Shown here one piece after another: positions 1 to 64,000 of a stretch of DNA of 64,000 nucleotides. Below the pieces are notes generated by a model. That model saw nothing but the letters and a program-made list of their open reading frames with translations, was not told where the DNA came from and searched no databases. How positions within the stretch are numbered: the first letter of the stretch is position 1; every line of letters begins with the position of its first letter. The translations under genes were made by a program, and so were the position numbers. The stretch is from the NCBI GenBank assembly GCA_020051695.1, contig JAGVQM010000021.1, positions 186,001 to 250,000 on the forward strand, written 5' to 3'. This stretch comes from Candidatus Zixiibacteriota bacterium. GTDB taxonomy: Bacteria > Zixibacteria > MSB-5A5 > WJJR01 > JAJRUJ01.

Positions 1-193
1 CGCCGCGTTCGACAAAAAACTCGGTGACAAATCCCTTACCCGCGCCGATTTCGAAAACCAGATCGCCGGGGGTGATATTCAACGCATCGGCGATCCGCCC
101 CGCGACCTGCTGATCGATCAGGAAATTCTGCGACAGCCGCCGCCGTGGGGCCAGCTTCGGCGGGCGCGGCTTACCGGTCCGTGGTTTTTTCAT
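1..193 (-). CDS. ksgA: 16S rRNA adenine dimethyltransferase KsgA/RsmA, N-terminal part (runs off the window)
   Basis: This is the first 64 codons of the SAM-dependent enzyme that dimethylates two adjacent adenines near the 3' end of 16S rRNA late in 30S assembly. After a basic tail (MKKPRTGKPRPP), the family motif LSQNFLID lies at residues 20-27 and the SAM-binding motif I EIGAGKG at residues 48-54. The ATG at 193-191 lies inside the 3' end of tatD, a 23-bp overlap, so the two genes are probably translationally coupled. The rest of the gene lies left of the window. Function is assigned from the two motifs and their spacing; only the C-terminus is missing. Confidence 0.9.
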   Translation of the reverse strand, partial: MKKPRTGKPRPPKLAPRRRLSQNFLIDQQVAGRIADALNITPGDLVFEIGAGKGFVTEFFVERG

Positions 194-953
194 CAAGGCG
201 AAAGACTTTCCTGGCCGCCGCGGTGGTCACGCGGTCCACCTCCGCTTCGGTGACCCGTTTGATCTCGGCGAGTTTGGCGCGAACATGCTTGATCAACGCC
301 GGGTGATTTCGTTTGCCGCGGAACGGCATCGGGGTTAGAAACGGACAATCAGTTTCCAGCAAAATCTTATCCAACGGCACCGCCTCCGCCACCGCCGGGT
401 CGCCAGAGTTAGTATAGGTCAACCGCCCCCCGACCGAAAGCAGGAATCCGTAATCAACAGTCTGCCAGCCCTGTTCCGGGATTCCGGCGAAACAATGCAT
501 GACTCCGCCGACTTCATGCGCGTGGCAATCAAGCAGCGTGTCGAATGTATCGTTGAATGCCTCACGGTTGTGCACGACAAGCGGCAGATGCAGGTTCCGC
601 GCCACGGCGATCTGATCGGCGAAAGCGCGCCGCTGGTCCTCGTGTGGCGAATAATTGCGGTAAAAATCCAGGCCGATTTCCCCGATGGCCACCACGCGGG
701 GGTGCGTCGCCAGTTTTTCCAATCGCGCCGGGTCGGTGCGCGAGTTCCAGGTGTTGGCGTCATGGGGGTGAATACCGACGGCGGCAAAGACTTGCGGATA
801 TTTTTCGGCCAATTCAATCGATTTTTGTGAGGAGGAAAAATCCGTCCCGATATTGATGATTATCTCCACGCCCTCGTTGAGCGCAATTTGAATGACCGCG
901 TCCCGGTCGGGGTCAAACTGGTCGAAATCCAGATGCGCATGCGTGTCGATCAT
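171..953 (-). CDS. tatD: TatD family metal-dependent hydrolase / 3'-5' DNase
   Basis: A 260-residue TIM-barrel metallohydrolase of the TatD family, cytosolic 3'-5' exonucleases acting on DNA or RNA. The metal-binding signature THAHLDF is at the N-terminus, followed by GEIGLDFYR, VVHNREAF, MHCFAG and LLETDCPFLTP, the usual TatD order, and the length is normal. The start chosen is the ATG at 953, because MIDTHAHLDF is the conserved N-terminus and a GAGG ribosome-binding sequence lies a few bases upstream. An upstream in-frame start at 1001 would only add a non-conserved leader. It overlaps ksgA by 23 bp; a TatD-KsgA pairing is common in bacteria. The gene is divergent from the secreted protein at 1144. 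Confidence 0.93.
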   Translation of the reverse strand: MIDTHAHLDFDQFDPDRDAVIQIALNEGVEIIINIGTDFSSSQKSIELAEKYPQVFAAVGIHPHDANTWNSRTDPARLEKLATHPRVVAIGEIGLDFYRNYSPHEDQRRAFADQIAVARNLHLPLVVHNREAFNDTFDTLLDCHAHEVGGVMHCFAGIPEQGWQTVDYGFLLSVGGRLTYTNSGDPAVAEAVPLDKILLETDCPFLTPMPFRGKRNHPALIKHVRAKLAEIKRVTEAEVDRVTTAAARKVFRLDEKTTDR

Positions 954-983
954 GGGATATCCTCGTAACTCATGGTACCGCAC

Positions 984-989
984 AATATA
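984..989 (-). promoter_or_regulatory. Possible -10 element for tatD-ksgA
   Basis: On the minus strand TATATT lies about 30 bases upstream of the tatD start, with a weak TTAAAA about 16 bases further upstream. It is the only promoter-like element I see for this pair in the divergent spacer. Confidence 0.3.
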
Positions 990-1050
990 CGGGCGGCGCA
1001 AAGCATTTTAACCGGGCCGGCCGATGATAATCGTAACCGGGTGTAATGTA

Positions 1051-1079
1051 TTGACAGATTTGGATTTTAGGTTATCTTT
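1051..1079 (+). promoter_or_regulatory. Promoter: TTGACA-16-TATCTTT
   Basis: A perfect -35 hexamer TTGACA (1051-1056) is followed after 16 bases by TATCTTT (1073-1079). Read by the Bacteroidetes scheme it is TTG-N19-TAnnTTT. It lies about 65 bases upstream of the secreted FG-GAP protein start at 1144, which supports that start over the longer reading frame that would run through the promoter. Confidence 0.65.
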
Positions 1080-1143
1080 CGGTTTAAGGAGCCGGTGTAT
1101 ATACCGCATAAACGGAACGATATCGTTGGTTTCCTGCAAGTCA

Positions 1144-2823
1144 ATGAAGATAAGAATTCTGCTCGCCCTCTGGGCGGTTGCGCCGGCAATCTGGCCCGTT
1201 CTGGTTTTCGGCCAAAGCGTTCAGTCTGTTTTTCCGGGGCAAAATGCCCTCGATGTCCCGGCGACGACCTTTTTTTCCGCCACTTTTGATGTGGAAATGA
1301 ACGGCGCCACCATCAACGCAACCACATTCAAGGCATATTCTTCCAGCTCGGCGCCCCTTTCCGGCGCAATTGGTTATGACTACCCGACCCGGACCGCCAC
1401 TTTTGAGCCGAATAATCCTCTGACCGCCGGGGAAGTGGTCACCGTCGTTTTGACCGAAGATATCCACTCCGCCGTCGGTGACCCATTGACCGGCGGTTAC
1501 CTGTGGTCGTTTACCGTCGCGGCAAGCGTCGGTCCCGGGTTTATCTCACCCTATCGGACACTGGCCGGCGCGCCCTACCCCCGGGCAATCTGCCCGGCCG
1601 ATATCAACGGTGACGGCCATTTGGATATTGTGACCGCCAACAACGGCACTGATTCGATCTCGGTTTTTCCCGGCAACGGTGACGGCACGTTCGGTCCGCG
1701 CGTGGATTATATCGTCCATGAGGCGCCGTGGTCGGTGGCCGCCGGGGACCTGGATGGCGACGGCGATGTCGATGTCGCCACCGCCAATTATCTTTCATCC
1801 GACGTGACTGTCCTGTCTAACGACGGCACAGGATTACTTACTGTTCAAACAACCTACCCGGTCGGTGAGCGGCCGGAACAGGTTTGTCTGGCCGACTTCA
1901 ACAATGACGGCGCGCCGGATCTGGCGACCGCCGATAGTTATGCCGATGCCGTCTCGATTTTGATGAACAACGGCGATGGTACATTTGCCATACAGGCACT
2001 CAGCGGGGTTGGGAATACTCCCTATCTGGTGCTTCCTTTTGATCTCGATAACGACGGCGACCTGGATTTGGCAGTGACCAACGGTGCGGGGCAGGTCGTG
2101 CTGTTTCATGGGCTGGGCAACGGGATATTCATCCAATGGACCAGCTATCCGGTGGGGTCGTTGCCGTATAGTGGTGTGGCTGCCGATTTGAACGGTGATG
2201 GCCACCTCGATTTGGCGGTGGCCAATATTTTCGACCATACCATATCGGTGATGCTTAACCAGGGGAACGGCACACTGGCCCCGGACGTGTTGTATCCCAG
2301 CGCATACAATCCCTCCTCAATTATTGCCGCCGACTTTGACGGGGACGGCGACCTCGATCTGGCCGCGGCCAACAGTAATTCCGCCGCTGTCTCCATACTC
2401 AGCAACAACGGGGACGGCACCTTTGCCGCCGGGGTATCGTTTCCGGTCTGGTATCAACCGTGGGCGAGCGCCGCCGCGGATATCGATCATGACGGCGATC
2501 TCGACCTGCTCATCGCGCATTATAGTCCGTCGGGAGTGATTTCAATTTTATACAACGGCTGCAATTGTCTGGGGTACGGTGACGTTAATGCGAGCGGCGG
2601 AATCAACCCGGTGGATGTTTCCTTTATGGTCAATCATGTTTACCTGCAGCGTGACGCGCGCGTCCAGCTTGCGGGCTGCCCCGGTGACAACGGCGATTGG
2701 AACTGCGACGGGCTGTTGACTCCGCTGGATGTCGCGTTTTATATCAATTATGTCTTCAAGGGTTGGGGCACAGGACCGTGTAATCCCTGCGAGTGTGCGC
2801 CATACCCGGGTGGTTGCCCGTAA
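1144..2823 (+). CDS. Secreted Ig-like / FG-GAP (VCBS) repeat protein with C-terminal dockerin-like module
   Basis: A 559-residue exported protein. The ATG at 1144 gives a clean signal peptide (MKIRILLALWAVAPAIWP, cleavage near VFGQS). Residues about 27-130 resemble a bacterial Ig-like (SbsA/Big_5 type) domain. About 140-475 are FG-GAP/VCBS repeats, seven or so copies of D-x-N/D-x-D-G-x-x-D-L with the recurring AADLDGDGDLDLA pattern, expected to form a calcium-binding beta-propeller. The last 85 residues hold a pair of dockerin-like repeats (GDVNASGGINPVDVSF, then a second copy with LTPLDVAFYINYVF) with flanking cysteines. The role is probably adhesive or surface binding; no catalytic domain is visible. 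There is no strong Shine-Dalgarno at 1144. The dockerin-like tail is shared with the genes at 3086 and 19848. Confidence 0.85.
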   Translation: MKIRILLALWAVAPAIWPVLVFGQSVQSVFPGQNALDVPATTFFSATFDVEMNGATINATTFKAYSSSSAPLSGAIGYDYPTRTATFEPNNPLTAGEVVTVVLTEDIHSAVGDPLTGGYLWSFTVAASVGPGFISPYRTLAGAPYPRAICPADINGDGHLDIVTANNGTDSISVFPGNGDGTFGPRVDYIVHEAPWSVAAGDLDGDGDVDVATANYLSSDVTVLSNDGTGLLTVQTTYPVGERPEQVCLADFNNDGAPDLATADSYADAVSILMNNGDGTFAIQALSGVGNTPYLVLPFDLDNDGDLDLAVTNGAGQVVLFHGLGNGIFIQWTSYPVGSLPYSGVAADLNGDGHLDLAVANIFDHTISVMLNQGNGTLAPDVLYPSAYNPSSIIAADFDGDGDLDLAAANSNSAAVSILSNNGDGTFAAGVSFPVWYQPWASAAADIDHDGDLDLLIAHYSPSGVISILYNGCNCLGYGDVNASGGINPVDVSFMVNHVYLQRDARVQLAGCPGDNGDWNCDGLLTPLDVAFYINYVFKGWGTGPCNPCECAPYPGGCP

Positions 2824-2910
2824 TTGCTCACCCGAACTCTTAACTTGTTGCGATTCAATTCAATAAAACTCTCCAAACCGATAAGCAACGGAAAATAGAA
2901 AAAGATTGCC

Positions 2911-2940
2911 TTGTTTCCGGCGAGCGGTTGGTTTATCTTT
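2911..2940 (+). promoter_or_regulatory. Promoter: TTGTTT-17-TATCTTT
   Basis: TTGTTT (2911-2916) and TATCTTT (2934-2940) are separated by 17 bases, i.e. TTG-N20-TAnnTTT. The element lies in the spacer upstream of the large secreted protein that starts at 3086, leaving a leader of roughly 140 bases. It has the same -10 form as the promoter at 1051. Confidence 0.5.
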
Positions 2941-3085
2941 TTCGCGTAAATACAGTTACTTATCTCGGCCCTGACGTGAAATTTGTCGGGGAGGGTTGTT
3001 AATAAATAGGGTGGGCAACCAGAGAGTCGGGCCGATGGTTCGAAAACAATACTGGTTGTGTACTTCGCATCAACGGAGGTCACAT

Positions 3086-6000
3086 ATGTCTGTCCGTCGC
3101 GGTATGATACTGTGCGCCGTTTTGGGCGTTTTTTGCGCAGTGGGATTAGGTCTGGCGAGTACGTCGAAGCCGCCTGCCGAATTACCTCGGTCGGCGGGAT
3201 TCGGTCCGTCCGGACTGTTCAACGGTATTTTTCTCGCGAACACGTATTGGGATGCCCAGCATTGGGGCTCATGCCAGCGGATGATCGATTTCCAGCCCGG
3301 CTCGCAATATGTCCATTTCTCGTGGATGTCCTTAAACAGTCGGGATCCCCAAGACCCCATGCGCGGCGCGATGTATGGCTGTTGGGATTGGACGACGCAA
3401 ACATGGGTCAGCGGCATGGGCGGCATAATGGTCAACAACCCCGGCGACGCCGGCGGTTTCGCATCGATCGCGGTCGATCCCAACGGCAACCCGGTGGAAT
3501 TCAACCAATGTGAGCCGGATGGGCAACAGTGGGTCCAAGTATCGCGGTTTCCCATTCCCGGTTTCAGCCTTTTCATGGCCGATAATCTCCCCGGCGATAA
3601 TCTCTTGCCCAAGGGGGCGACAGGTTCGGGAGGCAGTGAGATATACTACCATGTATGCGCGACTGATTCCTCGGCGAATCTCGCCGATCCGATTATCGCT
3701 TTTCTGAATTATTTCCGTTACAGCAAAAACGCCGACTTGTGGGAGGGGCCGGTGGTGTTGGATTCGGCCGCCATGGAATCGCATGTGGTGCTGGTCGACG
3801 GTGAACGGGTAATCATTGCCTTTGCCAAACCGCGTGATTACAGCCCCGGCTATTCGATTTACGATAATGATCTTGCGTACTATGAATCAAGGGTAAGCGG
3901 CGCGGACTGGCTGGCCGGTGGGCCATCGTTGTGGGAAAGCGGTGGCGGCTGGAATATAACTGATATTGCAGACAGTGATGAGAAGGGAGTTTATTTTGAT
4001 ATTGCCGGGGGATTCACTTCCGATGGTCAATTGCATTTGCTCTGCCTTGCCGTCTCGACCCTCATAACGCCGGATACGGAACCGCTTTTATATCACTGGT
4101 CGGAAGATTGGGCCGGCGGCAATTCACCCGCCGTTGTTTCACCTGGATCCGATGGTGGGTGGGTAGATTCATTTTTTGATGTAGTCCGCGGTTCGGAGTT
4201 TTGGCATCCCGGTTGGCCATTCGATTTATGCGCAGGCCGACCCGGAGAATGGAATCTTGCCCTCGCCAAACCCTGTCTGGCAATAGGCGATGGATCCACG
4301 ACCTGCAGCGGGGGAAACAATTTGGATTATCTGTACGTCACATACACTCAATTCGGTTCCCACGACCAGCTGGATTATGCCGATACCTCCTCGTCGGGTT
4401 ATCAGAATGGCAACATCTGGCTGTCGATCTCGGCTGACGAGGGTCGGACCTGGTCGCCGCAACAATGTATTACGACTGAGGAAGGCACGGTCGGCGGTAC
4501 ACCGACCCGCTCGCCGGATTGCGATTCACTGACCGGCGCCGGCGGGCCCTGCCGTTCCGAACACTGGTCATCTACCGCCGGCACGGTTAACGATACCCTC
4601 CATGTTTTTTATGTCGGTGACTTGAGCGCCGGCAGTATTGTCTATGGTGAGGGGAACTGGACGGAAAACGATATGATGTACCTGCCGATTTTCGGAGGGG
4701 ACGGCGGGTTGTGTCCCGTAGCAGGACCAGTACTGGAAGCCTGGATGACACCGCCGGAAACAGGTGGATATTATACCTCTCCCGAAGGCGTGATTAATTA
4801 CGAAGAGCTGACGATTGCCAATTACGGCAATGTCCAACTGGTGGTTACGGTCACTGTAGACGGTGCGGAACCCTGGCTGACGATCGATGGGATGTCGTCG
4901 CTGCCGCCCGTCAGTATTCCAGCCGGGGCAAAACAAACATTTGCAGTGGCCATGGACGGATCATCACTGAGTATTGGCTTGCACCAAGTCAACATCCTGA
5001 TGGAGCACAACGACGGTGCCCGAACCAGTCCGCTGGTATTGCCGGTCTCGTTTTATCGCTCGGCGGGTATCTCCGTCAGTCAGGTTGATTTTCTCTTCGA
5101 TTACGCGACGCAGCCGAACTCTAACTGGGGCCGCGTCGAGGTTGAGACAGCGACCCTCCTGGCGACGGAAGGTCTGTCCCGGGGGTACCTCAATGGTTAT
5201 GGCGATGACGGATGGATGATTCAAAATCTCATAATCGATGACGACCAGACCGAAAAGATCACCATGTATTTCGATTTAGGCAACATGATCGGCACCGCGG
5301 TTCCCATGCTCTCATTCCATCTGCAGTTAACCGCCGCTCCGCTGGTCGAGTTTGCCGACGGACCGCGTACGACCATTCCGGTCGATCGCTTTGGGTACAA
5401 CGCGGAGGCTGCTCCTGACGGCATCCTCCTCACCTGGCTGCCGTCGCCGCCCTTGCCCCAATTCGACTTCGATGTCTCGACTTTCGAGGAAGCGATAAAA
5501 AATGAAGAGGACGAAAACATCCAGGCCGCGATGAACCAATGTGTACCGGCATCGGTAGCCAACAGCCTGCAATTTTTGGAAAACCATTATCCGGAGATTG
5601 AGATCCCACACGATAATGTAAGCGGTCTTCGCGGCGACAACTCGCTCGTCGGCCGGCTTGATGAGCATATGGGCCGCAGAAAATGTACCCCGATAGATGC
5701 CGACAGCGCCTGTTCCTGCCCCGATGAACTGCCGACGCGAACAGACGGTTGTGGCGTTACACCCAGGGAAATGCTCCGGGGCAAATTTTCCTATTTAAAG
5801 GCCAATGGACTGGAAGATGCGTTTGTCCACAAGTACCAGGGGTATTCCTTTACCCCGGATCCCGATCAATTCCCGGATTCACGATTGCCGGAAGGCCAGT
5901 ATGAAAGCGATGGGATTACGGCGACCGACGAGAGTGTTGACGGCAAAGTGACGTGGGAATGGATCTACGAGGAAATTAAAAACGGTGAGGACGTGGAACT

Positions 6001-7567
6001 GCTGATCGGCTATGAGGATGACAAAGGTGAGTTTACGGGGGGACATGCCGTCCGCGTCTACGGGGCAGGGAAGATAGTGGGTTGTCCGTACGTGTTGTAT
6101 AAGCACGACGCGCTGCAAACCGACCAGGATCTCGATGATAATGATGGTCTCGAGGAGGTCATGGCATATGCCGGTGTCGATTCTGATTTTGATGGGATCC
6201 TCAATTTTGGTTCGGCCGATGCGGAAATCTGCGGCGCCATTTCGGAATCCCCCAAAGACCATACACCGACCATTGAGCTCAACCAGATCGATTTTGATGT
6301 GCAGGGATCGGTCGTGGCCGATGCCGATTGGGGGTCGGCCGACATTACGTTCATGGGCGCCGAGAACATCCAGTACCTCAACATTTCCGTCAACGGTTCC
6401 TGGCAGGTGCGCAACGTGCCGGTGCTCAGCCGAGAGGGTGTCGGCGTCGCCCAGACAATGACCTATTGTTTTGATCTGGGTGTCCCTCCCGGTCAGGACC
6501 TCACCAGTGTGGAATATGGTTTCACTTTGACGGAAACAATATTTGCAGCGGCGCCGCCGACAACAGGCACCGCTGTCGTGTTTGACCGTGATGTGGTAAT
6601 CCATAGCGGGGCGGCCGGCGATCCCATTCCGCCGCTGCAACCCGCTCATGCTCTGATCGCTGATGAGGCAGTCGAGCCGGTCGTCCATGCCCATGCCGAT
6701 TTTCCCAATCAAGAGTGTGGACCACAGGAGTGCATCCCCGCGGCAGTTTCCAACAGTATGAAGTTTCTCAATGACAAACACGGGTTGGGGCTGGACGAAG
6801 CGGACATATCCATTGAACACATGAAAACGGCCACGAACTGGGGTACGAAAACCGTGGCCAGCGCACCCGGGCCCGGGGTCGACCGAGTCATTGATCCATA
6901 TCCGGAAGATCTCCCCGATCCCTACTCGGTCGACGGTGCATGGTGGCGGCATGACGACAACGCGGCTGCCGGCGAGAAAAACGCTTGGTGGGAGGACAAG
7001 CAGACCTACATGGAAAACAATAACATTCCCGTCACGACCAGGAAAATTACCGATATCGCGGCGATCGCGGTCGAAATCGATGCCGGTCAGGACGTGGAAC
7101 TACAGGGCGATTGGCACACCGCCGCGATCGTAGGGATCACCGAGAATGAAGACGGCACATATTCGATCGATATCGCCCACGACACGGAACAGGGTAACGA
7201 AGGCGGCACAGTCACGGAAACGATTACCTATGATCCGGCCACCGGTGAATTTACGGGCAGCCCGGGTTTCTTCGACGGCTCATCGTTCCAATATGCCGTG
7301 GTAGAGTGCCCAGAGGGCGACTGCAACTGCGGGGCCAGGGGTGACATTGATAATTCCGGCAGCGCAACTCCGCTTGACGTGGTTTACCTGGTCAGCTATG
7401 TCTACAAAAGTCTTGATGGGCGCGTGTATCCGGAAGGTTGGAACTGCCTTTACCTGCTCGGTGACCATAATTGTTCAGGCGGTTTCCCCAATCCGCTGGA
7501 TGTTACCTACCTGGTGAACTATGTTTACAAATCACAGGATGCACTTTGTTTTCCGTGCAACCAGTAA
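3086..7567 (+). CDS. Giant secreted protein: sialidase-like N-terminus, two C39-like cysteine-peptidase-fold domains, dockerin-like C-terminus
   Basis: A 1,493-residue exported protein. The ATG at 3086 has GGAGGT six bases upstream and opens a signal peptide (MSVRRGMILCAVLGVFCAVG). Residues about 30-540 resemble BNR/sialidase-type beta-propeller sequence, e.g. IWLSISADEGRTWSPQ. Around 560-690 there is an all-beta, ASPM/BACON-like stretch. Two related domains follow with NQCVPASVANSLQ (Cys819) and QECIPAAVSNSMKF (Cys1216). Each is followed by a candidate histidine, GGHAVRV (His987) and DWHTAAIV (His1344), the Cys-His order of C39-like papain-fold domains. The last 80 residues are a paired dockerin-like module ending in VYKSQDALCFPC. 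Peptidase activity is inference. A strong terminator follows the stop codon. Confidence 0.82.
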   Translation: MSVRRGMILCAVLGVFCAVGLGLASTSKPPAELPRSAGFGPSGLFNGIFLANTYWDAQHWGSCQRMIDFQPGSQYVHFSWMSLNSRDPQDPMRGAMYGCWDWTTQTWVSGMGGIMVNNPGDAGGFASIAVDPNGNPVEFNQCEPDGQQWVQVSRFPIPGFSLFMADNLPGDNLLPKGATGSGGSEIYYHVCATDSSANLADPIIAFLNYFRYSKNADLWEGPVVLDSAAMESHVVLVDGERVIIAFAKPRDYSPGYSIYDNDLAYYESRVSGADWLAGGPSLWESGGGWNITDIADSDEKGVYFDIAGGFTSDGQLHLLCLAVSTLITPDTEPLLYHWSEDWAGGNSPAVVSPGSDGGWVDSFFDVVRGSEFWHPGWPFDLCAGRPGEWNLALAKPCLAIGDGSTTCSGGNNLDYLYVTYTQFGSHDQLDYADTSSSGYQNGNIWLSISADEGRTWSPQQCITTEEGTVGGTPTRSPDCDSLTGAGGPCRSEHWSSTAGTVNDTLHVFYVGDLSAGSIVYGEGNWTENDMMYLPIFGGDGGLCPVAGPVLEAWMTPPETGGYYTSPEGVINYEELTIANYGNVQLVVTVTVDGAEPWLTIDGMSSLPPVSIPAGAKQTFAVAMDGSSLSIGLHQVNILMEHNDGARTSPLVLPVSFYRSAGISVSQVDFLFDYATQPNSNWGRVEVETATLLATEGLSRGYLNGYGDDGWMIQNLIIDDDQTEKITMYFDLGNMIGTAVPMLSFHLQLTAAPLVEFADGPRTTIPVDRFGYNAEAAPDGILLTWLPSPPLPQFDFDVSTFEEAIKNEEDENIQAAMNQCVPASVANSLQFLENHYPEIEIPHDNVSGLRGDNSLVGRLDEHMGRRKCTPIDADSACSCPDELPTRTDGCGVTPREMLRGKFSYLKANGLEDAFVHKYQGYSFTPDPDQFPDSRLPEGQYESDGITATDESVDGKVTWEWIYEEIKNGEDVELLIGYEDDKGEFTGGHAVRVYGAGKIVGCPYVLYKHDALQTDQDLDDNDGLEEVMAYAGVDSDFDGILNFGSADAEICGAISESPKDHTPTIELNQIDFDVQGSVVADADWGSADITFMGAENIQYLNISVNGSWQVRNVPVLSREGVGVAQTMTYCFDLGVPPGQDLTSVEYGFTLTETIFAAAPPTTGTAVVFDRDVVIHSGAAGDPIPPLQPAHALIADEAVEPVVHAHADFPNQECGPQECIPAAVSNSMKFLNDKHGLGLDEADISIEHMKTATNWGTKTVASAPGPGVDRVIDPYPEDLPDPYSVDGAWWRHDDNAAAGEKNAWWEDKQTYMENNNIPVTTRKITDIAAIAVEIDAGQDVELQGDWHTAAIVGITENEDGTYSIDIAHDTEQGNEGGTVTETITYDPATGEFTGSPGFFDGSSFQYAVVECPEGDCNCGARGDIDNSGSATPLDVVYLVSYVYKSLDGRVYPEGWNCLYLLGDHNCSGGFPNPLDVTYLVNYVYKSQDALCFPCNQ

Positions 7568-7598
7568 CAACCGGCTGGAATGCGGAAGAAAAACCACC

Positions 7599-7637
7599 AA
7601 GGCCGGGAGTCACCTCTCCCGGCCTTATATTTTTTTT
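7599..7637 (+). terminator. Rho-independent terminator
   Basis: An 11-bp perfect stem (AAGGCCGGGAG / CTCCCGGCCTT) with a 6-base loop is followed by ATATTTTTTTT. It ends the 3086-7567 gene before panC. Confidence 0.93.
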
Positions 7638-7698
7638 CAGCAACGGACAGCAGTGCCTCAGTGCTTGACCCGCCCATCTTCTTTTATCATCTTCCGGC

Positions 7699-8544
7699 AT
7701 GATGAGAGTCACGCGTTCGCCACGATCGATGCAGGTGCTGGCCCGGCGCTGGCGGCGCAAGGGGTATACCATCGCCCTCGTGCCCACGATGGGGGCGCTG
7801 CATAACGGCCACTTGTCGCTGATCAAGCGTGCCCGGCGTGTAGCCGACAAACTCGTGGTCTCCATTTTTGTCAACCCCACCCAGTTCGGCCCGCGCGAGG
7901 ACTATTCCCGCTATCCGCGCACGTTCGCGGCCGACAAGAACAAATGCCTGGCTGGCGGCGCGGATGTGATTTTCTGCCCCACGCCGGAAACGATGTACCC
8001 CCCGGCTTTCGGGACTTGGATCGAGATGGACGAGCTGACCTCGAAACTGGAGGGGGCAGCTCGGCCCACCCATCTGCGCGGCGTATGCACCGTGGTACTC
8101 AAGCTCTTCAATATCGTGACCCCGGACGTGGCGGTGTTCGGCCAGAAGGACTTTCAGCAGGGCGTGGTCATCAAGCGGATGGCGGCGGACCTGAACCTGG
8201 GCGTCAAAATCATCATCGGTGCGACGGTCCGGGAGCCCGACGGGCTTGCGCTTTCCTCTCGCAACGCCTATCTTACGACGGTCCAACGGCAAACAGCGGA
8301 TGTATTATACCGTACATTGACGTGGGCCAAGGAACAAATTATCGCGGGGAAAAACCGGCCGGCAGCGCTGGTCCGCCATATGACCGAGGTCATCGAACTC
8401 GATTCGGGGTTTAAAGTTGAGTATATCGAATTCGCCGACCCCTGGACACTGAAAAGACAGAAAGTCATTGAACCACAGACAGTTGTCCTGATTGCCGCCC
8501 AACTGGGCAGGACGCGATTTATCGACAATATCATCGTAAAGTAA
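7699..8544 (+). CDS. panC: Pantothenate synthetase
   Basis: A 281-residue cytosolic ligase that joins D-pantoate and beta-alanine with ATP to give pantothenate, the vitamin B5 precursor of CoA. The ATP-binding motif PTMGALHNGHLSL, the pantoate-binding stretch VSIFVNPTQFGP, GQKDFQQ and LSSRNAYL (the KMSKS-equivalent region) are all present in order and the length is normal. The start is the first of two adjacent ATG codons (7699, 7702). It lies eight bases upstream of panD, so the beta-alanine supplier and consumer are co-transcribed. Confidence 0.97.
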   Translation: MMRVTRSPRSMQVLARRWRRKGYTIALVPTMGALHNGHLSLIKRARRVADKLVVSIFVNPTQFGPREDYSRYPRTFAADKNKCLAGGADVIFCPTPETMYPPAFGTWIEMDELTSKLEGAARPTHLRGVCTVVLKLFNIVTPDVAVFGQKDFQQGVVIKRMAADLNLGVKIIIGATVREPDGLALSSRNAYLTTVQRQTADVLYRTLTWAKEQIIAGKNRPAALVRHMTEVIELDSGFKVEYIEFADPWTLKRQKVIEPQTVVLIAAQLGRTRFIDNIIVK

Positions 8545-8552
8545 GCACCGCC

Positions 8553-8903
8553 ATGGAACTCACACTTTGCCGGGCCAAAATCCATCGGGCGCGAATCACC
8601 GATGCCAACCTCGCCTATGAGGGGTCAATCACAATTGACGACGAGCTGTTGCGGGCGTCGGGGATCGTTCCCTACGAAAAGGTGCAGGTGGTCAATGTCA
8701 ATAACGGCACGCGGCTGGAAACCTATGTGATTCAAGCAAAAGCCGGTTCCGGTGAAGTTTGCCTTAACGGTCCCGCCGCCCGGTTGGGGCTGGTGGGGGA
8801 TATTATCATTATCATTGCGTATGGCCGTTTTACTCCCGCCGAAGCTCAGGGATTTGTCCCCCGCATCGTCGCAGTCGACGAGAACAACCATCCGGTCCGA
8901 TAA
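8553..8903 (+). CDS. panD: Aspartate 1-decarboxylase precursor
   Basis: A 116-residue pyruvoyl-dependent enzyme that converts aspartate to beta-alanine for PanC. The self-processing site is visible as YEGS with Gly24-Ser25, where cleavage would generate the pyruvoyl group. CRAKIHRARIT at the N-terminus, YVIQAKAGSGEVCLNGPAA and GDIIIIIAYG complete the family pattern. It follows panC by eight bases and precedes the GlmU-type gene by seven. Confidence 0.97.
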   Translation: MELTLCRAKIHRARITDANLAYEGSITIDDELLRASGIVPYEKVQVVNVNNGTRLETYVIQAKAGSGEVCLNGPAARLGLVGDIIIIIAYGRFTPAEAQGFVPRIVAVDENNHPVR

Positions 8904-8910
8904 GCAATCC

Positions 8911-9645
8911 ATGCGTTCAGTTGCCGCAATCATCTTAGCCGCGGGCCAGGGCAAGCGGATGAAGTCCGACCTGCCCAAAGTCCTGCACCAAATAAATGGC
9001 AAGCCGTTGTTATTACATGTGTTGGATAATTGCCGGGAGGCGGGAATCGGTCGGATTATTGTCGTTGTCGGCTATAAAGGCGAACTTGTGGAGCAAGCCG
9101 CGCGACCCTATGGCGTCGAATTTGCCCGGCAACATGAACAACTGGGCACCGGCCACGCGGTCTTGCAAACCGAAACGCTGTTTTCCCAATTTCCGTCCGA
9201 GATCGTGGTTTTAGCCGGAGACGCGCCGTTAATTAGCTCGACAACAATCACTTCCGTTGTCCGCGAGCATCGCCGCCGTGGGGCAGTCGCCACGGTCTTG
9301 ACCGCCGAGGTCGACAATTCCACCGGGTATGGGCGAATTGTCCGCAACGCTGAAGGGCTGGTTGACCGTATTGTTGAGGAGGCCGATGCCGACGAGGAAA
9401 TTCGCCTGATCCGCGAGATAAATTCGGGAATGTTCTGTTTTGCTCCGGGGTACTTATTTGAGGCGTTGCATAAGGTAAGCAACAACAATGAGCAGGGGGA
9501 ATATTATTTGCCCGACGTGCTGGCGATTTTGCGGAAAAATGGTTATCCGATTGCAGCGCAAAAAGTTAAAGACGCAAACGAAGTGCTCGGGGTAAATTCA
9601 CCCGAACAGTTGAAACAAATCGCTCGATTGAAGGTAAAGCAGTAA
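8911..9645 (+). CDS. GlmU-type N-acetylglucosamine-1-phosphate uridyltransferase, stand-alone N-terminal domain
   Basis: A 244-residue nucleotidyltransferase whose signature LAAGQGKRMKSDLPKVLH is the GlmU N-terminal pattern. EQLGTGHAVLQT, AGDAPLI, STGYGRIVR and EINSGMFCF follow as in GlmU. It would make UDP-GlcNAc from UTP and GlcNAc-1-phosphate in the cytosol. Bifunctional GlmU is about 450 residues; here the C-terminal left-handed beta-helix acetyltransferase is absent and the frame ends cleanly at 9645, so acetylation must be supplied elsewhere if this is the UDP-GlcNAc enzyme. The start is the ATG at 8911, where the conserved MRSVAAIILAAG begins; a longer reading frame overlaps panD and is rejected. 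It could serve another sugar nucleotide. Confidence 0.85.
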   Translation: MRSVAAIILAAGQGKRMKSDLPKVLHQINGKPLLLHVLDNCREAGIGRIIVVVGYKGELVEQAARPYGVEFARQHEQLGTGHAVLQTETLFSQFPSEIVVLAGDAPLISSTTITSVVREHRRRGAVATVLTAEVDNSTGYGRIVRNAEGLVDRIVEEADADEEIRLIREINSGMFCFAPGYLFEALHKVSNNNEQGEYYLPDVLAILRKNGYPIAAQKVKDANEVLGVNSPEQLKQIARLKVKQ

Positions 9646-9680
9646 GGAATATATGGGAACAGCCGAAAATAATTTTAAGC

Positions 9681-9710
9681 TTGACATTTCCCGTAATTTC
9701 AAGGATTATA
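9681..9710 (+). promoter_or_regulatory. Promoter: TTGACA-17-GATTAT
   Basis: A perfect TTGACA (9681-9686) is followed after 17 bases by GATTAT (9704-9709, four of six matches to TATAAT). It lies inside what would be an N-terminal extension of the next gene, supporting the downstream start at 9773. Confidence 0.55.
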
Positions 9711-9772
9711 CCGTATTGGTCGAGGGGGCGGCTTCACGGAGGACCGGTTTTAAGGGGAGCCGGTATCAGCAA

Positions 9773-10264
9773 ATGAAAAAGATCGTCATATGTTTTGCCT
9801 TGGGGATGCTGATGGTGCCGGTGGTCCACGCGCAGGTTGACAATGCGGTGCAACAGCCGGGGACCCTGCTGGACAATCCCTACCAGAAATCGTTTTCCTT
9901 GCTGGACCCCTCGCGGTTAACCATTAGCCATGCATATTCATTTGCCTATTTATCGGGAGGAACGACAAGCGGCTCGGTCGGCATGTATCAAAGTGTCATT
10001 CAATATCAGCTGGCCCGGCCATTGACCTTGCGTGTAGGTTTGGCTTACGCTCACAATCCGCTGACGGCGCTTGGCGGAGGGTCGGGGGATTTGGTCCGCG
10101 AAGGATTGTACCCCAGTTTCCAGCTTGAATACCGTCCATCGGCGAATGTGTATCTGGGCATCGGGTATGAACGCGTACCCTACAATCAGTATTACGGACT
10201 ATATAGCGCGCGCTCGGGTTTGATCGGCTACCCTGCCGGCGCCGACTGGTGGCGGACTCGCTGA
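9773..10264 (+). CDS. Small exported protein of unknown function
   Basis: A 163-residue protein with a clear signal peptide (MKKIVICFALGMLMVPVVHAQ). The mature part alternates hydrophobic and polar residues and is rich in Tyr and Gly (YLGIGYERVPYNQYYGLY near the C-terminus). That is compatible with a small outer-membrane beta-barrel or a barrel-associated protein, but I do not recognise a family. An AAGGGGAGC-like sequence lies some 13 bases before the ATG at 9773; a longer frame beginning at 9653 runs through a good promoter and is disfavoured. It precedes the LytR_C and rsfS genes, a housekeeping context. Confidence 0.6.
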   Translation: MKKIVICFALGMLMVPVVHAQVDNAVQQPGTLLDNPYQKSFSLLDPSRLTISHAYSFAYLSGGTTSGSVGMYQSVIQYQLARPLTLRVGLAYAHNPLTALGGGSGDLVREGLYPSFQLEYRPSANVYLGIGYERVPYNQYYGLYSARSGLIGYPAGADWWRTR

Positions 10265-10341
10265 GCGGACGGTTGCCGCTTCCCCCAACCTGCTCTTTTC
10301 GGCTGGAAAATTCTCCTTGAACGGTTCATCACTAATAACCC

Positions 10342-10863
10342 ATGAAATCGGGAAATACGAAAAATCCACGCTCGAACGCCCAGCGTAAGGCCTCGGGTTT
10401 CCGCTGGAAATCGCGCTTGCTCGATGCGGCGATCTTAGTCTCGACGGTCGTGGTCGGGGTCTTTGTCTTTTCGGTTGCCGGGCGGTTATCGTCTACGCAC
10501 GCCGAACGAAATGACCGGCCGCCGCGGGTGTTGCGTACGCAAATTCTCAACGGGTGCGGCCAGTCGGGACTGGCCGCGGTGTTCGGCGACCAGCTGGCCG
10601 GCCTGGCGATTGAAGAATTCCGTTTTGATGTTGTCGACCGCGACAACTTCGATAATTTCAAAGTGGAGCGGTCGTTTATTATTGCCTATACATTGCCTCC
10701 GGAGGATGCCTTGCGCCTGGCACGGGCCCTGGGTCTTTCGGAAAACGATGTTTCGATGATGGAGAGAACCGACAACCCCTGGGGACTGGATATCAGCATT
10801 GTCCTCGGCCGCACGGTCCGTCCGGTGACCACACCGGCGGGAACGGCAGTCGATACCCCCTGA
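10342..10863 (+). CDS. LytR_C domain membrane protein
   Basis: A 173-residue protein with a basic N-terminus, one transmembrane helix at about residues 29-49 (AAILVSTVVVGVFVFSVAG) and an exoplasmic LytR_C domain. The hallmark LNGCGQSGLAA is at about residue 69, and DISIVLGR comes near the end. In many bacteria this small domain is fused to LytR-CpsA-Psr enzymes; here, as in several Gram-negative phyla, it stands alone. Its biochemical role is not established. It is followed immediately by rsfS, a recurrent neighbourhood in FCB and related genomes. Confidence 0.8.
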   Translation: MKSGNTKNPRSNAQRKASGFRWKSRLLDAAILVSTVVVGVFVFSVAGRLSSTHAERNDRPPRVLRTQILNGCGQSGLAAVFGDQLAGLAIEEFRFDVVDRDNFDNFKVERSFIIAYTLPPEDALRLARALGLSENDVSMMERTDNPWGLDISIVLGRTVRPVTTPAGTAVDTP

Positions 10864-10894
10864 AGTTGCCGCCTGAGAAATTTAATCCTGCAAA

Positions 10895-10911
10895 AGGAGG
10901 CCTCGACAATT
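10895..10911 (+). promoter_or_regulatory. Strong Shine-Dalgarno in front of an ATT start codon (rsfS)
   Basis: AGGAGG (10895-10900) is followed after 8 bases by ATT (10909-10911), which opens the conserved RsfS N-terminus read as MTPKRLALTVG. The next in-frame near-start, TTG at 10930, is 29 bases from the Shine-Dalgarno and would remove the first conserved residues. Confidence 0.7.
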
Positions 10912-11253
10912 ACACCAAAACGCCTGGCCTTGACGGTCGGAAAGCTCGCCCGCGACAAAAACGCCAACAATATTTGTATTCTGGACCTGCGCAAGCTCTC
11001 GCCGGTTACCGATTATTTCGTCGTTTGTACGGCTGAGGCCGAGGTCCATGTCAAGGCGGTGACGGACCATATCACCGGGAAATTGAAGGAAAAAGGGATT
11101 TCGGTCCGGCATGTCGAAGGCCGGGGCAACACCGGCTGGGTGGTGATCGATTGCTTCACCGTCATTGTGCACGTCTTTCTGGCTCAGGTCCGTGAATTTT
11201 ACAGTCTGGAACGGCTGTGGGGTGACGCGCCGGTAACTGAGATTGCCGATTGA
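10909..11253 (+). CDS. rsfS: Ribosomal silencing factor RsfS
   Basis: A 114-residue RsfS/Iojap protein, which binds ribosomal protein uL14 and blocks 30S-50S joining when nutrients are low. The core is intact: DLRKLSPVTDYFVVCTA, EGRGNTGWVVIDC and VHVFLAQVREFYSLERLWGDA. No ATG, GTG or TTG sits at the expected start. The family N-terminus begins exactly at ATT 10909, placed 8 bases after a perfect AGGAGG, giving TPKRLALTVGKLARDK. The more usual TTG at 10930 gives a 107-residue protein without a ribosome-binding site. I infer ATT initiation; a sequencing error (ATG read as ATT) is the main alternative. Confidence 0.85.
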   Translation: MTPKRLALTVGKLARDKNANNICILDLRKLSPVTDYFVVCTAEAEVHVKAVTDHITGKLKEKGISVRHVEGRGNTGWVVIDCFTVIVHVFLAQVREFYSLERLWGDAPVTEIAD

Positions 11254-11360
11254 TCCTCGCGGCCGCCTGCTCCCCAGGCAGCGGATTGTAGCGCCGGCCC
11301 GCCGATTTTTCGAAGCAAAAAATCATTCATATAGATAGGTATTTGAGGAGGTTGATGTTG

Positions 11361-12608
<1,248 letters not shown>

Positions 12609-12669
12609 ACTCCCGGCGCAGGCCGGGGCCGGTTCCGACAGGTCGCCGGGCCGGCCGACGGTACACAGT

Positions 12670-13368
12670 ATGACCACCGGTATCACGGTCGCATTGGAAG
12701 CGGCGGACATCGCGGCAGACGGACATGTATTGCTCCGCGGTGTTTCTTTGCTGCTTCGTCCCGGAACATTGACGGTTATCTCCGGTCCCGCCGGCAGCGG
12801 CAAATCCCATCTCTTGCGTGCATTGTGGGGCGGGCTTCCCCTGCATCGGGGAAATTTGCTCTGCGAAGAGCAAGAGTTGACGCAGGCCTCGGCCCGCCGC
12901 TGGGCGGCGTGGCGGCGGCGCCTCGGTATTTTCTGCAACGAGTTTCCCCTGGGGGAGCAATGGACGGTTTTCGACAATGTGGCCGCTGCGTTGTACGCCG
13001 CCGAACAGTTGCCCGCCGAGGCCATTACCCGCCGCACTGCCGGTGAACTCCGCCGCTGGGACTTGCTGTCCCTCCGTTCTCGTCCTGCTTCCGCATTGTC
13101 CCGGAATGAACGTGTTCGCCTGGGTTTGGCCCGGGCTTTTGTCCGCGGACCGGCGGCGGCGTTGCTCGATGATCCGCCGGCCGGGCTGCCCCGGGAAGAG
13201 GCGGAAAGCCTGCTGGAGGCCATCCGCGTTAAGGCCCGGGCGGGCAGCGCAGTGTGTCTGGCAACCGACGAGGAGTGGGTCGCGCAACTTGCGGACGTCG
13301 TTTATGCGATCGAGCAGGGTTGTCTGAAACTCGTATGTGACCTTCAACCGATGCCGTCGGAATACTGA
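12670..13368 (+). CDS. ftsE: FtsE-like ABC ATPase with degenerate catalytic motifs
   Basis: A 232-residue ABC-type ATPase placed directly before ftsX and an EnvC-like gene, so it is the FtsE partner that drives septal murein hydrolase activation. The Walker A is intact (GPAGSGKS, residues 39-46). Other motifs diverge from FtsE. The signature usually reading LSGGEQQR is LSRNERVR (about residue 143). Walker B LLADEP is LLDDPP, so the catalytic Glu is Asp. The switch-loop histidine (ATHD) is Asp in LATDEEW. It may bind ATP but hydrolyse it poorly. The gene overlaps no neighbour if ftsX starts at TTG 13391; no convincing Shine-Dalgarno precedes the ATG. Confidence 0.8.
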
Positions 13369-13390
13369 GGACGACTATCGAGGTGACAGG

Positions 13391-14230
13391 TTGCGCCATT
13401 ATTTTTTCAAAGAGTGGAAAGCAAATCTGAGGGCACGGCCGCTGGTTACCCTGCTTGTTGTTCTGCTGGCGGCGGGGGGACTCGCCGGCGCGGCGGCCCT
13501 ACACTCCGAGTTTGGTCGCGCACTGGGCTGGTGGGAAAGCCATTTTGCCGGACCGTTCATTGAGGTTTATCTCGATGATCAACTGGCCCAGGACGTCGGA
13601 TTCAGATTTAGTGAGCAACTTGCCGCCGATGAGCGGGTGTTGACCGCCACATATATTTCCGCGGCCGAGGCGCAGGCCGAAGCCGAGGGGTATCTGGGCG
13701 CGATGGCTTTTTCCGTGCTGCCGGAAAATCCACTCCCCGCGTCGATACGCCTGGACCTGGCGCCGAATGCAAAATCAAGCGCGGCGCTGCGGCGCCTGGT
13801 CGATTCCCTGGCGGTGTTACCCGGTGTCGCCGAGATTGTCTCGGCCGACCAGCAGCTTGCCGTGTATTCCCAGGGGCGGGAGACCCTCACCACGTACGCG
13901 CGGTCCGTGACGATCATCGCGGTGGTGTGGACTGGCCTATGGTTGTTTTGGGGGGTATATCTTATCGCCCGCGTCCGCGCGCCGGAAACACGAATCTGGA
14001 GCTGCCTCGGCGCGCGGCCCGGCTGGTTTCGCTGGCCGTTAATTTCTGAGGGCATCGCGCTGGGGTTGGGGACGTCACTCGTCGCCTGGCTGATACCGGT
14101 CGGGAATGATTCGCCGGTGTCGTTCATGGGCGGGTTATCGGTTGGTTTAGCCGCCGGTCCGCCGATGATCGGGGCTGTCGCCGGTTGGCTGGCCTATCGC
14201 GTCCAGCGCGTGCGCACGTTCCCTCGTTGA
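13391..14230 (+). CDS. ftsX: Cell division protein FtsX (permease-like)
   Basis: A 279-residue inner-membrane protein with the FtsX layout: a cytosolic start (HYFFKEWKANLRARPLV), TM1, a periplasmic domain of about 130 residues, then three TM segments. The periplasmic part contains the family feature of a reported negative charge and polar stretch (FIEVYLDDQLAQD, then LPENPLPASIRLDL). It transmits FtsE ATPase cycles to the periplasmic activator encoded next. The start chosen is TTG at 13391 with GAGGTG five bases upstream. An upstream in-frame start at 13337 would overlap ftsE and lacks a ribosome site. It forms an operon with ftsE and the EnvC-like gene. Confidence 0.88.
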   Translation: MRHYFFKEWKANLRARPLVTLLVVLLAAGGLAGAAALHSEFGRALGWWESHFAGPFIEVYLDDQLAQDVGFRFSEQLAADERVLTATYISAAEAQAEAEGYLGAMAFSVLPENPLPASIRLDLAPNAKSSAALRRLVDSLAVLPGVAEIVSADQQLAVYSQGRETLTTYARSVTIIAVVWTGLWLFWGVYLIARVRAPETRIWSCLGARPGWFRWPLISEGIALGLGTSLVAWLIPVGNDSPVSFMGGLSVGLAAGPPMIGAVAGWLAYRVQRVRTFPR

Positions 14231-14303
14231 CCTCAATTGCCGGCTTATTCTCCGGATAAGAAAACGATTGATCTTCGTGGTGGTATCGTCCGTTTATAAG
14301 ATT

Positions 14304-15470
14304 ATGAGTCGGGCGAGATGCATCCTGGAGAGGGCCGGTCGGAGGATTATTGCACTCATCGCTTTGACCGCGGTGGCAGGTGCGCAATCAGGGCCGCCGG
14401 CCGACCAGCAGGACATGAAGCAGCAGTTGGAAAACATCGAAAAAAAACTGGGAGACAAGACGGCCGCCGTCGAGGACCTGGCCGAAAAGGAAAAAAAGGC
14501 CCACGCCAAAGCGCGGGCTTTGCGGGAGGAGATAGAAATCACGGCCAAAGTCAAAGCCCGCCTGGACCAGACCTCTCAACAACTCGGGCGGCAGTATACC
14601 GCCGCCGAACGCCGTGTCCGTCAGTTGCAGGAGCGACAATTATTCCGGCAGGAGGTCCTCGCCCGCACGCTCAGGAATCTATATACTTCCCGGCCGATTC
14701 CGGGGACCGGTGAGAGAATCGGCGTTGGATCGTTTTTTGGCCATCGGCAATTGTATGCCCAAAAAATCAGCGCGGCCCAGGCCGGCCAAATTGAGGAATG
14801 CACCGATTCATTAACCGCCGAGGATCGGCAACGGATGACACTAGCCGATACCCGCCATCAGGTGCAGGCCGCCGCCGCCAAAAAAAACAAAGAACGCGAA
14901 CAAACACAACGGCTGCTGGCCAAATCCGACCGCGAGGCATTCAGCTATCGGCAGCAACGTACGCAGGAACTCGATGAGATTGAACAAATCCAGCGGGAAG
15001 CGCTGATCCTCGGCGAACTGATCGACCGGCTCGCCGAACTGCCGGGTGTGCGAGAGGCCCTCGATTACGATTTCCCCGGCTGGAAAGGCCGGTTACAGTG
15101 GCCGCTGACCGGCGAGGTGAAATCGACGGTCGGCTGGAAAGTGGACGGCAAATATCAGACCGAAACATATGAGACAGGGATGTTCATCGCCGGTCCGGCC
15201 GGATCGGCCGTGGTGAACGCCGCCGACGGCGAGGTGGCGTATGCCGGGCGGCGCCGGGGATTGGGCAATGTGGTTGTGGTCGGCCACGGCATGGAGTATT
15301 TCTCGGTGTTTGCCCATCTGGGAGAGCTGTCGGTGATTGTGGGGCAGGTGCTGCGCGCGGGAGATCGGGTTGGCACTGCCGGGGAAAGCCACCCCCGTTT
15401 CGGCGCGGGTGTGCTTTTTGAATTGCGCCACAAAAAGGAAGTCCTCGATCCCCTGGAATGGCTGCCATGA
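14304..15470 (+). CDS. envC: EnvC-like murein hydrolase activator (coiled coil + degenerate LytM/M23)
   Basis: A 388-residue periplasmic protein with an N-terminal signal (RRIIALIALTAVAGAQS), a long charged coiled-coil region of about 200 residues and a C-terminal LytM/peptidase_M23 domain. In active M23 enzymes the zinc ligands are H-x3-D and H-x-H. Here the first site is TYETGMF and the last reads GVLFELRH, so the ligands are lost, as in EnvC and NlpD activators. GHGMEYFSVFAHLGEL is preserved. The position immediately after ftsE-ftsX fits FtsEX-controlled activation of amidases at the septum. The start is uncertain: ATG 14304 (signal peptide) is preferred over TTG 14268. It overlaps holB by ATGA. 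Confidence 0.85.
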   Translation: MSRARCILERAGRRIIALIALTAVAGAQSGPPADQQDMKQQLENIEKKLGDKTAAVEDLAEKEKKAHAKARALREEIEITAKVKARLDQTSQQLGRQYTAAERRVRQLQERQLFRQEVLARTLRNLYTSRPIPGTGERIGVGSFFGHRQLYAQKISAAQAGQIEECTDSLTAEDRQRMTLADTRHQVQAAAAKKNKEREQTQRLLAKSDREAFSYRQQRTQELDEIEQIQREALILGELIDRLAELPGVREALDYDFPGWKGRLQWPLTGEVKSTVGWKVDGKYQTETYETGMFIAGPAGSAVVNAADGEVAYAGRRRGLGNVVVVGHGMEYFSVFAHLGELSVIVGQVLRAGDRVGTAGESHPRFGAGVLFELRHKKEVLDPLEWLP

Positions 15471-16567
15471 GCGGATTTGCCGTGTTTGACATTCAACGCC
15501 GCGCCGGGCGCACGCTGCAGGCGGCCGCAACCGGCGGCCGTCTGGCCCATGCCTATTTGTTTCACGGGCTGGAGGGTACCGGGAAATGGGCGGCCGCAGT
15601 GGAAACCGCAAAATTGATTATGTGCCCGGACGCGCGCACTACTCCACACCATGCCTGCAATGTCTGTCGCCGGATCGCTGATTATCATCACCCGGATGTC
15701 CACTGGATTCTGCCGGGATCGTCGCGGGAAAAATCGGCTGCAACAGAGGCGGCAAACCAACTCGGCCAGACTGCGGCGCAGATTGAAGAGCAGGAAAACA
15801 TCCTGGCCGCCAAACGAGCAGATACGTGGGCCGCGCTGGAATTCCCGCGTCTGCCGTATATCACCATGCTCAAAGTCCGCGCCCTGCAGTCGGTGCTGGC
15901 CCGTACTCCCGCCGAGGGGCCGCGCAAAGTGGGCATTTTTATCAATGCCGAATATCTGCGCGCCGACGCGCAGTCGGTTTTGCTGAAGACGATTGAGGAG
16001 CCACCCCGCGATTCGTTTATTATCATTACCACGTCGGGGCGGAGTATGCTGTTGCCGACCATTTTATCGCGCTGCCAAGCAGTGTTGTTCACTCCGCTGC
16101 CGCTGCCTTTGATCCACGACCGGTTGATTTCCGAGCTGGGGATCGAGGAGCATCTCGCGCAGCGGGCCGCCGAACTTTCGGGTGGCGGCTGGGCCCGGGC
16201 GGTGCGGTACGCCGCCGAGGAATGGAGTGTGTGGCACGCCACCGCCGAGGCACTATTGAAAACCACATATACGGGATCAGCGGAAGATGTGGCCCTGGCG
16301 GTCGATACTGTGTTCAAACAGCGTCCCGATCTGAGCCGGGTGTTGTTTTTCTTTGATGTATGGTACGCGCGGCTCAATGCCGTCCTGACCGGCGCTAAGC
16401 CGGGCGATCAGCACCCGTCCGCTGACGGTGATTATTCGACAGCAATTCACCGCTGCCGCGCCACACTGGATGCCGCCCGCGCCGCGGTAATCGGCAATAT
16501 TACTCCGCGCGTAGCGGTGGCTGCCGGCTTGCTCGAAGTCCGGCGTCAGCTTCCCCGCAGACGATAA
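15467..16567 (+). CDS. holB: DNA polymerase III delta' subunit
   Basis: A 366-residue AAA+ clamp-loader subunit. LAHAYLFHGLEGTGK carries the P-loop-like motif with Trp after the Lys in place of Ser/Thr, consistent with delta' subunits that do not hydrolyse ATP. A zinc-type cysteine set (CPDARTTPHHACNVCRRIAD) and HPDVHWI follow, then RKVGIFINAEYLRADAQSVL, LLKTIEEPP and the LSRCQAV sensor-1/SRC-like motif. The start ATG at 15467 overlaps the stop of the EnvC-like gene (ATGA), so the two are translationally coupled. An in-frame ATG nine bases upstream (15458) is possible. This ends the long plus-strand housekeeping run. Confidence 0.9.
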   Translation: MSGFAVFDIQRRAGRTLQAAATGGRLAHAYLFHGLEGTGKWAAAVETAKLIMCPDARTTPHHACNVCRRIADYHHPDVHWILPGSSREKSAATEAANQLGQTAAQIEEQENILAAKRADTWAALEFPRLPYITMLKVRALQSVLARTPAEGPRKVGIFINAEYLRADAQSVLLKTIEEPPRDSFIIITTSGRSMLLPTILSRCQAVLFTPLPLPLIHDRLISELGIEEHLAQRAAELSGGGWARAVRYAAEEWSVWHATAEALLKTTYTGSAEDVALAVDTVFKQRPDLSRVLFFFDVWYARLNAVLTGAKPGDQHPSADGDYSTAIHRCRATLDAARAAVIGNITPRVAVAAGLLEVRRQLPRRR

Positions 16568-16858
16568 GTTTTGGCTGGGCGGATTATCTGTAGAAGAAAC
16601 GGCCCGGAATAGATATTCAAGGCATTGCCTGATAATATGTTATAGGGGCGGTGGACAACTTTATGGAAATTGTCATGATCTCGCAGCCCTTCGGCAAAAA
16701 CATCCGGCAGCAATTGGCAAGATGTTGCGAAATAGCTTGAAAGCGGGAACTGAAGTGTATAACATTTGGGGGATTATTTGGCGAAGTGGCGGGTAAGTAT
16801 AACCTGCCGAAAGAGAATGTATGGCGGGGTAGTCAGGCAAACGAGGGAGAGAGAAAAT

Positions 16859-18226
16859 ATGAGGCGTTTTCTGGCGCTGGCGGTCGTCGCGGTGATCCTT
16901 GCGTGCGGCGTGGACACCGTGGTTTATGCTCAGGAGAGCAAGCGGATCGAGCCGGCGGACATTTATGTCCGTTCGGCCCGTATCGCGCTGAAAGATAAGG
17001 AATACGATCGGGTTGAGCGTAACCTGCGGACGTGCCTGGAAAATTATCCCGATAACTATGAAGCCCATTTTCTCATGGGTGCGGTCTGGGCCGACAAGGA
17101 ACAAATCGACAGCATGGTATACGAATTCGACCAGGCCCGTCTGTATGCCGGCAAAAATCTGAAAAAAATCGAAAAAGACATGGTCAGCATTGAGGAGGCG
17201 CTCTGGGAGAAAAATTTTAATGCCGGGGTAAGCTATATCAATGTGGCCGATTCGATGGAAATTGCCGCCGGGGCCGCGGAGGATATGGAAGAGGGCAAGA
17301 AAAAACGCGAGACCGTCGACAAAGCGCTGGGCCAAAGCGCGAAAAATTTTAAAAACTGCACGTTGATTCAACCGGACGAATTTCGCGGCTGGTTCAATCT
17401 CGGACTGGTCTATGACCGTCTGCGCCAATATCAACAAGCCGCGGAAATGTACAAAGTCTCCGAGGAAAAATTTCACCGGATTACGCTGGCCGATTCGACC
17501 ACGGACTATTATGACACCACCTTGTTTTTCACGGGGCAGGGTGAAGCCACTGAATTGTTCCAGGAAATTCGCAAGAAATTCAGGAAGAACAGCGAAGACC
17601 TGCGGATCCGCTATAAAGGGCTTTTGACCGCCCTGGGCGGCGTGTATTTCGAACTGGGTGAATTCGAAAATACCATTTATGTTTTCCGGCGCCTGCTTGG
17701 TTTTTACGAGGAGGACCTCGCGGCGCTGGAATACATCGGCAATTCCTTCCAGCAGTTGGGCAATAACGAGGAAGCGCTCAAGTGGATTGAGTTTGTCATC
17801 CGGAAAAATCCCGACGACAAGGACCGACTGTACAATGTCAGCGTGCACTGGTACAATGCGGGCGTTGAGGATAAAAAAACCTATGAAAAATTGCTGCGGA
17901 TAAAACTGGAAGGTACGCAGGATACCAACCTCGATGCTGAAATCGCCAAATCGCTGGAAAAATACCAGGGCGAGTTCAACAAATCGCTGCAGTTCCTCGA
18001 TGCGGTCCTGAAAGTCGATGCCGAGGACGCAGAATCCTGGCGGCTCAAGGCGGTGACCCTGTTTTTCCTCGGAGATATCGACGGCGCAATCCCCGTGCTG
18101 GAAAAAGCCCGTGTGTTGCTCCCCGAGGACATCTCGTTGTGCCAGATCCTTGCCGAATGCTGGCGCCAGAAAGGCGATGTTGAAAAAGTCCTGCAGCTGA
18201 CCGAGGAGTGCGAGCTGGGCAAATAG
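16859..18226 (+). CDS. Exported TPR-repeat protein
   Basis: A 455-residue protein with a signal peptide (MRRFLALAVVAVILACG, cleavage near VYAQE) followed by tetratricopeptide-like repeats through most of its length. Recognisable repeats lie around residues 40-100, 175-215, 255-330 and 365-440 (for example FNLGLVYDRLRQYQQAAEMY and LEYIGNSFQQLGNNEEALKW). A charged insert (EDMEEGKKKRETVDKALGQ) separates the first two groups. It is probably a periplasmic scaffold; no partner can be named. GGGAGAGAG lies just before the ATG at 16859. A terminator follows. A long antisense frame covers the whole gene but has no supporting features. Confidence 0.82.
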   Translation: MRRFLALAVVAVILACGVDTVVYAQESKRIEPADIYVRSARIALKDKEYDRVERNLRTCLENYPDNYEAHFLMGAVWADKEQIDSMVYEFDQARLYAGKNLKKIEKDMVSIEEALWEKNFNAGVSYINVADSMEIAAGAAEDMEEGKKKRETVDKALGQSAKNFKNCTLIQPDEFRGWFNLGLVYDRLRQYQQAAEMYKVSEEKFHRITLADSTTDYYDTTLFFTGQGEATELFQEIRKKFRKNSEDLRIRYKGLLTALGGVYFELGEFENTIYVFRRLLGFYEEDLAALEYIGNSFQQLGNNEEALKWIEFVIRKNPDDKDRLYNVSVHWYNAGVEDKKTYEKLLRIKLEGTQDTNLDAEIAKSLEKYQGEFNKSLQFLDAVLKVDAEDAESWRLKAVTLFFLGDIDGAIPVLEKARVLLPEDISLCQILAECWRQKGDVEKVLQLTEECELGK

Positions 18227-18661
18227 CGATCGCTTTGCGGACAGCACCATCATCAGTGTTAAAAAATATGTGCGGCCCCTCGGTGCACTGGGGGCCGTTT
18301 TTATTTGGGGGCAGGCAATCTGTCCGATAAGATGCCCGCACGTGAGCTGCAGCAGTTTTGTCGTGCTCGCGGGCAAGCCGGAGCGTTTCGCGTCGGACGG
18401 GTCTTTTCCGGGGGTTTGGCGAGAATTTAACCGGCAGAAAACTGCAACGTCTACGGTCGCTTGACAATCAACTTTGCCGGAATGAAATATATCGACCATT
18501 TTTTGGTCGCTGCCGCGCCCGGGTGCACAGAAGTGCCGGCGTGATGACGCTCAGAGATCCGATAGACTCGGCGCACCGGCGGATTGACATCCAAACAGTA
18601 ATTATCGATACTTCACCTGGTAGAGATGTGGATGGCAGTGAAAACAACCGGAAGGCAAGTT
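18227..18661 (+). other. 435-base intergenic region
   Basis: It holds the terminator of the TPR gene (18273-18305) and a distal TTGACA at 18461-18466 with a poor -10 match (AAATAT, 18 bases on), about 170 bases before the next start. I see no convincing coding sequence in it. Confidence 0.5.
18273..18305 (+). terminator. Rho-independent terminator of the TPR gene
   Basis: A CGGCCCC / GGGGCCG stem (18273-18279 with 18291-18297) has an 11-base loop and is followed by TTTTTATTT. Confidence 0.8.
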
Positions 18662-19675
18662 ATGCTCATGTTCAAGTGGGACAGCCGGACCGCGAAATTC
18701 CTCCGGGTCACGGCTCTTTGCGTAATGACCGTGCTTATTGCCGGATGCGGCGATGATCCATCCACCGCTCCGGAAACCAGGGAAGTACCGCATGAAGGGC
18801 GCTGGGGTATCTATGCCCTGGACCTTTCATCTCAGGATGTTGCTTTGTTGTACAGTACCAATGACGAAATCGCAGGCATTGACCTGAGCACCTCCGGGAC
18901 TCTCCTGGCTTTCTCACAAAAAACGCCGGGCGCCGGGACAATGGATACGACCGCTGAAATCTATGCCATTGGGACAACCGGCGGCAGCCCGGATCGACTA
19001 ACGAACAACGTGTATTTCGACGCCTACCCCTCTTTCTCGCCGACTGACGCACAGATCGTCTTTCTTTCCCTGCGCAGCGGTACGCTTGATCTGTATATCA
19101 TGGACGTTGATGGCGCACACCAGCAATTACTCTATAATTCGGGCGGTCATGACGCTGATGTCGATTGGGGAAATGGCGGACGAATCGTTTTCACCCGGGA
19201 CTACCAGATATGGTCCGTGAAATCAGACGGCAGTGATCCACGGCAGATAACCGACCCCGCCGGCGCCGGTACGTGGGGCCAGGCCAATCTGCCCCTCGGC
19301 GACTATGATCCGCGGTGCAGCCCCGACGGGAGCCGGATCGCTTTCGAAAGAATGGTCGATGCGAGTTTTGCCAACGGCGGCTATGATATCTATGTCGTCT
19401 CGGCCGACGGCAGTGCTGAGACTCCGCTCACCAACACCGGCGCGCAGGGGTACGCTCAGGGTTTCGCCAACTGGTCTCATGCGGGCGACCGCCTCGTGTA
19501 TATTCTCGCGGCGGCCGGGACGGAAGGCAGATATGATCTTTATTTGATGAATTCCGACGGCTCAGACAACCAGACCATCACTCCCGGATATTTCCCGGCG
19601 GCTTTCCTGTGCCTTCAGGCAGTTTTCTCAGCGGATGACTCAGAAATCTATTTTATCGGACAGTGGTGGCAGTAG
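18662..19675 (+). CDS. TolB/PD40-like beta-propeller lipoprotein
   Basis: A 337-residue lipoprotein with lipobox LIAGC (Cys29). The body consists of PD40/WD40-like blades with the TolB pattern: FSPTDAQIVFLS, LDLYIMDVDGAHQQLL, CSPDGSRIAFER, YDIYVVSADGSAETPLT, WSHAGDRLVYI and YDLYLMNSDGSD. It is probably anchored in the outer membrane or periplasmic face, with a binding role. The start ATG 18662 has GGAAGG five bases upstream; ATG 18668 is an alternative. A related lipoprotein lies at 54468. The upstream gene is a TPR protein and the downstream gene converges. Confidence 0.78.
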   Translation: MLMFKWDSRTAKFLRVTALCVMTVLIAGCGDDPSTAPETREVPHEGRWGIYALDLSSQDVALLYSTNDEIAGIDLSTSGTLLAFSQKTPGAGTMDTTAEIYAIGTTGGSPDRLTNNVYFDAYPSFSPTDAQIVFLSLRSGTLDLYIMDVDGAHQQLLYNSGGHDADVDWGNGGRIVFTRDYQIWSVKSDGSDPRQITDPAGAGTWGQANLPLGDYDPRCSPDGSRIAFERMVDASFANGGYDIYVVSADGSAETPLTNTGAQGYAQGFANWSHAGDRLVYILAAAGTEGRYDLYLMNSDGSDNQTITPGYFPAAFLCLQAVFSADDSEIYFIGQWWQ

Positions 19676-19847
19676 CGGGCGATAACGGACGGCAAGGCGG
19701 GACGGTCGGTTCAACAAGTCGATGCCTGCCTCGTGATATTCCCCGTACCGTCAGAAATTCGTTCCCACAGAATCGAATACCCTTCGGCCTGCGGTGGGAC
19801 AAGACTATTGTGTCGGCAAATCCACCCCAATCAATCCGGGGTCATTG

Positions 19848-21767
19848 TCACCCGCACGGGTTACACAGATCATCACGATTGCGGAACACGTAATTAATCA
19901 GATAGACCACATCAATGGGGGCAAGATGCCCGTCGCAATTCACGTCGCCGTTTTCGTAAGGGCAGGCCGTGTACTGACAGCGATCGTCGCGGGAGCGATA
20001 GATATAATTAATCAGCAGGATGGCGTCGATCGGCTGGACGCTCTGGTCGCAATTCATGTCGCCCCTGATCCCGCAATCGCATAGTTCGCAGACATCACCA
20101 ATGCCGTCGCCGTCAGTGTCCTCCTGGCCGAAATTGGCGACCAGCGGGCAATTATCACAAACATCGCCGACACCGTCTTCGTCAGTGTCTTCCTGATACG
20201 GGTTAAACACTGCGGGGCAATTGTCGTCAGGGCAGCCATTGTTGGGGTAGTCCGGGTCGCCGTAATCATCCCCGTCGCTGTCCTGACAATCGAAAAAGAT
20301 CTCGAAATATGCCATCAGCTCGTCATACAGGTCATTGTCAATTGGGAAATTCAAGGGAATGAAGTCCGGGCGGACATCGAAGCGGAATGTCGAACTCAAT
20401 GCCGCGAGGAAAAATGTCACGCGGTTGGTGGTGTTAAAGCCGCCATACGACGCAAAAATCGTGGAGTAGGTCTGCACGTGCCAATAGCTGAAGTGGGCCA
20501 GGAAACGCCGCAATTTGTTCCAGTCCTGGACGTCGGAATATTCGTAAATTTTCTGGACTAAGGCGTGGCTGGTCGCGGTGAGATCGTATTGGAACACACA
20601 GCCGCCGTCGATGTAGTTCTGGTATTCCCATGCATGATACGCCCGGCCGGCAGCACGGGAGTCCTCGATGATCTGAATGGTCGCCGGATCGAAATCAGCG
20701 GCATACCGATGCAATAATTCATTGTGGTCGTACTGGACGAACCATTCGGCAATCGTTTCCTGATAGAACGCACCGGGGATACCGATGCAATTGAAAAACA
20801 TATTGGCGCCCGAAAGATTATGGCCCATTTCGTGAAAGGGGACGGCGATATTGGGCACACCCGCTACCGGCAGGGTAAAATCACCGATTCCCAGCGGATT
20901 GCCGCTGCCGCCATATAAGGGCGGCGCATAGGAGATACCTTGAAAGACAGGGCGGTCGTCCTGGTTGATATTAATCCCGCCGGTACTCCACAAACCCAAT
21001 TCGACTGCCCGGTCGAAAATCAGACGATATTGGTCTTCCGCGATGGTCAGATCATAAAACTCCACCGGCAAATACAAACCGATATACTCACCCCAGAGGT
21101 CATGAAAATCACCGGGATTGCTGTTGATCAGCACATTCAACGACTGGACCGCCTCAACCTGGTCGACATACACATAGATAAAAGCCCAGCCGAAATCCGC
21201 CGCACTGAAATATCCCGCGTCCGGCGTGATGATCAGGACCGAATCCTCGATCTGAACAGAAACCAGCGCGGCAATTGAACTCGGCACGAATACGTCGACC
21301 AGCCGGCCGGCAAGTGACAGATACTGGTCGGCGGCATCATAGGCGGTAATGAAGATCGAGTCGACATCACCGGCTTTCATCGCCTGACAGTAAGTCGTCA
21401 ACTCCACGCGGGCGACATCGGTCTCCAGCGGTTCGGGGACATTGACATTGACAAACGACGATGCCGCATTTCCCAGATCATCATACGCGATCAGCCAGAC
21501 CATAAACGGACCGGGGGAGGTATAGCGGTGTAACGAGGGAAAGTACCCGGTGGATACTGTGCCGTCGCCCCAATCGTATGTCCACGCCAGCGTATAGCAC
21601 CCAGTGCAGCCGACCCCGCCGTTTATTTCAACCAGACGGCCGTCCGGACTTTGCGCACTGACGAACCCGCCAATACCAAGTTGCCCATTTGCCTGCAGCG
21701 GAAACAGGGCAAACGCCAACACGCTCACCGCCAGCAGATAAACTGTTGAGCGTCCTGGTTTATTCAT
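19848..21767 (-). CDS. Secreted gluzincin-type metalloprotease with PKD, TSP3 and dockerin-like domains
   Basis: A 639-residue exported protein. The ATG at 21767 has AGGGAG upstream and opens a signal peptide ([20 protein letters not shown]). Residues about 35-115 resemble a PKD domain ([20 protein letters not shown]). The protease core has HEMGH (His312-Glu313-His316), and a Glu 21 residues later (YQETIAEWF) could be the third zinc ligand. HEXXHX20E is compatible with the M60-like/enhancin group. Two thrombospondin type-3 calcium repeats ([27 protein letters not shown]) and a paired dockerin-like module ([34 protein letters not shown]) close the protein. The likely role is cleavage of extracellular protein or glycoprotein. 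The M60 assignment is tentative. Confidence 0.82.
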
Positions 21768-21928
21768 TTGTTGCTCCCTAAAGAGGTATTTCAATCCTTC
21801 AGGTTTGCTCCCGCGACAGACTACGTTTCGGGGATGCTATTATTACATATTTTTATCAGGTTGCGTGACTTAAGGCCAATAACCTGACAAAACAAAAACA
21901 TCTACACCCTGCTCTTTATTCTATCAAT

Positions 21929-21958
21929 CAAAGTACAATATTTTGATGATTTCGTCAA
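21929..21958 (-). promoter_or_regulatory. Promoter for the gluzincin gene: TTG-N20-TACTTTG
   Basis: On the minus strand TTGACG (from 21958) is followed by TACTTTG (21935-21929), which is TTG-N20-TAnnTTG. It would give a leader of about 155 bases before the start at 21767. Confidence 0.45.
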
Positions 21959-22093
21959 TGAGAATATGCACTGCAGCGGGGGGATTGCCTGCTGCTGGGA
22001 GGAAATCCTCGAGCGCAGCCCTCGCCCACGGGCTACATCGGCTCCAACTAAGATTATGGAATACCTGTAATTAGGCGAATTTTGTTTCCCTTA

Positions 22094-22125
22094 TTGACAG
22101 CGGCAGGATGCCTTGCATTACTTTC
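22094..22125 (+). promoter_or_regulatory. Possible promoter for the LRR lipoprotein
   Basis: TTGACA (22094-22099) is followed by TACTTTC (22119-22125), i.e. TTG-N22-TAnnTTC, about 25 bases before the start codon. The spacing is longer than in the other examples. Confidence 0.35.
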
Positions 22126-22150
22126 CGGCAGAGTAAACAGGAGGGGACCT

Positions 22151-23200
22151 ATGACATGCCGTGGAATACTCAAACTCGTGTCTTGTGGCTGCAGTATCGT
22201 GGGACTGGCGCTGGTTGTTGCCTCGTGTTCATCGGATAAAGGGACGAACGGTGATGATGCTCCGTCCCCGGCCCCGTCTGCCGTTACTGATTTGCGGGTA
22301 ACCGCCTTTGCCCCGACTTCGGTGACGCTGGCCTGGACTGCGCCGGTCAACGACGACGAACACGGCATGGTCAGTTATTATGATATTCGCTATACGACGA
22401 CCGATCCCGAACCGGACGACTGGGCGACGGCGACACAGGTGCAAGGCGAACCCGGCCCATTACCCGCCGGGATGACCCAGACCATGGATATCGACAGTCT
22501 GGCCTACGGACTGACTTATTATTTCGGGATGAAGTGCATCGGGGCGGAGGGCGCGGAATCGGGGTTGTCTAACCTGGCGGAGATTGAATTGCCGATTGAT
22601 TTCGCAGTTGCGGTCCCCGACAGCGCGCTGGAAGCGGTACTCCGAGAGACTTTGAACAAACCCACCGGCGACATCCGCTATGCCGATCTGGTCCCGCTGA
22701 TTGAGATCATCGGCAACGAACGCGGGATCGTTGACCTGACCGGCGTGGAATACTGCGAAAACCTCGTGTTCCTCCATGTCAACGACAACCTGATCAGCGA
22801 CCTGACACCGTTGAGCGGATTGGATAGTCTGTGGGCGTTGAGTTTATTCAACAACAATATCTCGGATGTGTCGCCGCTGTCGACAGTCGTCTCGTTGGAA
22901 CATTTGATCATCGGCGAAAATGAGCTTACCGACATTTCCCCGCTGGCCGCATTGACGGGGCTGGCCGTTTTTCGTGCCCATTATAACGACATTGTGGACA
23001 TCAGTGCGGTACAATATATGACCCGGCTTGAATGGCTCGATCTGACCGGGAACCAGGTGGTGGATATCAGTCCGCTGGTCGCCAACACCGGATTGGGTAC
23101 GGGCGATGAAGTGAACCTGCGGTTAAATCCGCTGTCGGCCGAGTCGATCAATACCCACATCCCGGCGCTGCAGGCGCGGGGAGTGGTGGTGTATTACTGA
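22151..23200 (+). CDS. Fibronectin-III / leucine-rich-repeat lipoprotein
   Basis: A 349-residue lipoprotein with lipobox VVASC (Cys26). ATG 22151 is preceded by AGGAGGGG. Residues about 42-145 form a fibronectin type III domain (AVTDLRVTAFAPTSVTLAWTA). From about residue 170 come internalin-type leucine-rich repeats of 22 residues: LVFLHVNDNLISDLTPLSGL, LWALSLFNNNISDVSPLS, LEHLIIGENELTDISPLAAL and LEWLDLTGNQVVDISPL. Such proteins are surface binders of protein or glycan ligands; no catalytic motif is present. It is followed after 23 bases by another lipoprotein, likely the same transcript. Confidence 0.85.
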   Translation: MTCRGILKLVSCGCSIVGLALVVASCSSDKGTNGDDAPSPAPSAVTDLRVTAFAPTSVTLAWTAPVNDDEHGMVSYYDIRYTTTDPEPDDWATATQVQGEPGPLPAGMTQTMDIDSLAYGLTYYFGMKCIGAEGAESGLSNLAEIELPIDFAVAVPDSALEAVLRETLNKPTGDIRYADLVPLIEIIGNERGIVDLTGVEYCENLVFLHVNDNLISDLTPLSGLDSLWALSLFNNNISDVSPLSTVVSLEHLIIGENELTDISPLAALTGLAVFRAHYNDIVDISAVQYMTRLEWLDLTGNQVVDISPLVANTGLGTGDEVNLRLNPLSAESINTHIPALQARGVVVYY

Positions 23201-23223
23201 CAGTCGCCGGCGGGGAAAAGATC

Positions 23224-23898
23224 ATGAACGGACTCTCAACAAAGTATCTGCCCCCCCTTCTGCTGATTTTTTTGGCCGTGCTGTCAGCAGGTTGCGGAAC
23301 GGATAAATGCTGCTGCCCGGGCGAACCCGGCATCCTCCCGCTCGCGGTGGGGTACCAGTGGACGGGAGTATCGACTGCCTATGATTCAACGGGCACAGTT
23401 GAAGTTGTGGATACGCTTGTGTACGTGATTACGCACGACACGACCATCGGCGGCGAAACGTGGTATGTCATGGCCAGTGATACTGTCGAGCCGGTTAAGG
23501 TAGGGGCGCTGCAGCTTTTGGCGGGCCGGGGTGACGGCATTTGGGTTACGGAGTTTGGCGTACCTGATTTCGAACCGTACCTGCTATATAAATATCCCAC
23601 CGCGGACGGCGAGACATTCATGCTCGGTGTCGATTCACATACCGCGACGATGGTTCAGGTCTCCACTATCGATGTCACGGTGCCTGCCGGAGTGTTCAAC
23701 TGTTATTGCTACATGATGTCGGCGACGTGGCAGTCTGCTGATTATTCCGGGACGACCACAACGACTACCTTGACGGAAAAAACGTATCTGGCGCCGGGCA
23801 CCGGTTATGTCAAGACCGAATATTTCCTGCAATATGACGACCGCGCGGCCTTCCTTGCCCAATGTTGGGAATTGCGTTCGACGTCCTTTGCGCCGTAA
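23224..23898 (+). CDS. Small lipoprotein of unknown function
   Basis: A 224-residue protein with signal and lipobox LSAGC (Cys24) and a cluster of cysteines just after it (DKCCCPGE). The body begins ILPLAVGYQWTGVST, resembling the start of many FCB lipoproteins of unknown function in which an 'LxVGxxW' strand opens a beta-sandwich. It ends in a stretch with five consecutive threonines and several aromatic strands. I cannot assign a function. It is probably co-transcribed with the LRR lipoprotein. The next gene converges, and a loose stem AGCCGGG / CCCGGCT (around 24015-24058) overlapping that gene's end may act as a terminator. Confidence 0.7.
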   Translation: MNGLSTKYLPPLLLIFLAVLSAGCGTDKCCCPGEPGILPLAVGYQWTGVSTAYDSTGTVEVVDTLVYVITHDTTIGGETWYVMASDTVEPVKVGALQLLAGRGDGIWVTEFGVPDFEPYLLYKYPTADGETFMLGVDSHTATMVQVSTIDVTVPAGVFNCYCYMMSATWQSADYSGTTTTTTLTEKTYLAPGTGYVKTEYFLQYDDRAAFLAQCWELRSTSFAP

Positions 23899-24040
23899 GG
23901 CACGGGTCTTTCCTGCGCACGTTCTCGGGCTGATATATTCCTCGCGGGAAGCAACGAACACAAAGATGTGAATTCCGCCCATTCGGCAATGCACAATGGG
24001 TGGAAAGATAATTACTCCGAGCCGGGGAAACCGGTCTTTG

Positions 24041-25303
24041 TTACTGCCCGGCCCGGCTTTTCAGCGCGTTGAGGAACGACGAGCGCAAGGTCTCACCCAT
24101 CAACGCTTTTTTCACCGGCGGGAGTCTCAAAAACCCGCCGACGAACCCGCGCATGAACTTATGGGTAATTTTCTGCGGATCGACAAAGAACATATTCTGC
24201 AGTGTGCCGCGCTCCAGGCATTGTAAAATAACGCGTTCGAATGTCGTCTCCGGGTGGAACACACGCTGTTGCCGGGGCGCCAGTTTCAACGAGCCGGTCG
24301 AACAACTCAGCGCGCAGACCCCGCAGCCCAGACAGCGCTCCTCGTCCACCGTCGGCCGGCCGTCGTCTTGAGCCGTGATGGCCTGGATGGGACACGTTTC
24401 AGCGCACACCCCGCAGGCCAGACAATTATCCCGGTCGATGCGGGCCAGATAATTCGAGGTGACCAGGGCATTGGGGAAGCCGCAGCGGGTGATGCCCTGC
24501 AGGACGTTGCAACAGCAGCCGCAGCAATGACAGATGAAGGAGACATCCTGCCGGACATTGTCGGCACACAGCACCAGCCCGAATTCCCGCGAACGGGCCA
24601 GATTTTCCAGCATTTCAGTTTTGGATACTTCTTTGGCAAAGTTGTGCCGGAGCAGATAATCCGCCGCCGTATCAAACGACGAACAGGTGTCCAGCGGGAC
24701 CGCGCATTTTTTTTCACCGACATGCAGTTTTTCATGACGGCAGGAACATAAACCGATGGCATAGCGCCGGGCCTGTTCAATGATGGCCGTCGCCTTTTCA
24801 TAGTCGAGGACTTCGACAAATTCTGTTTCCTCGACCGTCCCTTCATACGGCAGGGCGCGCAGCGGGGAAATCCGCTCGCCGTGTTTGAAATTGGCGGCGA
24901 TAAAGGTATTTTCCTGCTGCAAATACGTATGGAACAACCGCGCCCACTCTTTTGTTTTACGGTCATCACCTGTGCGCATCAACGTGAATTCGAAAATGCC
25001 GATGACCAGCGGCGAAATCATGTACCAATATGCGTCCCTGACCCACAGGTCCATGACCAGCCCTTTGGCGCACAGACCATCCAGCAACTTGTGCAGGCGG
25101 GCCGGTTCATACCCGGTGGCCGTGGCGATATGCTGAAAATCGGCCAAACCGTACGGCATGCGCACGATCAGGTCGGCTTCCTCGGCCGAGTACAATTCTT
25201 TGAAAATTTCGTAAAGCGTGTCGTTCCAGGGGGCGCGCATGCTCAAGCCATCGATCTTTTTTCCGAGCTTACGATATAGGTCTTTGCCGACAAGGTGTCC
25301 CAC
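24041..25303 (-). CDS. 4Fe-4S ferredoxin-type protein with N-terminal helical domain
   Basis: A 420-residue cytosolic iron-sulfur protein. The N-terminal third is helical and may hold a winged-helix domain (TATGYEPARLHKLLDGLCAK). The middle carries CSCRHEKLHVGEKKC (about 183-197) and a cysteine-dense CHCCGCCCN (about 258-266). Two classical 4Fe-4S motifs, CLACGVCAETCP (about 294) and CLGCGVCALSCS (about 321), follow. It probably shuttles electrons or senses redox state; no partner oxidoreductase is visible. The start is the GTG at 25303, six bases after AGGAGG. A much longer frame reads through the acetyltransferase gene and is rejected. It lies 59 bases after the GNAT gene, likely the same operon. 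Confidence 0.8.
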   Translation of the reverse strand: MGHLVGKDLYRKLGKKIDGLSMRAPWNDTLYEIFKELYSAEEADLIVRMPYGLADFQHIATATGYEPARLHKLLDGLCAKGLVMDLWVRDAYWYMISPLVIGIFEFTLMRTGDDRKTKEWARLFHTYLQQENTFIAANFKHGERISPLRALPYEGTVEETEFVEVLDYEKATAIIEQARRYAIGLCSCRHEKLHVGEKKCAVPLDTCSSFDTAADYLLRHNFAKEVSKTEMLENLARSREFGLVLCADNVRQDVSFICHCCGCCCNVLQGITRCGFPNALVTSNYLARIDRDNCLACGVCAETCPIQAITAQDDGRPTVDEERCLGCGVCALSCSTGSLKLAPRQQRVFHPETTFERVILQCLERGTLQNMFFVDPQKITHKFMRGFVGGFLRLPPVKKALMGETLRSSFLNALKSRAGQ

Positions 25304-25362
25304 CTGCAACCTCCTGTATGGCGTGTCCCCGGTTGCGCGTGATGAGTGCAGCCACAGCCGTT

Positions 25363-25809
25363 TTATTCCTCGAACGGCGGGTCCTTGACCAGCCGTTTGC
25401 CCATACTGACCACCGGGTCGAGGGTAAATCCGATCGACTGATAAAATTCGATGACCTCGATATTGGACTTGCGCACCTGCAGGTTGATTTTGGGGCAGCC
25501 CAGTGCGCGGAGTCTGTCCTCCACCTCGGCCATGATAGCCCGGCCCAGTCCGCGGCGGCGATATTCCGGCGCCACCGCCAGGTAATTGATCCAGCCACGG
25601 TGACCGTCGTACCCACCGAAGACGGCCACGGCCATGTGCCCGTGCAGCTCTCCGACTAAAAACAACTCGGCCTGGACCTGTTGTTTGCGCTCGATGTCCA
25701 CGGCCGGGTTGTTCCAGGGCACGACCAGCCCGCAGGCCCGCCAAAGTTGGATTACCGCCTGTTTGTCGCTGTCCCGGTACGGCCTGATCTTTATCCCGCA
25801 ATCGGTCAA
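25363..25809 (-). CDS. GNAT family N-acetyltransferase (YpeA-like)
   Basis: A 148-residue acetyltransferase. KIRPYRDSDKQAVIQLWRACGL is split across the family's first strand and helix, followed by PWNNPAVDIERK, INYLAVAPEYRRRGLGRAIM (the acetyl-CoA loop R-R-x-G-L-G) and NIEVIEFYQSIGF. This is the YpeA/RimI-like pattern; the substrate is unknown. The start chosen is TTG at 25809, five bases after AGGAGG, which begins right before the conserved domain. An ATG at 25887 would add 26 non-conserved residues. It lies upstream of the iron-sulfur gene and is divergent from the large membrane protein gene at 26031. Confidence 0.85.
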   Translation of the reverse strand: MTDCGIKIRPYRDSDKQAVIQLWRACGLVVPWNNPAVDIERKQQVQAELFLVGELHGHMAVAVFGGYDGHRGWINYLAVAPEYRRRGLGRAIMAEVEDRLRALGCPKINLQVRKSNIEVIEFYQSIGFTLDPVVSMGKRLVKDPPFEE

Positions 25810-26030
25810 GGCATCCTCCTCCACGCTGTCCGGCGGTCCCTTATTCAAGAAACATACATGACACAGCCGTGCTTTACAAGTGTTCACTTCCGGCCCCGCG
25901 CCGGAGATTCTCCCGCAAAGGAGCCGGAAAGGGCATGCGTATAAACTCCATGATTAATGCAGACAAATCCCGCAAAAGGACGTATCATTATCTTTCGGGG
26001 AACACGGCAACAGACGGGTAGGGTCCTGAT

Positions 26031-28397
26031 TTGGTCTATGCGGTTCTCATCCTGATTGCGCTGGGCACCCGCAGCATTGGTGATTTTCGGCCGTCGCAGT
26101 ACGCCCTGGCCGAGGCCGTTGTTTTGGGCTGGTTGTGGCTGCGGCAGGAAGTCTGGTTTGCGCAGCGGCCGGCGCGGTTATTGTTGTGGGTGACTCTCAT
26201 CCCCGTGCTCGGGATCTACCTCCATGCCGAATTTCTGATTAAGGCGGCCATCCTCTTTGGCGCGGTACTATTGTGGCGGCGGGGAGAAGACACGCGGCGC
26301 CGGGCGGCTGCCGAGTGGACCCTGCGCGGGCTGGCGGCGTATGCGATTATCTATACGGTGTTTCTGCTCTGGCCGGTGACCTTCAATTTCGTGCGGATAT
26401 TTTCCTATTGGCATTCCGGTCTTTTTTCCGCCCTGGCGCCCGCGGGTTTGTCGCTGGGCCCGACTGCAACCGGATATCCGGTCATCCTGGCGGGGATCGT
26501 CTTTATTGTCGCCTTACAGTGGTTCAGTTCAAAGGCGAGCTGGGTCAATACGCTGGCCGGGGTCATCTTACTCTTCATCGGGCAGGTGCTGTTCTGGGCC
26601 ATCGCCTATTCACTGGGGTTGAAAGTCGCCTCCTGGATACCACTGACCAAGGCCGTGTACATCCATCTGTCGATATTTTATCTGCTGTGGACCCTGGCGG
26701 CCGTGCGCGTCATCTCCTGGATCCATCCACCGGATATCGCTGGTATTGCGGCTGTCGAACGGATTAAGAAACCGGCATTGGTAGTGCTGGGTGTGCTGGC
26801 GGTCTGTGCCGTTCTTTTTGCCGGGCCGTTTACTCCGGCCTCCGGCGGGAAAGGCAAGCGTGTGCTGCTGCTCAACGCCGACAAACTTGACGTCCGTATC
26901 CCCAATTTCAGCAAGTACGGCGACCGCAGCGCGGGGATGTTCGGGATGCTGCCCCGGTTCTGCCGCGGGCTGGGGTATGATGTTCGACTGGCCAATGTGA
27001 CACCGGAAATTTTCGATTCGATCGATGTGTGCATTTTTGCAAACCTCATTGATTCACTGCCCGACTGGCAGCGCGATTCGGTATTTTCGTTTGTCCGCCG
27101 GGGTGGGGGGCTGCTGGCGCTGGCCGACCATACCGGGTATAACGCCATCCGCGGTCCGACCAATGAACTGACCGGACCGATGGGTTTGATGGTCAATTTC
27201 GATACCGCGATTCCGCTGCGGCGGTCGTGGTATGGTCAGATGCGTTATCTCCCGCACCGGATTACGCAGTCGGCGCGGACGCATGACGAAATGGAGGTCT
27301 GGCTGGGTGGGTCGGTCGAGCCGCTACCGGGCAGTCTGCCGCTGGTGGTGGGTGTCCACACGTACTCCGATCCGGGTGATTCGGCCAACTCCGAGCGGTC
27401 CTATCTGGGCAATCTGGAGTATGATCCCGGTGAACCGCTCGGCGACATTATCATTGCCGCAGCCGCGCATTACGGCCGAGGCCGGGCGGTCATCTTCGGG
27501 GATACCTCCCCGTTCCAGAACGGTGCACTGGTGATGAGTCATCGCCTGGCCGCCCGGACGTTGGGCTGGCTGAGCAGCGGCGGGACGCCGTTGTGGGATG
27601 GGTTGCGGACATGGGGTTTCCCGTTAGTCTTGATCCTCGCGTTGGGCGCGGGGTTTGTGCTGCTCCGGCGGCGGTTGTCGGCGATGGCTTATCTCGTGCT
27701 GCTGCCGGTGTGTTCGATTTCGCTGTGGAACCTGTATCCGGCCGGTGAACCTGAAACCTGGTTCAATGAGGAAATGCCGCCGGCTTTCATCGATGCCTCA
27801 CACGGGCAGTTTTTTGATCTGATGGGGTGGGAAAAATATTCGGTGGGCGGATTGGAATTGAATCTGATGCGCAATGGGTATCAGCCGCAAGTCCGGAAGA
27901 CCTGGCATCCGGGGATGCTTAAAAAGGCGCGGTTGCTGATCATCGCCCGCCCCACGCAGCCGATCACCGCTGCCGAAATTGATGAGTTATTGCCCTTCAT
28001 CGAAAGCGGCGGCTGGGTCCTGGTGGCCGCCGGTTATGAAGAACACGCGGCGGTGGATGAGTTATTGGCCGCATTTGGGCTGAAGATCGAAAACGTGCCT
28101 CTGGGGCGCGCGGAAGGTCTCGGTCTGGAGGAAAAACCCACGTTTGCCCGCGTCTACCAGCTCAGCGGCACCGACCCGGGGATGCAGGTGGTCTGTACGG
28201 CCTCGCAGCTTCCGGTGGTTGCTTCAGTCAGATGCGGGCAGGGGGGGCTGGCCCTGATTGGGGACCCGGTGTTCCTGTTCAATGATAATCTGGAAAACCG
28301 GGACGAGGATTATCACGTGGAAAACATCCGCTTTTTCCATGCCCTGATGAAGACAACCTCCGGGGCTTGGGGCCAGGTGGGAGAGCCCAATCCATGA
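26031..28397 (+). CDS. Membrane protein with two GATase-like exoplasmic domains (paralogue A)
   Basis: A 788-residue protein, first of two tandem paralogues. Residues about 1-275 form roughly eight transmembrane helices. About 285-515 are an alpha/beta domain starting KRVLLLNADKLDV, with GGGLLALADHTG near residue 358 and GRAVIFGDTSPFQNG, the pattern of class-I-glutamine-amidotransferase-like (DUF4350-type) domains. A second short TM block (about 520-565) is followed by another such domain (about 575-775), with KKARLLIIARPTQPI, ESGGWVLVAAGYEE and GQGGLALIGDPVF. No Cys-His-Glu catalytic triad is obvious, so ligand binding is likelier than amidotransfer. The start TTG 26031 lies after AGGG. It overlaps paralogue B by ATGA. 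Function unknown. Confidence 0.8.
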   Translation: MVYAVLILIALGTRSIGDFRPSQYALAEAVVLGWLWLRQEVWFAQRPARLLLWVTLIPVLGIYLHAEFLIKAAILFGAVLLWRRGEDTRRRAAAEWTLRGLAAYAIIYTVFLLWPVTFNFVRIFSYWHSGLFSALAPAGLSLGPTATGYPVILAGIVFIVALQWFSSKASWVNTLAGVILLFIGQVLFWAIAYSLGLKVASWIPLTKAVYIHLSIFYLLWTLAAVRVISWIHPPDIAGIAAVERIKKPALVVLGVLAVCAVLFAGPFTPASGGKGKRVLLLNADKLDVRIPNFSKYGDRSAGMFGMLPRFCRGLGYDVRLANVTPEIFDSIDVCIFANLIDSLPDWQRDSVFSFVRRGGGLLALADHTGYNAIRGPTNELTGPMGLMVNFDTAIPLRRSWYGQMRYLPHRITQSARTHDEMEVWLGGSVEPLPGSLPLVVGVHTYSDPGDSANSERSYLGNLEYDPGEPLGDIIIAAAAHYGRGRAVIFGDTSPFQNGALVMSHRLAARTLGWLSSGGTPLWDGLRTWGFPLVLILALGAGFVLLRRRLSAMAYLVLLPVCSISLWNLYPAGEPETWFNEEMPPAFIDASHGQFFDLMGWEKYSVGGLELNLMRNGYQPQVRKTWHPGMLKKARLLIIARPTQPITAAEIDELLPFIESGGWVLVAAGYEEHAAVDELLAAFGLKIENVPLGRAEGLGLEEKPTFARVYQLSGTDPGMQVVCTASQLPVVASVRCGQGGLALIGDPVFLFNDNLENRDEDYHVENIRFFHALMKTTSGAWGQVGEPNP

Positions 28398-30943
28398 TGC
28401 TGCCGTTGAGTATCAGTCTGCTGGCCGTCTGCTGGCTTTTTTTGCCGCCGTCGCGGTTTCCCGATCTGCCGGTTTTCTATTATTGTGTTGCGGGCGCGTT
28501 TCTGGCAGCTGTCGCGGGGAAGCAGCGGGCCTCGGCAATCATCCCGCGCGGCTGGTCGTCCCTGCCGGCCGCGATAGTGCTGCTCATTTTCTATTTTATC
28601 TGGGATAGTCCGACCGGTTTGGGCGCGCTGATTCTGGCAGCAGGGATTCTTCTGGGTTCGCTGCTGGGCGGCGACCGGCTGGTACGGCGGTTCACCGACG
28701 GGCTCACGACTGTCGGCGCCGTGCTGTTGCTGCAATTGGCCGGGTCGTACCTGTATTACTTCGTGGTGGGGCCGCGCGCGCATGACGCTGCGCCATGGTC
28801 TTCGCTGCTGCATGCGATTTTGAATGTCCTGGGGATCAACAGCGGGGTGAGTACGGCGGGCATCCATCTGGTCCTGCCCGATATTCTCTATCAGGTCGCG
28901 CCCACGCTGAACAACATGGGGATCTTTTTTTTCCTGCAGGTCTTTATCGGGTTGATCGTGCTGGTCGCGCTGGGGCGGATACGGGCCGGGGCCTTGTGGC
29001 GCGGGGCATTGATTTTGTTCGTTTATATGCTGCTGCGTTATGCTGCGCTGATGGTTTACGATATCTCACGCAGCAACCAGGGGACATACTGGTGGCCGTC
29101 CACCACCGCCTGGACATCGGTGTGGGTATTTGCGTTCCTGCGCGGGAAAACCTTCGCGCCGAAACCGGGGCGAAGCGACGGGCAGCACCCGTTTCATGAC
29201 CCAAAAGGCAGCTGGCGCCGCGCGGCGGTGCTGGTCGGGTGCACAATCGTCACGATCATCGCCTGGACCATGGTCCAGGCGTATGTCGATCCCGGCAGGC
29301 AGAAGCAGGGACGGTTGTTGATCGACGAACACCATTCCGACTGGGAATGGACGGAGATGAAATTCGATACACTGTGGTACGGCCAGCAATCGACTTACAA
29401 CTTTTATTCCGGCGCGGAGTTCTGGGGCAAATACTATGACCTGGAACGCGGGCATGCCGATTTTACCCTGGAGTACCTGAAACAATATGATGTTGTGTGC
29501 CTGAAAGTCCCGACCCGTCCGTATAAACCGGCGGAAATCGAGGCGGTGCGGCAGTATGTTGCCGATGGTGGCGGGCTGGTGCTGATCGGCGATCATACCA
29601 ATGTTTTCGGCCATGCGACGTTTTTAAATCAAATTTCCGAGATGTTCGGGCTGTATGTCCACGCAGACATTGCCTATGAAGTGGTAACCGGTGATCTGAA
29701 TGTCTACCAGATGCCGAAGACGTTGCCGCATCCGGTCGTACAAAACCTGCCGTTGTTTTTATGGGGCGGCCAGTGCACGCTGCGCGGCGATGCGGGCGTG
29801 AAGGGCGTGATGGTGGATATGAACATCAAGACACTGCCTGCCGACTACTCCGAACGCAATTTTTTCCCCGAACGCGTCCAGCACGCGGATTACCGTTTCG
29901 GGCCGTTCTTTTCGGTGGCCAGTTGCACCTACGGCAAGGGCCGGATTATCTGTTTTACCGACAGCACGCTCATTTCCAATTTTTTCATTTTTATCCCCGG
30001 CAAACCGGAATTGATGCTGGGACTGGTCGAGTATGCCAACCGCGAGGAACGTTTTCCCGGCTGGCGCATGTTTTTGACCATCGTCGGCGGGTTTTCCCTG
30101 TTGATCGGGTTAATCGTAGCCGGCTCATTCGGCGCCCGAGGGTTCATCTGGATGCTGGCGGCAGGTCTTACGACGTTTATTGTGATCGCCCCGCGCATTG
30201 AACAGGCCAATCGCGATAACTACCCGCTGCCGGAGCCGAAAACACCGTATAAGCAATTAATCTTCGAGGGTGAATACTCACAGTATTTTATCCCCGAACT
30301 GCGGCTGGCCAACAACCAGGATAAGGATTTTCATACGTTTTTTGTCTGGACGCAGCGGGTCGATGTCTATCCGCGGAAATATTATTCGTTCGACAAATGT
30401 GTAGCCGAGGCCCGCAAGCTGGGCGCGCTGTTGATGATCGACCCGGGAAAGGTCCCGACCCCGGAGCAAATGGAGCGGCTCAAATCGTATATCCACGAAG
30501 GGGGCACGTTGGTGGTGGTCGATGATCCGGAAAACGGTAGGGTCCCGACCAATACACTGCTGAAGGACTTCGGGCTGGAAATGGATTTCATCAACCAGAT
30601 TGCCCCTTCCAATCTCAGCCAGTATCCGGCGGCTTCGATCTGGAACAATGCCGCGCCGATCAGGGGCGGCACGCCATTGTACATCTCACCCGACGGCGCG
30701 CCGGTGGTGGCCGAAGCCAGGTACGGCAAGGGCCGGGTGATCGCGTACGGCAATTCCCGATCATTCGAACGGAAGATATTTGGCTATACCTCGATGATCC
30801 CCAATGCACAGCAGCGCGCGATCAACCACTTCGCCTATCAGTTGATGGACTGGATTTTCGAACCGGCCGGGGCTGGTCCCGCGCTTGACGGCGGACCGGC
30901 ACGCGAAGTACAGCCGGCCGGGGAAACGCCGGTTGCCAGATAA
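28394..30943 (+). CDS. Membrane protein with two GATase-like exoplasmic domains and exosortase-like TM core (paralogue B)
   Basis: An 849-residue protein with the same plan as its upstream neighbour: about nine TM helices (1-305), GATase-like domain 1 (about 316-560, with GGGLVLIGDHTNVFG at about 392 and GKGRIICFTDSTL), a TM pair (about 560-605), and GATase-like domain 2 (about 640-825, with HEGGTLVVVDDPENG and YGKGRVIAYGNSRSF). In the TM part LGINSGVSTAGIHLVLP and YMLLRYAALMVY resemble the exosortase/archaeosortase region. The expected catalytic Cys position reads APTLNNMG, so no transpeptidase activity is expected. ATG 28394 overlaps the previous stop. Role unknown; sensing or assembly at the cell surface is speculation. 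Confidence 0.8.
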   Translation: MMLPLSISLLAVCWLFLPPSRFPDLPVFYYCVAGAFLAAVAGKQRASAIIPRGWSSLPAAIVLLIFYFIWDSPTGLGALILAAGILLGSLLGGDRLVRRFTDGLTTVGAVLLLQLAGSYLYYFVVGPRAHDAAPWSSLLHAILNVLGINSGVSTAGIHLVLPDILYQVAPTLNNMGIFFFLQVFIGLIVLVALGRIRAGALWRGALILFVYMLLRYAALMVYDISRSNQGTYWWPSTTAWTSVWVFAFLRGKTFAPKPGRSDGQHPFHDPKGSWRRAAVLVGCTIVTIIAWTMVQAYVDPGRQKQGRLLIDEHHSDWEWTEMKFDTLWYGQQSTYNFYSGAEFWGKYYDLERGHADFTLEYLKQYDVVCLKVPTRPYKPAEIEAVRQYVADGGGLVLIGDHTNVFGHATFLNQISEMFGLYVHADIAYEVVTGDLNVYQMPKTLPHPVVQNLPLFLWGGQCTLRGDAGVKGVMVDMNIKTLPADYSERNFFPERVQHADYRFGPFFSVASCTYGKGRIICFTDSTLISNFFIFIPGKPELMLGLVEYANREERFPGWRMFLTIVGGFSLLIGLIVAGSFGARGFIWMLAAGLTTFIVIAPRIEQANRDNYPLPEPKTPYKQLIFEGEYSQYFIPELRLANNQDKDFHTFFVWTQRVDVYPRKYYSFDKCVAEARKLGALLMIDPGKVPTPEQMERLKSYIHEGGTLVVVDDPENGRVPTNTLLKDFGLEMDFINQIAPSNLSQYPAASIWNNAAPIRGGTPLYISPDGAPVVAEARYGKGRVIAYGNSRSFERKIFGYTSMIPNAQQRAINHFAYQLMDWIFEPAGAGPALDGGPAREVQPAGETPVAR

Positions 30944-31001
30944 GTAATCATTGTGCCGGTGTCCGGGGCCCGGTCATGTAAAAACCGAGGGAGTATTAAT
31001 C

Positions 31002-31355
31002 ATGGCGGAAAAGACGAGTACCAGGGGCACACCGATCAGCAGCATATTGCTGCTCATTGTCGGTTTGTTGACCGGGTTTATCGGCGGGTATGCCATCGCC
31101 CGGCAGGGCGCACCGGCAACCCCGGTGACTTTTAATTCGGGCAACCAGACGGCCAACTGCCCCCATGCCCTGGACGCGGCCGATGCCCCGGTGCTGGAGG
31201 GCTTGATTTGCCCGGCCCCGAATTGCAGCGATCCGGTATTGACCTGCCATTGCGCGACCGCCCATCAAATTCAGGATCAGGCCAAGGCCTTGCTGGCTGA
31301 GGGCAAAACACATGAAGAAGCGCGTCAGGCCATCGTCGCGCAGTATTTCAATTAA
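31002..31355 (+). CDS. Small membrane-anchored CcmH-like protein
   Basis: A 117-residue protein with one N-terminal TM helix (ISSILLLIVGLLTGFIGGYA) and an exoplasmic helical domain. LEGLICPAPNC carries a C-x4-C pair, followed by a second pair in LTCHCATA and the helix ALLAEGKTHEEARQAIVAQY. The arrangement resembles CcmH/NrfF, whose CxxC domain reduces apocytochrome c, but the cysteine spacing differs, so haem-ligation function is not claimed. A GAGGGAG sequence precedes the ATG at 31002. It follows the two large membrane proteins by 58 bases and precedes the Mth938 gene by three, so all four genes probably form one operon. Confidence 0.7.
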   Translation: MAEKTSTRGTPISSILLLIVGLLTGFIGGYAIARQGAPATPVTFNSGNQTANCPHALDAADAPVLEGLICPAPNCSDPVLTCHCATAHQIQDQAKALLAEGKTHEEARQAIVAQYFN

Positions 31356-31358
31356 TGT

Positions 31359-31700
31359 ATGCCACGGATTGATCGTTATGCTTTCGGCGAGATTATCATC
31401 GACGGACAGACCTATACGTCTGATGTGATCATCCTGCCCGACCGGACGATTTCCTTCTGGTGGCGCAGGGAGGGGCATGCGCTTGATCCGGCGGATCTGA
31501 CTGAGGTGATCGATGCCGCGCCGAAGACATTCATTATGGGCTGTGGGGCATATGGCACGTTGAAAGTTCCGGCATCCACGCGGGCTTTTCTGACGGCAAA
31601 AGGGATCGAGCTTATCGCCCTACCCACCGCGCAGGCGGTGGTGGCATTCAATGCGTCAGTGGGTGAGAGAATTGCCTGTGGCTTGCATTTGACGTGTTAG
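31359..31700 (+). CDS. Mth938-fold (AAMDC/DUF498) domain protein
   Basis: A 113-residue soluble protein of the Mth938/NDUFAF3 fold. It shows FGEIIIDGQTYTSDVIILPD at the N-terminus, then IMGCGAYGTLKVP in the glycine-rich loop and GIELIALPTAQAVVAFN, the family order. In mitochondria a relative assists respiratory complex I assembly; in bacteria the function is unknown. The start ATG 31359 follows the preceding stop by three bases. It is the last gene of the putative four-gene operon and converges on the flagellin gene. Confidence 0.85.
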   Translation: MPRIDRYAFGEIIIDGQTYTSDVIILPDRTISFWWRREGHALDPADLTEVIDAAPKTFIMGCGAYGTLKVPASTRAFLTAKGIELIALPTAQAVVAFNASVGERIACGLHLTC

Positions 31701-31723
31701 CCGGGCGGCAGCATAAATAAAGT

Positions 31724-31762
31724 AGGCGGGATTTACTCCGGAATTTCTCCGGATACCCGCCT
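31724..31762 (-). terminator. Hairpin between convergent genes, likely flagellin terminator
   Basis: The arms AGGCGGG (31724-31730) and CCCGCCT (31756-31762) enclose an inner TCCGGA / TCCGGA stem. Reading on the minus strand the hairpin is followed by a T-rich ACTTTATTTA, so it fits termination of flagellin better than of the Mth938 gene. Confidence 0.5.
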
Positions 31763-31832
31763 CGGATTCGTCGGGTGTGTCGCGAGTTACCCGATGGATG
31801 ACGCGTGGATTCCTCTATCCTCTTCTGTCTCC

Positions 31833-32600
31833 TTATCCGCCAAGTAGTCCCAGCACCCCCTGTGCCGATTGGTTGGCGTGCATTAATACCGCCGTACCCG
31901 ATTGCAGCAGGAGTTGGTTGCGCACAAACAATGAAACTTCCTGCGCGAAGTCGGTGTCTCGGATGGTCGATTCCGCCGCGGTCAGGTTTTGCAGCGAAAC
32001 CGATAATGAATTACGGGTTGATTCCAGATCGTGCGTGACTTTGGAGCCGATATTGGCCTGTTCGGTCCCCAATTTACTGATCTCGTCATCGATTTTTTCA
32101 ATCGCGGCCTGGGCCGCATCGGCCGATGACAAGTCGATGTCGGTCAGTTGACCGATATCGGCGACCGACCCCTCACTGCCGTCCAGCAATTTTTGCGAGC
32201 CGAACTGCGCAGAATCGATCTTGCGGTTGTACGAATTGGTGAGGTTCATCGCCGCGGTGTCATAGGCCGCGGAGGTGACCTCATCATTATTATATCCTTC
32301 GTTTGCCGCCGCGACGGCCAGTGAACGGAGCTGGATGAGATCATCCTGTAACTGGCCGATCCCGTGGCTGGCCGTCTGATACATGTTGATCGATAAATCG
32401 GTGTTCTTGATTTCCTGTTCCAGCGAGCCGATTTGCGCACGCATTTGTTCGGAAATAACCAGGCCGGCGGGGTCGTCTGCCGCGGAGTTTATTCTCAAGC
32501 CGGAGGACAGTCGACTCATGTTTTTCATGAGGTTGGACTGGGTTAGACCGATATTCCTGGCGGCGTCCATCGCCCCCAAATTCGTTCCCACCGAAAGCAC
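31833..32600 (-). CDS. fliC: Flagellin (short form)
   Basis: A 255-residue flagellin made essentially of the conserved D0/D1 N-terminal domain (LTQSNLMKNMSRLSSGLRIN, SAADDPAGLVISEQMRAQI) and the C-terminal domain (NIGSKVTHDLESTRNSLSV, ESTIRDTDFAQE, ending QSAQGVLGLLGG). There is almost no variable D2/D3 insert. It is secreted by the flagellar type III system and polymerises into the filament. The start is GTG 32600, six bases after AAGGAGG. A sigma-54-type promoter lies just upstream. No other flagellar gene is in the window, so the structural operons must lie elsewhere. Confidence 0.92.
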   Translation of the reverse strand: MLSVGTNLGAMDAARNIGLTQSNLMKNMSRLSSGLRINSAADDPAGLVISEQMRAQIGSLEQEIKNTDLSINMYQTASHGIGQLQDDLIQLRSLAVAAANEGYNNDEVTSAAYDTAAMNLTNSYNRKIDSAQFGSQKLLDGSEGSVADIGQLTDIDLSSADAAQAAIEKIDDEISKLGTEQANIGSKVTHDLESTRNSLSVSLQNLTAAESTIRDTDFAQEVSLFVRNQLLLQSGTAVLMHANQSAQGVLGLLGG

Positions 32601-32648
32601 CTCGGACCTCCTTGTTGTGCAGCTATGTCCTTTTCTGCTGGGGAATAA

Positions 32649-32664
32649 TGCAAGCAGTTTGCCC
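32649..32664 (-). promoter_or_regulatory. Sigma-54-type promoter for flagellin
   Basis: The minus strand reads GGGCAA-ACTGC-TTGCA: a GG...GC pair with the exact -24/-12 spacing of sigma-54 promoters (consensus TGGCAC-N5-TTGCA). The -12 element is about 50 bases upstream of the GTG start, leaving a leader near 38 bases. Confidence 0.6.
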
Positions 32665-32948
32665 TGATCGCGCTCCGGATAAAATAAATCGTATCTCCTT
32701 TGTAATCAAGCAGATACGGAATGCCGGGTCCGGACACAAGTATCGCCAAAACAAGAAAAACCGGGTAAAATGTGTGGCCGGCCCTATACTATCCTATGGT
32801 CTCCCCCATCATAGAGTTATCCGCCGGGGCGTCATCAGGGGTGGGCGGCCGGGGTGGCGAATCATATTTTCACCGGAAGGCAACTTATTGACTCGATATT
32901 GGTTATAAAAGAGTCATAATCGACCGCGATCGAACAGACGGCGCAAAC

Positions 32949-32986
32949 TTGACGGCGAATATTTCGTTATATACAGTGTTACACTG
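32949..32986 (+). promoter_or_regulatory. htpX promoter with 13-bp palindromic candidate operator
   Basis: TTGACG (32949-32954) and TATACA (32970-32975) are separated by 15 bases. The perfect palindrome CAGTGT-T-ACACTG (32974-32986) overlaps the end of the -10 and the expected start of transcription, 33 bases before the htpX start. A repressor binding here would block the promoter. Confidence 0.45.
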
Positions 32987-33019
32987 AATGAGAATGGGAA
33001 AGGAACCGGGGTAAAGCAG

Positions 33020-33871
33020 ATGAACGGGCTGAAGACAATGTTTTTGCTCACCGCATTGACGGTGTTATTTCTGGTCATTGGGTTGCTGTTGGGCGGCCGG
33101 CAGGGGATGGTCATTGCATTTGGTCTTGCCGTGGTGATAAATTTCATCTCGTATTGGTTTTCCGATAAGATCGTCCTGAAAATCTACCGCGCTCGGGAAA
33201 TCGGCGAGGCCGATAATCCCCGGCTGTACCGGATTGTCAGTCATCAATCGCAGATGGCCAATTTGCCGATGCCGCGAGTGTATATCATTCCCAGCGGATC
33301 ACCCAACGCCTTTGCCACGGGACGAAATCCCAGCCATGCGGCGGTGGCCGCGACCGAGGGGATTTTGTCCATACTGACCGACGACGAACTCGAGGGTGTG
33401 ATCGGGCATGAACTGGCGCACGTGAAAAACCGCGACATTCTGACCCAGACGATTGCCGCGACGGTCGCGGGCGCAATTTCGATGCTGGCCTCCATGGCGC
33501 GCTGGGGCGCTATTTTCGGGGGGGTCGGCAACCGCGATGAGCGGGGCGGCGGCAACGGCATTGCCGTCCTGGTCATGGCTATCGTGGCGCCGATTGCCGC
33601 GATGTTCATCCAAATGGCAATTTCCCGCTCGCGGGAGTATGCCGCCGACGCCGAGGGGGCGCGGATTTCCGGCAAGCCGTTGTCGCTGGCTAACGCGTTG
33701 CGCAAATTACATGAAGGGTCCCGGAGACGGCCGCTGGCGGCCAACCCCAGCACCGCGCACCTGTTTATTGTCAGCCCGCTGTCGGGACACGGACTGACCA
33801 ACTTGTTTTCCACCCACCCTCCGGTCGAGGAACGTATTGACCGGCTCGAGAAAATGGCGTATTCTAAATAA
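33020..33871 (+). CDS. htpX: Protease HtpX (M48 membrane metalloprotease)
   Basis: A 283-residue inner-membrane zinc protease that degrades misfolded membrane proteins, working alongside FtsH. Two N-terminal TM helices (about 5-45) precede the catalytic HELAH (His130, Glu131, His134) and NRDILTQT. Two further TM helices and the third ligand in [10 protein letters not shown] follow, and [16 protein letters not shown] closes the protein as in the family. The length is normal. A palindrome overlaps its promoter, so it may be repressed until envelope stress; the regulator is unknown. Confidence 0.95.
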
Positions 33872-33904
33872 CCGGCTGCCTGTTTTGAAAGGACGGCCCA
33901 CGGT

Positions 33905-34048
33905 ATGGATACGTCAGACTCACAACCGGCGGAAGACGTCGACCGATTACCTCAGCCACACATTCTGCCGTCGTATGGGTTGAATTCATCTCGGACGACG
34001 GGCTGTTTTATTGGAGCGCGGGGCACCAACGCCCGGCGGGAGGGGTAG
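33905..34048 (+). CDS. Possible 47-residue ORF
   Basis: An open frame of 47 codons between htpX and the CorC-type gene starts MDTSDSQPAEDVDRLPQ and is rich in Arg and Gly toward its end. An AAAGGA lies about 12 bases upstream, a poor distance. It ends seven bases before the next start. It has no recognisable domain or TM helix, and the DNA could equally be untranslated leader. Confidence 0.2.
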   Translation: MDTSDSQPAEDVDRLPQPHILPSYGLNSSRTTGCFIGARGTNARREG

Positions 34049-34054
34049 TGCCGC

Positions 34055-35368
34055 GTGAACGGGATCTTCGAAGAAATTTTAATCATCATCTTTCTCATTC
34101 TGCTTAACGGCTTTTTTTCCGGTTCCGAAGCGGCGCTGCTGGCGGTGCGGCCCAGCCGGGTCAAGGAGTTGGTCAAGCGGGGGCGGCCCGCCGCGCGGAT
34201 TGTCGAGCAATTCAAGAAACGGCCGGAAGTGTTTTTATCCACGGTACAAGTCGGGGTCACGCTGGTCGGGACGCTGGCTTCGGTTGTTTCCGGGGCACGG
34301 GTGGTGACTTTTCTCATCCCCCAAATCCGCAAAATCCCCTGGCCGCCGGTCCAGCAGGCGGCCGAACCCCTGGCGATCGGGCTGGTCGTCCTCATGGTTT
34401 CTTTCCTTTCATTAATCATCGGTGAGCTGGTCCCCAAATATATTGCCCTGGCCCGGCCGGGTAAGGTGGTCATGCATACCGCCCGGCCCATCCAGATCTT
34501 CTCCCGGCTGACTTATCCGGTGATTTGTTTGTTGACGTATGTCAGCAGTGCCCTGGCGCGGCTGGCGGGAGTCCGGCGCGGCGATACGGCCGGCGGCATT
34601 ACCGATGAAGAACTGAAACTCATGGCGCTGGAGGGCAGCCGCGTCGGCAACATCGATCATACCGAAAAGCGGCTGGTGCACGCGGCGCTGGGTTTTACGC
34701 ATATCGTGGGGCGCAATGTCATGACCCCGCGCACCGAAATGTCGGCGCTGGACATCCAATGGGAACCGGCCAAAATTTTGCGGACACTGGTCGAGGAGGG
34801 ATACTCACGGTATCCGGTCTATCGCGGCGACCTGGACGAGATCGTCGGCATCCTCTACACCAAGGACGTGATCAAACGGCTGTCGGTGAACAAGGATTTC
34901 GAGTTTGACGACCTGCTGCGCAAACCGTATTTCGTTCCCGATTCGATGCCGATCGGCGAGCTGCTGGCCAAATTCCAGGCCACGCATACGCATATCGCGG
35001 TGGTCCTGGACCAGTTCGGCGGCACCGCGGGGATTATTACGCTGGAAGACATCCTTGAAGAATTGGTCGGTGAAATCCGCGATGAGCACGATGACGAGGT
35101 CCGCGATTTCATCCGGCGCGGCGATCATCACGCTATTGCCGCCGGCGATGTGACCGTCGAGGATTTCAACGATTATTTCGAGGCCGAGCTGCCCACCGAC
35201 GGCGCGGGCACGATCAACGGTTTGCTGGCCGAAAAGCTCGGACGCATTCCCCGCATGAACGAAGAAGTCACCTTCGGGCCGATCACTCTGCGGGTCCTCC
35301 GCGCCGACAGTCGACGGGTGTTGTCGGTGGAAGCCCGGCGGCTGGTGGTGGAGGAAAAGGAAGACTAG
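34055..35368 (+). CDS. CNNM/CorC-type transporter-associated protein (DUF21-CBS-CorC_HlyC)
   Basis: A 437-residue inner-membrane protein. The DUF21/CNNM domain occupies about 1-190 (FSGSEAALLAVRPSRVKEL, GVTLVGTLASVVSG and IIGELVPKYIAL are hallmarks). A CBS pair spans about 205-340 (RNVMTPRTEMSALD, YSRYPVYRGDLDEIVGIL, THTHIAVVLDQFGGTAGI, TLEDILEELVGEI), and the C-terminal CorC_HlyC FAD-like domain about 355-430. Relatives are linked to magnesium/cobalt efflux. The start GTG 34055 follows GGGAGGGG. A bidirectional terminator follows after a curious hairpin cluster. Confidence 0.92.
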   Translation: MNGIFEEILIIIFLILLNGFFSGSEAALLAVRPSRVKELVKRGRPAARIVEQFKKRPEVFLSTVQVGVTLVGTLASVVSGARVVTFLIPQIRKIPWPPVQQAAEPLAIGLVVLMVSFLSLIIGELVPKYIALARPGKVVMHTARPIQIFSRLTYPVICLLTYVSSALARLAGVRRGDTAGGITDEELKLMALEGSRVGNIDHTEKRLVHAALGFTHIVGRNVMTPRTEMSALDIQWEPAKILRTLVEEGYSRYPVYRGDLDEIVGILYTKDVIKRLSVNKDFEFDDLLRKPYFVPDSMPIGELLAKFQATHTHIAVVLDQFGGTAGIITLEDILEELVGEIRDEHDDEVRDFIRRGDHHAIAAGDVTVEDFNDYFEAELPTDGAGTINGLLAEKLGRIPRMNEEVTFGPITLRVLRADSRRVLSVEARRLVVEEKED

Positions 35369-35374
35369 GGCGAG

Positions 35375-35446
35375 ATGTGTGGCATGGGCATCTTCCGCCA
35401 GAGGCGGACAAGTGCCCATGCGCCCCGGCAAAGGCCGGGGCCACAT
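35375..35446. repeat. Three-way-junction-like palindromic element
   Basis: The outer arms TGTGGC (35378-35383) and GCCACA (35440-35445) enclose two hairpins. One is ATGGGCA / TGCCCAT (35384-35390 with 35413-35419) with an inner TCCGCC-AGA-GGCGGA. The other is CCCCGGC-AAAG-GCCGGGG (35423-35440). It lies between the CorC-type stop and its terminator. Confidence 0.6.
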
Positions 35447-35478
35447 GAATGATTCCTGACAGCGCCGGACAATAAAAA

Positions 35479-35513
35479 GGGGGCGGGATACAAACCCCGT
35501 CCCCCTGTTTTTT
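35479..35513. terminator. Bidirectional terminator between convergent genes
   Basis: A G/C stem (GGGGGCGGG with CCCCGTCCCCC, one bulge) is followed by GTTTTTT on the plus strand and preceded by AATAAAAA, which is a T-run for the minus strand. It can serve both the CorC-type gene and the metzincin gene. Confidence 0.8.
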
Positions 35514-35527
35514 GCCTATCGTTGCCG

Positions 35528-38500
35528 TTACCTGATCAAGACCATCTTTTTGGACTCGGTCCACTGGTTGCCCGAGATGCGATAGAAGTAAATCCCGCTG
35601 GCGACCTCGCGGCCGCCCGCATCACGGCCATCCCATTGGACAATGTGTTCACCGGCTTCAAGCGGGCCATCGATCAGTGTCGCAATGCACCGGCCAAGGA
35701 TATCATAAACATCCAGCCGAACTTGCGCCGCCTCCGGCAGACTGAAGCGGATGTCGGTCGCCGGGTTGAAGGGGTTGGGATAATTCTGGCTTAACTCAAA
35801 ATTGGTCGGTACCGGCTGATGTTCAGCGACATATTTGTAGGCGATGTTCATGATATCGCTCGGAATTGCCCCGGCATGCAGCGTGACGCCGACATTGATT
35901 AACCCGGCGACGAAGCTGGCCTTGATGTAGCGCGCGATTTCTCCGCGATGCTCATAGTTCGGCAAAAACCAGTCAGGGATGTCGCCGATCGGGCAATCGA
36001 GATCGTTGACCAGCATGTCGCAATAGGTGATGGCCTGGCTGACGGTCATGCCATCGTCGGTGATCGGCTCCATCTGGCTGATCTTACCCGCCACGACGTT
36101 GAGCATCAACGCCACCAGCTCCCCGCGCGCGATTCGCTTGAGGAACGGTTCACCCGGCTCGAAATAACGGAAGCTGAGCAGCTTGTCCAGTATGGCCAGA
36201 CTGTCATCCTGTGACGCTGGTTGCGGCACGACATAATTCATGACCGGATTGATGCGGTTGTCATTGAAATGCTGCCCGATAAGCGAGCCAAATTGCGAGA
36301 ATTGCGCCTTGGTGTAATCCTTCGGCTTGCCCTTCAACGCCTGACAAAGCTGATGCGCCCAATAGGCGCGAGCGCGCGGCTGTGCACTGATCTTGATCTT
36401 GGTCAGATTGAAATCGACCGTCACCGGGACATGGTTGACGGTAAACTCCTTGGTCTCCTGATCTGCCTGATACCCCAGCGGCGTGACGACGGAAATCGTG
36501 TACTTTCCGTTGGGAATGCTGTCAATGCGATAGATTCCCAATTCATTCGTTGTTAGTGACCTCCACGCGTTACCCTGCTCATTATAAATGTCGAGCCCTA
36601 CTCCACAGAGGCCCGCTCCCAAGGTTTCTTGGACTTTTCCGGAAAGCGAAGAGTACGGCAGGGTATTGAACCTGTAGCCGACGGGATCGATGTCACCCAC
36701 ACGGCCGTTTTGAACAAGCCATGTCGACTGGCCAGCCCAGAAAACGGACAGTGAAAATAGAGAGTCATTGGTAGCCTGAGGCTCCGGAATGACCCGAATG
36801 CGGTGTTCCCCTGGTTCAGCGGCGTAATGCACGATTGCGTCGGAGTAGGTCGGCTCGTCGATACGCACCAATCCCTCACCAAATGTTCCTGCCTCCTCGT
36901 AATATGCGGCGAAATCTACATTAGTCGCCTTGTTAATAATGTCACCCATAGGAGTGGTTACTTCAATGTCAACCGGCGAATGGGCGACGATGGCTAGAAT
37001 TTTTGGCTGGCCTGGACCATAAAGGGTTGTCAGTCCACCAAGATCACCTGGAGCAAGAGTGTGGTCGAACTCACAAGAGTAAATACATTGTCCTGGGCTA
37101 CCCGGAATACAGTAATACGCCTGCTGCATCGTGGGTTTGTAGCCGAATATTGGGCTGGGGCAATCAGTAATATCTCCCAAGCCCACTAAATGACCGATCT
37201 CATGCAAGGCGATCGTGTGAATATCCCCGACCGTCATCGGAGGAGGAGTAGGGCATGGCAGCAGCCAGAGACGCCATGTAAGGATGGTCACTGATTGCGC
37301 GCATCCTTGAAACAGAACTGATATGGCGTCATTGAATCCTTCCGGAGTTAGCCAAGTCACCTGCTCGTTGAATACTATCTTTCTTCTAGTGGATCGCGTA
37401 CCGATATCCCAATACTCCTTACAATGAGCCATTACCGTTTTGGGCAAACGCTCTTTCTTAATCGGCACCTGGGCATCCCCTATTGACCGCTCTAAAAATG
37501 TTAGAAAGTTGAAGAATCTGCCGCCATAACCGTAGCGGAATCGACCCCACGTTGCCAAGGCGGCTCTTATCGCGATTTGTTCCTGACTGGTGAAGTGCCC
37601 AGGCTCGAAACCGTACGTTATGGTTGTCGTCTCACCGGGGCTCCAATCGCCGCGCTTATAAATTGAGGCTCCTGGCTCATAGCCCTTTTGTGCCAACTCG
37701 ACTGTAATGTCCAACGCTGCCGAGGAGATCCCTCCTCTTCCATCTTCAACAAGAAGTGTTGCACGATACTTGCTCGTGGCAGTATAGAGATAGAAAATCG
37801 TGGAAGCCTGTACACCTGGTTCTGTGTTGTGCCCGTCTCCGAAATCCCAAGAGTATGTTAGTTGGTCCCCATCGGGGTCCGTTGATCCCGTAGCATAGAA
37901 AGTCACCTCTTCGCCAAGTAGAATACTTGTAACTGACGCGGAGATCACTGCGACAGGCGGCCTGTTGGGCTGTGGACCTGAGGATATGGACATATTGAAG
38001 CCGACTTGATCATAGCCGTTGTTGCTCAATGCATTGACCACAAACCGGACGGCATCACCGGTATTCACGGAGATAGTTGGCGTGAAAGTCCGTGGTTCGA
38101 AATCCCCCGGGGGAATTGTAACTGATTGAACGACGCTTGAGTTGTGCCGAATTTCGATGAGGACACCGTCACCACCGCCACCGTTCACTTTCTGACATGT
38201 AAGATTGACCGAGATCGATTGCGTTTCAGGCGCAGTCCATGTTAGGACCGTGCTGTACCCAGGTTTCCAGTCGATTTGACCGGGGTGACACACCAGAAAC
38301 TGCCCGTTGTTTGGTTTGGCGATGCCCGGGAGGCAGTACTGATCATATTGATCAAGGGGTCCAAACCAGGCGTTTCCTTCCGCTACCTCCCAGGAACCTG
38401 TCCCTTTCCAGCACGGATCGGCCACCGGCTGCGAGGTCATGTCATAAATCCCATTCTGTTCGTATTGGTAGCGCCATACTCCCGTTGTCCCCCCCTGATT

Positions 38501-38653
38501 GTCGGCGTATTCCGAGAGGGCGTTATAGGTAACGAGCTGAGCAAAAACATTTGTCGGCGCCAGACACAAAAGCACAAGCAAACCCGCGCACGTAAAGAAC
38601 TTGAACAATCTGGACACTGCGTACCTCCCCGGAAAGTAACTCATGAGTTTCAT
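35528..38653 (-). CDS. Secreted metzincin metalloprotease with PKD, carboxypeptidase-regulatory and T9SS-like sorting domains
   Basis: A 1,041-residue exported protein. Its signal peptide is LFKFFTCAGLLVLLCLAP ending NVFAQ. A beta-sandwich carbohydrate-binding-like domain (about 50-225) and a PKD domain (about 230-320; SWDFGDGHNTEPG) precede the protease. The zinc site is HEIGHLVGLGD (His484, Glu485, His488, Asp494), so the usual third His of metzincins is Asp, as known for snapalysins; PTMQQAYY may be the Met-turn. Later come a carboxypeptidase-regulatory-like domain (GKVQETLGAGLCGVGLDIY) and a C-terminal sorting domain (FELSQNYPNPFNP ... GIYFYRIS). The start is uncertain: ATG 38653 is preferred, ATG 38644 possible. 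The coding DNA is visibly less GC-rich than neighbours, hinting at transfer. Confidence 0.83.
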   Translation of the reverse strand: MKLMSYFPGRYAVSRLFKFFTCAGLLVLLCLAPTNVFAQLVTYNALSEYADNQGGTTGVWRYQYEQNGIYDMTSQPVADPCWKGTGSWEVAEGNAWFGPLDQYDQYCLPGIAKPNNGQFLVCHPGQIDWKPGYSTVLTWTAPETQSISVNLTCQKVNGGGGDGVLIEIRHNSSVVQSVTIPPGDFEPRTFTPTISVNTGDAVRFVVNALSNNGYDQVGFNMSISSGPQPNRPPVAVISASVTSILLGEEVTFYATGSTDPDGDQLTYSWDFGDGHNTEPGVQASTIFYLYTATSKYRATLLVEDGRGGISSAALDITVELAQKGYEPGASIYKRGDWSPGETTTITYGFEPGHFTSQEQIAIRAALATWGRFRYGYGGRFFNFLTFLERSIGDAQVPIKKERLPKTVMAHCKEYWDIGTRSTRRKIVFNEQVTWLTPEGFNDAISVLFQGCAQSVTILTWRLWLLPCPTPPPMTVGDIHTIALHEIGHLVGLGDITDCPSPIFGYKPTMQQAYYCIPGSPGQCIYSCEFDHTLAPGDLGGLTTLYGPGQPKILAIVAHSPVDIEVTTPMGDIINKATNVDFAAYYEEAGTFGEGLVRIDEPTYSDAIVHYAAEPGEHRIRVIPEPQATNDSLFSLSVFWAGQSTWLVQNGRVGDIDPVGYRFNTLPYSSLSGKVQETLGAGLCGVGLDIYNEQGNAWRSLTTNELGIYRIDSIPNGKYTISVVTPLGYQADQETKEFTVNHVPVTVDFNLTKIKISAQPRARAYWAHQLCQALKGKPKDYTKAQFSQFGSLIGQHFNDNRINPVMNYVVPQPASQDDSLAILDKLLSFRYFEPGEPFLKRIARGELVALMLNVVAGKISQMEPITDDGMTVSQAITYCDMLVNDLDCPIGDIPDWFLPNYEHRGEIARYIKASFVAGLINVGVTLHAGAIPSDIMNIAYKYVAEHQPVPTNFELSQNYPNPFNPATDIRFSLPEAAQVRLDVYDILGRCIATLIDGPLEAGEHIVQWDGRDAGGREVASGIYFYRISGNQWTESKKMVLIR

Positions 38654-38826
38654 ATCAACCGATCCACATACCTGCATAATTGTGCCACAGCTTGCCGGAT
38701 GATTGCTCATCCCGATGTTGATAAGGAACGGGGCTACAGATCAACAAATCTCTTGGCCATGGGCGACGCCCTACCAATTGACCGCTGGTGACACGTAAAC
38801 TTGCGTCTTGTCAAAATTGCTCCCAC

Positions 38827-38853
38827 AAGTTACCCCCCCCCCACGTATGTCAA
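38827..38853 (-). promoter_or_regulatory. Promoter-like element with a G10 tract in its spacer
   Basis: On the minus strand TTGACA (38853-38848) is followed by a 15-base spacer containing ten consecutive G, then TAACTT (38832-38827). It lies about 175 bases upstream of the metzincin start. Slippage in the tract would change the -35/-10 spacing. Confidence 0.4.
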
Positions 38854-38985
38854 GAAAATTCGTAATACAATGATTTCCAGATAATTACAAAGACGGTGTA
38901 TTGAAAGGGCAGGTCGGGCCGGGCAATTTCGTCTCAGCCCTGGATTTCACTTGCATGGAATACAGATAAACCACAAAAGCATAGG

Positions 38986-39022
38986 CATAACTGGATTCCC
39001 CGCCGTGGCGGGGAATGACACA
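38986..39022. repeat. Dispersed hairpin repeat, copy 1
   Basis: CATAACTGGATTCC followed by an inner palindrome (CCGCC-GT-GGCGG) and GGAATGACA. The flanks are shared with the copy at 54282-54316, while the inner arms differ but remain complementary. Confidence 0.65.
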
Positions 39023-39469
39023 GTCGCCACGCGCCGCCCCGACGACGGGGCGAAATACTCCCGTCAGGAAGGGATTCCTGACGACGCAATGAATATATTC
39101 GTTGCTGCAGACAAACAAAACAGGCGGCTGGGGGCCGCCCGCTCTGTGCTTATGCAAAAACTTCGGTACTACTTCATTCTGCGGTCCGGGGCCGAGGCCG
39201 ACATCCCCATGGTGGTCTCCTGTCCCGCTGTAGTTGGTGTAAGAACGAGTTGTACTTTGCGGCGGCGCCGGGCCATCCTGCCCGGAAGCGTACGTAAACG
39301 ACTCGCAGTAAAATGATTCATCCTCGCTGCGCGTGCCGACATCGAATACCCCCGATACTCAACCCGTAAACAACACTCCCCGTCCGTTACTACACCATCT
39401 AATAAACCCAAAAATGGATATCGTCAAGCAAAAAATATCGCGAAATGATATTCCCGGCGATAATTTTTC

Positions 39470-41233
39470 TCAACGTTCGAAGCTGAACTCCAGCCGTCGG
39501 TTACGCTTGCGACCGGCGGCATTGGCGTTGTCGGCGATGAAATCGACCTCGCCCAGCCCAATGGCCACGACCCGACCCTGAGCCACACCCCGCTCGATGA
39601 GATAATCCCGCGCCTGGTCGGCCCGCCGCTGCGCAACTGCTTTATTGGCATCGGCTTCGCCGATGTTGTCGGTATATGCGCGGATATACACTGTTACCGC
39701 CGGCTCGGCGTTCAGCCGGATGGCAAGATCGTCCAATATTTTGCGCGTAATCCGGTCAATGAGAATCACTCCGGCCTCGTAGTCGGGAAATAACAACAAC
39801 TTGCGATCAAGCTGGGTCATCGTCAGGCAGCCGGTTTCATCCACCGCCAGCCCCGGCGGTGAGTCCGGGCAGCGGTCGATATGGTTGGGCACGCCGTCAC
39901 CATCACTATCGGGAATGCATCCCAGCGAATCAATCTCCACACCCGGCGGAGTGTCGGGGCAATTATCGAAATAATCGGCGATGCCGTCACCGTCGGTATC
40001 TGCCGCGCAGCCGTGCGGATCGACCTGATCGCGCAGATGCGGTTCGGTGTCCGGGCATTGATCGAGTCCGTCGAGGATCCCGTCACCATCGCCGTCCGTG
40101 GGGCAGCCGATTTCATCGACAGCCGCGCCCACCGGGGTCTCGGCGCACTGATCGAAAAGATCGATGATCCCGTCCGAGTCGGTGTCCAGCGCGCAGCCGC
40201 CTTCATCGATCGGCGCACCGCGCGGTGTTTCGGGACACAGATCGTCGAGGTCCAGCACCCCGTCGCCGTCGGTATCAGGCGGACACCCATCGGCATTGAC
40301 CGGCGTCCCCAGCGGCGTATGCGGGCAGCGATCGTCGGCGTTGGGCACCCCGTCGTTGTCGTCATCACCCATATCACGCGGCGGCGTAGTCACCGACGCG
40401 GGTTGCTGTTGGTCCGGTGGTTGTTCGGTTTGTTCGTTTTGCGCGATTTTTTGCGCCGCGGGCGGGGTGATCGAAATTTCCGGATCTTCCTCGATTTTCT
40501 TTTCCGGAACAGTGGCGGGGTTGCTGGTTGTTTCCTGCTGCTGCGGATTCGGCTTTTGCCGTGACCCGCCAAAATAGGCAATCAGGCCGAATGATAAATT
40601 CAAACTCCCGCGCGAGCGAAAATCATCGACACTCCGGGCAAAAGAGGTACCCAGACCACTCAGATAATGAAAATCAAATTCGCTCCAGATCGAGATTGTC
40701 CGGGTGATGCCGAGCTCCAGTCCGGCGCCGAAAGTGGTATGCCATTCACTGGCCTTGTAGTCGGTTTCCTTATTGTTGCCGCCGAGCACGCGGACAACAT
40801 CACCGGTGGCATAATCGGTGATTTCCCACGTGGTCAGGCCGCCCCCGCCCAGAAGGTACGGTTTCAGTCTGGCTTGCGGACGAAAGACCCGGCGCAGACA
40901 GAAATTGAAGGCGGTGCTGGTCCACGCCTGCGAGGATTTGGCCACTGGATCGGGGAACTTGAATTTTGCGGTGGTGGTCGTATCGTTGAAAAAGCGGCGG
41001 CGCTCGACGAAAACCGAAACGCGCCAGGCGGTGGTCATCCGCAAGTCCCAGCCAAAGCGCAAATCATAGCCCACGGCCCAGGGTTGTTCGTTGGGGTTGA
41101 GAAACGCCTGCGCCCCGCCGGCGCCGAGGGTGAAGCCCCATTCGACCGGCCCTTCGGCCACGACAGGCGAGGGTGTCACGGCAAAAACCGTGATGCCGAT
41201 CAACACTACAATTATCAGACGGAAAATAGTCAT
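39470..41233 (-). CDS. OmpA-family outer membrane protein with thrombospondin type-3 repeats
   Basis: A 587-residue protein with a signal peptide (TIFRLIIVVLIGITVFAVT). An N-terminal outer-membrane beta-barrel-like domain (about 28-235, ending YFGG) is followed by a Pro/Gln/Glu-rich linker. Seven thrombospondin type-3 calcium repeats (about 300-465; DGDGVLDLDDLCPETP and variants) come before a C-terminal OmpA domain. That domain has VTVYIRAYTDNIG, ANKAVAQRRADQARDYL, IGLGEVDFIADN and GRKRNRRLEF, including the Asp and Arg that grip diaminopimelate in peptidoglycan. It ties the outer membrane to murein. GGGGGAGG lies right against the chosen ATG 41233; a TTG at 41284 overlapping the SpoIID stop is an alternative start. 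Confidence 0.9.
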   Translation of the reverse strand: MTIFRLIIVVLIGITVFAVTPSPVVAEGPVEWGFTLGAGGAQAFLNPNEQPWAVGYDLRFGWDLRMTTAWRVSVFVERRRFFNDTTTTAKFKFPDPVAKSSQAWTSTAFNFCLRRVFRPQARLKPYLLGGGGLTTWEITDYATGDVVRVLGGNNKETDYKASEWHTTFGAGLELGITRTISIWSEFDFHYLSGLGTSFARSVDDFRSRGSLNLSFGLIAYFGGSRQKPNPQQQETTSNPATVPEKKIEEDPEISITPPAAQKIAQNEQTEQPPDQQQPASVTTPPRDMGDDDNDGVPNADDRCPHTPLGTPVNADGCPPDTDGDGVLDLDDLCPETPRGAPIDEGGCALDTDSDGIIDLFDQCAETPVGAAVDEIGCPTDGDGDGILDGLDQCPDTEPHLRDQVDPHGCAADTDGDGIADYFDNCPDTPPGVEIDSLGCIPDSDGDGVPNHIDRCPDSPPGLAVDETGCLTMTQLDRKLLLFPDYEAGVILIDRITRKILDDLAIRLNAEPAVTVYIRAYTDNIGEADANKAVAQRRADQARDYLIERGVAQGRVVAIGLGEVDFIADNANAAGRKRNRRLEFSFER

Positions 41234-41280
41234 TCCTCCCCCATGCGTCGGAAGAGAGATACGCCGGGAGGGAGACAGAA

Positions 41281-42564
41281 TCAATAGGTTTTTTTAATCT
41301 CGGCGCCCGAATAGTAATGAGTGAGGATTTCCCGATAGTCCTGCCCGGCGCGGGCGCGTCCGATCGTGCCGCATTGGCACATCCCCACGCCGTGGCCGTA
41401 ACCGCTGCCCACTGCGGTCAACCGGGCGAGTGTGCCGCTTTCATCATCTTCCGGGAAGAGCGAAAAACGAGCGCTCTCCAGTATGGGACCATTGGTGGAG
41501 GGGCGGCCCAGCGCCCAGCGGATTTTGTCAGAACGGACAGTCCAACTTCCCTGATCGGTCAGGATAATCAGCTCCTGCACTCGGCCGCCGGGGGTCCGGC
41601 CGGCGGTTTGCATTGACAAGACGCGGGAGAACGATGGGAATGGCGCATCCGGCAAAGTCTGCAAATAGGCCTGCAAATTTTTATGCAGCGTCGCGGCGTC
41701 CCAGGTCTCGGTCCACGCGGAATATTTCGACCAGGCACAGAAGGTATCATCATCGGCCATGACCAGGTACGGCCGCGGGTCCTTGCCCCAGACTGCCGCG
41801 ATATCATCCGTGGATCCGCCGCAGGTCGAATGATAGTAGGCCTGGATCAAATCTCCGTCATGACGCAGGACTTCCCCGGCGGTCTGCTCGACCGCCTTTT
41901 TCACCCACGACCGCGGGGTCTGCAACCCGACGTAAATTTGATCGAAGTGATCGGCCCGCAGGTCGTATTCCCTGCCCGGATACTGTCCAAGGTGTGACAG
42001 CGCGTAAGTGCGGGCGGCTACCGCCTGGGCTTTGACCGCTTCGAATTCATCGGCCGTTCGTTCGCCCAGCTCCGGCGGCAGGACACCCAGCAGATAGTCC
42101 TCCACGTGAACGCGGTTGATGATCTGCGGCGGCCCGCTCTCGTGTTCCGGAAGGTAACACACCAGCACGCCGGGATAGGGCTTGCCGTCAAGTGACAGGA
42201 GGTCGTCCGGATCGCGGCTGCGGAAAGTGACGTGCGCCAGTTGGGTCTCCAGGACAGTTTTCTCTTTCTCGGAGAGTTCCCACAGGCAGTTCAATAATCT
42301 TATTTGCACCGGCCGTGAGCAGTAGTAGGTGACATCCCCGCCGTCGGATGTCCGGCCCTCGACGATATATCTGCCGTCGCAAGCGATTGTGTAGTGCGTT
42401 TCGGCAAACGGCAACAATACACGTACGGTCGGCCGGCCGACCTGGGGCGGTTCGCCGGGAGTGATGCGGGACGGCGCGCCGCAGCCACTGAAAAAAACCG
42501 AAAGCATAATCAGGGCGATAATGTGCGCGAGGAGTTTTCGACCGGTCATCTGTATCATCACCAT
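41281..42564 (-). CDS. SpoIID/LytB-domain lipoprotein
   Basis: A 427-residue lipoprotein with lipobox FFSGC (Cys28). The SpoIID domain covers roughly residues 150-425. It shows RVHVEDYLLGVLPPEL, EAVKAQAVAARTYAL and DQIYVGLQTPRSWVKKAV, then YHSTCGGSTDD and the C-terminal GSGYGHGVGMCQCG...GRARAGQDYREILTHYY. SpoIID is a lytic transglycosylase for denuded glycan strands in spore formers; Gram-negative relatives are thought to act on septal or cell-wall murein. It sits downstream of nagZ-anmK and upstream of the OmpA protein, a murein-themed group. The catalytic Glu is plausibly in LPPELGE. The start is uncertain among three nearby ATG codons. Confidence 0.88.
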   Translation of the reverse strand: MVMIQMTGRKLLAHIIALIMLSVFFSGCGAPSRITPGEPPQVGRPTVRVLLPFAETHYTIACDGRYIVEGRTSDGGDVTYYCSRPVQIRLLNCLWELSEKEKTVLETQLAHVTFRSRDPDDLLSLDGKPYPGVLVCYLPEHESGPPQIINRVHVEDYLLGVLPPELGERTADEFEAVKAQAVAARTYALSHLGQYPGREYDLRADHFDQIYVGLQTPRSWVKKAVEQTAGEVLRHDGDLIQAYYHSTCGGSTDDIAAVWGKDPRPYLVMADDDTFCAWSKYSAWTETWDAATLHKNLQAYLQTLPDAPFPSFSRVLSMQTAGRTPGGRVQELIILTDQGSWTVRSDKIRWALGRPSTNGPILESARFSLFPEDDESGTLARLTAVGSGYGHGVGMCQCGTIGRARAGQDYREILTHYYSGAEIKKTY

Positions 42565-42636
42565 CCGTGGCGGATTTCCGTTATCCTAGGTTATCGGTGC
42601 TTCCGGGCGTCCGGACCAGCTCAGGGCGCCGCCGAA

Positions 42637-43845
42637 TTATCGGGGCAAGCATAGTTTGCCCAGGATGGCCGGTGCGCCGCCGGTTGCGCCGCCCAGGTTT
42701 CCGGCCCGGCCGGCAAGTGTTTCATGGGCCAGCAGGGCAAAGCCGATGGCTTCAATAAAATCCCCCGGCAATCCCAGATAATCACAGGAGATCAGCGGCG
42801 TCGGCGCGAATTGCCGACCGATGCGTTCCATGAGCTGCCGGTTATGCCGCCCCCCGCCGGTCACCACGACCCCACCGATTTTCCCCAGCCACTTTTGCCC
42901 GCCGGCGATGCTGCAGGCCACGAGTTCATTCGCGGTTGCCAGCCGGTCGGCCAGGGCCGCGGAATTTTTTGGGGCGTTCCGGTATAGTCGGGTGATAAAC
43001 TGGGCGCCGAACTCCTCTTTCCCGCAGCTTTTCGGCGGGCGGCGGCGCAGGTATGGATGGTGCAGCATTTTTGTAAGTGTCGTCCGCTCAACCCTGCCCC
43101 GCGCCGCCAGGTTGCCGTTACGGTCATACGACCGCTTGCCCCACAGCCGCATCATTGTATCCGAAAGACAGTTGCCCGGCCCGGTATCAAAGGCGATGAC
43201 GGTCAACTTCGGTATCGCTCCGCGGGATATTGAAATATTAGCCATGCCGCCGATGTTCAATACCGCCGGCGGCAGCTGGCGTATGCCGGGCTTTGCCAGC
43301 CGCGAGAGCATCAAATGATGATAATATCCGGACAACGGTGCGCCCGTGCCGCCCGCGGCAATATCCGACCAGCGAAAATCACCAATCGTCGGTAATCCCG
43401 ACAGCCGGGCCAGGACCGCCGGATCGCCGATCTGCAGGGTGCCACGGCTGCCGCCGCCGTGAAAAGGTTTCCACACCGGATAGTGAGCAACAGTCTGGCC
43501 GTGAGAGGCCAGCGCATCCACCGTGTGCGCGGGAATGGACCGCGTCCGCAAAAACCCACGCACCGCCCCGGCGGCAAATTCGGCCCAGCGATAGTGCATC
43601 CGCACCAGCGTTTCATATTCGCACACCGCCGAATCCATCAGGTCATGGATGCATTTCCTCATCGCCGACGGATAGAACAATGTTTCCACGGCGCGGACCT
43701 TGAACTCCGGGCCGCCGCGGCTGTCCTGAACATCCACGAGCGCCAGATCGAGGCCGTCGGCCGAAGTGCCGGACATCAACCCGATCATCCTGCGCCGCCG
43801 TTTGCGCAGCAACGCGATGAGCGCGGCCTGGGCAGGGTCACTCAT
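42637..43845 (-). CDS. anmK: Anhydro-N-acetylmuramic acid kinase
   Basis: A 402-residue sugar kinase that opens and phosphorylates 1,6-anhydroMurNAc to MurNAc-6-phosphate during peptidoglycan recycling. Hallmarks in order: MIGLMSGTSADGLDLALVD (phosphate loop), ASHGQTVAHYP, TLQIGDPAVLA, GDFRWSDIAAGGTGAPLS, NIGGMANIS, FDTGPGNCLSD and VVTGGGRHN. The start ATG 43845 overlaps the nagZ stop by eight bases (ATGAGTGA), a sign of coupling. The product follows on from NagZ in the pathway. Confidence 0.96.
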   Translation of the reverse strand: MSDPAQAALIALLRKRRRRMIGLMSGTSADGLDLALVDVQDSRGGPEFKVRAVETLFYPSAMRKCIHDLMDSAVCEYETLVRMHYRWAEFAAGAVRGFLRTRSIPAHTVDALASHGQTVAHYPVWKPFHGGGSRGTLQIGDPAVLARLSGLPTIGDFRWSDIAAGGTGAPLSGYYHHLMLSRLAKPGIRQLPPAVLNIGGMANISISRGAIPKLTVIAFDTGPGNCLSDTMMRLWGKRSYDRNGNLAARGRVERTTLTKMLHHPYLRRRPPKSCGKEEFGAQFITRLYRNAPKNSAALADRLATANELVACSIAGGQKWLGKIGGVVVTGGGRHNRQLMERIGRQFAPTPLISCDYLGLPGDFIEAIGFALLAHETLAGRAGNLGGATGGAPAILGKLCLPR

Positions 43846-44740
43846 TGTGTCGGCCCCCATCCTGCACATAGTCGATGGCCCGCCGTTGCAGCGACCGGTC
43901 GTTACAGATCAGCAGGCGATCACATCCTGCCCGCATCGCCAGCTCGATTGCTTTTTCGATCGGAAGCGTTTGCCCGATTGCCCCCATGGCCAGGTCATCC
44001 GAGATGATTTCTCCGGCAAAACCCAGCCGCCGCCGGAGCAGCCCGCCGATGATGGACGGGGAAAAAACTGCCGGGTATTGGGCATCAAGACTGGTATAGA
44101 TCGCATGGGAAACCATGATCGAATGCACCCCCGCGGCGATGGCCGCCTGAAACGGCAGCAAATCGCGTTGTTCGATAAGCTCCAGCGAGTCATCGACGAC
44201 AAACTGCTGTCCGTGGAGGTCATCGGCTACCCCGCCCAAACCCGGAAAATGTTTGGCGCAGGCCGCACACCCGGTGTCCTGAACGGCAGGGATAATCAGC
44301 CGGGCGGCCTCGGCTACGGCCTGCGGTGTTTCCGAAAATGTCCGCTGGGCCAGCCAGGTGTTGTGTTTGGTGCCGACATCGAGGACCGGGGCCAGGAGGG
44401 TAGTGACACCCAACTTGATCAATGTCCGGCAAACAGCTGCATAATCGCGAGCTGCGGCAGGCGCAGCGTCGGCAGCGCCATAGTGCGCGAGTGCCGGCAT
44501 CGGGGAAAGGGCTTCCGGGAGGCGGCGCACCCTGCCGCCCTCTTCATCGATCATCACCTGCAATGATGGCGGTCCCGCCTGTTTCAGCTGGGCGATAGCT
44601 GCGGCCAGTTGGGCCGGGAAAGCGCAGTTATCGGCGAACAAGACCACGCCCCCGACCCGGCCTGCGGCAATCCAGTCCAGTAATTCCCGGTCGGGCGCCG
44701 GACCTTGATAAGACAGAACTAATTGTGCGCGGCTTGCCAT
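43838..44740 (-). CDS. nagZ: Beta-N-acetylhexosaminidase NagZ (GH3)
   Basis: A 300-residue cytosolic glycoside hydrolase that removes GlcNAc from anhydro-muropeptides. MIDEEGGRVRRL and LAPVLDVGTKHNTWLAQRTF are present, as is KHFPGLGGVADDLH. In typical NagZ the latter reads KHFPGHG...DSH; the first His is Leu here, while the His of the mobile catalytic loop is kept. The nucleophile Asp is in IISDDLAMGAI. At 300 residues it is slightly short. The ATG at 44740 has AGAGGTG five bases upstream; an upstream start is less supported. Coupled to anmK. Confidence 0.93.
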   Translation of the reverse strand: MASRAQLVLSYQGPAPDRELLDWIAAGRVGGVVLFADNCAFPAQLAAAIAQLKQAGPPSLQVMIDEEGGRVRRLPEALSPMPALAHYGAADAAPAAARDYAAVCRTLIKLGVTTLLAPVLDVGTKHNTWLAQRTFSETPQAVAEAARLIIPAVQDTGCAACAKHFPGLGGVADDLHGQQFVVDDSLELIEQRDLLPFQAAIAAGVHSIMVSHAIYTSLDAQYPAVFSPSIIGGLLRRRLGFAGEIISDDLAMGAIGQTLPIEKAIELAMRAGCDRLLICNDRSLQRRAIDYVQDGGRHNE

Positions 44741-44864
44741 GCCCCACCTCTTGTCCGGCCACAGCACTCGGCCACGGCACGGACCATCAAATATCCGAAG
44801 ACATAAAACAACGGCGGGAACCAAACACCAAACAAATTATGGGTGGGAGAGGATGGCTGCGCGA

Positions 44865-46436
44865 TCAGACAGTGCAGACCAGATTTTTCCCGGCGCCTTT
44901 GGCGCGATAGAGCGCCTGGTCAACCGATTCGACGAGATCGTTTTCACCCCGGCCGTTTTCCGGATAGCAGGAGATGCCGATGGAGACGGTGACTTTCACC
45001 AGCTCCTTCCCGTCCGGGCCGATTTCGAAACGACTGTCGGCAATTCTCTGGCGGATGCGTTCGCCGATTTTGTAGGCCTCGGCCTGCCCCGTCTGCGGCA
45101 GGATAATAATGAATTCTTCGCCGCCGTAACGGGCGAGGATATCGACATCGCGCACACAATCGGCGATTACCCGCACGATCTCGCGCAGCAGCCGGTTACC
45201 CGTCTCATGGCCGTAGGTATCGTTGAAACGCTTAAACCAGTCGATATCGATCATGATTAATGACAACGATTGTCCATACCGCACGCTGCGCCGCATTTCA
45301 TCCTCCAGGCGCAGCTTGAAGAAACGATAGTTATAGATCCCGGTCAGTTCATCAGAGATAGTCAATTGTTCCATTTGCTGGTGTAAAAACGCATTCTCCA
45401 GCGCCAGTGCGGCGGAGTTGGCCAGGATCGCCAGCGAATGTTCATCGCGCTCGCCGAAACTGTCGAGGTCCGGGGATTCCGCACTCAGGATGCCGATTGT
45501 CTTGCCCTGGGAGGTCATCGGCACCGCCAATTGCGAACGGATCATACCGGGTGCGTCGGTTTCCCGCCGCGAACCCTGCTGCAACAATGTCCGGCGCGGC
45601 CGGCCGGTTTCGAGGATTTCCTTGAACGCCGGGGTTATCCGCACGGCCCGCGGCCGGGGGTAGATCGCGGTATCCTTATTTTCGATCCGGCCATGGATGA
45701 ATAATTTCTGGAGTTTCGCATCCCAGAGCAGGATTTCGCAGATCGGATAGCGGAACAAGTCCCGCGAGACAGTCAGGACATTTTGAATCAGGTCCTCGAC
45801 TTTGAGGATGGCGCCAAGATTGCGCGAGGCCTCATAGACCATTTCCAGCCGGCGGTGGGCACGTTCCAGTTCTGTCGTGCGCTCGTTGAGTTTGTCGAGT
45901 GCGCTGAGCAGCCGTTTTTCGGACTGTTTGGATGCATTGGAAAAATATCCGGTGCCGACACAAAACAACCACAGGACGGCAATATACAACAGCAAATAGG
46001 CGGGAAATGCCGTCTCCGGCGGGGTCAAATTAGCGGCGAGATATGTCGCCGTGGCCGCCGCCGCCGCGAATACGCCGGCGCGAACACCGAGGACGTATGT
46101 GGCAAACGGCAGGAATGTGAAATACAAAATCGAGAGATGGCTTTCAAAACCGCCGGTGTAGCGGGTCAGCAGGGCCAGGAAAACGATATCGTAGGCCAGG
46201 ATTGAATAATACAATTTCTTGAAATGAATCAACTTGCGGGTGATCGAAAACAGAAAGAACAACAAGTGCGCGGCAAAAACCGCAATCAATATCAACGCCG
46301 GGAGGTTGTCCAGGATTGAATCCGGGACCACAATGGCCCATAGCCCCATGCCGATAAAGGCCAGAATTCGGACTAGAATAAACGTATCGTCCAGCCGCGG
46401 AAGTAATGAATACGCTTTTGGCGTCAATTTGGTCAT
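44865..46436 (-). CDS. Membrane GAF-GGDEF diguanylate cyclase
   Basis: A 523-residue inner-membrane protein. Six or so N-terminal TM helices (about 20-170) are followed by a short coiled coil (LNERTTELERAHRRLEMVYE), a GAF domain (about 200-345) and a GGDEF domain (about 360-520). The active site is GGEEF (about 438-442), with the allosteric c-di-GMP-binding RxxD (RDVD) exactly five residues upstream, and DELTGIYNYRFF opens the domain. It should make c-di-GMP with product inhibition. The GAF ligand is unknown. Start at ATG 46436 is preferred by homology of the TM region; ATG 46457 is possible. Confidence 0.92.
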   Translation of the reverse strand: MTKLTPKAYSLLPRLDDTFILVRILAFIGMGLWAIVVPDSILDNLPALILIAVFAAHLLFFLFSITRKLIHFKKLYYSILAYDIVFLALLTRYTGGFESHLSILYFTFLPFATYVLGVRAGVFAAAAATATYLAANLTPPETAFPAYLLLYIAVLWLFCVGTGYFSNASKQSEKRLLSALDKLNERTTELERAHRRLEMVYEASRNLGAILKVEDLIQNVLTVSRDLFRYPICEILLWDAKLQKLFIHGRIENKDTAIYPRPRAVRITPAFKEILETGRPRRTLLQQGSRRETDAPGMIRSQLAVPMTSQGKTIGILSAESPDLDSFGERDEHSLAILANSAALALENAFLHQQMEQLTISDELTGIYNYRFFKLRLEDEMRRSVRYGQSLSLIMIDIDWFKRFNDTYGHETGNRLLREIVRVIADCVRDVDILARYGGEEFIIILPQTGQAEAYKIGERIRQRIADSRFEIGPDGKELVKVTVSIGISCYPENGRGENDLVESVDQALYRAKGAGKNLVCTV

Positions 46437-46688
46437 AGCTGCAACGCGGCCTCCCATGCCCGGTTGGTTTGCAACAGGCCTAGTTCTGTATATCGGCGAA
46501 AACAGACCATATTAATATAGCGAGGACGAGGCGCCGGGCCGATTGCAGGAACTACCGCAAAATCGCGAGAAATGGTCTTGCCTTTGGCGCCCCGGTTGCG
46601 GATTATACTCGCGGTGCAACTTGTTATGGGCGAATTACGTAATAGACGGCGGGTTTGCCCGGTGGCGGACGGATGCAGGACACGCCTG

Positions 46689-47864
46689 ATGGCCGATAAT
46701 CATAAATTACTCATGATCGTGATTGCCGCATGTCTGTCGGCAGCAGTCGTTGTACCCCCCGCGTCGGCCAGTCAATTCGCCGGAGGGCAAGCGGCATATA
46801 TTGCGGATACCATTGAAATCAACGACGATTTGTATGTTACCGGGCAGAACGCCAATGTCGACGGACACATCAGAGGGGATTTGGTTTTTGTCGGCATGAC
46901 CGCGGGGCTTGATGGTGAAGTCGACGGCTCGGTCGCTGCTGTCGGGTATAATTTCAACATGTCGGGGCGCTGCCGCAATACTGTGCGGGTGCTGGCCCGT
47001 GGTGTGGATATTGACGGGCATATCGAGCGAAATCTCATTGCGTTCGGGGAGAACGTGATCATCGGCCGGGACGGCTGGGTGGAAAAGGACGTACACTTCG
47101 GCGCGACCTCGCTGACCATTCAGGGGCGGGTCGGGGGGTTGGTCAAGGGTAAGGGTGGGGAGATATTTATTTCCGGTCAAGTTGATGGTGATGTTGACGT
47201 TAAGGGCGACGACCTGGTAATCCAACCCACGGCAATCATTGGTGGAGAACTCAAGTTCTGTGGTAAGAAAGCGCCGAAAATCGAACCGGGGGCGCAGATC
47301 CTCGGCAAGATCAGCCACAATGCCCCCGAGGAAAAAGAGAAATCCGGGTATACACTGGGAGATTTTTTCATCGATGTCTGGTCATTTCTGGCGCTGATCC
47401 TCACCGGCGGCATCATGCTGGCTTTCTGCGGCACATTTCCGGTGGAAGTGACGAATCAGATCAAATCCCAATGGCTGAAGTCAATCACGCTCGGTTTTGT
47501 TTTTGTGGTGTGTTTGCCGATCATGGCGGCAATTTTGCTCGTTACCCTGATCGGCATTCCGCTGGGTCTAATGATTCTGGTGTGCTGGGTGATTCTGTTC
47601 TATCTGGCCAAGATATTCGGCGGCATGGTCATTGCTGAGTGGTTGTTGCGCAAACTGCGCGGCGGCCGGCCGGCGCGAGTTTTTTGGACGATGATCCTGG
47701 GCATCGCCATCGTTGTTATCCTGATGAATGTCCCCTTCCTTGGGGTGGGTCTCAAAATAGTATTTGTGCTGCTGACTTTCGGCGCATTTTTCCTCGCGGC
47801 CGCGGAACGACATGCCCGGTGTAACCACCTCGATGGCGCGGGTGCTCCCCCAAACGCCGATTGA
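46689..47864 (+). CDS. Bactofilin-like polymer-forming domain fused to a C-terminal membrane domain
   Basis: A 391-residue exported or membrane protein. A signal-like N-terminus (LMIVIAACLSAAVVVPPASAS) is followed by a right-handed beta-helix type repeat region (about 35-220). This is typical of bactofilin/polymer-forming families: GHIRGDLVFVGMTAGLDGEVDGSV, split by the membrane-facing turns, then GHIERNLIAFGENVII and GQVDGDVDVKGDDLVI. About residue 245 onward there are four TM helices (LGDFFIDVWSFLALILTGGI and later segments). Its role may be in shape or envelope organisation. The start ATG 46689 has AGGA at a fair distance. Its stop lies five bases from the convergent SpeE-like stop. Confidence 0.78.
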   Translation: MADNHKLLMIVIAACLSAAVVVPPASASQFAGGQAAYIADTIEINDDLYVTGQNANVDGHIRGDLVFVGMTAGLDGEVDGSVAAVGYNFNMSGRCRNTVRVLARGVDIDGHIERNLIAFGENVIIGRDGWVEKDVHFGATSLTIQGRVGGLVKGKGGEIFISGQVDGDVDVKGDDLVIQPTAIIGGELKFCGKKAPKIEPGAQILGKISHNAPEEKEKSGYTLGDFFIDVWSFLALILTGGIMLAFCGTFPVEVTNQIKSQWLKSITLGFVFVVCLPIMAAILLVTLIGIPLGLMILVCWVILFYLAKIFGGMVIAEWLLRKLRGGRPARVFWTMILGIAIVVILMNVPFLGVGLKIVFVLLTFGAFFLAAAERHARCNHLDGAGAPPNAD

Positions 47865-47869
47865 CCGGG

Positions 47870-50593
47870 CTAATCACTTAATTGCGAGAAATAACGGTCC
47901 AGCTCCAGCGCGGTATCCGCCTGGGTATCCGGGATAGCGCTCCCGGGGATCACGAGTCTGTTCAGTCCCCCGGCAATCCGGCGGAGCAGTTTCTCCGGGC
48001 GTGAATCGGCAGGATTGAGCTCCATGGCCTTGAGGCAGGCCGGGCGTAATGCCTCGGGGTCGGCCGTGGCCAGCAGTGAGAGATACCCCTCACGGATGGC
48101 CTGGGAAGAGGCCAGATATGGTGCCAGCGCCGGCGGGACCGCGGGCCGCTCGGCAGCAGTTTCCGCAGCCGCAGCGGCCAATAACAGCGCGAGATTGTGG
48201 TACGGCTGGTCCAGTCCGGTTTTCCCCGGATTAAACTCCCGATAGGGCACAAATTCCAGTAATGGATGGTCCCAGGAATTTATCTCACCGGAGCCGAGTA
48301 CTTTCTGCAGGCCGGCCTTGCCGGTCACCCGGCCCGAGAGCACCTGCAGCGGATGGTCGATGTCGAAGGGGGCAAAATCGGTTCCGGCCCGCGATATCGG
48401 GAAGTTCGAATCACCGGGCATTTCCGGGTAGCGCAACGGTTCGTTCGAGCCGATCATCAGCGTCATCATCGGCGAATATTCAAAGACATTTACTTCCGGA
48501 AAAACATCGATGAACGTGCGGAGAATGATTTCATACGCCCGGGGCGCCAGCCCCATCGATATCCACTGCACATACATGCCGTGGGGCGCCAGCCGCTCGC
48601 GCGCGTATGAATACATCTCGCGGGACAGGATCGCCGCATTTCCCGCGAATTGCGGGTTTTGTTTGCCGTCGGCGATAATCAAATCATATGTCGCCGTATC
48701 GGTCAGCAGATGATGGACCGCATCGGCAATGTGTACCCGGGTGCGGGCATCACCCAGGACCGCCCCCGCCCGAAAAAGCCGGGCGCCTTCAACCACTGCC
48801 GGTGAAATTTCCACGCATTCCAGCGAGCGGATCTGCGGGTAGGCGCTCAACGCGTCCATCGTCGAGCCCGACCCCAGACCGATATTCAAGGTGCGTGCGG
48901 CCGTGGGATGCAGGAGCATCGGTAAGTGGGCGAGCATGAATTGTTTGTAGGCCACACCATACCCGTACGCGAGGTTGCCGCCGATGACATAACCGTCGAT
49001 TGTCATGACCCGGGCATGGGAAAACGGGTTGTCGACGACTTTGACGGTGCTGATATCATCCTCTTCCCAGTACAGCAGGCGCGATGAAGTCTTTTGCTCG
49101 AACTCACCCCGGAAAGCCAGATCGGCGGGTAACAGCCAGGTGAGCGCCAGACAGGAAATGACACCCAGGGCAAAGCCGGCCAGCCGCCGCCGCCCGGCAG
49201 AACGCCGAAGTGCGGTGATTACGACCACGGCCAGGACAATATTAATCAAGACGACGAGTTTGGTGGCCCCCATGATCCCGAAGTGCGGCAGCAGGATCAC
49301 GACCCCGGCCAGTACACCGGTGATACTGCCGATATTGGCCAGCAGGTAGGCGGTCCCGACCCGTTTGTCCAGTTGGGCGATGCGCTGGACATATACAGCC
49401 GTACCCAGCGGAAAAGCCAGCCCCATGAAGATCGTCGGCGGCAGCAGCATGGCCACGCTGACCAACGATGTCCGGGACAGACTTTCGTACCAGGGCCGGC
49501 TCAGCAGTTCGCGGGAAAAAATGCTGAAATTCTCGGCCAGTCCGGTATCAGACAATACCCAGGTGACCAACCCCATGGCGGCGGTGGCCATGAACGCAAT
49601 CCCCAGTTGTGTCCACCCCATATCGATTTCGGGGAAAGGCCGTCGCGTCAACCGGCGATGCAACAAGCCCCCTAATCCGAGGCCGGCCAGGAAGATGGTC
49701 AAGACCAGGGACATGGCGTAAGTGCTGTTGCCGACGATATATTTGATTGCGCGGAACCAGAAAATCTCATAAGCCATTGTCGCGAAACCGGAACCGACCA
49801 GCACCAGCGCAATCACCCACGCCGGCAGCAATGCGGGCGTTGTTGCCACACTGACGGGAAATGGGCCGGCTGAATCTGCGGCCGGAGTGGTCTTTTCCGG
49901 CATAGTCCGTCGGGCAAGCCGCGCCAGATATATCGCCCCGGCCGCGCACAGAACATTGCCCCCGTTGGCGATATACACCGCCGCCCGGCTGCCCACCATT
50001 TCGATTAAGATGAAACCGGCGATCAGCGCGCCGATTGCCGCCCCGAGCGTGTTCAGCCCGTAAATCGGCCCGAGATGGCGCCGCAGCCCGGAAGAACTGT
50101 TGATCAATGCCGCGCACAGGGCGGGATAGGTCGCGCCCATCAGCGCGGCAGGCACAAGCAGGATGGCAAATACCGAACCGAAGCGAAATGCAGTCAGCGC
50201 CGCCCCGTCGGGCAGCACTCCGGTCACCGCGGCGTAGACCTCGGGTAGAGCGTATAGAGATACAGTGACAAACGCGGTACTGCCGGCAATGCCCAATTCG
50301 ATACCGCTGTACAGCCCAAAGGCGTTGCCGAACCGGCGATGAAGCCGCTCATATCCTCGGGCGCCGAAGCCCATACCGGCCATAAAACTGCCGATGACCG
50401 CCGCGGCCGCTCCGGTGGTGCTGCCAAAGGTCAACGCCAGCATTTTGACCCAGGCAACCTGATATACGAGGGCTGCCGCGCCCGAGAGCACCGCCAGGGC
50501 GTAGGCAAGGGATACGAGGTGACTGACCGAGGGTTGACCCGGGGCCAGTGGCCCGCTAGCACGTATTTGTGCGCTTTGTGGATTCCCAGCCAC
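47870..50593 (-). CDS. Membrane-fused spermidine-synthase-like protein
   Basis: A 907-residue protein. It opens with two blocks of TM helices (about 25-225 and 250-480), resembling the permease-like halves found in large bacterial SpeE-fused proteins. The spermidine-synthase fold follows at about 500-770: LLYWEEDDISTVKVV, NIGLGSGSTMDALSAY (SAM-binding glycine motif), ECVEISPAVVEGARLF, DAVHHLLTDTATYDLIIADG. A C-terminal helical tail (about 800-907) has a TPR-like look. Substrate unknown; polyamine synthesis is not established for this subfamily. The start is uncertain: GTG 50593 is used here, GTG 50674 would add 27 Gly-rich residues. A good promoter lies just upstream of both. Confidence 0.85.
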   Translation of the reverse strand: MAGNPQSAQIRASGPLAPGQPSVSHLVSLAYALAVLSGAAALVYQVAWVKMLALTFGSTTGAAAAVIGSFMAGMGFGARGYERLHRRFGNAFGLYSGIELGIAGSTAFVTVSLYALPEVYAAVTGVLPDGAALTAFRFGSVFAILLVPAALMGATYPALCAALINSSSGLRRHLGPIYGLNTLGAAIGALIAGFILIEMVGSRAAVYIANGGNVLCAAGAIYLARLARRTMPEKTTPAADSAGPFPVSVATTPALLPAWVIALVLVGSGFATMAYEIFWFRAIKYIVGNSTYAMSLVLTIFLAGLGLGGLLHRRLTRRPFPEIDMGWTQLGIAFMATAAMGLVTWVLSDTGLAENFSIFSRELLSRPWYESLSRTSLVSVAMLLPPTIFMGLAFPLGTAVYVQRIAQLDKRVGTAYLLANIGSITGVLAGVVILLPHFGIMGATKLVVLINIVLAVVVITALRRSAGRRRLAGFALGVISCLALTWLLPADLAFRGEFEQKTSSRLLYWEEDDISTVKVVDNPFSHARVMTIDGYVIGGNLAYGYGVAYKQFMLAHLPMLLHPTAARTLNIGLGSGSTMDALSAYPQIRSLECVEISPAVVEGARLFRAGAVLGDARTRVHIADAVHHLLTDTATYDLIIADGKQNPQFAGNAAILSREMYSYARERLAPHGMYVQWISMGLAPRAYEIILRTFIDVFPEVNVFEYSPMMTLMIGSNEPLRYPEMPGDSNFPISRAGTDFAPFDIDHPLQVLSGRVTGKAGLQKVLGSGEINSWDHPLLEFVPYREFNPGKTGLDQPYHNLALLLAAAAAETAAERPAVPPALAPYLASSQAIREGYLSLLATADPEALRPACLKAMELNPADSRPEKLLRRIAGGLNRLVIPGSAIPDTQADTALELDRYFSQLSD

Positions 50594-50697
50594 CGCAAAC
50601 CACCCACATCCACCCCATGGAAACCCGTGGGCGAATCTTTGCCCAAATCGTCCGGCGGCGCCACCCGTTGGCACCGGCCCCCATTTGGTTCCTTAAC

Positions 50698-50725
50698 AAG
50701 ATACGTAACTTTGAGATAATGTCAA
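50698..50725 (-). promoter_or_regulatory. Promoter: TTGACA-16-TATCTT
   Basis: On the minus strand TTGACA (50725-50720) and TATCTT (50703-50698) are 16 bases apart, i.e. TTG-N19-TAnnTT, the same form as the element at 1051. It lies in the 292-base spacer after secA and serves the SpeE-like gene. Confidence 0.65.
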
Positions 50726-50885
50726 GAGTTGAAAGGCAACTGGAAGTGCCGGATTATCTCGAAATGACAGGGTTGCTGAACGGATTCCAAAACTCGCCCG
50801 TTGCTTCGATCCGCCTGCGATGATATCCGTGGGGATGGGGCACCGTTGCCGGGGGAATAATCCGGCGAATTGCGAACGCCTTAGT

Positions 50886-53882
<2,997 letters not shown>

Positions 53883-54123
53883 AAGATATTCCGCCTTAAT
53901 TGCCGCTGGTCCTGGCCCCGCCGCCCGGAACCGGTTCCCGGCGGGAAACTATTACCCGCCCCGCGAAAATTATACATTTTTACCGACAGTATATCAAATG
54001 AAATACGCCCGGTCCCCAAGCCGCCGGCAAAATGGGGAAATCCGCTCCGGGGGCGGGGTCCGGCGCCGACCATAAACAAGATTATTTTTGTATTTTATTC
54101 CGCAACTATTTTTGTTTGCCGCG

Positions 54124-54198
54124 TATACTAGACAGGTGTTTGGTGGTAGGGGAAAACACACAACCCCGGTTTCCCAGGGATGGGAGCCGGGGTTTTTG
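54124..54198 (+). ncRNA. Candidate small RNA: -10 element, two hairpins, terminator
   Basis: TATACT (54124-54129) could be a -10, though no good -35 precedes it. Transcription from about 54136 would give hairpin 1, GTGTTT / AAACAC (54136-54141 with 54154-54159). Hairpin 2, AACCCCGG / CCGGGGTT (54162-54169 with 54187-54194) with an inner TCCC/GGGA, ends in TTTTTGTTT. The product would be about 60 nucleotides. It does not fit a tRNA. It may instead be a leader or a stray terminator. Confidence 0.35.
54162..54198 (+). terminator. Strong Rho-independent terminator
   Basis: An 8-bp perfect stem with nested TCCC/GGGA pairs is followed by TTTTTGTTT on the plus strand. No plus-strand protein gene precedes it, which is why a small RNA is suspected. 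Confidence 0.8.
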
Positions 54199-54281
54199 TT
54201 TGTTCCGAGTGACCTCACTTCCATTTTTTTGTTCCGGGCCACGCGTCGCCCGTCCCCGGCGGAGGACGCTCGTGCCACAGA

Positions 54282-54316
54282 CATAACTGGATTCCGGCTC
54301 AAAGGCCGGAATGACA
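54282..54316. repeat. Dispersed hairpin repeat, copy 2
   Basis: CATAACTGGATTCC, an inner GGC-TCAAAG-GCC loop and GGAATGACA: the same outer flanks as the copy at 38986 with a different inner arm. Confidence 0.65.
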
Positions 54317-54467
54317 AGGTTATACATGCCCGCGATAGGTCAGGCGCCCTGGCGCCCGACAATGCTTCTCATCCGGGGTGGAGACATGGCGTTTCCACCC
54401 CAATTTTTTCGGGAATATCAAAGGCAAAATCCCGTATCTTAACCAGCGTGAACCAGGGGTCGAGTTT

Positions 54468-55454
54468 ATGATTCGCTTGTCGAACGGCACTTCAGAAGGA
54501 GTAGGCACTGAAACGCGTTTAGCAAGGTTGTCGCTGCATACTCTCTGGGGGTTGTTGATCACAATGTCGGCCGGGCTCATTTTGAGCTGTGGTTCGGACA
54601 AACCGACTAATCCCTGCGGTGGAATAGACGCTATTTCATCTGTGCTTCTCACCAATCCGGCGTACTCACCTATTGATACCTCGGTATATTACTTCGACAG
54701 CGGGGCGCCCAAGTCATACTATGATGAGTTTAGGCAAAATTGTGGTGCACCGTTTTCACGGGTAGTGCCGACTGGGATTTATCGGGTGCGACTCAATGAC
54801 GATTCCCCGGCTGAACTGGTTTTAGAAGGCGCCATTCAGCCGCGAATCAGTCCGGATGGTAAGACAATGTATTGCATCCGGGGATCTTTTGAGGTCTGGC
54901 GGATGTCCTTGCCGAATGGTCAACCGGAGTTTATTAAAGATTATGAATTTTCGTCCCCAAGCTGGTACGGCTCGGACACTTTACTCGCTATGAGTCGGTC
55001 GTATGGAATAAGTCTGTTCGATATTCGCAATGACTCGATTATAAACATAGGGCTTAATGGATATTCCCCCGACGCATCAGTGGATAAAAAGATCTGCCAT
55101 ATCTGGGGAGGTGCCATTTATGCATTCGTGTCCGGAGAAGACCAATTATTACGGTCCCACTCTCTCTATGACGTTGTGAATCACTTACGCTGGTCGCCCG
55201 ATGGCACAGAGGTTACGTTCGAGAGCGGTTCGCCCCCGAAAATCCGCGTGGTCAATCTTGTCGGCCAGGAACGAGTACTTTCGCCCGGGGGAGAAACAGA
55301 TCCATGCTTCACGGCCGACGGAGATTCCATCCTCTATATCCGGCGCACCGGGATCAACACACCGCTTATTCTGGACGGTCAAGTCTGGATCATGTCGGCC
55401 AAAGACGGATCGCAGAAACGCCCCGTGACCACTTGGTCGCGGATACGACCGTAA
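54468..55454 (+). CDS. TolB/PD40-like lipoprotein
   Basis: A 328-residue protein with a long n-region, hydrophobic stretch and lipobox LILSC (Cys41). The body carries beta-propeller blades such as QPRISPDGKTMYCIRG, LRWSPDGTEVTFESGS, CFTADGDSILYI and IWVMSAKDGSQ-like ends. It resembles the lipoprotein at 18662 in plan, not closely in sequence. AGGGG lies about nine bases before the ATG. The coding sequence is less GC-rich than its neighbours, a possible sign of transfer. It lies just before the two-component genes but has a separate spacer of about 100 bases. Confidence 0.72.
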   Translation: MIRLSNGTSEGVGTETRLARLSLHTLWGLLITMSAGLILSCGSDKPTNPCGGIDAISSVLLTNPAYSPIDTSVYYFDSGAPKSYYDEFRQNCGAPFSRVVPTGIYRVRLNDDSPAELVLEGAIQPRISPDGKTMYCIRGSFEVWRMSLPNGQPEFIKDYEFSSPSWYGSDTLLAMSRSYGISLFDIRNDSIINIGLNGYSPDASVDKKICHIWGGAIYAFVSGEDQLLRSHSLYDVVNHLRWSPDGTEVTFESGSPPKIRVVNLVGQERVLSPGGETDPCFTADGDSILYIRRTGINTPLILDGQVWIMSAKDGSQKRPVTTWSRIRP

Positions 55455-55558
55455 TACGCGATTTCTCTTGTTTTCTTCACCTCCGGGTAACTCTTGCGCT
55501 TGAATGGTCGGCAAGGAACTCCTTGACTTCCCGCAAATCGCTGCCGTAGACTACCGGC

Positions 55559-56251
55559 ATGATGGCGGCGAAAATTCTGATCGTTGAAGATGACCGGCAT
55601 ATTGCCGAGTTGGTGGCCAAGAACCTTGAAGCCGCGGGGTTCTCGTGCGTGCAGACGCATGACGGCATAACCGCCCTCCACGAATTCGAAAACCGCCAAC
55701 CGGCGCTGGTGATCCTCGATTTGATGATTCCCCGCATGGACGGGCTGGAATTCACCCGCCGCGTGCGCAAAGTTAGCAGTGTGCCGATCCTGATGCTGAC
55801 TGCACGCTCCAGCGAGGGCGACAAAGTGCTGGGCTTCGAAATCGGCGCGGATGATTATCTGACCAAGCCGTTCAGCACCCGGGAACTGGTGGCGCGGGTG
55901 CGCGCACTGCTCCGGCGCACGAATAAGTCCTCGAGTGAGGATGTCCTCACCTGCGGTGATCTGCGCATCGATCCGGGGCGGCGGGAAGTCGAGCGGCAGG
56001 GGAAAAAAGTGGAGATCACCACCCTGGAATTCGACTTGCTTTATTTCCTGGCCACCCGGCCCGGCCGTGTGTATTCCCGCGAAGCATTGATGGAACATGT
56101 CTGGGGTGAGGAACGGGTGGTTGATGTGCGTTCGATCGACAGCTTAATCAGCCGCCTGCGGCGCAAGCTCGAACCCGACCCCGCCGCTCCGGTATACATC
56201 CAGACAGTCTGGGGCGCCGGCTACCGCTTTGCCGATGTGTTTGAACAATGA
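55559..56251 (+). CDS. OmpR/PhoB-family response regulator
   Basis: A 230-residue cytosolic DNA-binding regulator. The receiver domain (3-120) has acidic residues in VEDD (Asp11, Asp12), phospho-acceptor Asp54 in VILDLMIP, MLTAR and the Lys in LTKPF. The winged-helix output domain (about 135-225) has LEFDLLYFLATRPGRVYSREAL, VDVRSIDSLISRLRRKLE and VWGAGYRF. It overlaps the kinase gene by ATGA (56248-56251), so the two are made together. Its targets likely include the two lipoprotein genes that follow. Confidence 0.95.
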   Translation: MMAAKILIVEDDRHIAELVAKNLEAAGFSCVQTHDGITALHEFENRQPALVILDLMIPRMDGLEFTRRVRKVSSVPILMLTARSSEGDKVLGFEIGADDYLTKPFSTRELVARVRALLRRTNKSSSEDVLTCGDLRIDPGRREVERQGKKVEITTLEFDLLYFLATRPGRVYSREALMEHVWGEERVVDVRSIDSLISRLRRKLEPDPAAPVYIQTVWGAGYRFADVFEQ

Positions 56252-57825
56252 AACGTCTGCGCTCGCCGAGTTTATTCTGGACTTTTGCCGGTTCATTCCT
56301 GGCGGTGCTGCTGTTGGCGGTGATCCTGCAGGTGGTCATCGTCGTGGCAATCATCGAACCGATGGCGGTGCAGTGGGTCGAAAGCCGGGCCGAGACTGTC
56401 GCCCGTGAAACCGCGTCCGAAATCGCCGCCGGCCTGGTCTCCAGCACGGAACACGATATCATCGAAATTCTTCACCGCCATCGTCAAACAGAGGAACGCC
56501 GCATCGTATTTCTCGGATTTCGTTACGCCGACGGCCGCGTGATTATCGACCCGCCGCGGGCCGGCAGGCCGTTTGATAATTTGCAGCGAGGCATGCGGGA
56601 TAGCCTGGATTTTCCCGGTTTTCCCGCATTCGATCCGTTTCGCGGCCATGGGGCACGTGATACGCTAGGCGAAAGACGGGACTGGGGACGATTGCCGGGC
56701 CACCTGGATTCCGCGGCTGCCGACACCTTTCATGATTTTCCGTGGGAAGGCCGCATTCCTCCACCGAATGAATTCAACGACCGGCGAGGGCGGCTTTTCC
56801 ACTACCCGGTTCAACTGGAGACCAGAATCGCCGGGACAGTATTCGGCGTTGTGGAATCACAACGATCCGGTCTGTGGCCCGTGGCCACACCCCGGCCGTT
56901 TCTGCTGACATTGCCCATTGCCGTTTTGCTCGCCGGTTCTGCGGGATTGATCATGTTTCGCTCGTTGCTGAAACGTCTGCGGGCATTGGAACATCTGGCG
57001 ACCAGAGTAACCGAGGGCGATCTCGAAACCCGGGTGCTGGATCTCGGGGTGGATGAAATCGGCCAACTCGGCGCGCGATTGAACCGCATGACGGAGAGCC
57101 TGGCCGAGGCCAAACAGCACATCATTGATAACGACAATCAGCGGCGCCGGTTCCTGGCCGATATTTCCCACGAACTGGCCACACCGCTGACCTCGATCCG
57201 GGGGTATACCGAAACGTTGCTGGAACCCATGGTCTCGGTCTCTGGAAAAGAGCGTGTGGCCTATCTCCACCGTGTACTGGAAGAATCAAAACGCATGGAC
57301 TTGTTGATTCAGGATTTGCTCGATCTGACGCGGTTGGAAGCGGGAGCGATCGTCCTGCAACAGGAGCGCCTCGACTGGACAGCGCTATGCCGCAATACGA
57401 TCGACCGTTTTGCCGATCGTTTCACCGAAATCGGCCTAAAACTGGTCTGGTCGGGCCCGGCGGACCCGGCCTGGATTGTCGCCGATGGCCGCCGTCTGGA
57501 ACAAGTGCTGGAAAACCTGTTGATCAATGCCTTGCGCTATGTGCCTTCGGGCGGTACCGTGACCGGCTCGCTGGAACGGATAGCTGAACAAGACCGCTCA
57601 TACTATCGTCTGGTGCTTTGCGATAATGGCCCGGGGTTTCCATCGGACGATTTGTCCCGGGTGTTTGATCGGTTCTACCGCGCGGATGAGGCGCGCTCCA
57701 CCGGGGGCACCGGCCTGGGCTTGGCGATCGTGCAGGAAATCATCCGCCTGCATGGCGGCGAGGTCCGCGCGTCAAACATGCAACCCTCCGGTGCAGCAAT
57801 TACCATTGAATTGCCGGTGGATTAA
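56248..57825 (+). CDS. Membrane sensor histidine kinase
   Basis: A 525-residue kinase. TM1 lies at about 13-35, a periplasmic sensor at about 36-210, TM2 at about 213-235 and HAMP at about 236-290. The HisKA domain carries the phospho-acceptor His308 in ISHELATPL, and the HATPase has an N-box (QVLENLLINALRYVPSG), G1 (LCDNGPGFPSDD) and G2 (GGTGLGLAIVQEI). The periplasmic domain is unusual, rich in Pro, Phe, Arg and Asp (PAFDPFRGHGARDTLGER, then DTFHDFPWEGRIPPPNEF), and I recognise no ligand-binding fold. It pairs with the regulator immediately upstream. Confidence 0.93.
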   Translation: MKRLRSPSLFWTFAGSFLAVLLLAVILQVVIVVAIIEPMAVQWVESRAETVARETASEIAAGLVSSTEHDIIEILHRHRQTEERRIVFLGFRYADGRVIIDPPRAGRPFDNLQRGMRDSLDFPGFPAFDPFRGHGARDTLGERRDWGRLPGHLDSAAADTFHDFPWEGRIPPPNEFNDRRGRLFHYPVQLETRIAGTVFGVVESQRSGLWPVATPRPFLLTLPIAVLLAGSAGLIMFRSLLKRLRALEHLATRVTEGDLETRVLDLGVDEIGQLGARLNRMTESLAEAKQHIIDNDNQRRRFLADISHELATPLTSIRGYTETLLEPMVSVSGKERVAYLHRVLEESKRMDLLIQDLLDLTRLEAGAIVLQQERLDWTALCRNTIDRFADRFTEIGLKLVWSGPADPAWIVADGRRLEQVLENLLINALRYVPSGGTVTGSLERIAEQDRSYYRLVLCDNGPGFPSDDLSRVFDRFYRADEARSTGGTGLGLAIVQEIIRLHGGEVRASNMQPSGAAITIELPVD

Positions 57826-58015
57826 GATTTCTTCAGTCGGTAATTCTCAACGCGGAATGAAGTTGCCCCGTCCCGCGCCACTTATCATTATTTGCCCACG
57901 CGCTGCCACATCTGTGCAATATCCCCGGCGTAAAACTATTTCAGAAGACATGGTAAACCCGGCGGCGGACAGTGAGAACCCGTCCGGGAAAAACCAAATC
58001 GCGAGGATAAAGAAT

Positions 58016-58930
58016 ATGAGACGATTGTTCACACAGCCAGGCCGTACCGGAGTATGTGTGCCGGTCTTTCTTTTATTAAGCGCAAGCCTGCTTTTGGCCG
58101 GATGCAAGAAATCCGAATTGGCCAGTAAATGGCGTGATGGACTCGTGGTGGTCGACGGCGAAAACCATGAATGGGACGGCGCGATTACGTATTTCGACGA
58201 TGAAAATGCCGCGATCGGGGTCATCAACGATGAACGATACTTATATATCAGTCTGCTGACCACCAGCCAGACCCTGCAACAGCAAATCATGCGCAGCGGT
58301 TTTACGCTGTGGTTTGATCCTGAGGGTGGGAAAAAGAAAACGCTCGGTATCCGCTTTCCGTTGGGCATGAATCCCGGCGGAATGGAAGGCGGTGGTCCGG
58401 GCCCCGGAGGTCTGGAGTTTGGCGGCCGGGGCGGATTTGCCCCGCAAAATTTTGATTCGCTCCAACAGGTATTTATGGAAGCGCAGACCGCACTGGAAAT
58501 CCTCGGCCCCGGAGAGGATGATGTGCGGCGGGTCCTGCTGGCGGAAGCGCCGGACCTCTTCGTGACCGCCGGCGTGTCGTCCCGGGGATTGGTGTACGAA
58601 TTGCGTATTCCCCTCGCGACAAGTGATACGCAACCATATGCGATCGGCACCACCGCCGGCGCAGTCGTCGGCCTGGGCATGGAAACACCGGAAATGGACA
58701 TGTCGGCGATGCGCGAAAGAAGGAGTGGCCCTCCCGGTGGTGGCGGCATGCCGGGCGGCGGTGGCGGGATGCCCGGTGGCGGCATGCCGGGCGGAGGCAT
58801 GCGTGGCGGTCCGGGTGGTGGGGCAGGCGGAGAACGGCCGAAAATGCCCGAACCACTTAAAGTTTGGACTAAAATAACTCTCGCTGCGGCGGGCAGCGAA
58901 CAACAACATCAGGAAACGGCGGGAAAGTGA
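58016..58930 (+). CDS. Gly/Met-rich lipoprotein of the two-component cluster
   Basis: A 304-residue lipoprotein with lipobox LLAGC (Cys30), preceded by GAGGA at a good distance from ATG 58016. Residues about 45-110 are beta-rich (VVDGENHEWDGAITYFDDE), resembling a CBM9/DOMON-like binding domain often written '(V)DG(x)xEWxG'. A Gly/Pro/Met-rich segment (GMNPGGMEGGGPGPGG) interrupts it. Near the C-terminus a second run of GGGMPGGG units with regularly spaced Met follows. The Met spacing suggests possible soft-metal contact, but this is speculation. A four-base ATGA-type gap to the downstream gene is not present; that gene follows after 59 bases. It probably belongs to the kinase regulon. Confidence 0.7.
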   Translation: MRRLFTQPGRTGVCVPVFLLLSASLLLAGCKKSELASKWRDGLVVVDGENHEWDGAITYFDDENAAIGVINDERYLYISLLTTSQTLQQQIMRSGFTLWFDPEGGKKKTLGIRFPLGMNPGGMEGGGPGPGGLEFGGRGGFAPQNFDSLQQVFMEAQTALEILGPGEDDVRRVLLAEAPDLFVTAGVSSRGLVYELRIPLATSDTQPYAIGTTAGAVVGLGMETPEMDMSAMRERRSGPPGGGGMPGGGGGMPGGGMPGGGMRGGPGGGAGGERPKMPEPLKVWTKITLAAAGSEQQHQETAGK

Positions 58931-58989
58931 ACAAGCACAGGACAAACTGGTCCACACTGGATCGAGGGCTACAGCGAAAGGAGCACACC

Positions 58990-60156
58990 ATGAACACACA
59001 TGACCATCGCACGCACTCTTCATTACGGCGTTATCTCGGGGTTTTGACGGCAGCGGGTCTGCTGGCATTGACCATCTCATTGATGGGTTGTTCGGGCGCC
59101 GAATCGGAAACCGAATCCACGGTTTTGGGCTCAGCGGCGGCTTCGAACACGGAGGATTTCAATGGTCCGACGCCTCCGACCTTCGCCGAAATACTGGAAC
59201 ATGTCGACGTTGATCAGGAACAGCAGCAACTCCTGGAATCCGCATATAATGTCTGGGCGGCCGCGATCCAGTCCCGGCAGGACAAGCGTCAAACTGAAGG
59301 CCGCCGCGGTCCGGGGAAGCGGGGTAGGGAGTTTGACGGCGAACCGCCCGCCGAATTGGCCGATCAGGAACCGCCGGTCCAGGCGTTCCTTATCACCTGC
59401 TCGAACGTTCTGACCTCGGAACAGTTTATTGCGCTGGTGAACTACCTTGCCGAATACCAGAAAGCCCAGCGGGAGGCCATGGCCGAGCAGCGGGAAGCAC
59501 GCTTTGCTGAACGCGGCGCCGGAATGGGCGAAGGCCGAGGCGGCCGAGGCGGTATTGGTGGTCCCGGCGGGCCGGGCGGTGAATTCATGGACGAGTTGAA
59601 CCTGACGGAAGTACAACAGGCCGCACTTGAGGAAGCCCGCGAACAACACCGCGAGACAGTCCAAGCCTTGATCGAGGCCGCGGGTGGGCCGGGGCAACTG
59701 GATGAAGCCACGCGGGCGAAACTCGACGAACTCCGTCAGCAAATGAAACAAACGCTGGAGAATATCCTCACTGCCGAACAACTGGCGCAGCTGGCGGAAC
59801 TGCGTGAAACCCGCCAGGCGGAGACGGCCGAACGCCGCGATGCCATGTTCACCCGGGGCGCCGAGCGCATCACTGATTTCCTCGCACAGGTCCTTGATCT
59901 GGATGATACGCAAAAACAGCAGATCATCGAGGTGATGACCGGCGCTCAGGCGAAGATTAAAGCCCTGCACGAAAGTGCCCGTGAGGCGGACACCCCCCGG
60001 GAAGATCTCCGTGACCAAATGGATCAAATCCGGGATGAAAGCAAAACAGCGATCCGGGCCCTGCTTTCCGAAGAACAAGCAGCTGCCTTTGACGCGCTCA
60101 GCAATTTGCTGCCCCATAGTCCCGGGGGGCGCATGGCGCGCATGATGAAACGGTAA
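58990..60156 (+). CDS. Spy/CpxP-like LTxxQ-repeat lipoprotein
   Basis: A 388-residue helical lipoprotein, lipobox SLMGC (Cys34), with AAAGGAG seven bases before ATG 58990. The LTxxQ motif of Spy/CpxP periplasmic chaperones recurs: LTSEQFIAL, LTEVQQAAL, LTAEQLAQL and degenerate LSEEQAAAF, with long Arg/Glu/Gln-rich helices between. A Gly-rich linker (GRGGRGGIGGPGGPGG) separates the first helical part from the rest. CpxP binds its sensor kinase to damp signalling and Spy is a chaperone; the location directly after a histidine kinase operon suggests an equivalent role. It is about twice the length of CpxP. A strong terminator closes the cluster. Confidence 0.82.
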   Translation: MNTHDHRTHSSLRRYLGVLTAAGLLALTISLMGCSGAESETESTVLGSAAASNTEDFNGPTPPTFAEILEHVDVDQEQQQLLESAYNVWAAAIQSRQDKRQTEGRRGPGKRGREFDGEPPAELADQEPPVQAFLITCSNVLTSEQFIALVNYLAEYQKAQREAMAEQREARFAERGAGMGEGRGGRGGIGGPGGPGGEFMDELNLTEVQQAALEEAREQHRETVQALIEAAGGPGQLDEATRAKLDELRQQMKQTLENILTAEQLAQLAELRETRQAETAERRDAMFTRGAERITDFLAQVLDLDDTQKQQIIEVMTGAQAKIKALHESAREADTPREDLRDQMDQIRDESKTAIRALLSEEQAAAFDALSNLLPHSPGGRMARMMKR

Positions 60157-60232
60157 ACATTATCACGGTCGTCCCCCGACCATGATGACCGGAGGACCGG
60201 GCCGACGACGGCGCCCGGGCCTCCATATCAGG

Positions 60233-60264
60233 AAACACCCGCCGTGGACGGCGGGTGTTTTTAT
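60233..60264. terminator. Bidirectional terminator
   Basis: A perfect AAACACCCGCC / GGCGGGTGTTT stem with a 6-base loop is followed by TTTA on the plus strand. It also serves the convergent ABC-2 permease gene. Confidence 0.88.
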
Positions 60265-60280
60265 TGGTTGGCATACCGGG

Positions 60281-61378
60281 TTATTGCCAGCGGAATATTT
60301 TCAATGAGATGAAAAAGAACACAATGGTACATGCGGCCAGTACCGTAGTTTCCACGCCCAGGGAGAGCACCGAAACATCTTCGACGACAATCTTACGCAA
60401 TCCCTCCACCAGGTATTTCAACGGCAGAATTTTCAACAGCGGCTGCAGGAACGCCGGCAGGTTGTCCACCGGGAAAAACGTCCCGGAGAGAAACATCATC
60501 GGGAAAAAGATGACATTGGCAATACCGGCGCCGGTCTCGGCACGGGCAATGCGCGCCCCGATCAGGAAACCCAGCGAAATAAACGCCAGCATACCCAAAG
60601 TCAGGAACAACCACGCCTCGAACAGACTGCCGTTGATATGCGCGCCGAACACCACAACGGCGATAGCCAGCAACAAGACCGCCTGCGACAAGATGATAAA
60701 ATACCGCTGGATAATAATCGCGGAGACAAACACCCACTTGGGCAGCGGGGTCACCTGCAGGCGTTTGAGGTTGCCTTTCTCGCGGTAGGAGGTCAGGACA
60801 AACCCGATGGAAAACAAGCAGGTGCTCATCACCGAAATGCCGATCAGCCCGGGGAGCAGGTAGTCGATATAGTCCCAATCGGCGCCCTGTTTGCCCACCA
60901 TGACGTTTTCGAATTTCAGCGGCGGCTGAAATCCTTTCATGCGTTGGGCAAAATGGTATTCGATGACCTGCATGACCGCCTGGGCTGTGGAATTAAACCG
61001 CATATTTGCTTCGCTATAGTGGACGCGGACTCTGGCGTCGGACCGCAGCAATTGTTCGCCGAAACCCTGAGGAATTTCGACGACCATAATCCCACTGCCG
61101 TCGCGCAGTTCGGCCAGCAGCGAGTCCAGATTACCTTCGGTCAGCCGGAAAGTTGGGATGCGGGCCAGCGCGCTATCCACCAGGATGCGCGAGAAATAGC
61201 TCTGGTCCTGGTCGGCCACGGCCACGCGAAGCCGGAACGGTTCGGAATTGCTCCCGCCGAAAATCGCGCCGAACAACAGGATCAAAAACACGGGAAACGC
61301 ATACGACCAGAACATCGATGCTTTCTCCCGCAGGAACAATTTCATGTGCAGGATGATTTGTGGAACCAGGTGTCTCAT
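60281..61378 (-). CDS. ABC-2 type exporter permease
   Basis: A 365-residue inner-membrane permease. One N-terminal TM helix (WSYAFPVFLILLFGAIFGG) is followed by a periplasmic domain of about 130 residues (DQDQSYFSRILVDSAL ... VVEIPQGFGEQL). Five C-terminal TM helices carry the ABC-2 pattern, including REKGNLKRLQVTPLP, GIANVIFFPMMFLSGTFFP and LPLKYLVEGLRKIV. This is the YhiH/NatB-like layout of exporters for drugs or lipids; the substrate is unknown. It starts 20 bases after the ATPase gene and is co-transcribed with it. Confidence 0.92.
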   Translation of the reverse strand: MRHLVPQIILHMKLFLREKASMFWSYAFPVFLILLFGAIFGGSNSEPFRLRVAVADQDQSYFSRILVDSALARIPTFRLTEGNLDSLLAELRDGSGIMVVEIPQGFGEQLLRSDARVRVHYSEANMRFNSTAQAVMQVIEYHFAQRMKGFQPPLKFENVMVGKQGADWDYIDYLLPGLIGISVMSTCLFSIGFVLTSYREKGNLKRLQVTPLPKWVFVSAIIIQRYFIILSQAVLLLAIAVVVFGAHINGSLFEAWLFLTLGMLAFISLGFLIGARIARAETGAGIANVIFFPMMFLSGTFFPVDNLPAFLQPLLKILPLKYLVEGLRKIVVEDVSVLSLGVETTVLAACTIVFFFISLKIFRWQ

Positions 61379-61398
61379 ATGAATTCTGTCGGCTGCGT

Positions 61399-62319
61399 TT
61401 ATTCCCGCAAGTGCCGCCCGGTCAGATGAAGAAAAACATCCTCAAGATTGGGACGGCTGACCTGCAGGTCCATCAATTCGACGGCGTTTTCCTCGGCAAC
61501 GCGCAACAGCGCGGCCAAGGCGCGTTTGGTCTCGGTGACTTTCAGGACACACCGGCCGTTTTCGCTTTCAACAGCAGTGATTTCCGGCACGTCGCGCAAC
61601 TGGTCGTGGGGTAGATTGCCCTGGGCCGTACAAATAATTTTGCCGCCCGCGTCCAGCAGGCGGATCAATGCCGCAGGCGTGTCCATGGCGATGATTTTCC
61701 CGTGGTCGATGATCGCGACGCGGTCGGCCAGCCGTTCGGCTTCTTCCATGTAATGTGTGGTCAGGATGACTGTCCGGCCCTCGCCTTTCATTTTTTCAAT
61801 GATCGTCCAGAGGTTTTGCCGGGCCTGGGGGTCCAGGCCGGTGGTCGGCTCATCCAGAAAAACCAGCCGGGGGTCGTTCACCAGCGCCAACGCCAGGGCC
61901 AGCCGCTGAAGTTGGCCGCCGGAGAGGGTTTTAACGAATGATTTTCGTTTTTCCTCCAGAGAGACCAATCGCAACAGTTCGTCCACACCCACCGCGTGTT
62001 CGTAGTATGAACCAAACAGTTCGAGGACTTCGGCCACTTTAATCCGGTCATACAATGATGTGGCCTGTAGTTGGACGCCGATGATTTGTTTAAGTCGGTC
62101 GAAGGCGCCGGGAAGTTCCATCCCGGCGATGGTGACCCGGCCGCTGTCGGCCGGGCGCAGGCCTTCCATGATCTCGAGCGTCGTCGTTTTTCCGGCGCCG
62201 TTAGGTCCCAACAGACCGAAAACCTCGCCTTTTGCGATGGCAAAGGAGATATCGTCGACCGCCGCCAGATTGCCGTAGGTTTTGCGGAGCCGCTCAACTT
62301 GGACGTATATTTCGGCCAT
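61399..62319 (-). CDS. ABC transporter ATP-binding protein
   Basis: A 306-residue ATPase with every motif intact: Walker A GPNGAGKT, Q-loop (VQLQATSLYDRI), signature LSGGQLQRLALALAL, Walker B LVFLDEPTTGLDP and switch His in LTTHYMEEAE. A C-terminal extension of about 90 residues follows, as in CcmA/NatA-type exporters. The ATG at 62319 has GAGGA just upstream; longer starts are not supported. It pairs with the permease gene 20 bases downstream and is divergent from the penicillin-acylase-family gene. Confidence 0.96.
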   Translation of the reverse strand: MAEIYVQVERLRKTYGNLAAVDDISFAIAKGEVFGLLGPNGAGKTTTLEIMEGLRPADSGRVTIAGMELPGAFDRLKQIIGVQLQATSLYDRIKVAEVLELFGSYYEHAVGVDELLRLVSLEEKRKSFVKTLSGGQLQRLALALALVNDPRLVFLDEPTTGLDPQARQNLWTIIEKMKGEGRTVILTTHYMEEAERLADRVAIIDHGKIIAMDTPAALIRLLDAGGKIICTAQGNLPHDQLRDVPEITAVESENGRCVLKVTETKRALAALLRVAEENAVELMDLQVSRPNLEDVFLHLTGRHLRE

Positions 62320-62434
62320 CGTTTCCTCAATCACGAACCTCGGCGGGGCGGAAAGCACCCGCTGGGGACCGTGATGAAGCACTAAATACGGACATGAACG
62401 GTCATAGTTGCAAGCATTTTTTCATGCAGAGTAT

Positions 62435-62463
62435 TTGATTCTCGGCCTTCGTTGTAGTAGAAT
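62435..62463 (+). promoter_or_regulatory. Promoter: TTGATT-17-TAGAAT
   Basis: TTGATT (62435-62440) and TAGAAT (62458-62463), 17 bases apart, lie 36 bases upstream of the TTG start of the penicillin-acylase-family gene. This one follows the classical sigma-70 form. Confidence 0.65.
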
Positions 62464-62498
62464 GGACTAATGGACACAACTCTCGGGGGTGAAATGAT

Positions 62499-64000
62499 TT
62501 GAAGAAAATAGCGGCCTGGTCGGGGATTAGTATTGCGGCCATTGTGCTTATTCTGGGTATCGCCGGGTACGCCTACCTGCGCTCGTCGTTGCCGGATTAC
62601 GACGGCCAGATCACCGGCGCCGCCGTGCAGGAGACAGTGGAAATTTACCGCGATTCGTATGGGATGCCGCATATTTATGCCCAAAACGATCATGACGCAT
62701 ATTTCGCCCTGGGGTATGCCATGGCCCAGGACCGGTTGTTCCAGATGGACATGGTGCGGCGGACCGTGCATGGCCGGATGGCCGAGGTGCTGGGTGAACA
62801 GTTGGTGGAGTCAGACAAATTGTTTCGGATCCTGACTGCGGCCAAATCGCCGCAGGCCATCGCCGAGGAGTTGCCCGAGGAGGTACGTGCCGGATTGGCG
62901 GCATTTGCCGAGGGAGTCAACGGCTGCCTTGAGCATCATTCCGGTGCATTGCCGCTTGAATTTTTGCTGGCCGGCTATGAACCCGAACCGTGGCAGCCCG
63001 CCGATTGTGCCGCCGTGTTGTATTACATGGCCTGGATGCTCAATTTTTCATTCGACACTGAAATCCTGTATGCGGCGGTCGTGGACAAGGTCGGCCCCGC
63101 CGCCGCTGCTGAATTATTCGTGGATTATCCCGAGGGCTATCCGTCGATTGTACACTCCTCCACCGACACCGGCAAAACGCGTAACCTGGGATTGCTTTGT
63201 TCATTAAACCGGGTCCGCGAGCTGGCCGGCGGGATCGGCCGTGGGGCCAGCAACAACTGGGTTATCGACAGCAGTAAATCGGCGACCGGCGGCCCGCTGC
63301 TGGCCAACGACATGCATCTGGGTTTCGGTCTGCCGGGCATCTGGTATGAGGCGCATCTGGTAACGCCCCAGATGAATGTCTCCGGCGTGCTGGCGCCCGG
63401 TGTGCCGCTGGTGATTGCCGGGGCCAATGAGCATGTTGCCTGGGGCTTCACTAATGCCATGGCCGACGACGCCGATTACTACCGCGAGAAAATGTATCCT
63501 AAAAATCGGGAAATGTATGCGTGGGGCGGCTTCTGGGAACAGATGCGCCTGGTCAGCGCGCCGATCAGGGTCAAAGACAGCGCCGAGGTGCCGTTTTCCG
63601 TGCGGCTGACCCGCCATGGGCCGGTGGTCAGCGATATCGTCGACTACGCTGAACAGCCGGGCGAGGTGCTGGCCATGCGTTGGGTGTTGTACGACTTGCA
63701 TCAGGAAGCTGCCGCCTTATATCAGCTCAACCGCGCGAAAGACATCGGGGATATCGAAAACGCCGTACAGCATTTCAAGTGTCCGGGGCAAAACTGGGTA
63801 TATGCCGACGATCAGGGCAATATCGGCTATTGGGGGGCGGTCGGCATCCCCCTGCGCGCCGGCTTCGATGGCGCCTTACCGGTCTCCAGTTGGGACGGCG
63901 AACATGAATGGGCGGGATATGTCCCGACCGAAAACCAGCCACACCTGAAAAATCCGCCATGCGGGTGGATCGCCACCGCCAACAACCGACATGCGGCGGA
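62499..64000 (+). CDS. Penicillin acylase family (Ntn-hydrolase) protein, N-terminal part
   Basis: The first 500 codons of a gene that continues beyond the window. TTG 62499 follows GGGGGTG and encodes KKIAAWSGISIAAIVLILGIAG, a membrane anchor or signal. The alpha-subunit region has EIYRDSYGMPHIYAQNDHDA, ALGYAMAQDRLFQMDMVRR and GYEPEPWQPAD. The autoproteolytic site is RGASNNWVID, where Ser251 would become the N-terminal nucleophile of the beta subunit. GGPLLANDMHLGF, IAGANEHVAWGFTNAMADDADYY and LTRHGPVVSD follow. Family members hydrolyse amides such as penicillin G or acyl-homoserine lactones; the substrate here cannot be told. No stop codon occurs in frame to 63998. Confidence 0.9.
   Translation, partial: MKKIAAWSGISIAAIVLILGIAGYAYLRSSLPDYDGQITGAAVQETVEIYRDSYGMPHIYAQNDHDAYFALGYAMAQDRLFQMDMVRRTVHGRMAEVLGEQLVESDKLFRILTAAKSPQAIAEELPEEVRAGLAAFAEGVNGCLEHHSGALPLEFLLAGYEPEPWQPADCAAVLYYMAWMLNFSFDTEILYAAVVDKVGPAAAAELFVDYPEGYPSIVHSSTDTGKTRNLGLLCSLNRVRELAGGIGRGASNNWVIDSSKSATGGPLLANDMHLGFGLPGIWYEAHLVTPQMNVSGVLAPGVPLVIAGANEHVAWGFTNAMADDADYYREKMYPKNREMYAWGGFWEQMRLVSAPIRVKDSAEVPFSVRLTRHGPVVSDIVDYAEQPGEVLAMRWVLYDLHQEAAALYQLNRAKDIGDIENAVQHFKCPGQNWVYADDQGNIGYWGAVGIPLRAGFDGALPVSSWDGEHEWAGYVPTENQPHLKNPPCGWIATANNRHAA

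Follow-up and report, generated by a model that had tools for sequence, protein, structure and literature searches.

IF3, the product of infC, destabilises 30S complexes formed on codons other than ATG, GTG or TTG (PMC5472188), and infC itself begins with such a codon: ATT in E. coli and ATC in Streptomyces, with autoregulation (PMC5472188), and AUA in S. aureus (PMC13009471). In Streptomyces the gene sigR, with a GTC start, is expressed at a lower level with extra IF3 and at a higher level in infC fidelity mutants (PMC5472188). Conserved AUU and AUA starts behind extended Shine-Dalgarno (SD) sequences reduce yield in S. aureus (PMC13009471), and AUU/CAU is one of the pairs that yield a smaller share of full-length product in vitro as IF3 rises (PMC10158994). 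Very few genes outside infC are known to have conserved AUU or AUA starts. In a reconstruction of 36 genome groups, one switch to AUU was found in 61,358 ancestral AUG starts (PMC5622118).

RsfS binds uL14 and blocks subunit joining (PMC7125091), and in an E. coli delta-rimM strain IF1, IF3 and RsfS jointly oppose premature 70S formation, with IF3 and RsfS both raised (PMC13246957). The E. coli gene has a UUG start and its expression is highest in exponential phase (PMC10917681). Among the matches listed for the open-licence part of PMC, no title or abstract opening gives an AUU or AUA start for rsfS, which given that scope is weak evidence. The locus described here lies in a window of 64,000 nucleotides, the whole stretch of DNA that was analysed, which is part of contig C14 of a 3.53-Mb Candidatus Zixiibacteriota genome (G000). 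Its features are as follows.

10342..10863, + strand: gene with a LytR_C domain, directly 5' of rsfS (PF13399, 30.7 bits, cut-off 22.2)
10892..10900, + strand: SD of rsfS, AAAAGGAGG, by direct reading; the AGGAGG within it is 10895-10900
10909..10911, + strand: predicted rsfS start codon, ATT; the aligned codon is ATT or ATA in 9 of 9 genomes of the order
10909..11253, + strand: rsfS coding sequence, 114 residues including the start, ending in TGA at 11251-11253; identified by TIGR00090, PF02410 and solved RsfS chains
10930..10932, + strand: TTG weighed and then rejected as the rsfS start, the SD being out of reach and the site shifting among relatives
11343..12608 (listed ORF), + strand: rho, directly 3' of rsfS (NF006886, TIGR00767)

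The locus had been read from the sequence alone as an rsfS gene with an ATT start, AGGAGG lying 8 bases before the ATT at 10909. Direct reading of the window bears out this arrangement: AAAAGGAGG is followed by 8 nucleotides and then by ATT, in frame with rsfS. The identity of the ATT-led frame holds as well, with 111.3 bits to the TIGR00090 equivalog model (cut-off 56.9), 107.5 bits to PF02410 (cut-off 21.6) and a match to solved RsfS chains in sequence comparison. From these family matches the product is predicted to bind uL14 and to block subunit joining. rsfS is a single-copy gene in this genome, and the closest RsfS among named relatives is that of a Candidatus Zixiibacteriota MAG (L093), at 73% identity. 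In all 13 genomes in which rsfS has an AUU, AUA or AUC (AUH) start, a LytR_C homologue adjoins the gene upstream and rho adjoins it downstream. For rho itself, an AGGAGG at 11346-11351 points to ATG 11361 (9 nucleotides away) or ATG 11355, either of which is more likely to be the true start than the listed TTG 11343. Just 5' of the LytR_C gene is an ORF of 203 amino acids (9653-10264) that has an internal signal-peptide-like stretch and is without a Pfam match.

The sequence-only reading had also stated that no conventional start fits, and this stands. Going 5' from rsfS, the first in-frame stop is the one that ends the LytR_C gene (TGA, 10861-10863). The frame contains no ATG, GTG or TTG between this stop and 10930, and none lies within reach of the SD. 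The TTG at 10930 begins 29 nucleotides past the SD.

To compare the start among relatives we used nine genomes of the order (G000-G008), from six genera and two families, each with one rsfS; the aligned-codon comparison drew on 55 loci, including the window's own gene (L001). Comparison of the codon in close relatives was a check that the sequence-only reading had proposed, and the aligned codon is never ATG: it is ATT in four of the nine genomes (G000, G001, G005, G007) and ATA in the other five (G002, G003, G004, G006, G008), with no ATG, GTG, TTG or ATC at this position in any of them. All nine carry an SD of AAGGAG or longer, 7-8 nucleotides before the ATT or ATA, with spacing measured from the last base of GGAGG or its equivalent. 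At 3-15 nucleotides past GGAG, all three frames are free of ATG, GTG and TTG in every one of the nine. Since no conventional codon lies within reach of the SD in any of the nine, both a sequencing error and a start at TTG 10930 are very unlikely. Single-base mistakes do occur in MAGs, but ATT or ATA recurs in nine separately assembled genomes; a misread ATG is scarcely credible on this evidence, and we rejected an assembly error at 10909.

A downstream start, at TTG 10930 or its equivalent, would leave the ATT region untranslated. TTG can serve as a start codon and is the usual one for rsfS in this phylum, though placed elsewhere, but the first conventional codon downstream of the ATT or ATA falls at +15, +21 or +36 depending on the genome. 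This shifting place, together with an SD that is out of reach, makes such a codon an unlikely start. The stretch before 10930 also behaves as coding sequence. Residues I1, T2, L6 and A7 are invariant in eight aligned sequences, and the same four are found in G004, which was read separately. Among differing pairs in codons 2-8, synonymous and non-synonymous changes number 60 and 71 in frame against 39 and 123, and 3 and 157, in the other frames. Substitutions at positions 1, 2 and 3 are 0.38, 0.16 and 0.39 per site in codons 2-9, where the third-position excess alone is weak, and 0.19, 0.10 and 0.51 in codons 10-40, an excess typical of coding DNA. The upstream bases of the leader differ at 0.64-0.74 per site and the spacer at 0.51-0.76, with the SD better kept. 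A downstream start thus appears most improbable, and we rejected a conventional start, whether at 10930 or further upstream, on SD reach, the shifting site and the lack of an in-frame codon. Translation of rsfS from the AUU at 10909 is, on the comparison of these sequences, very highly probable. A gene caller that accepts ATG, GTG and TTG alone would cut RsfS short at its N-terminus in this clade, or overlook that end.

The same kind of start is found in family f4, represented by the four genomes sampled in its order (loci L006, L015, L019 and L039). Here a stop precedes the rsfS frame, an ATA lies 8 nucleotides past AGGAG in 4/4 genomes, and this ATA is the only start-like codon backed by an SD; a TTG occurs in one of the four, inside the conserved part only. 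The start lies 18 codons upstream of the start position in the window's order. A tree of 125 RsfS proteins (108 columns, quick method) separates the order from f4, but a topology constrained to unite the two is not rejected (p-AU 0.854), and we therefore do not claim two origins of the AUH start. An AUU, AUA or AUC codon with a well-spaced SD and no conventional start in reach is thus present in 9/9 genomes of the order and 4/4 of f4, and within the order the unusual codon is kept across all six genera and both families. By codon, SD and conservation, rsfS is a putative member of the infC-type class of IF3-discriminated starts.

AUGA is a common start-stop overlap. In 4/4 genomes of f4 the LytR_C stop overlaps the rsfS ATA as AUAG, which suggests an AUA version of this arrangement and possible translational coupling at a non-AUG start. 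This raises the further explanation that RsfS is made mainly by ribosomes arriving through the LytR_C gene, by re-initiation or read-through of the stop, and that the start codon matters little. In the window the two genes share one frame with a single TGA between them, and in G008 LytR_C ends 2 nucleotides before the ATA. Across the order, however, this arrangement is not kept, with LytR_C ending at -45, -45, -37, -47, -51, -33, -47, -33 and -2 (G000 to G008) and lying out of frame with rsfS in four of the nine genomes. Re-initiation may supplement the conserved SD-AUH unit but not replace it, and there is very little chance that it is the main source of RsfS.

To place the ATT start within its own genome, we sampled 457,898 bases of G000 (~13% of the genome), including contig C32 because infC is located there. 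Assigned starts among 349 genes were ATG 286, GTG 40, TTG 13 and none 10, and 344 genes were kept for analysis of SDs 4-11 nucleotides before the codon. An SD match of at least 7 nucleotides before AUH or CTG occurs only at infC (ATC) and rsfS (ATT) among these 344 genes. With SD matches of at least 6 nucleotides before an unusual codon there are five candidates, and only rsfS is without a nearby conventional start. A coarser census, which tallied SD-like matches over the first half of each ORF and showed no enrichment of ATT (26/1157), is too noisy. Generally loose initiation in this genome was rejected as an explanation, given ATG at 286/349 genes and the restriction of the strong-SD AUH/CTG combination to infC and rsfS.

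The sequence-only reading had likened the ATT start to that of infC, and the wider comparison agrees. The infC codon behind the SD is ATC in seven of the nine order genomes, ATT in one and ATA in one, alongside the ATT or ATA of rsfS in all nine. As controls we examined 36 loci for HPF, RbfA, RRF and PcnB homologues of the order, with the HPF matches L300 and L301 left out; three (L302, L322, L327) have no readable frame, and none of the 33 readable loci has a strong-SD AUH or CTG start. IF3 of this genome has the normal two-domain form and scores 173.9 bits against chain 5lmn_X. Four 90-nucleotide rsfS leaders fold no better than shuffled sequences (z 0.04 to 0.57), and an Rfam scan for regulatory RNA gave one match only, far below cut-off; a regulatory RNA structure in the leader was rejected on these two results.

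infC is the closest of the described systems. Like rsfS it has an AUH codon behind a strong SD, belongs to the translation apparatus, encodes a protein that separates ribosomal subunits, and has its AUH start in the same genomes. It differs in encoding IF3 rather than RsfS, and the putative control of rsfS by IF3 would act in trans. Streptomyces sigR resembles rsfS as a stress-related gene with a non-canonical start beyond infC that is under IF3, putatively so for rsfS, but its codon is GTC rather than AUH, it encodes a sigma factor, and its control has been proven by mutants and IF3 dosage (PMC5472188). E. coli pcnB (AUU) and S. aureus ccpN and cvfC1 (AUA/AUU) share yield-lowering starts with rsfS, and the two S. 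aureus genes share its extended, conserved SDs (PMC13009471). They are other genes, however, whose starts are reported to limit dose or to depend on the medium, and no feedback loop is reported for them (PMC13009471). Unlike E. coli pcnB, the pcnB homologues of the window's order have conventional starts where readable. E. coli rsfS (ybeB) is the same gene with a weak start, but its UUG is a conventional minor start outside the IF3-repressed class (PMC10917681).

We favour, with a probability of roughly 0.6, a reading in which the AUU start of rsfS is under IF3 discrimination and RsfS and IF3 belong to one homeostatic loop. Discrimination by IF3 is inferred from the published work on infC, sigR, AUU and AUA codons and RsfS biochemistry; by this analogy control of rsfS by IF3 is likely, and a physiological loop between the two is plausible but speculative. 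The AUU at 10909 would drive rsfS translation through a near-perfect, well-spaced SD, and AUU, AUA and AUC, as near-cognate codons, would be destabilised by IF3 in 30S initiation complexes. When IF3 is plentiful relative to 30S, RsfS synthesis would be low; when IF3 is limiting, it would go up. RsfS would then rise in step with IF3, infC having the same start class in these genomes, and RsfS on uL14 of the 50S and IF3 on the 30S, both with an anti-association role, would be tied into a loop by their shared class of start. RsfS could on this account be a back-up for missing IF3 and not simply a dormancy factor; its dormancy role is in any case uncertain, E. coli rsfS being reported to peak in exponential phase (PMC10917681). 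If IF3 control is true, cells may make RsfS and IF3 according to the level of IF3. An order-wide AUU or AUA start in a gene that shares the anti-association job of IF3 offers a direct test of the link between initiation fidelity and ribosome silencing.

Two observations within these systems count against, or sit awkwardly with, the loop. rsfS uses AUU or AUA while infC mostly uses AUC in the order genomes, and the two signals are therefore not identical. In E. coli delta-rimM, as reported, IF3 and RsfS rise together, which would be unexpected for an rsfS repressed by IF3, although with its UUG start the E. coli gene is no direct test (PMC13246957). That the rsfS leaders show no special RNA structure is a further point against the loop.

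The chief alternative is that RsfS is kept at a fixed low dose without feedback: the AUU would be the true start but would merely set a low constant level, as for E. coli pcnB, and its sensitivity to IF3 would have no regulatory use. This rival draws on the rest of the phylum, where weak rsfS starts are reached by means not known to be IF3-repressed. We found rsfS in 125 of 132 phylum genomes and read the start region in all 125, taking as the start whichever conventional codon lies furthest upstream within a fixed window. Outside the order and f4 this codon is TTG in 95 of 112 genomes, ATG in 9 and GTG in 4, with none in 4, and the SD spacing outside the AUH groups is often 11-15 nucleotides. 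It is 13-15 nucleotides in 44 of 47 f8 genomes with an SD, a count that leaves out four genomes without an SD and two without a conventional codon in the window, and 13-14 nucleotides in 15/15 f19 genomes. The genes sampled from one genome of each family are different: TTG is the assigned start in 9/154 (G073, f8) and 10/129 (G127, f19), and a spacing of at least 12 nucleotides occurs in 2/48 and 2/45 SD-backed genes respectively. The rarity of both features in these samples indicates that sub-optimal initiation is a conserved property specific to the rsfS gene, and suggests that rsfS start strength is itself a conserved trait across the phylum.

A UUG start with long SD spacing fits plain low dosage equally well, which counts against the loop. 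Against a fixed low dose, the AUH groups combine a poor codon with an ideal SD, rather than weakening the start further, and rsfS shares its codon class with infC. We regard the fixed dose as a serious contender but place it well below even odds, behind IF3 discrimination of the AUU start. On the sequences compared, AUH lineages are apparently distinct from the TTG, long-spacing remainder of the phylum in pairing the poorer codon with an ideal SD. A broader proposal, which we hold tentatively and at a little short of even odds, is that IF3 and RsfS of Zixibacteria would form a regulon defined by start codon, in which a shortage of free IF3 raises both, and that selection throughout the phylum would favour sub-optimal rsfS initiation by varied means: UUG with over-long spacing, AUU or AUA with an ideal SD, or the AUAG overlap.

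The TTG starts also offer a possible route to the AUH start. Of the 34 rsfS genes with a TTG at -27, 13 have ATH as codon 3, so that an AUH start could arise through loss of the TTG and a shift of the SD. In f9 a single SD lies 4 nucleotides from a TTG and 10 nucleotides from an ATT or ATC, and this family looks like an in-between on the path from TTG to AUH, if that inferred path is correct. In G026 (L022) the only candidate is an ATC at a spacing of 10 from the SD. The sole fitting ATG in f5 (L003, L007, L023, L050) lies 18-19 nucleotides past the SD and is absent from the sister genome G026. The f8 and f19 TTG loci, which fall among L024-L055 and L201-L270, carry the weak codon and long SD spacing (13-15 nucleotides) that are two named features of the polyamine modulon (PMC10917681).

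Among other named rsfS loci the start is TTG in 28, ATG in 24 and GTG in 14 of 72, with no conventional codon in the window in 6. These 72 come from 80 named loci, eight having been dropped as taken for Zixibacteria, and are not a clean outgroup, as L130, L131, L147, L148 and L154 within them are apparently members of the phylum. In three records from Deltaproteobacteria, Ignavibacteriales and Anaerolinea (L103, L134, L142), rsfS has no ATG, GTG or TTG near the expected start, and the apparent start is a CTG preceded by an SD-like stretch.

Follow-up and report, generated by a model that had tools for sequence, protein, structure and literature searches.

What is the purpose of two adjacent membrane proteins whose soluble domains resemble glutamine amidotransferases (GATases), but whose architecture matches no named system? 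The question is raised by a gene pair in the window, a stretch of 64,000 nucleotides from a Candidatus Zixiibacteriota contig. The first gene, P1 (26031..28397, + strand, 788 aa), starts with a TTG codon directly after an in-frame TAG at 26019-26021, and the second, P2 (28394..30943, + strand, 849 aa), starts with an ATG at 28394 that shares four bases with the end of P1. Alignment-averaged hydropathy gives approximately 7-8 transmembrane (TM) segments at the N-terminus of P1 and approximately 8-10 in P2, followed in both proteins by a soluble GIFT/GATase-like domain (G1), two TM segments and a second soluble domain (G2). From a 16-sequence alignment across four phyla, G1 covers residues ~275-515 of P1 (26853..27575, +) and ~303-553 of P2 (29300..30052, +). 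The alignment and the best Pfam DUF4350 stretches (residues 631-758 in P1 and 664-788 in P2) place G2 at residues ~580-775 (27768..28355, +) and ~612-825 (30227..30868, +), respectively. The ATGA overlap and the common domain plan described in the first-pass annotation are borne out by the open reading frames and hydropathy, and the predicted topology supports its view that the GATase-like domains face outward, which would place them in the periplasm.

The soluble domains belong to a described fold family, because both proteins pass the relevant Pfam cut-offs. DUF4350 (PF14258) matches P1 with 41.4 bits and P2 with 54.9 bits (gathering cut-off 30.4), in two stretches per protein, and the IFT52 GIFT domain (PF23355) matches marginally with 28.2 and 30.7 bits (cut-off 27.2). 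As regards membership of a characterised family, named beforehand as one of two results that would refute the first reading, the families are described (DUF4350, GIFT/GldG-like), but no characterised function is attached to them. The claim that no named system has this architecture stands across Pfam, NCBIfam and the open literature searched, where we found no named system for DUF4350 in such an arrangement, and nothing named for Cys at every fifth residue or for Zixibacteria with cysteine-rich proteins. Like other DUF4350 and GIFT proteins, P1 and P2 hold a soluble GATase-like domain away from the cytoplasm. In contrast to them, each has two such domains alternating with TM blocks, the two proteins form obligate pairs, and HT and WEW motifs are present; this arrangement has no described function. 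In archaea, similarity to GldG has led others to connect DUF4350 with a complex predicted to act in secretion or membrane remodelling (PMC5898192), and by analogy this prediction would agree with an assembly role for P1-P2, although the archaeal protein differs in having a large extracellular domain, one in number, and only one TM segment, at its C-terminus.

P1 and P2 had been proposed to arise by duplication. For the soluble half this is supported by hhalign with order-level alignments, in which G1 of P1 matches G1 of P2 (E 5e-13) and G2 matches G2 (E 5e-9), with weaker crosswise matches of G1 and G2 between the proteins (4e-7 and 5e-7). However, no relationship is detectable between the N-terminal TM regions. 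The N-terminus of P2 resembles exosortases by eye (xExxGL, RS, LRYxA, W), but at the level of sequence profiles an exosortase/archaeosortase domain (PF09721) found no support in the N-terminal TM regions, given that Pfam gave no match and two hhalign rounds against 26 exosortases did no better than a reversed control. This region was modelled mostly at pLDDT <50, and the PDB holds no solved exosortase by sequence. AlphaFold models, built from the window and L017 only, were poor overall (mean pLDDT 35-40), and Foldseek on the better-modelled part of this low-confidence model returned a GATase-like/GH42-type fold only, the nearest folds including GH42 and ThuA-type GATase-like domains.

Residue conservation was taken from 16-sequence alignments across four phyla, covering 32 proteins (P1 and P2 together). 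In P1, the invariant residues are H367, T368, D391, W400, S428, D447, E468, D491 and S493 in the G1 pocket and D588, P641, G660, G661, D745 and E755 in G2. In P2, they are H314, WEW317-319, K371, H401, T402, D425, H446, C461, Y485, D523-S-T and S528-N529 in G1, and R655, P660, P684 and G703 in G2. Where class I GATases have their nucleophile, a site assigned here by motif and not by structure, the sequence reads [GA][DE]HT with His-Thr in 32/32 proteins, so the canonical Cys is absent from G1, and a class I glutamine amidotransferase finds no support on this motif-based assignment. The earlier statement that the domains lack an evident Cys-His-Glu triad is therefore right as regards the canonical Cys, yet G1 retains an invariant set of its own: H367/H401, T368/T402, D391/D425 and D491/D523 (P1/P2) are identical in 32/32 proteins, and N497/N529 is kept in 30/32. 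The invariant Cys461 of P2 sits away from the nucleophile elbow. In other GATase-like proteins drawn from the same profile an elbow His is common, and K371 and the full residue set were not seen among them. Judged by sequence, the conservation in G1 of P2 (DxxHxxWEW, K, HT, D, H, Cys461, DST, SN) is enzyme-like.

Within its own order, P2 occurs in 9/9 genomes and P1 in 8/9. In the ninth genome the contig breaks off just inside P2, in two others such a break truncates P1, and every locus of the order that is spared a break has both genes. The search of the remaining 123 genomes of the phylum found neither P1 nor P2 at full length, and the viral contigs searched held no relatives. Outside the phylum, a search of 386 genomes revealed full-length pairs in G265, G267, G181 and G323, and searches of small phyla added full-length pairs in G392, G393, G396 and G398 and fragments in G389, G390, G395 and G397, so that the pair is present in its own phylum and three further small phyla. 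The gene order is constant, with P1 always before P2, and some genomes carry two pairs. In a G1-domain tree of 16 loci, P1 and P2 form separate orthologue clades (UFboot 100) that co-evolve, their distances correlating with r = 0.987. The view that the two genes were kept together as a pair is upheld by this conservation in the order and three other phyla, and its opposite, a pair not conserved together in any relative, is excluded. An assembly complex, possibly a heterodimer, as the first-pass annotation suggested, is probably correct.

What, then, does the pair act on? A secreted Cys-periodic repeat protein adjoins it in 15/18 loci with a readable flank, across four phyla (G126, G128, G130, G267, G181, G323, G390, G398, two loci each in G265, G392 and G393, and the second pair of G396, whose repeat gene is cut by a contig end). 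The three loci that lack an adjoining repeat gene are those of the window genome, of its nearest relative G124 and of the first pair of G396 (L175). The window genome does encode two hexapeptide-repeat proteins, at C14:99768-101336 (-) and C38:39621-42872 (+), both tagged as described below; one has a C-terminal dockerin that passes the Pfam cut-off. Neither gene lies within the window, and the pair, at C14:212 kb, is unlinked from these presumed substrates, so the partner is invisible from the window alone.

The repeats place Cys at every fifth to tenth position, up to 230 Cys in 1497 residues in the longest protein; short members have 205 aa (L127) and 156 aa (L174). Hexapeptides TCxGxx (CxGxxT) are found in the own order, G267, G265, G392, G393 and G398; pentapeptides CxGSx beside the second pairs of G265, G392, G393 and G396; heptapeptides CxTDPxW in G181 and G390; and units of about ten residues, CxTNPxxDP, in G323 (1657 aa, 145 Cys). 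Every class holds a Ser or Thr in constant register to Cys (TC, CxGS, CxT): Thr precedes Cys in 77-100% of units in most hexapeptide proteins, Ser occurs in 91-100% of pentapeptide units, and Thr in 100% of heptapeptide units. The repeat proteins of G267, G181 and G124 score 38.8, 30.8 and 37.7 bits with the type IX sorting domain TIGR04183 (cut-off 23), and those with dockerin tails fall below this cut-off. In G390 (L181:9743-10864) a P2 remnant lies beside a shortened heptapeptide-repeat gene; this locus is decaying, given that P2 has a large internal deletion and no P1 was found, and the pair appears to be eroding in parallel with its substrate.

In nearly all Cys-repeat proteins the signal peptide is immediately followed by a tag, [ST]P[LA][FY]xxx[LT], which reads, for instance, SDPQPSPLFQQSLQTSVARL in the own order, SSPLFQHSLELAKANLE in G267, TSPAFGAMLDEAIARLE in G265 and TPLFDYQTRSTVERF in G323. 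A pattern for this tag was applied to the N-terminal 150 residues of every open frame in the window and 37 loci, 529 kb in total, and matched Cys-repeat ORFs only. The tag stays constant while the repeat type varies, and this is the pattern expected of a recognition signal for a common machinery, which P1-P2 may well provide. One pentapeptide-repeat gene of G265 (L128:4982-5687) has an in-frame TAG within the tag region (SPLFSA*LEATL), which could be a sequence error, a pseudogene or recoding.

Co-occurrence across genomes agrees with the linkage. In a search that scored only a few candidates per genome, the matches listed show hexapeptide-repeat ORFs in at least 11 of 386 genomes, all 11 being among the 13 genomes with a pair. 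The resulting Fisher p of 1e-19 for the matches listed is phylogenetically confounded, as nine of the pair genomes come from one order. Outside the own phylum, both genomes with hexapeptide ORFs among the matches listed belong to the four pair genomes in 254 (Fisher p = 2e-4), and in the two others, G181 and G323, the repeat gene next to the pair has a non-hexapeptide period. When a complete repeat protein served as query across the phylum, the matches listed outside the order all fell in the dockerin-like tail and none in the repeats. Weak repeat matches in G225, G258 and G376 were dropped because of internal stops and 23-28% identity.

The first-pass annotation had singled out two small genes behind the pair for a survey of neighbourhoods, and only the first of them is conserved. 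It lies directly 3' of P2 (31002..31355, +), is conserved in the order, with two copies in two genomes, and encodes a small protein that has one TM segment and clustered cysteines (CPAPNC...CHC). Its C-terminal part resembles CcmH (PF03918), which 9/11 relatives match (best E 1.4e-6), the window copy alone not matching. CcmH proteins of cytochrome c maturation handle apocytochrome thiols. However, the present gene adjoins P1-P2 and not a cytochrome c maturation cluster, and it has the Cys spacings CxxxxC and CHC in place of the CxxC redox motif of CcmH. No CcmH-like gene was seen beside pairs in other phyla. The second small gene, encoding a DUF498 protein, is absent next to the pair in other genomes and was ruled out as an operon member. 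In a second CcmH-like paralogue (L023:13180-13566, L024:3550-3936) the first cluster reads CPATDT in place of CPAPxC, through loss of one Cys. At pentapeptide-type loci, an extra small TM protein of about 106-141 aa with no family match lies between the repeat gene and P1 (L172:11786-12106, L128:5774-6121, L176:4852-5277), and may correspond there to the CcmH-like protein.

We propose, with a probability of roughly 0.6, that P1-P2 is a periplasm-facing heterodimer of the inner membrane dedicated to the tagged Cys-repeat secreted proteins, whose thiols it would handle during maturation or export. The association of the pair with these proteins is strong, and the chemistry is what we infer. In this model, the heterodimer would hold four GIFT/GATase-like heads in the periplasm. 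A repeat protein would exit via Sec, and its tag would dock on the G1 heads. The complex would then hold the thiol-rich chain and process or protect it, in the own order presumably together with the CcmH-like thiol protein, so that the thiols retain or acquire their proper state ahead of surface attachment. Finally, the matured protein would be released to the cell surface, where its dockerin or type-IX-style tail would attach it. An orphan DUF4350/GIFT arrangement thereby gains a concrete partner and, with it, a testable role. The secreted class identified here combines up to 230 regular Cys, several unrelated repeat types and one common start tag; so many periplasmic thiols pose a real folding problem, for which the literature searched describes no handling system. 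What is new is the system as a whole, its component parts belonging to known folds.

P1 and P2 could instead be extracytoplasmic enzymes resembling those of RiPP pathways, with the tag as leader and the Cys and Ser/Thr as the modification site (e.g. for a thioether, cofactor or sugar). The fixed register of Ser/Thr to Cys and the enzyme-like invariant residues of G1 would fit this, as would a weak match of the pentapeptide repeats to CefA (NF038108), a RiPP peptide that likewise has Cys at each fifth residue. However, the three pentapeptide proteins score only 12.9-16.8 bits with CefA against a cut-off of 30, and the repeat proteins here are Sec-type, in most cases bear the [ST]P[LA][FY] tag and fall largely into classes of period 6, 7 or ~10. 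In addition, no known modifying-enzyme domain was found, many GIFT-type domains are non-catalytic binding modules, and periods of 5, 6, 7 and ~10 speak against one fixed chemistry; we therefore regard such modification as unlikely. It is a bolder and quite doubtful idea that P1-P2 represents an undescribed cross-phylum extracytoplasmic modification system, which would recognise the leader-like tag and install a covalent or metal-thiolate structure on the spaced Cys to give cross-linked or conductive surface fibres. If the repeats were indeed modified or metal-loaded, they would represent a novel type of material on bacterial surfaces.

The ABC_transp_aux and GIFT matches and the type IX sorting tails of several repeat proteins raise the question of whether the pair acts like GldG, as an accessory to an ABC transporter or to a gliding/type IX apparatus that exports repeat proteins. 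GldG of the gliding-motility ABC transporter is likewise anchored in the membrane and has a periplasmic domain of the GIFT type, but its TM plan differs and the GldG model (TIGR03521, equivalog cut-off 389.85) gives P2 a mere 15 bits and P1 no match. Given that the pair neighbourhoods conserve neither an ABC ATPase nor a permease and that other substrates have dockerin ends, this role seems very unlikely. No more credit can be given to a complex that binds carbohydrate, glycosylates the Thr-rich repeats or anchors them to surface glycans: the GH42 and ThuA-type folds and the Thr or Ser conserved in each repeat would be compatible with it, but the fold search relies on a low-confidence model, and glycosyltransferases were noticed beside only one locus. 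The envelope-sensing role suggested by the first-pass annotation, with the repeat proteins as regulated targets, would suit the membrane and periplasmic domain plan but finds no support and is most improbable, as P1 and P2 have no signalling domain, no conserved regulator lies in the neighbourhoods and physical handling better explains the conserved tag.

Some further genes deserve mention. Two window genes divergent from P1 (24041-25801 and 25363-25887, -) encode a ferredoxin-type 4Fe-4S protein and an acetyltransferase of the GNAT family, neither conserved beside the pair. In G124, some 7 kb separate an exosortase gene (L244:10899-11774) from a Cys-repeat gene, and the exosortases of the window genome are on contigs other than that of the pair. 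A short flagellin-like gene of 255 aa (31833-32600, -) also adjoins the pair in G124. Two secreted proteins encoded in the window (1024-2823 and 19848-21794) have dockerin-like tails and a Cys-rich end (CDPCECAPYPGGCP), and the same kind of end (CDPCLCTPYPTNCP) closes several Cys-repeat proteins of the order.
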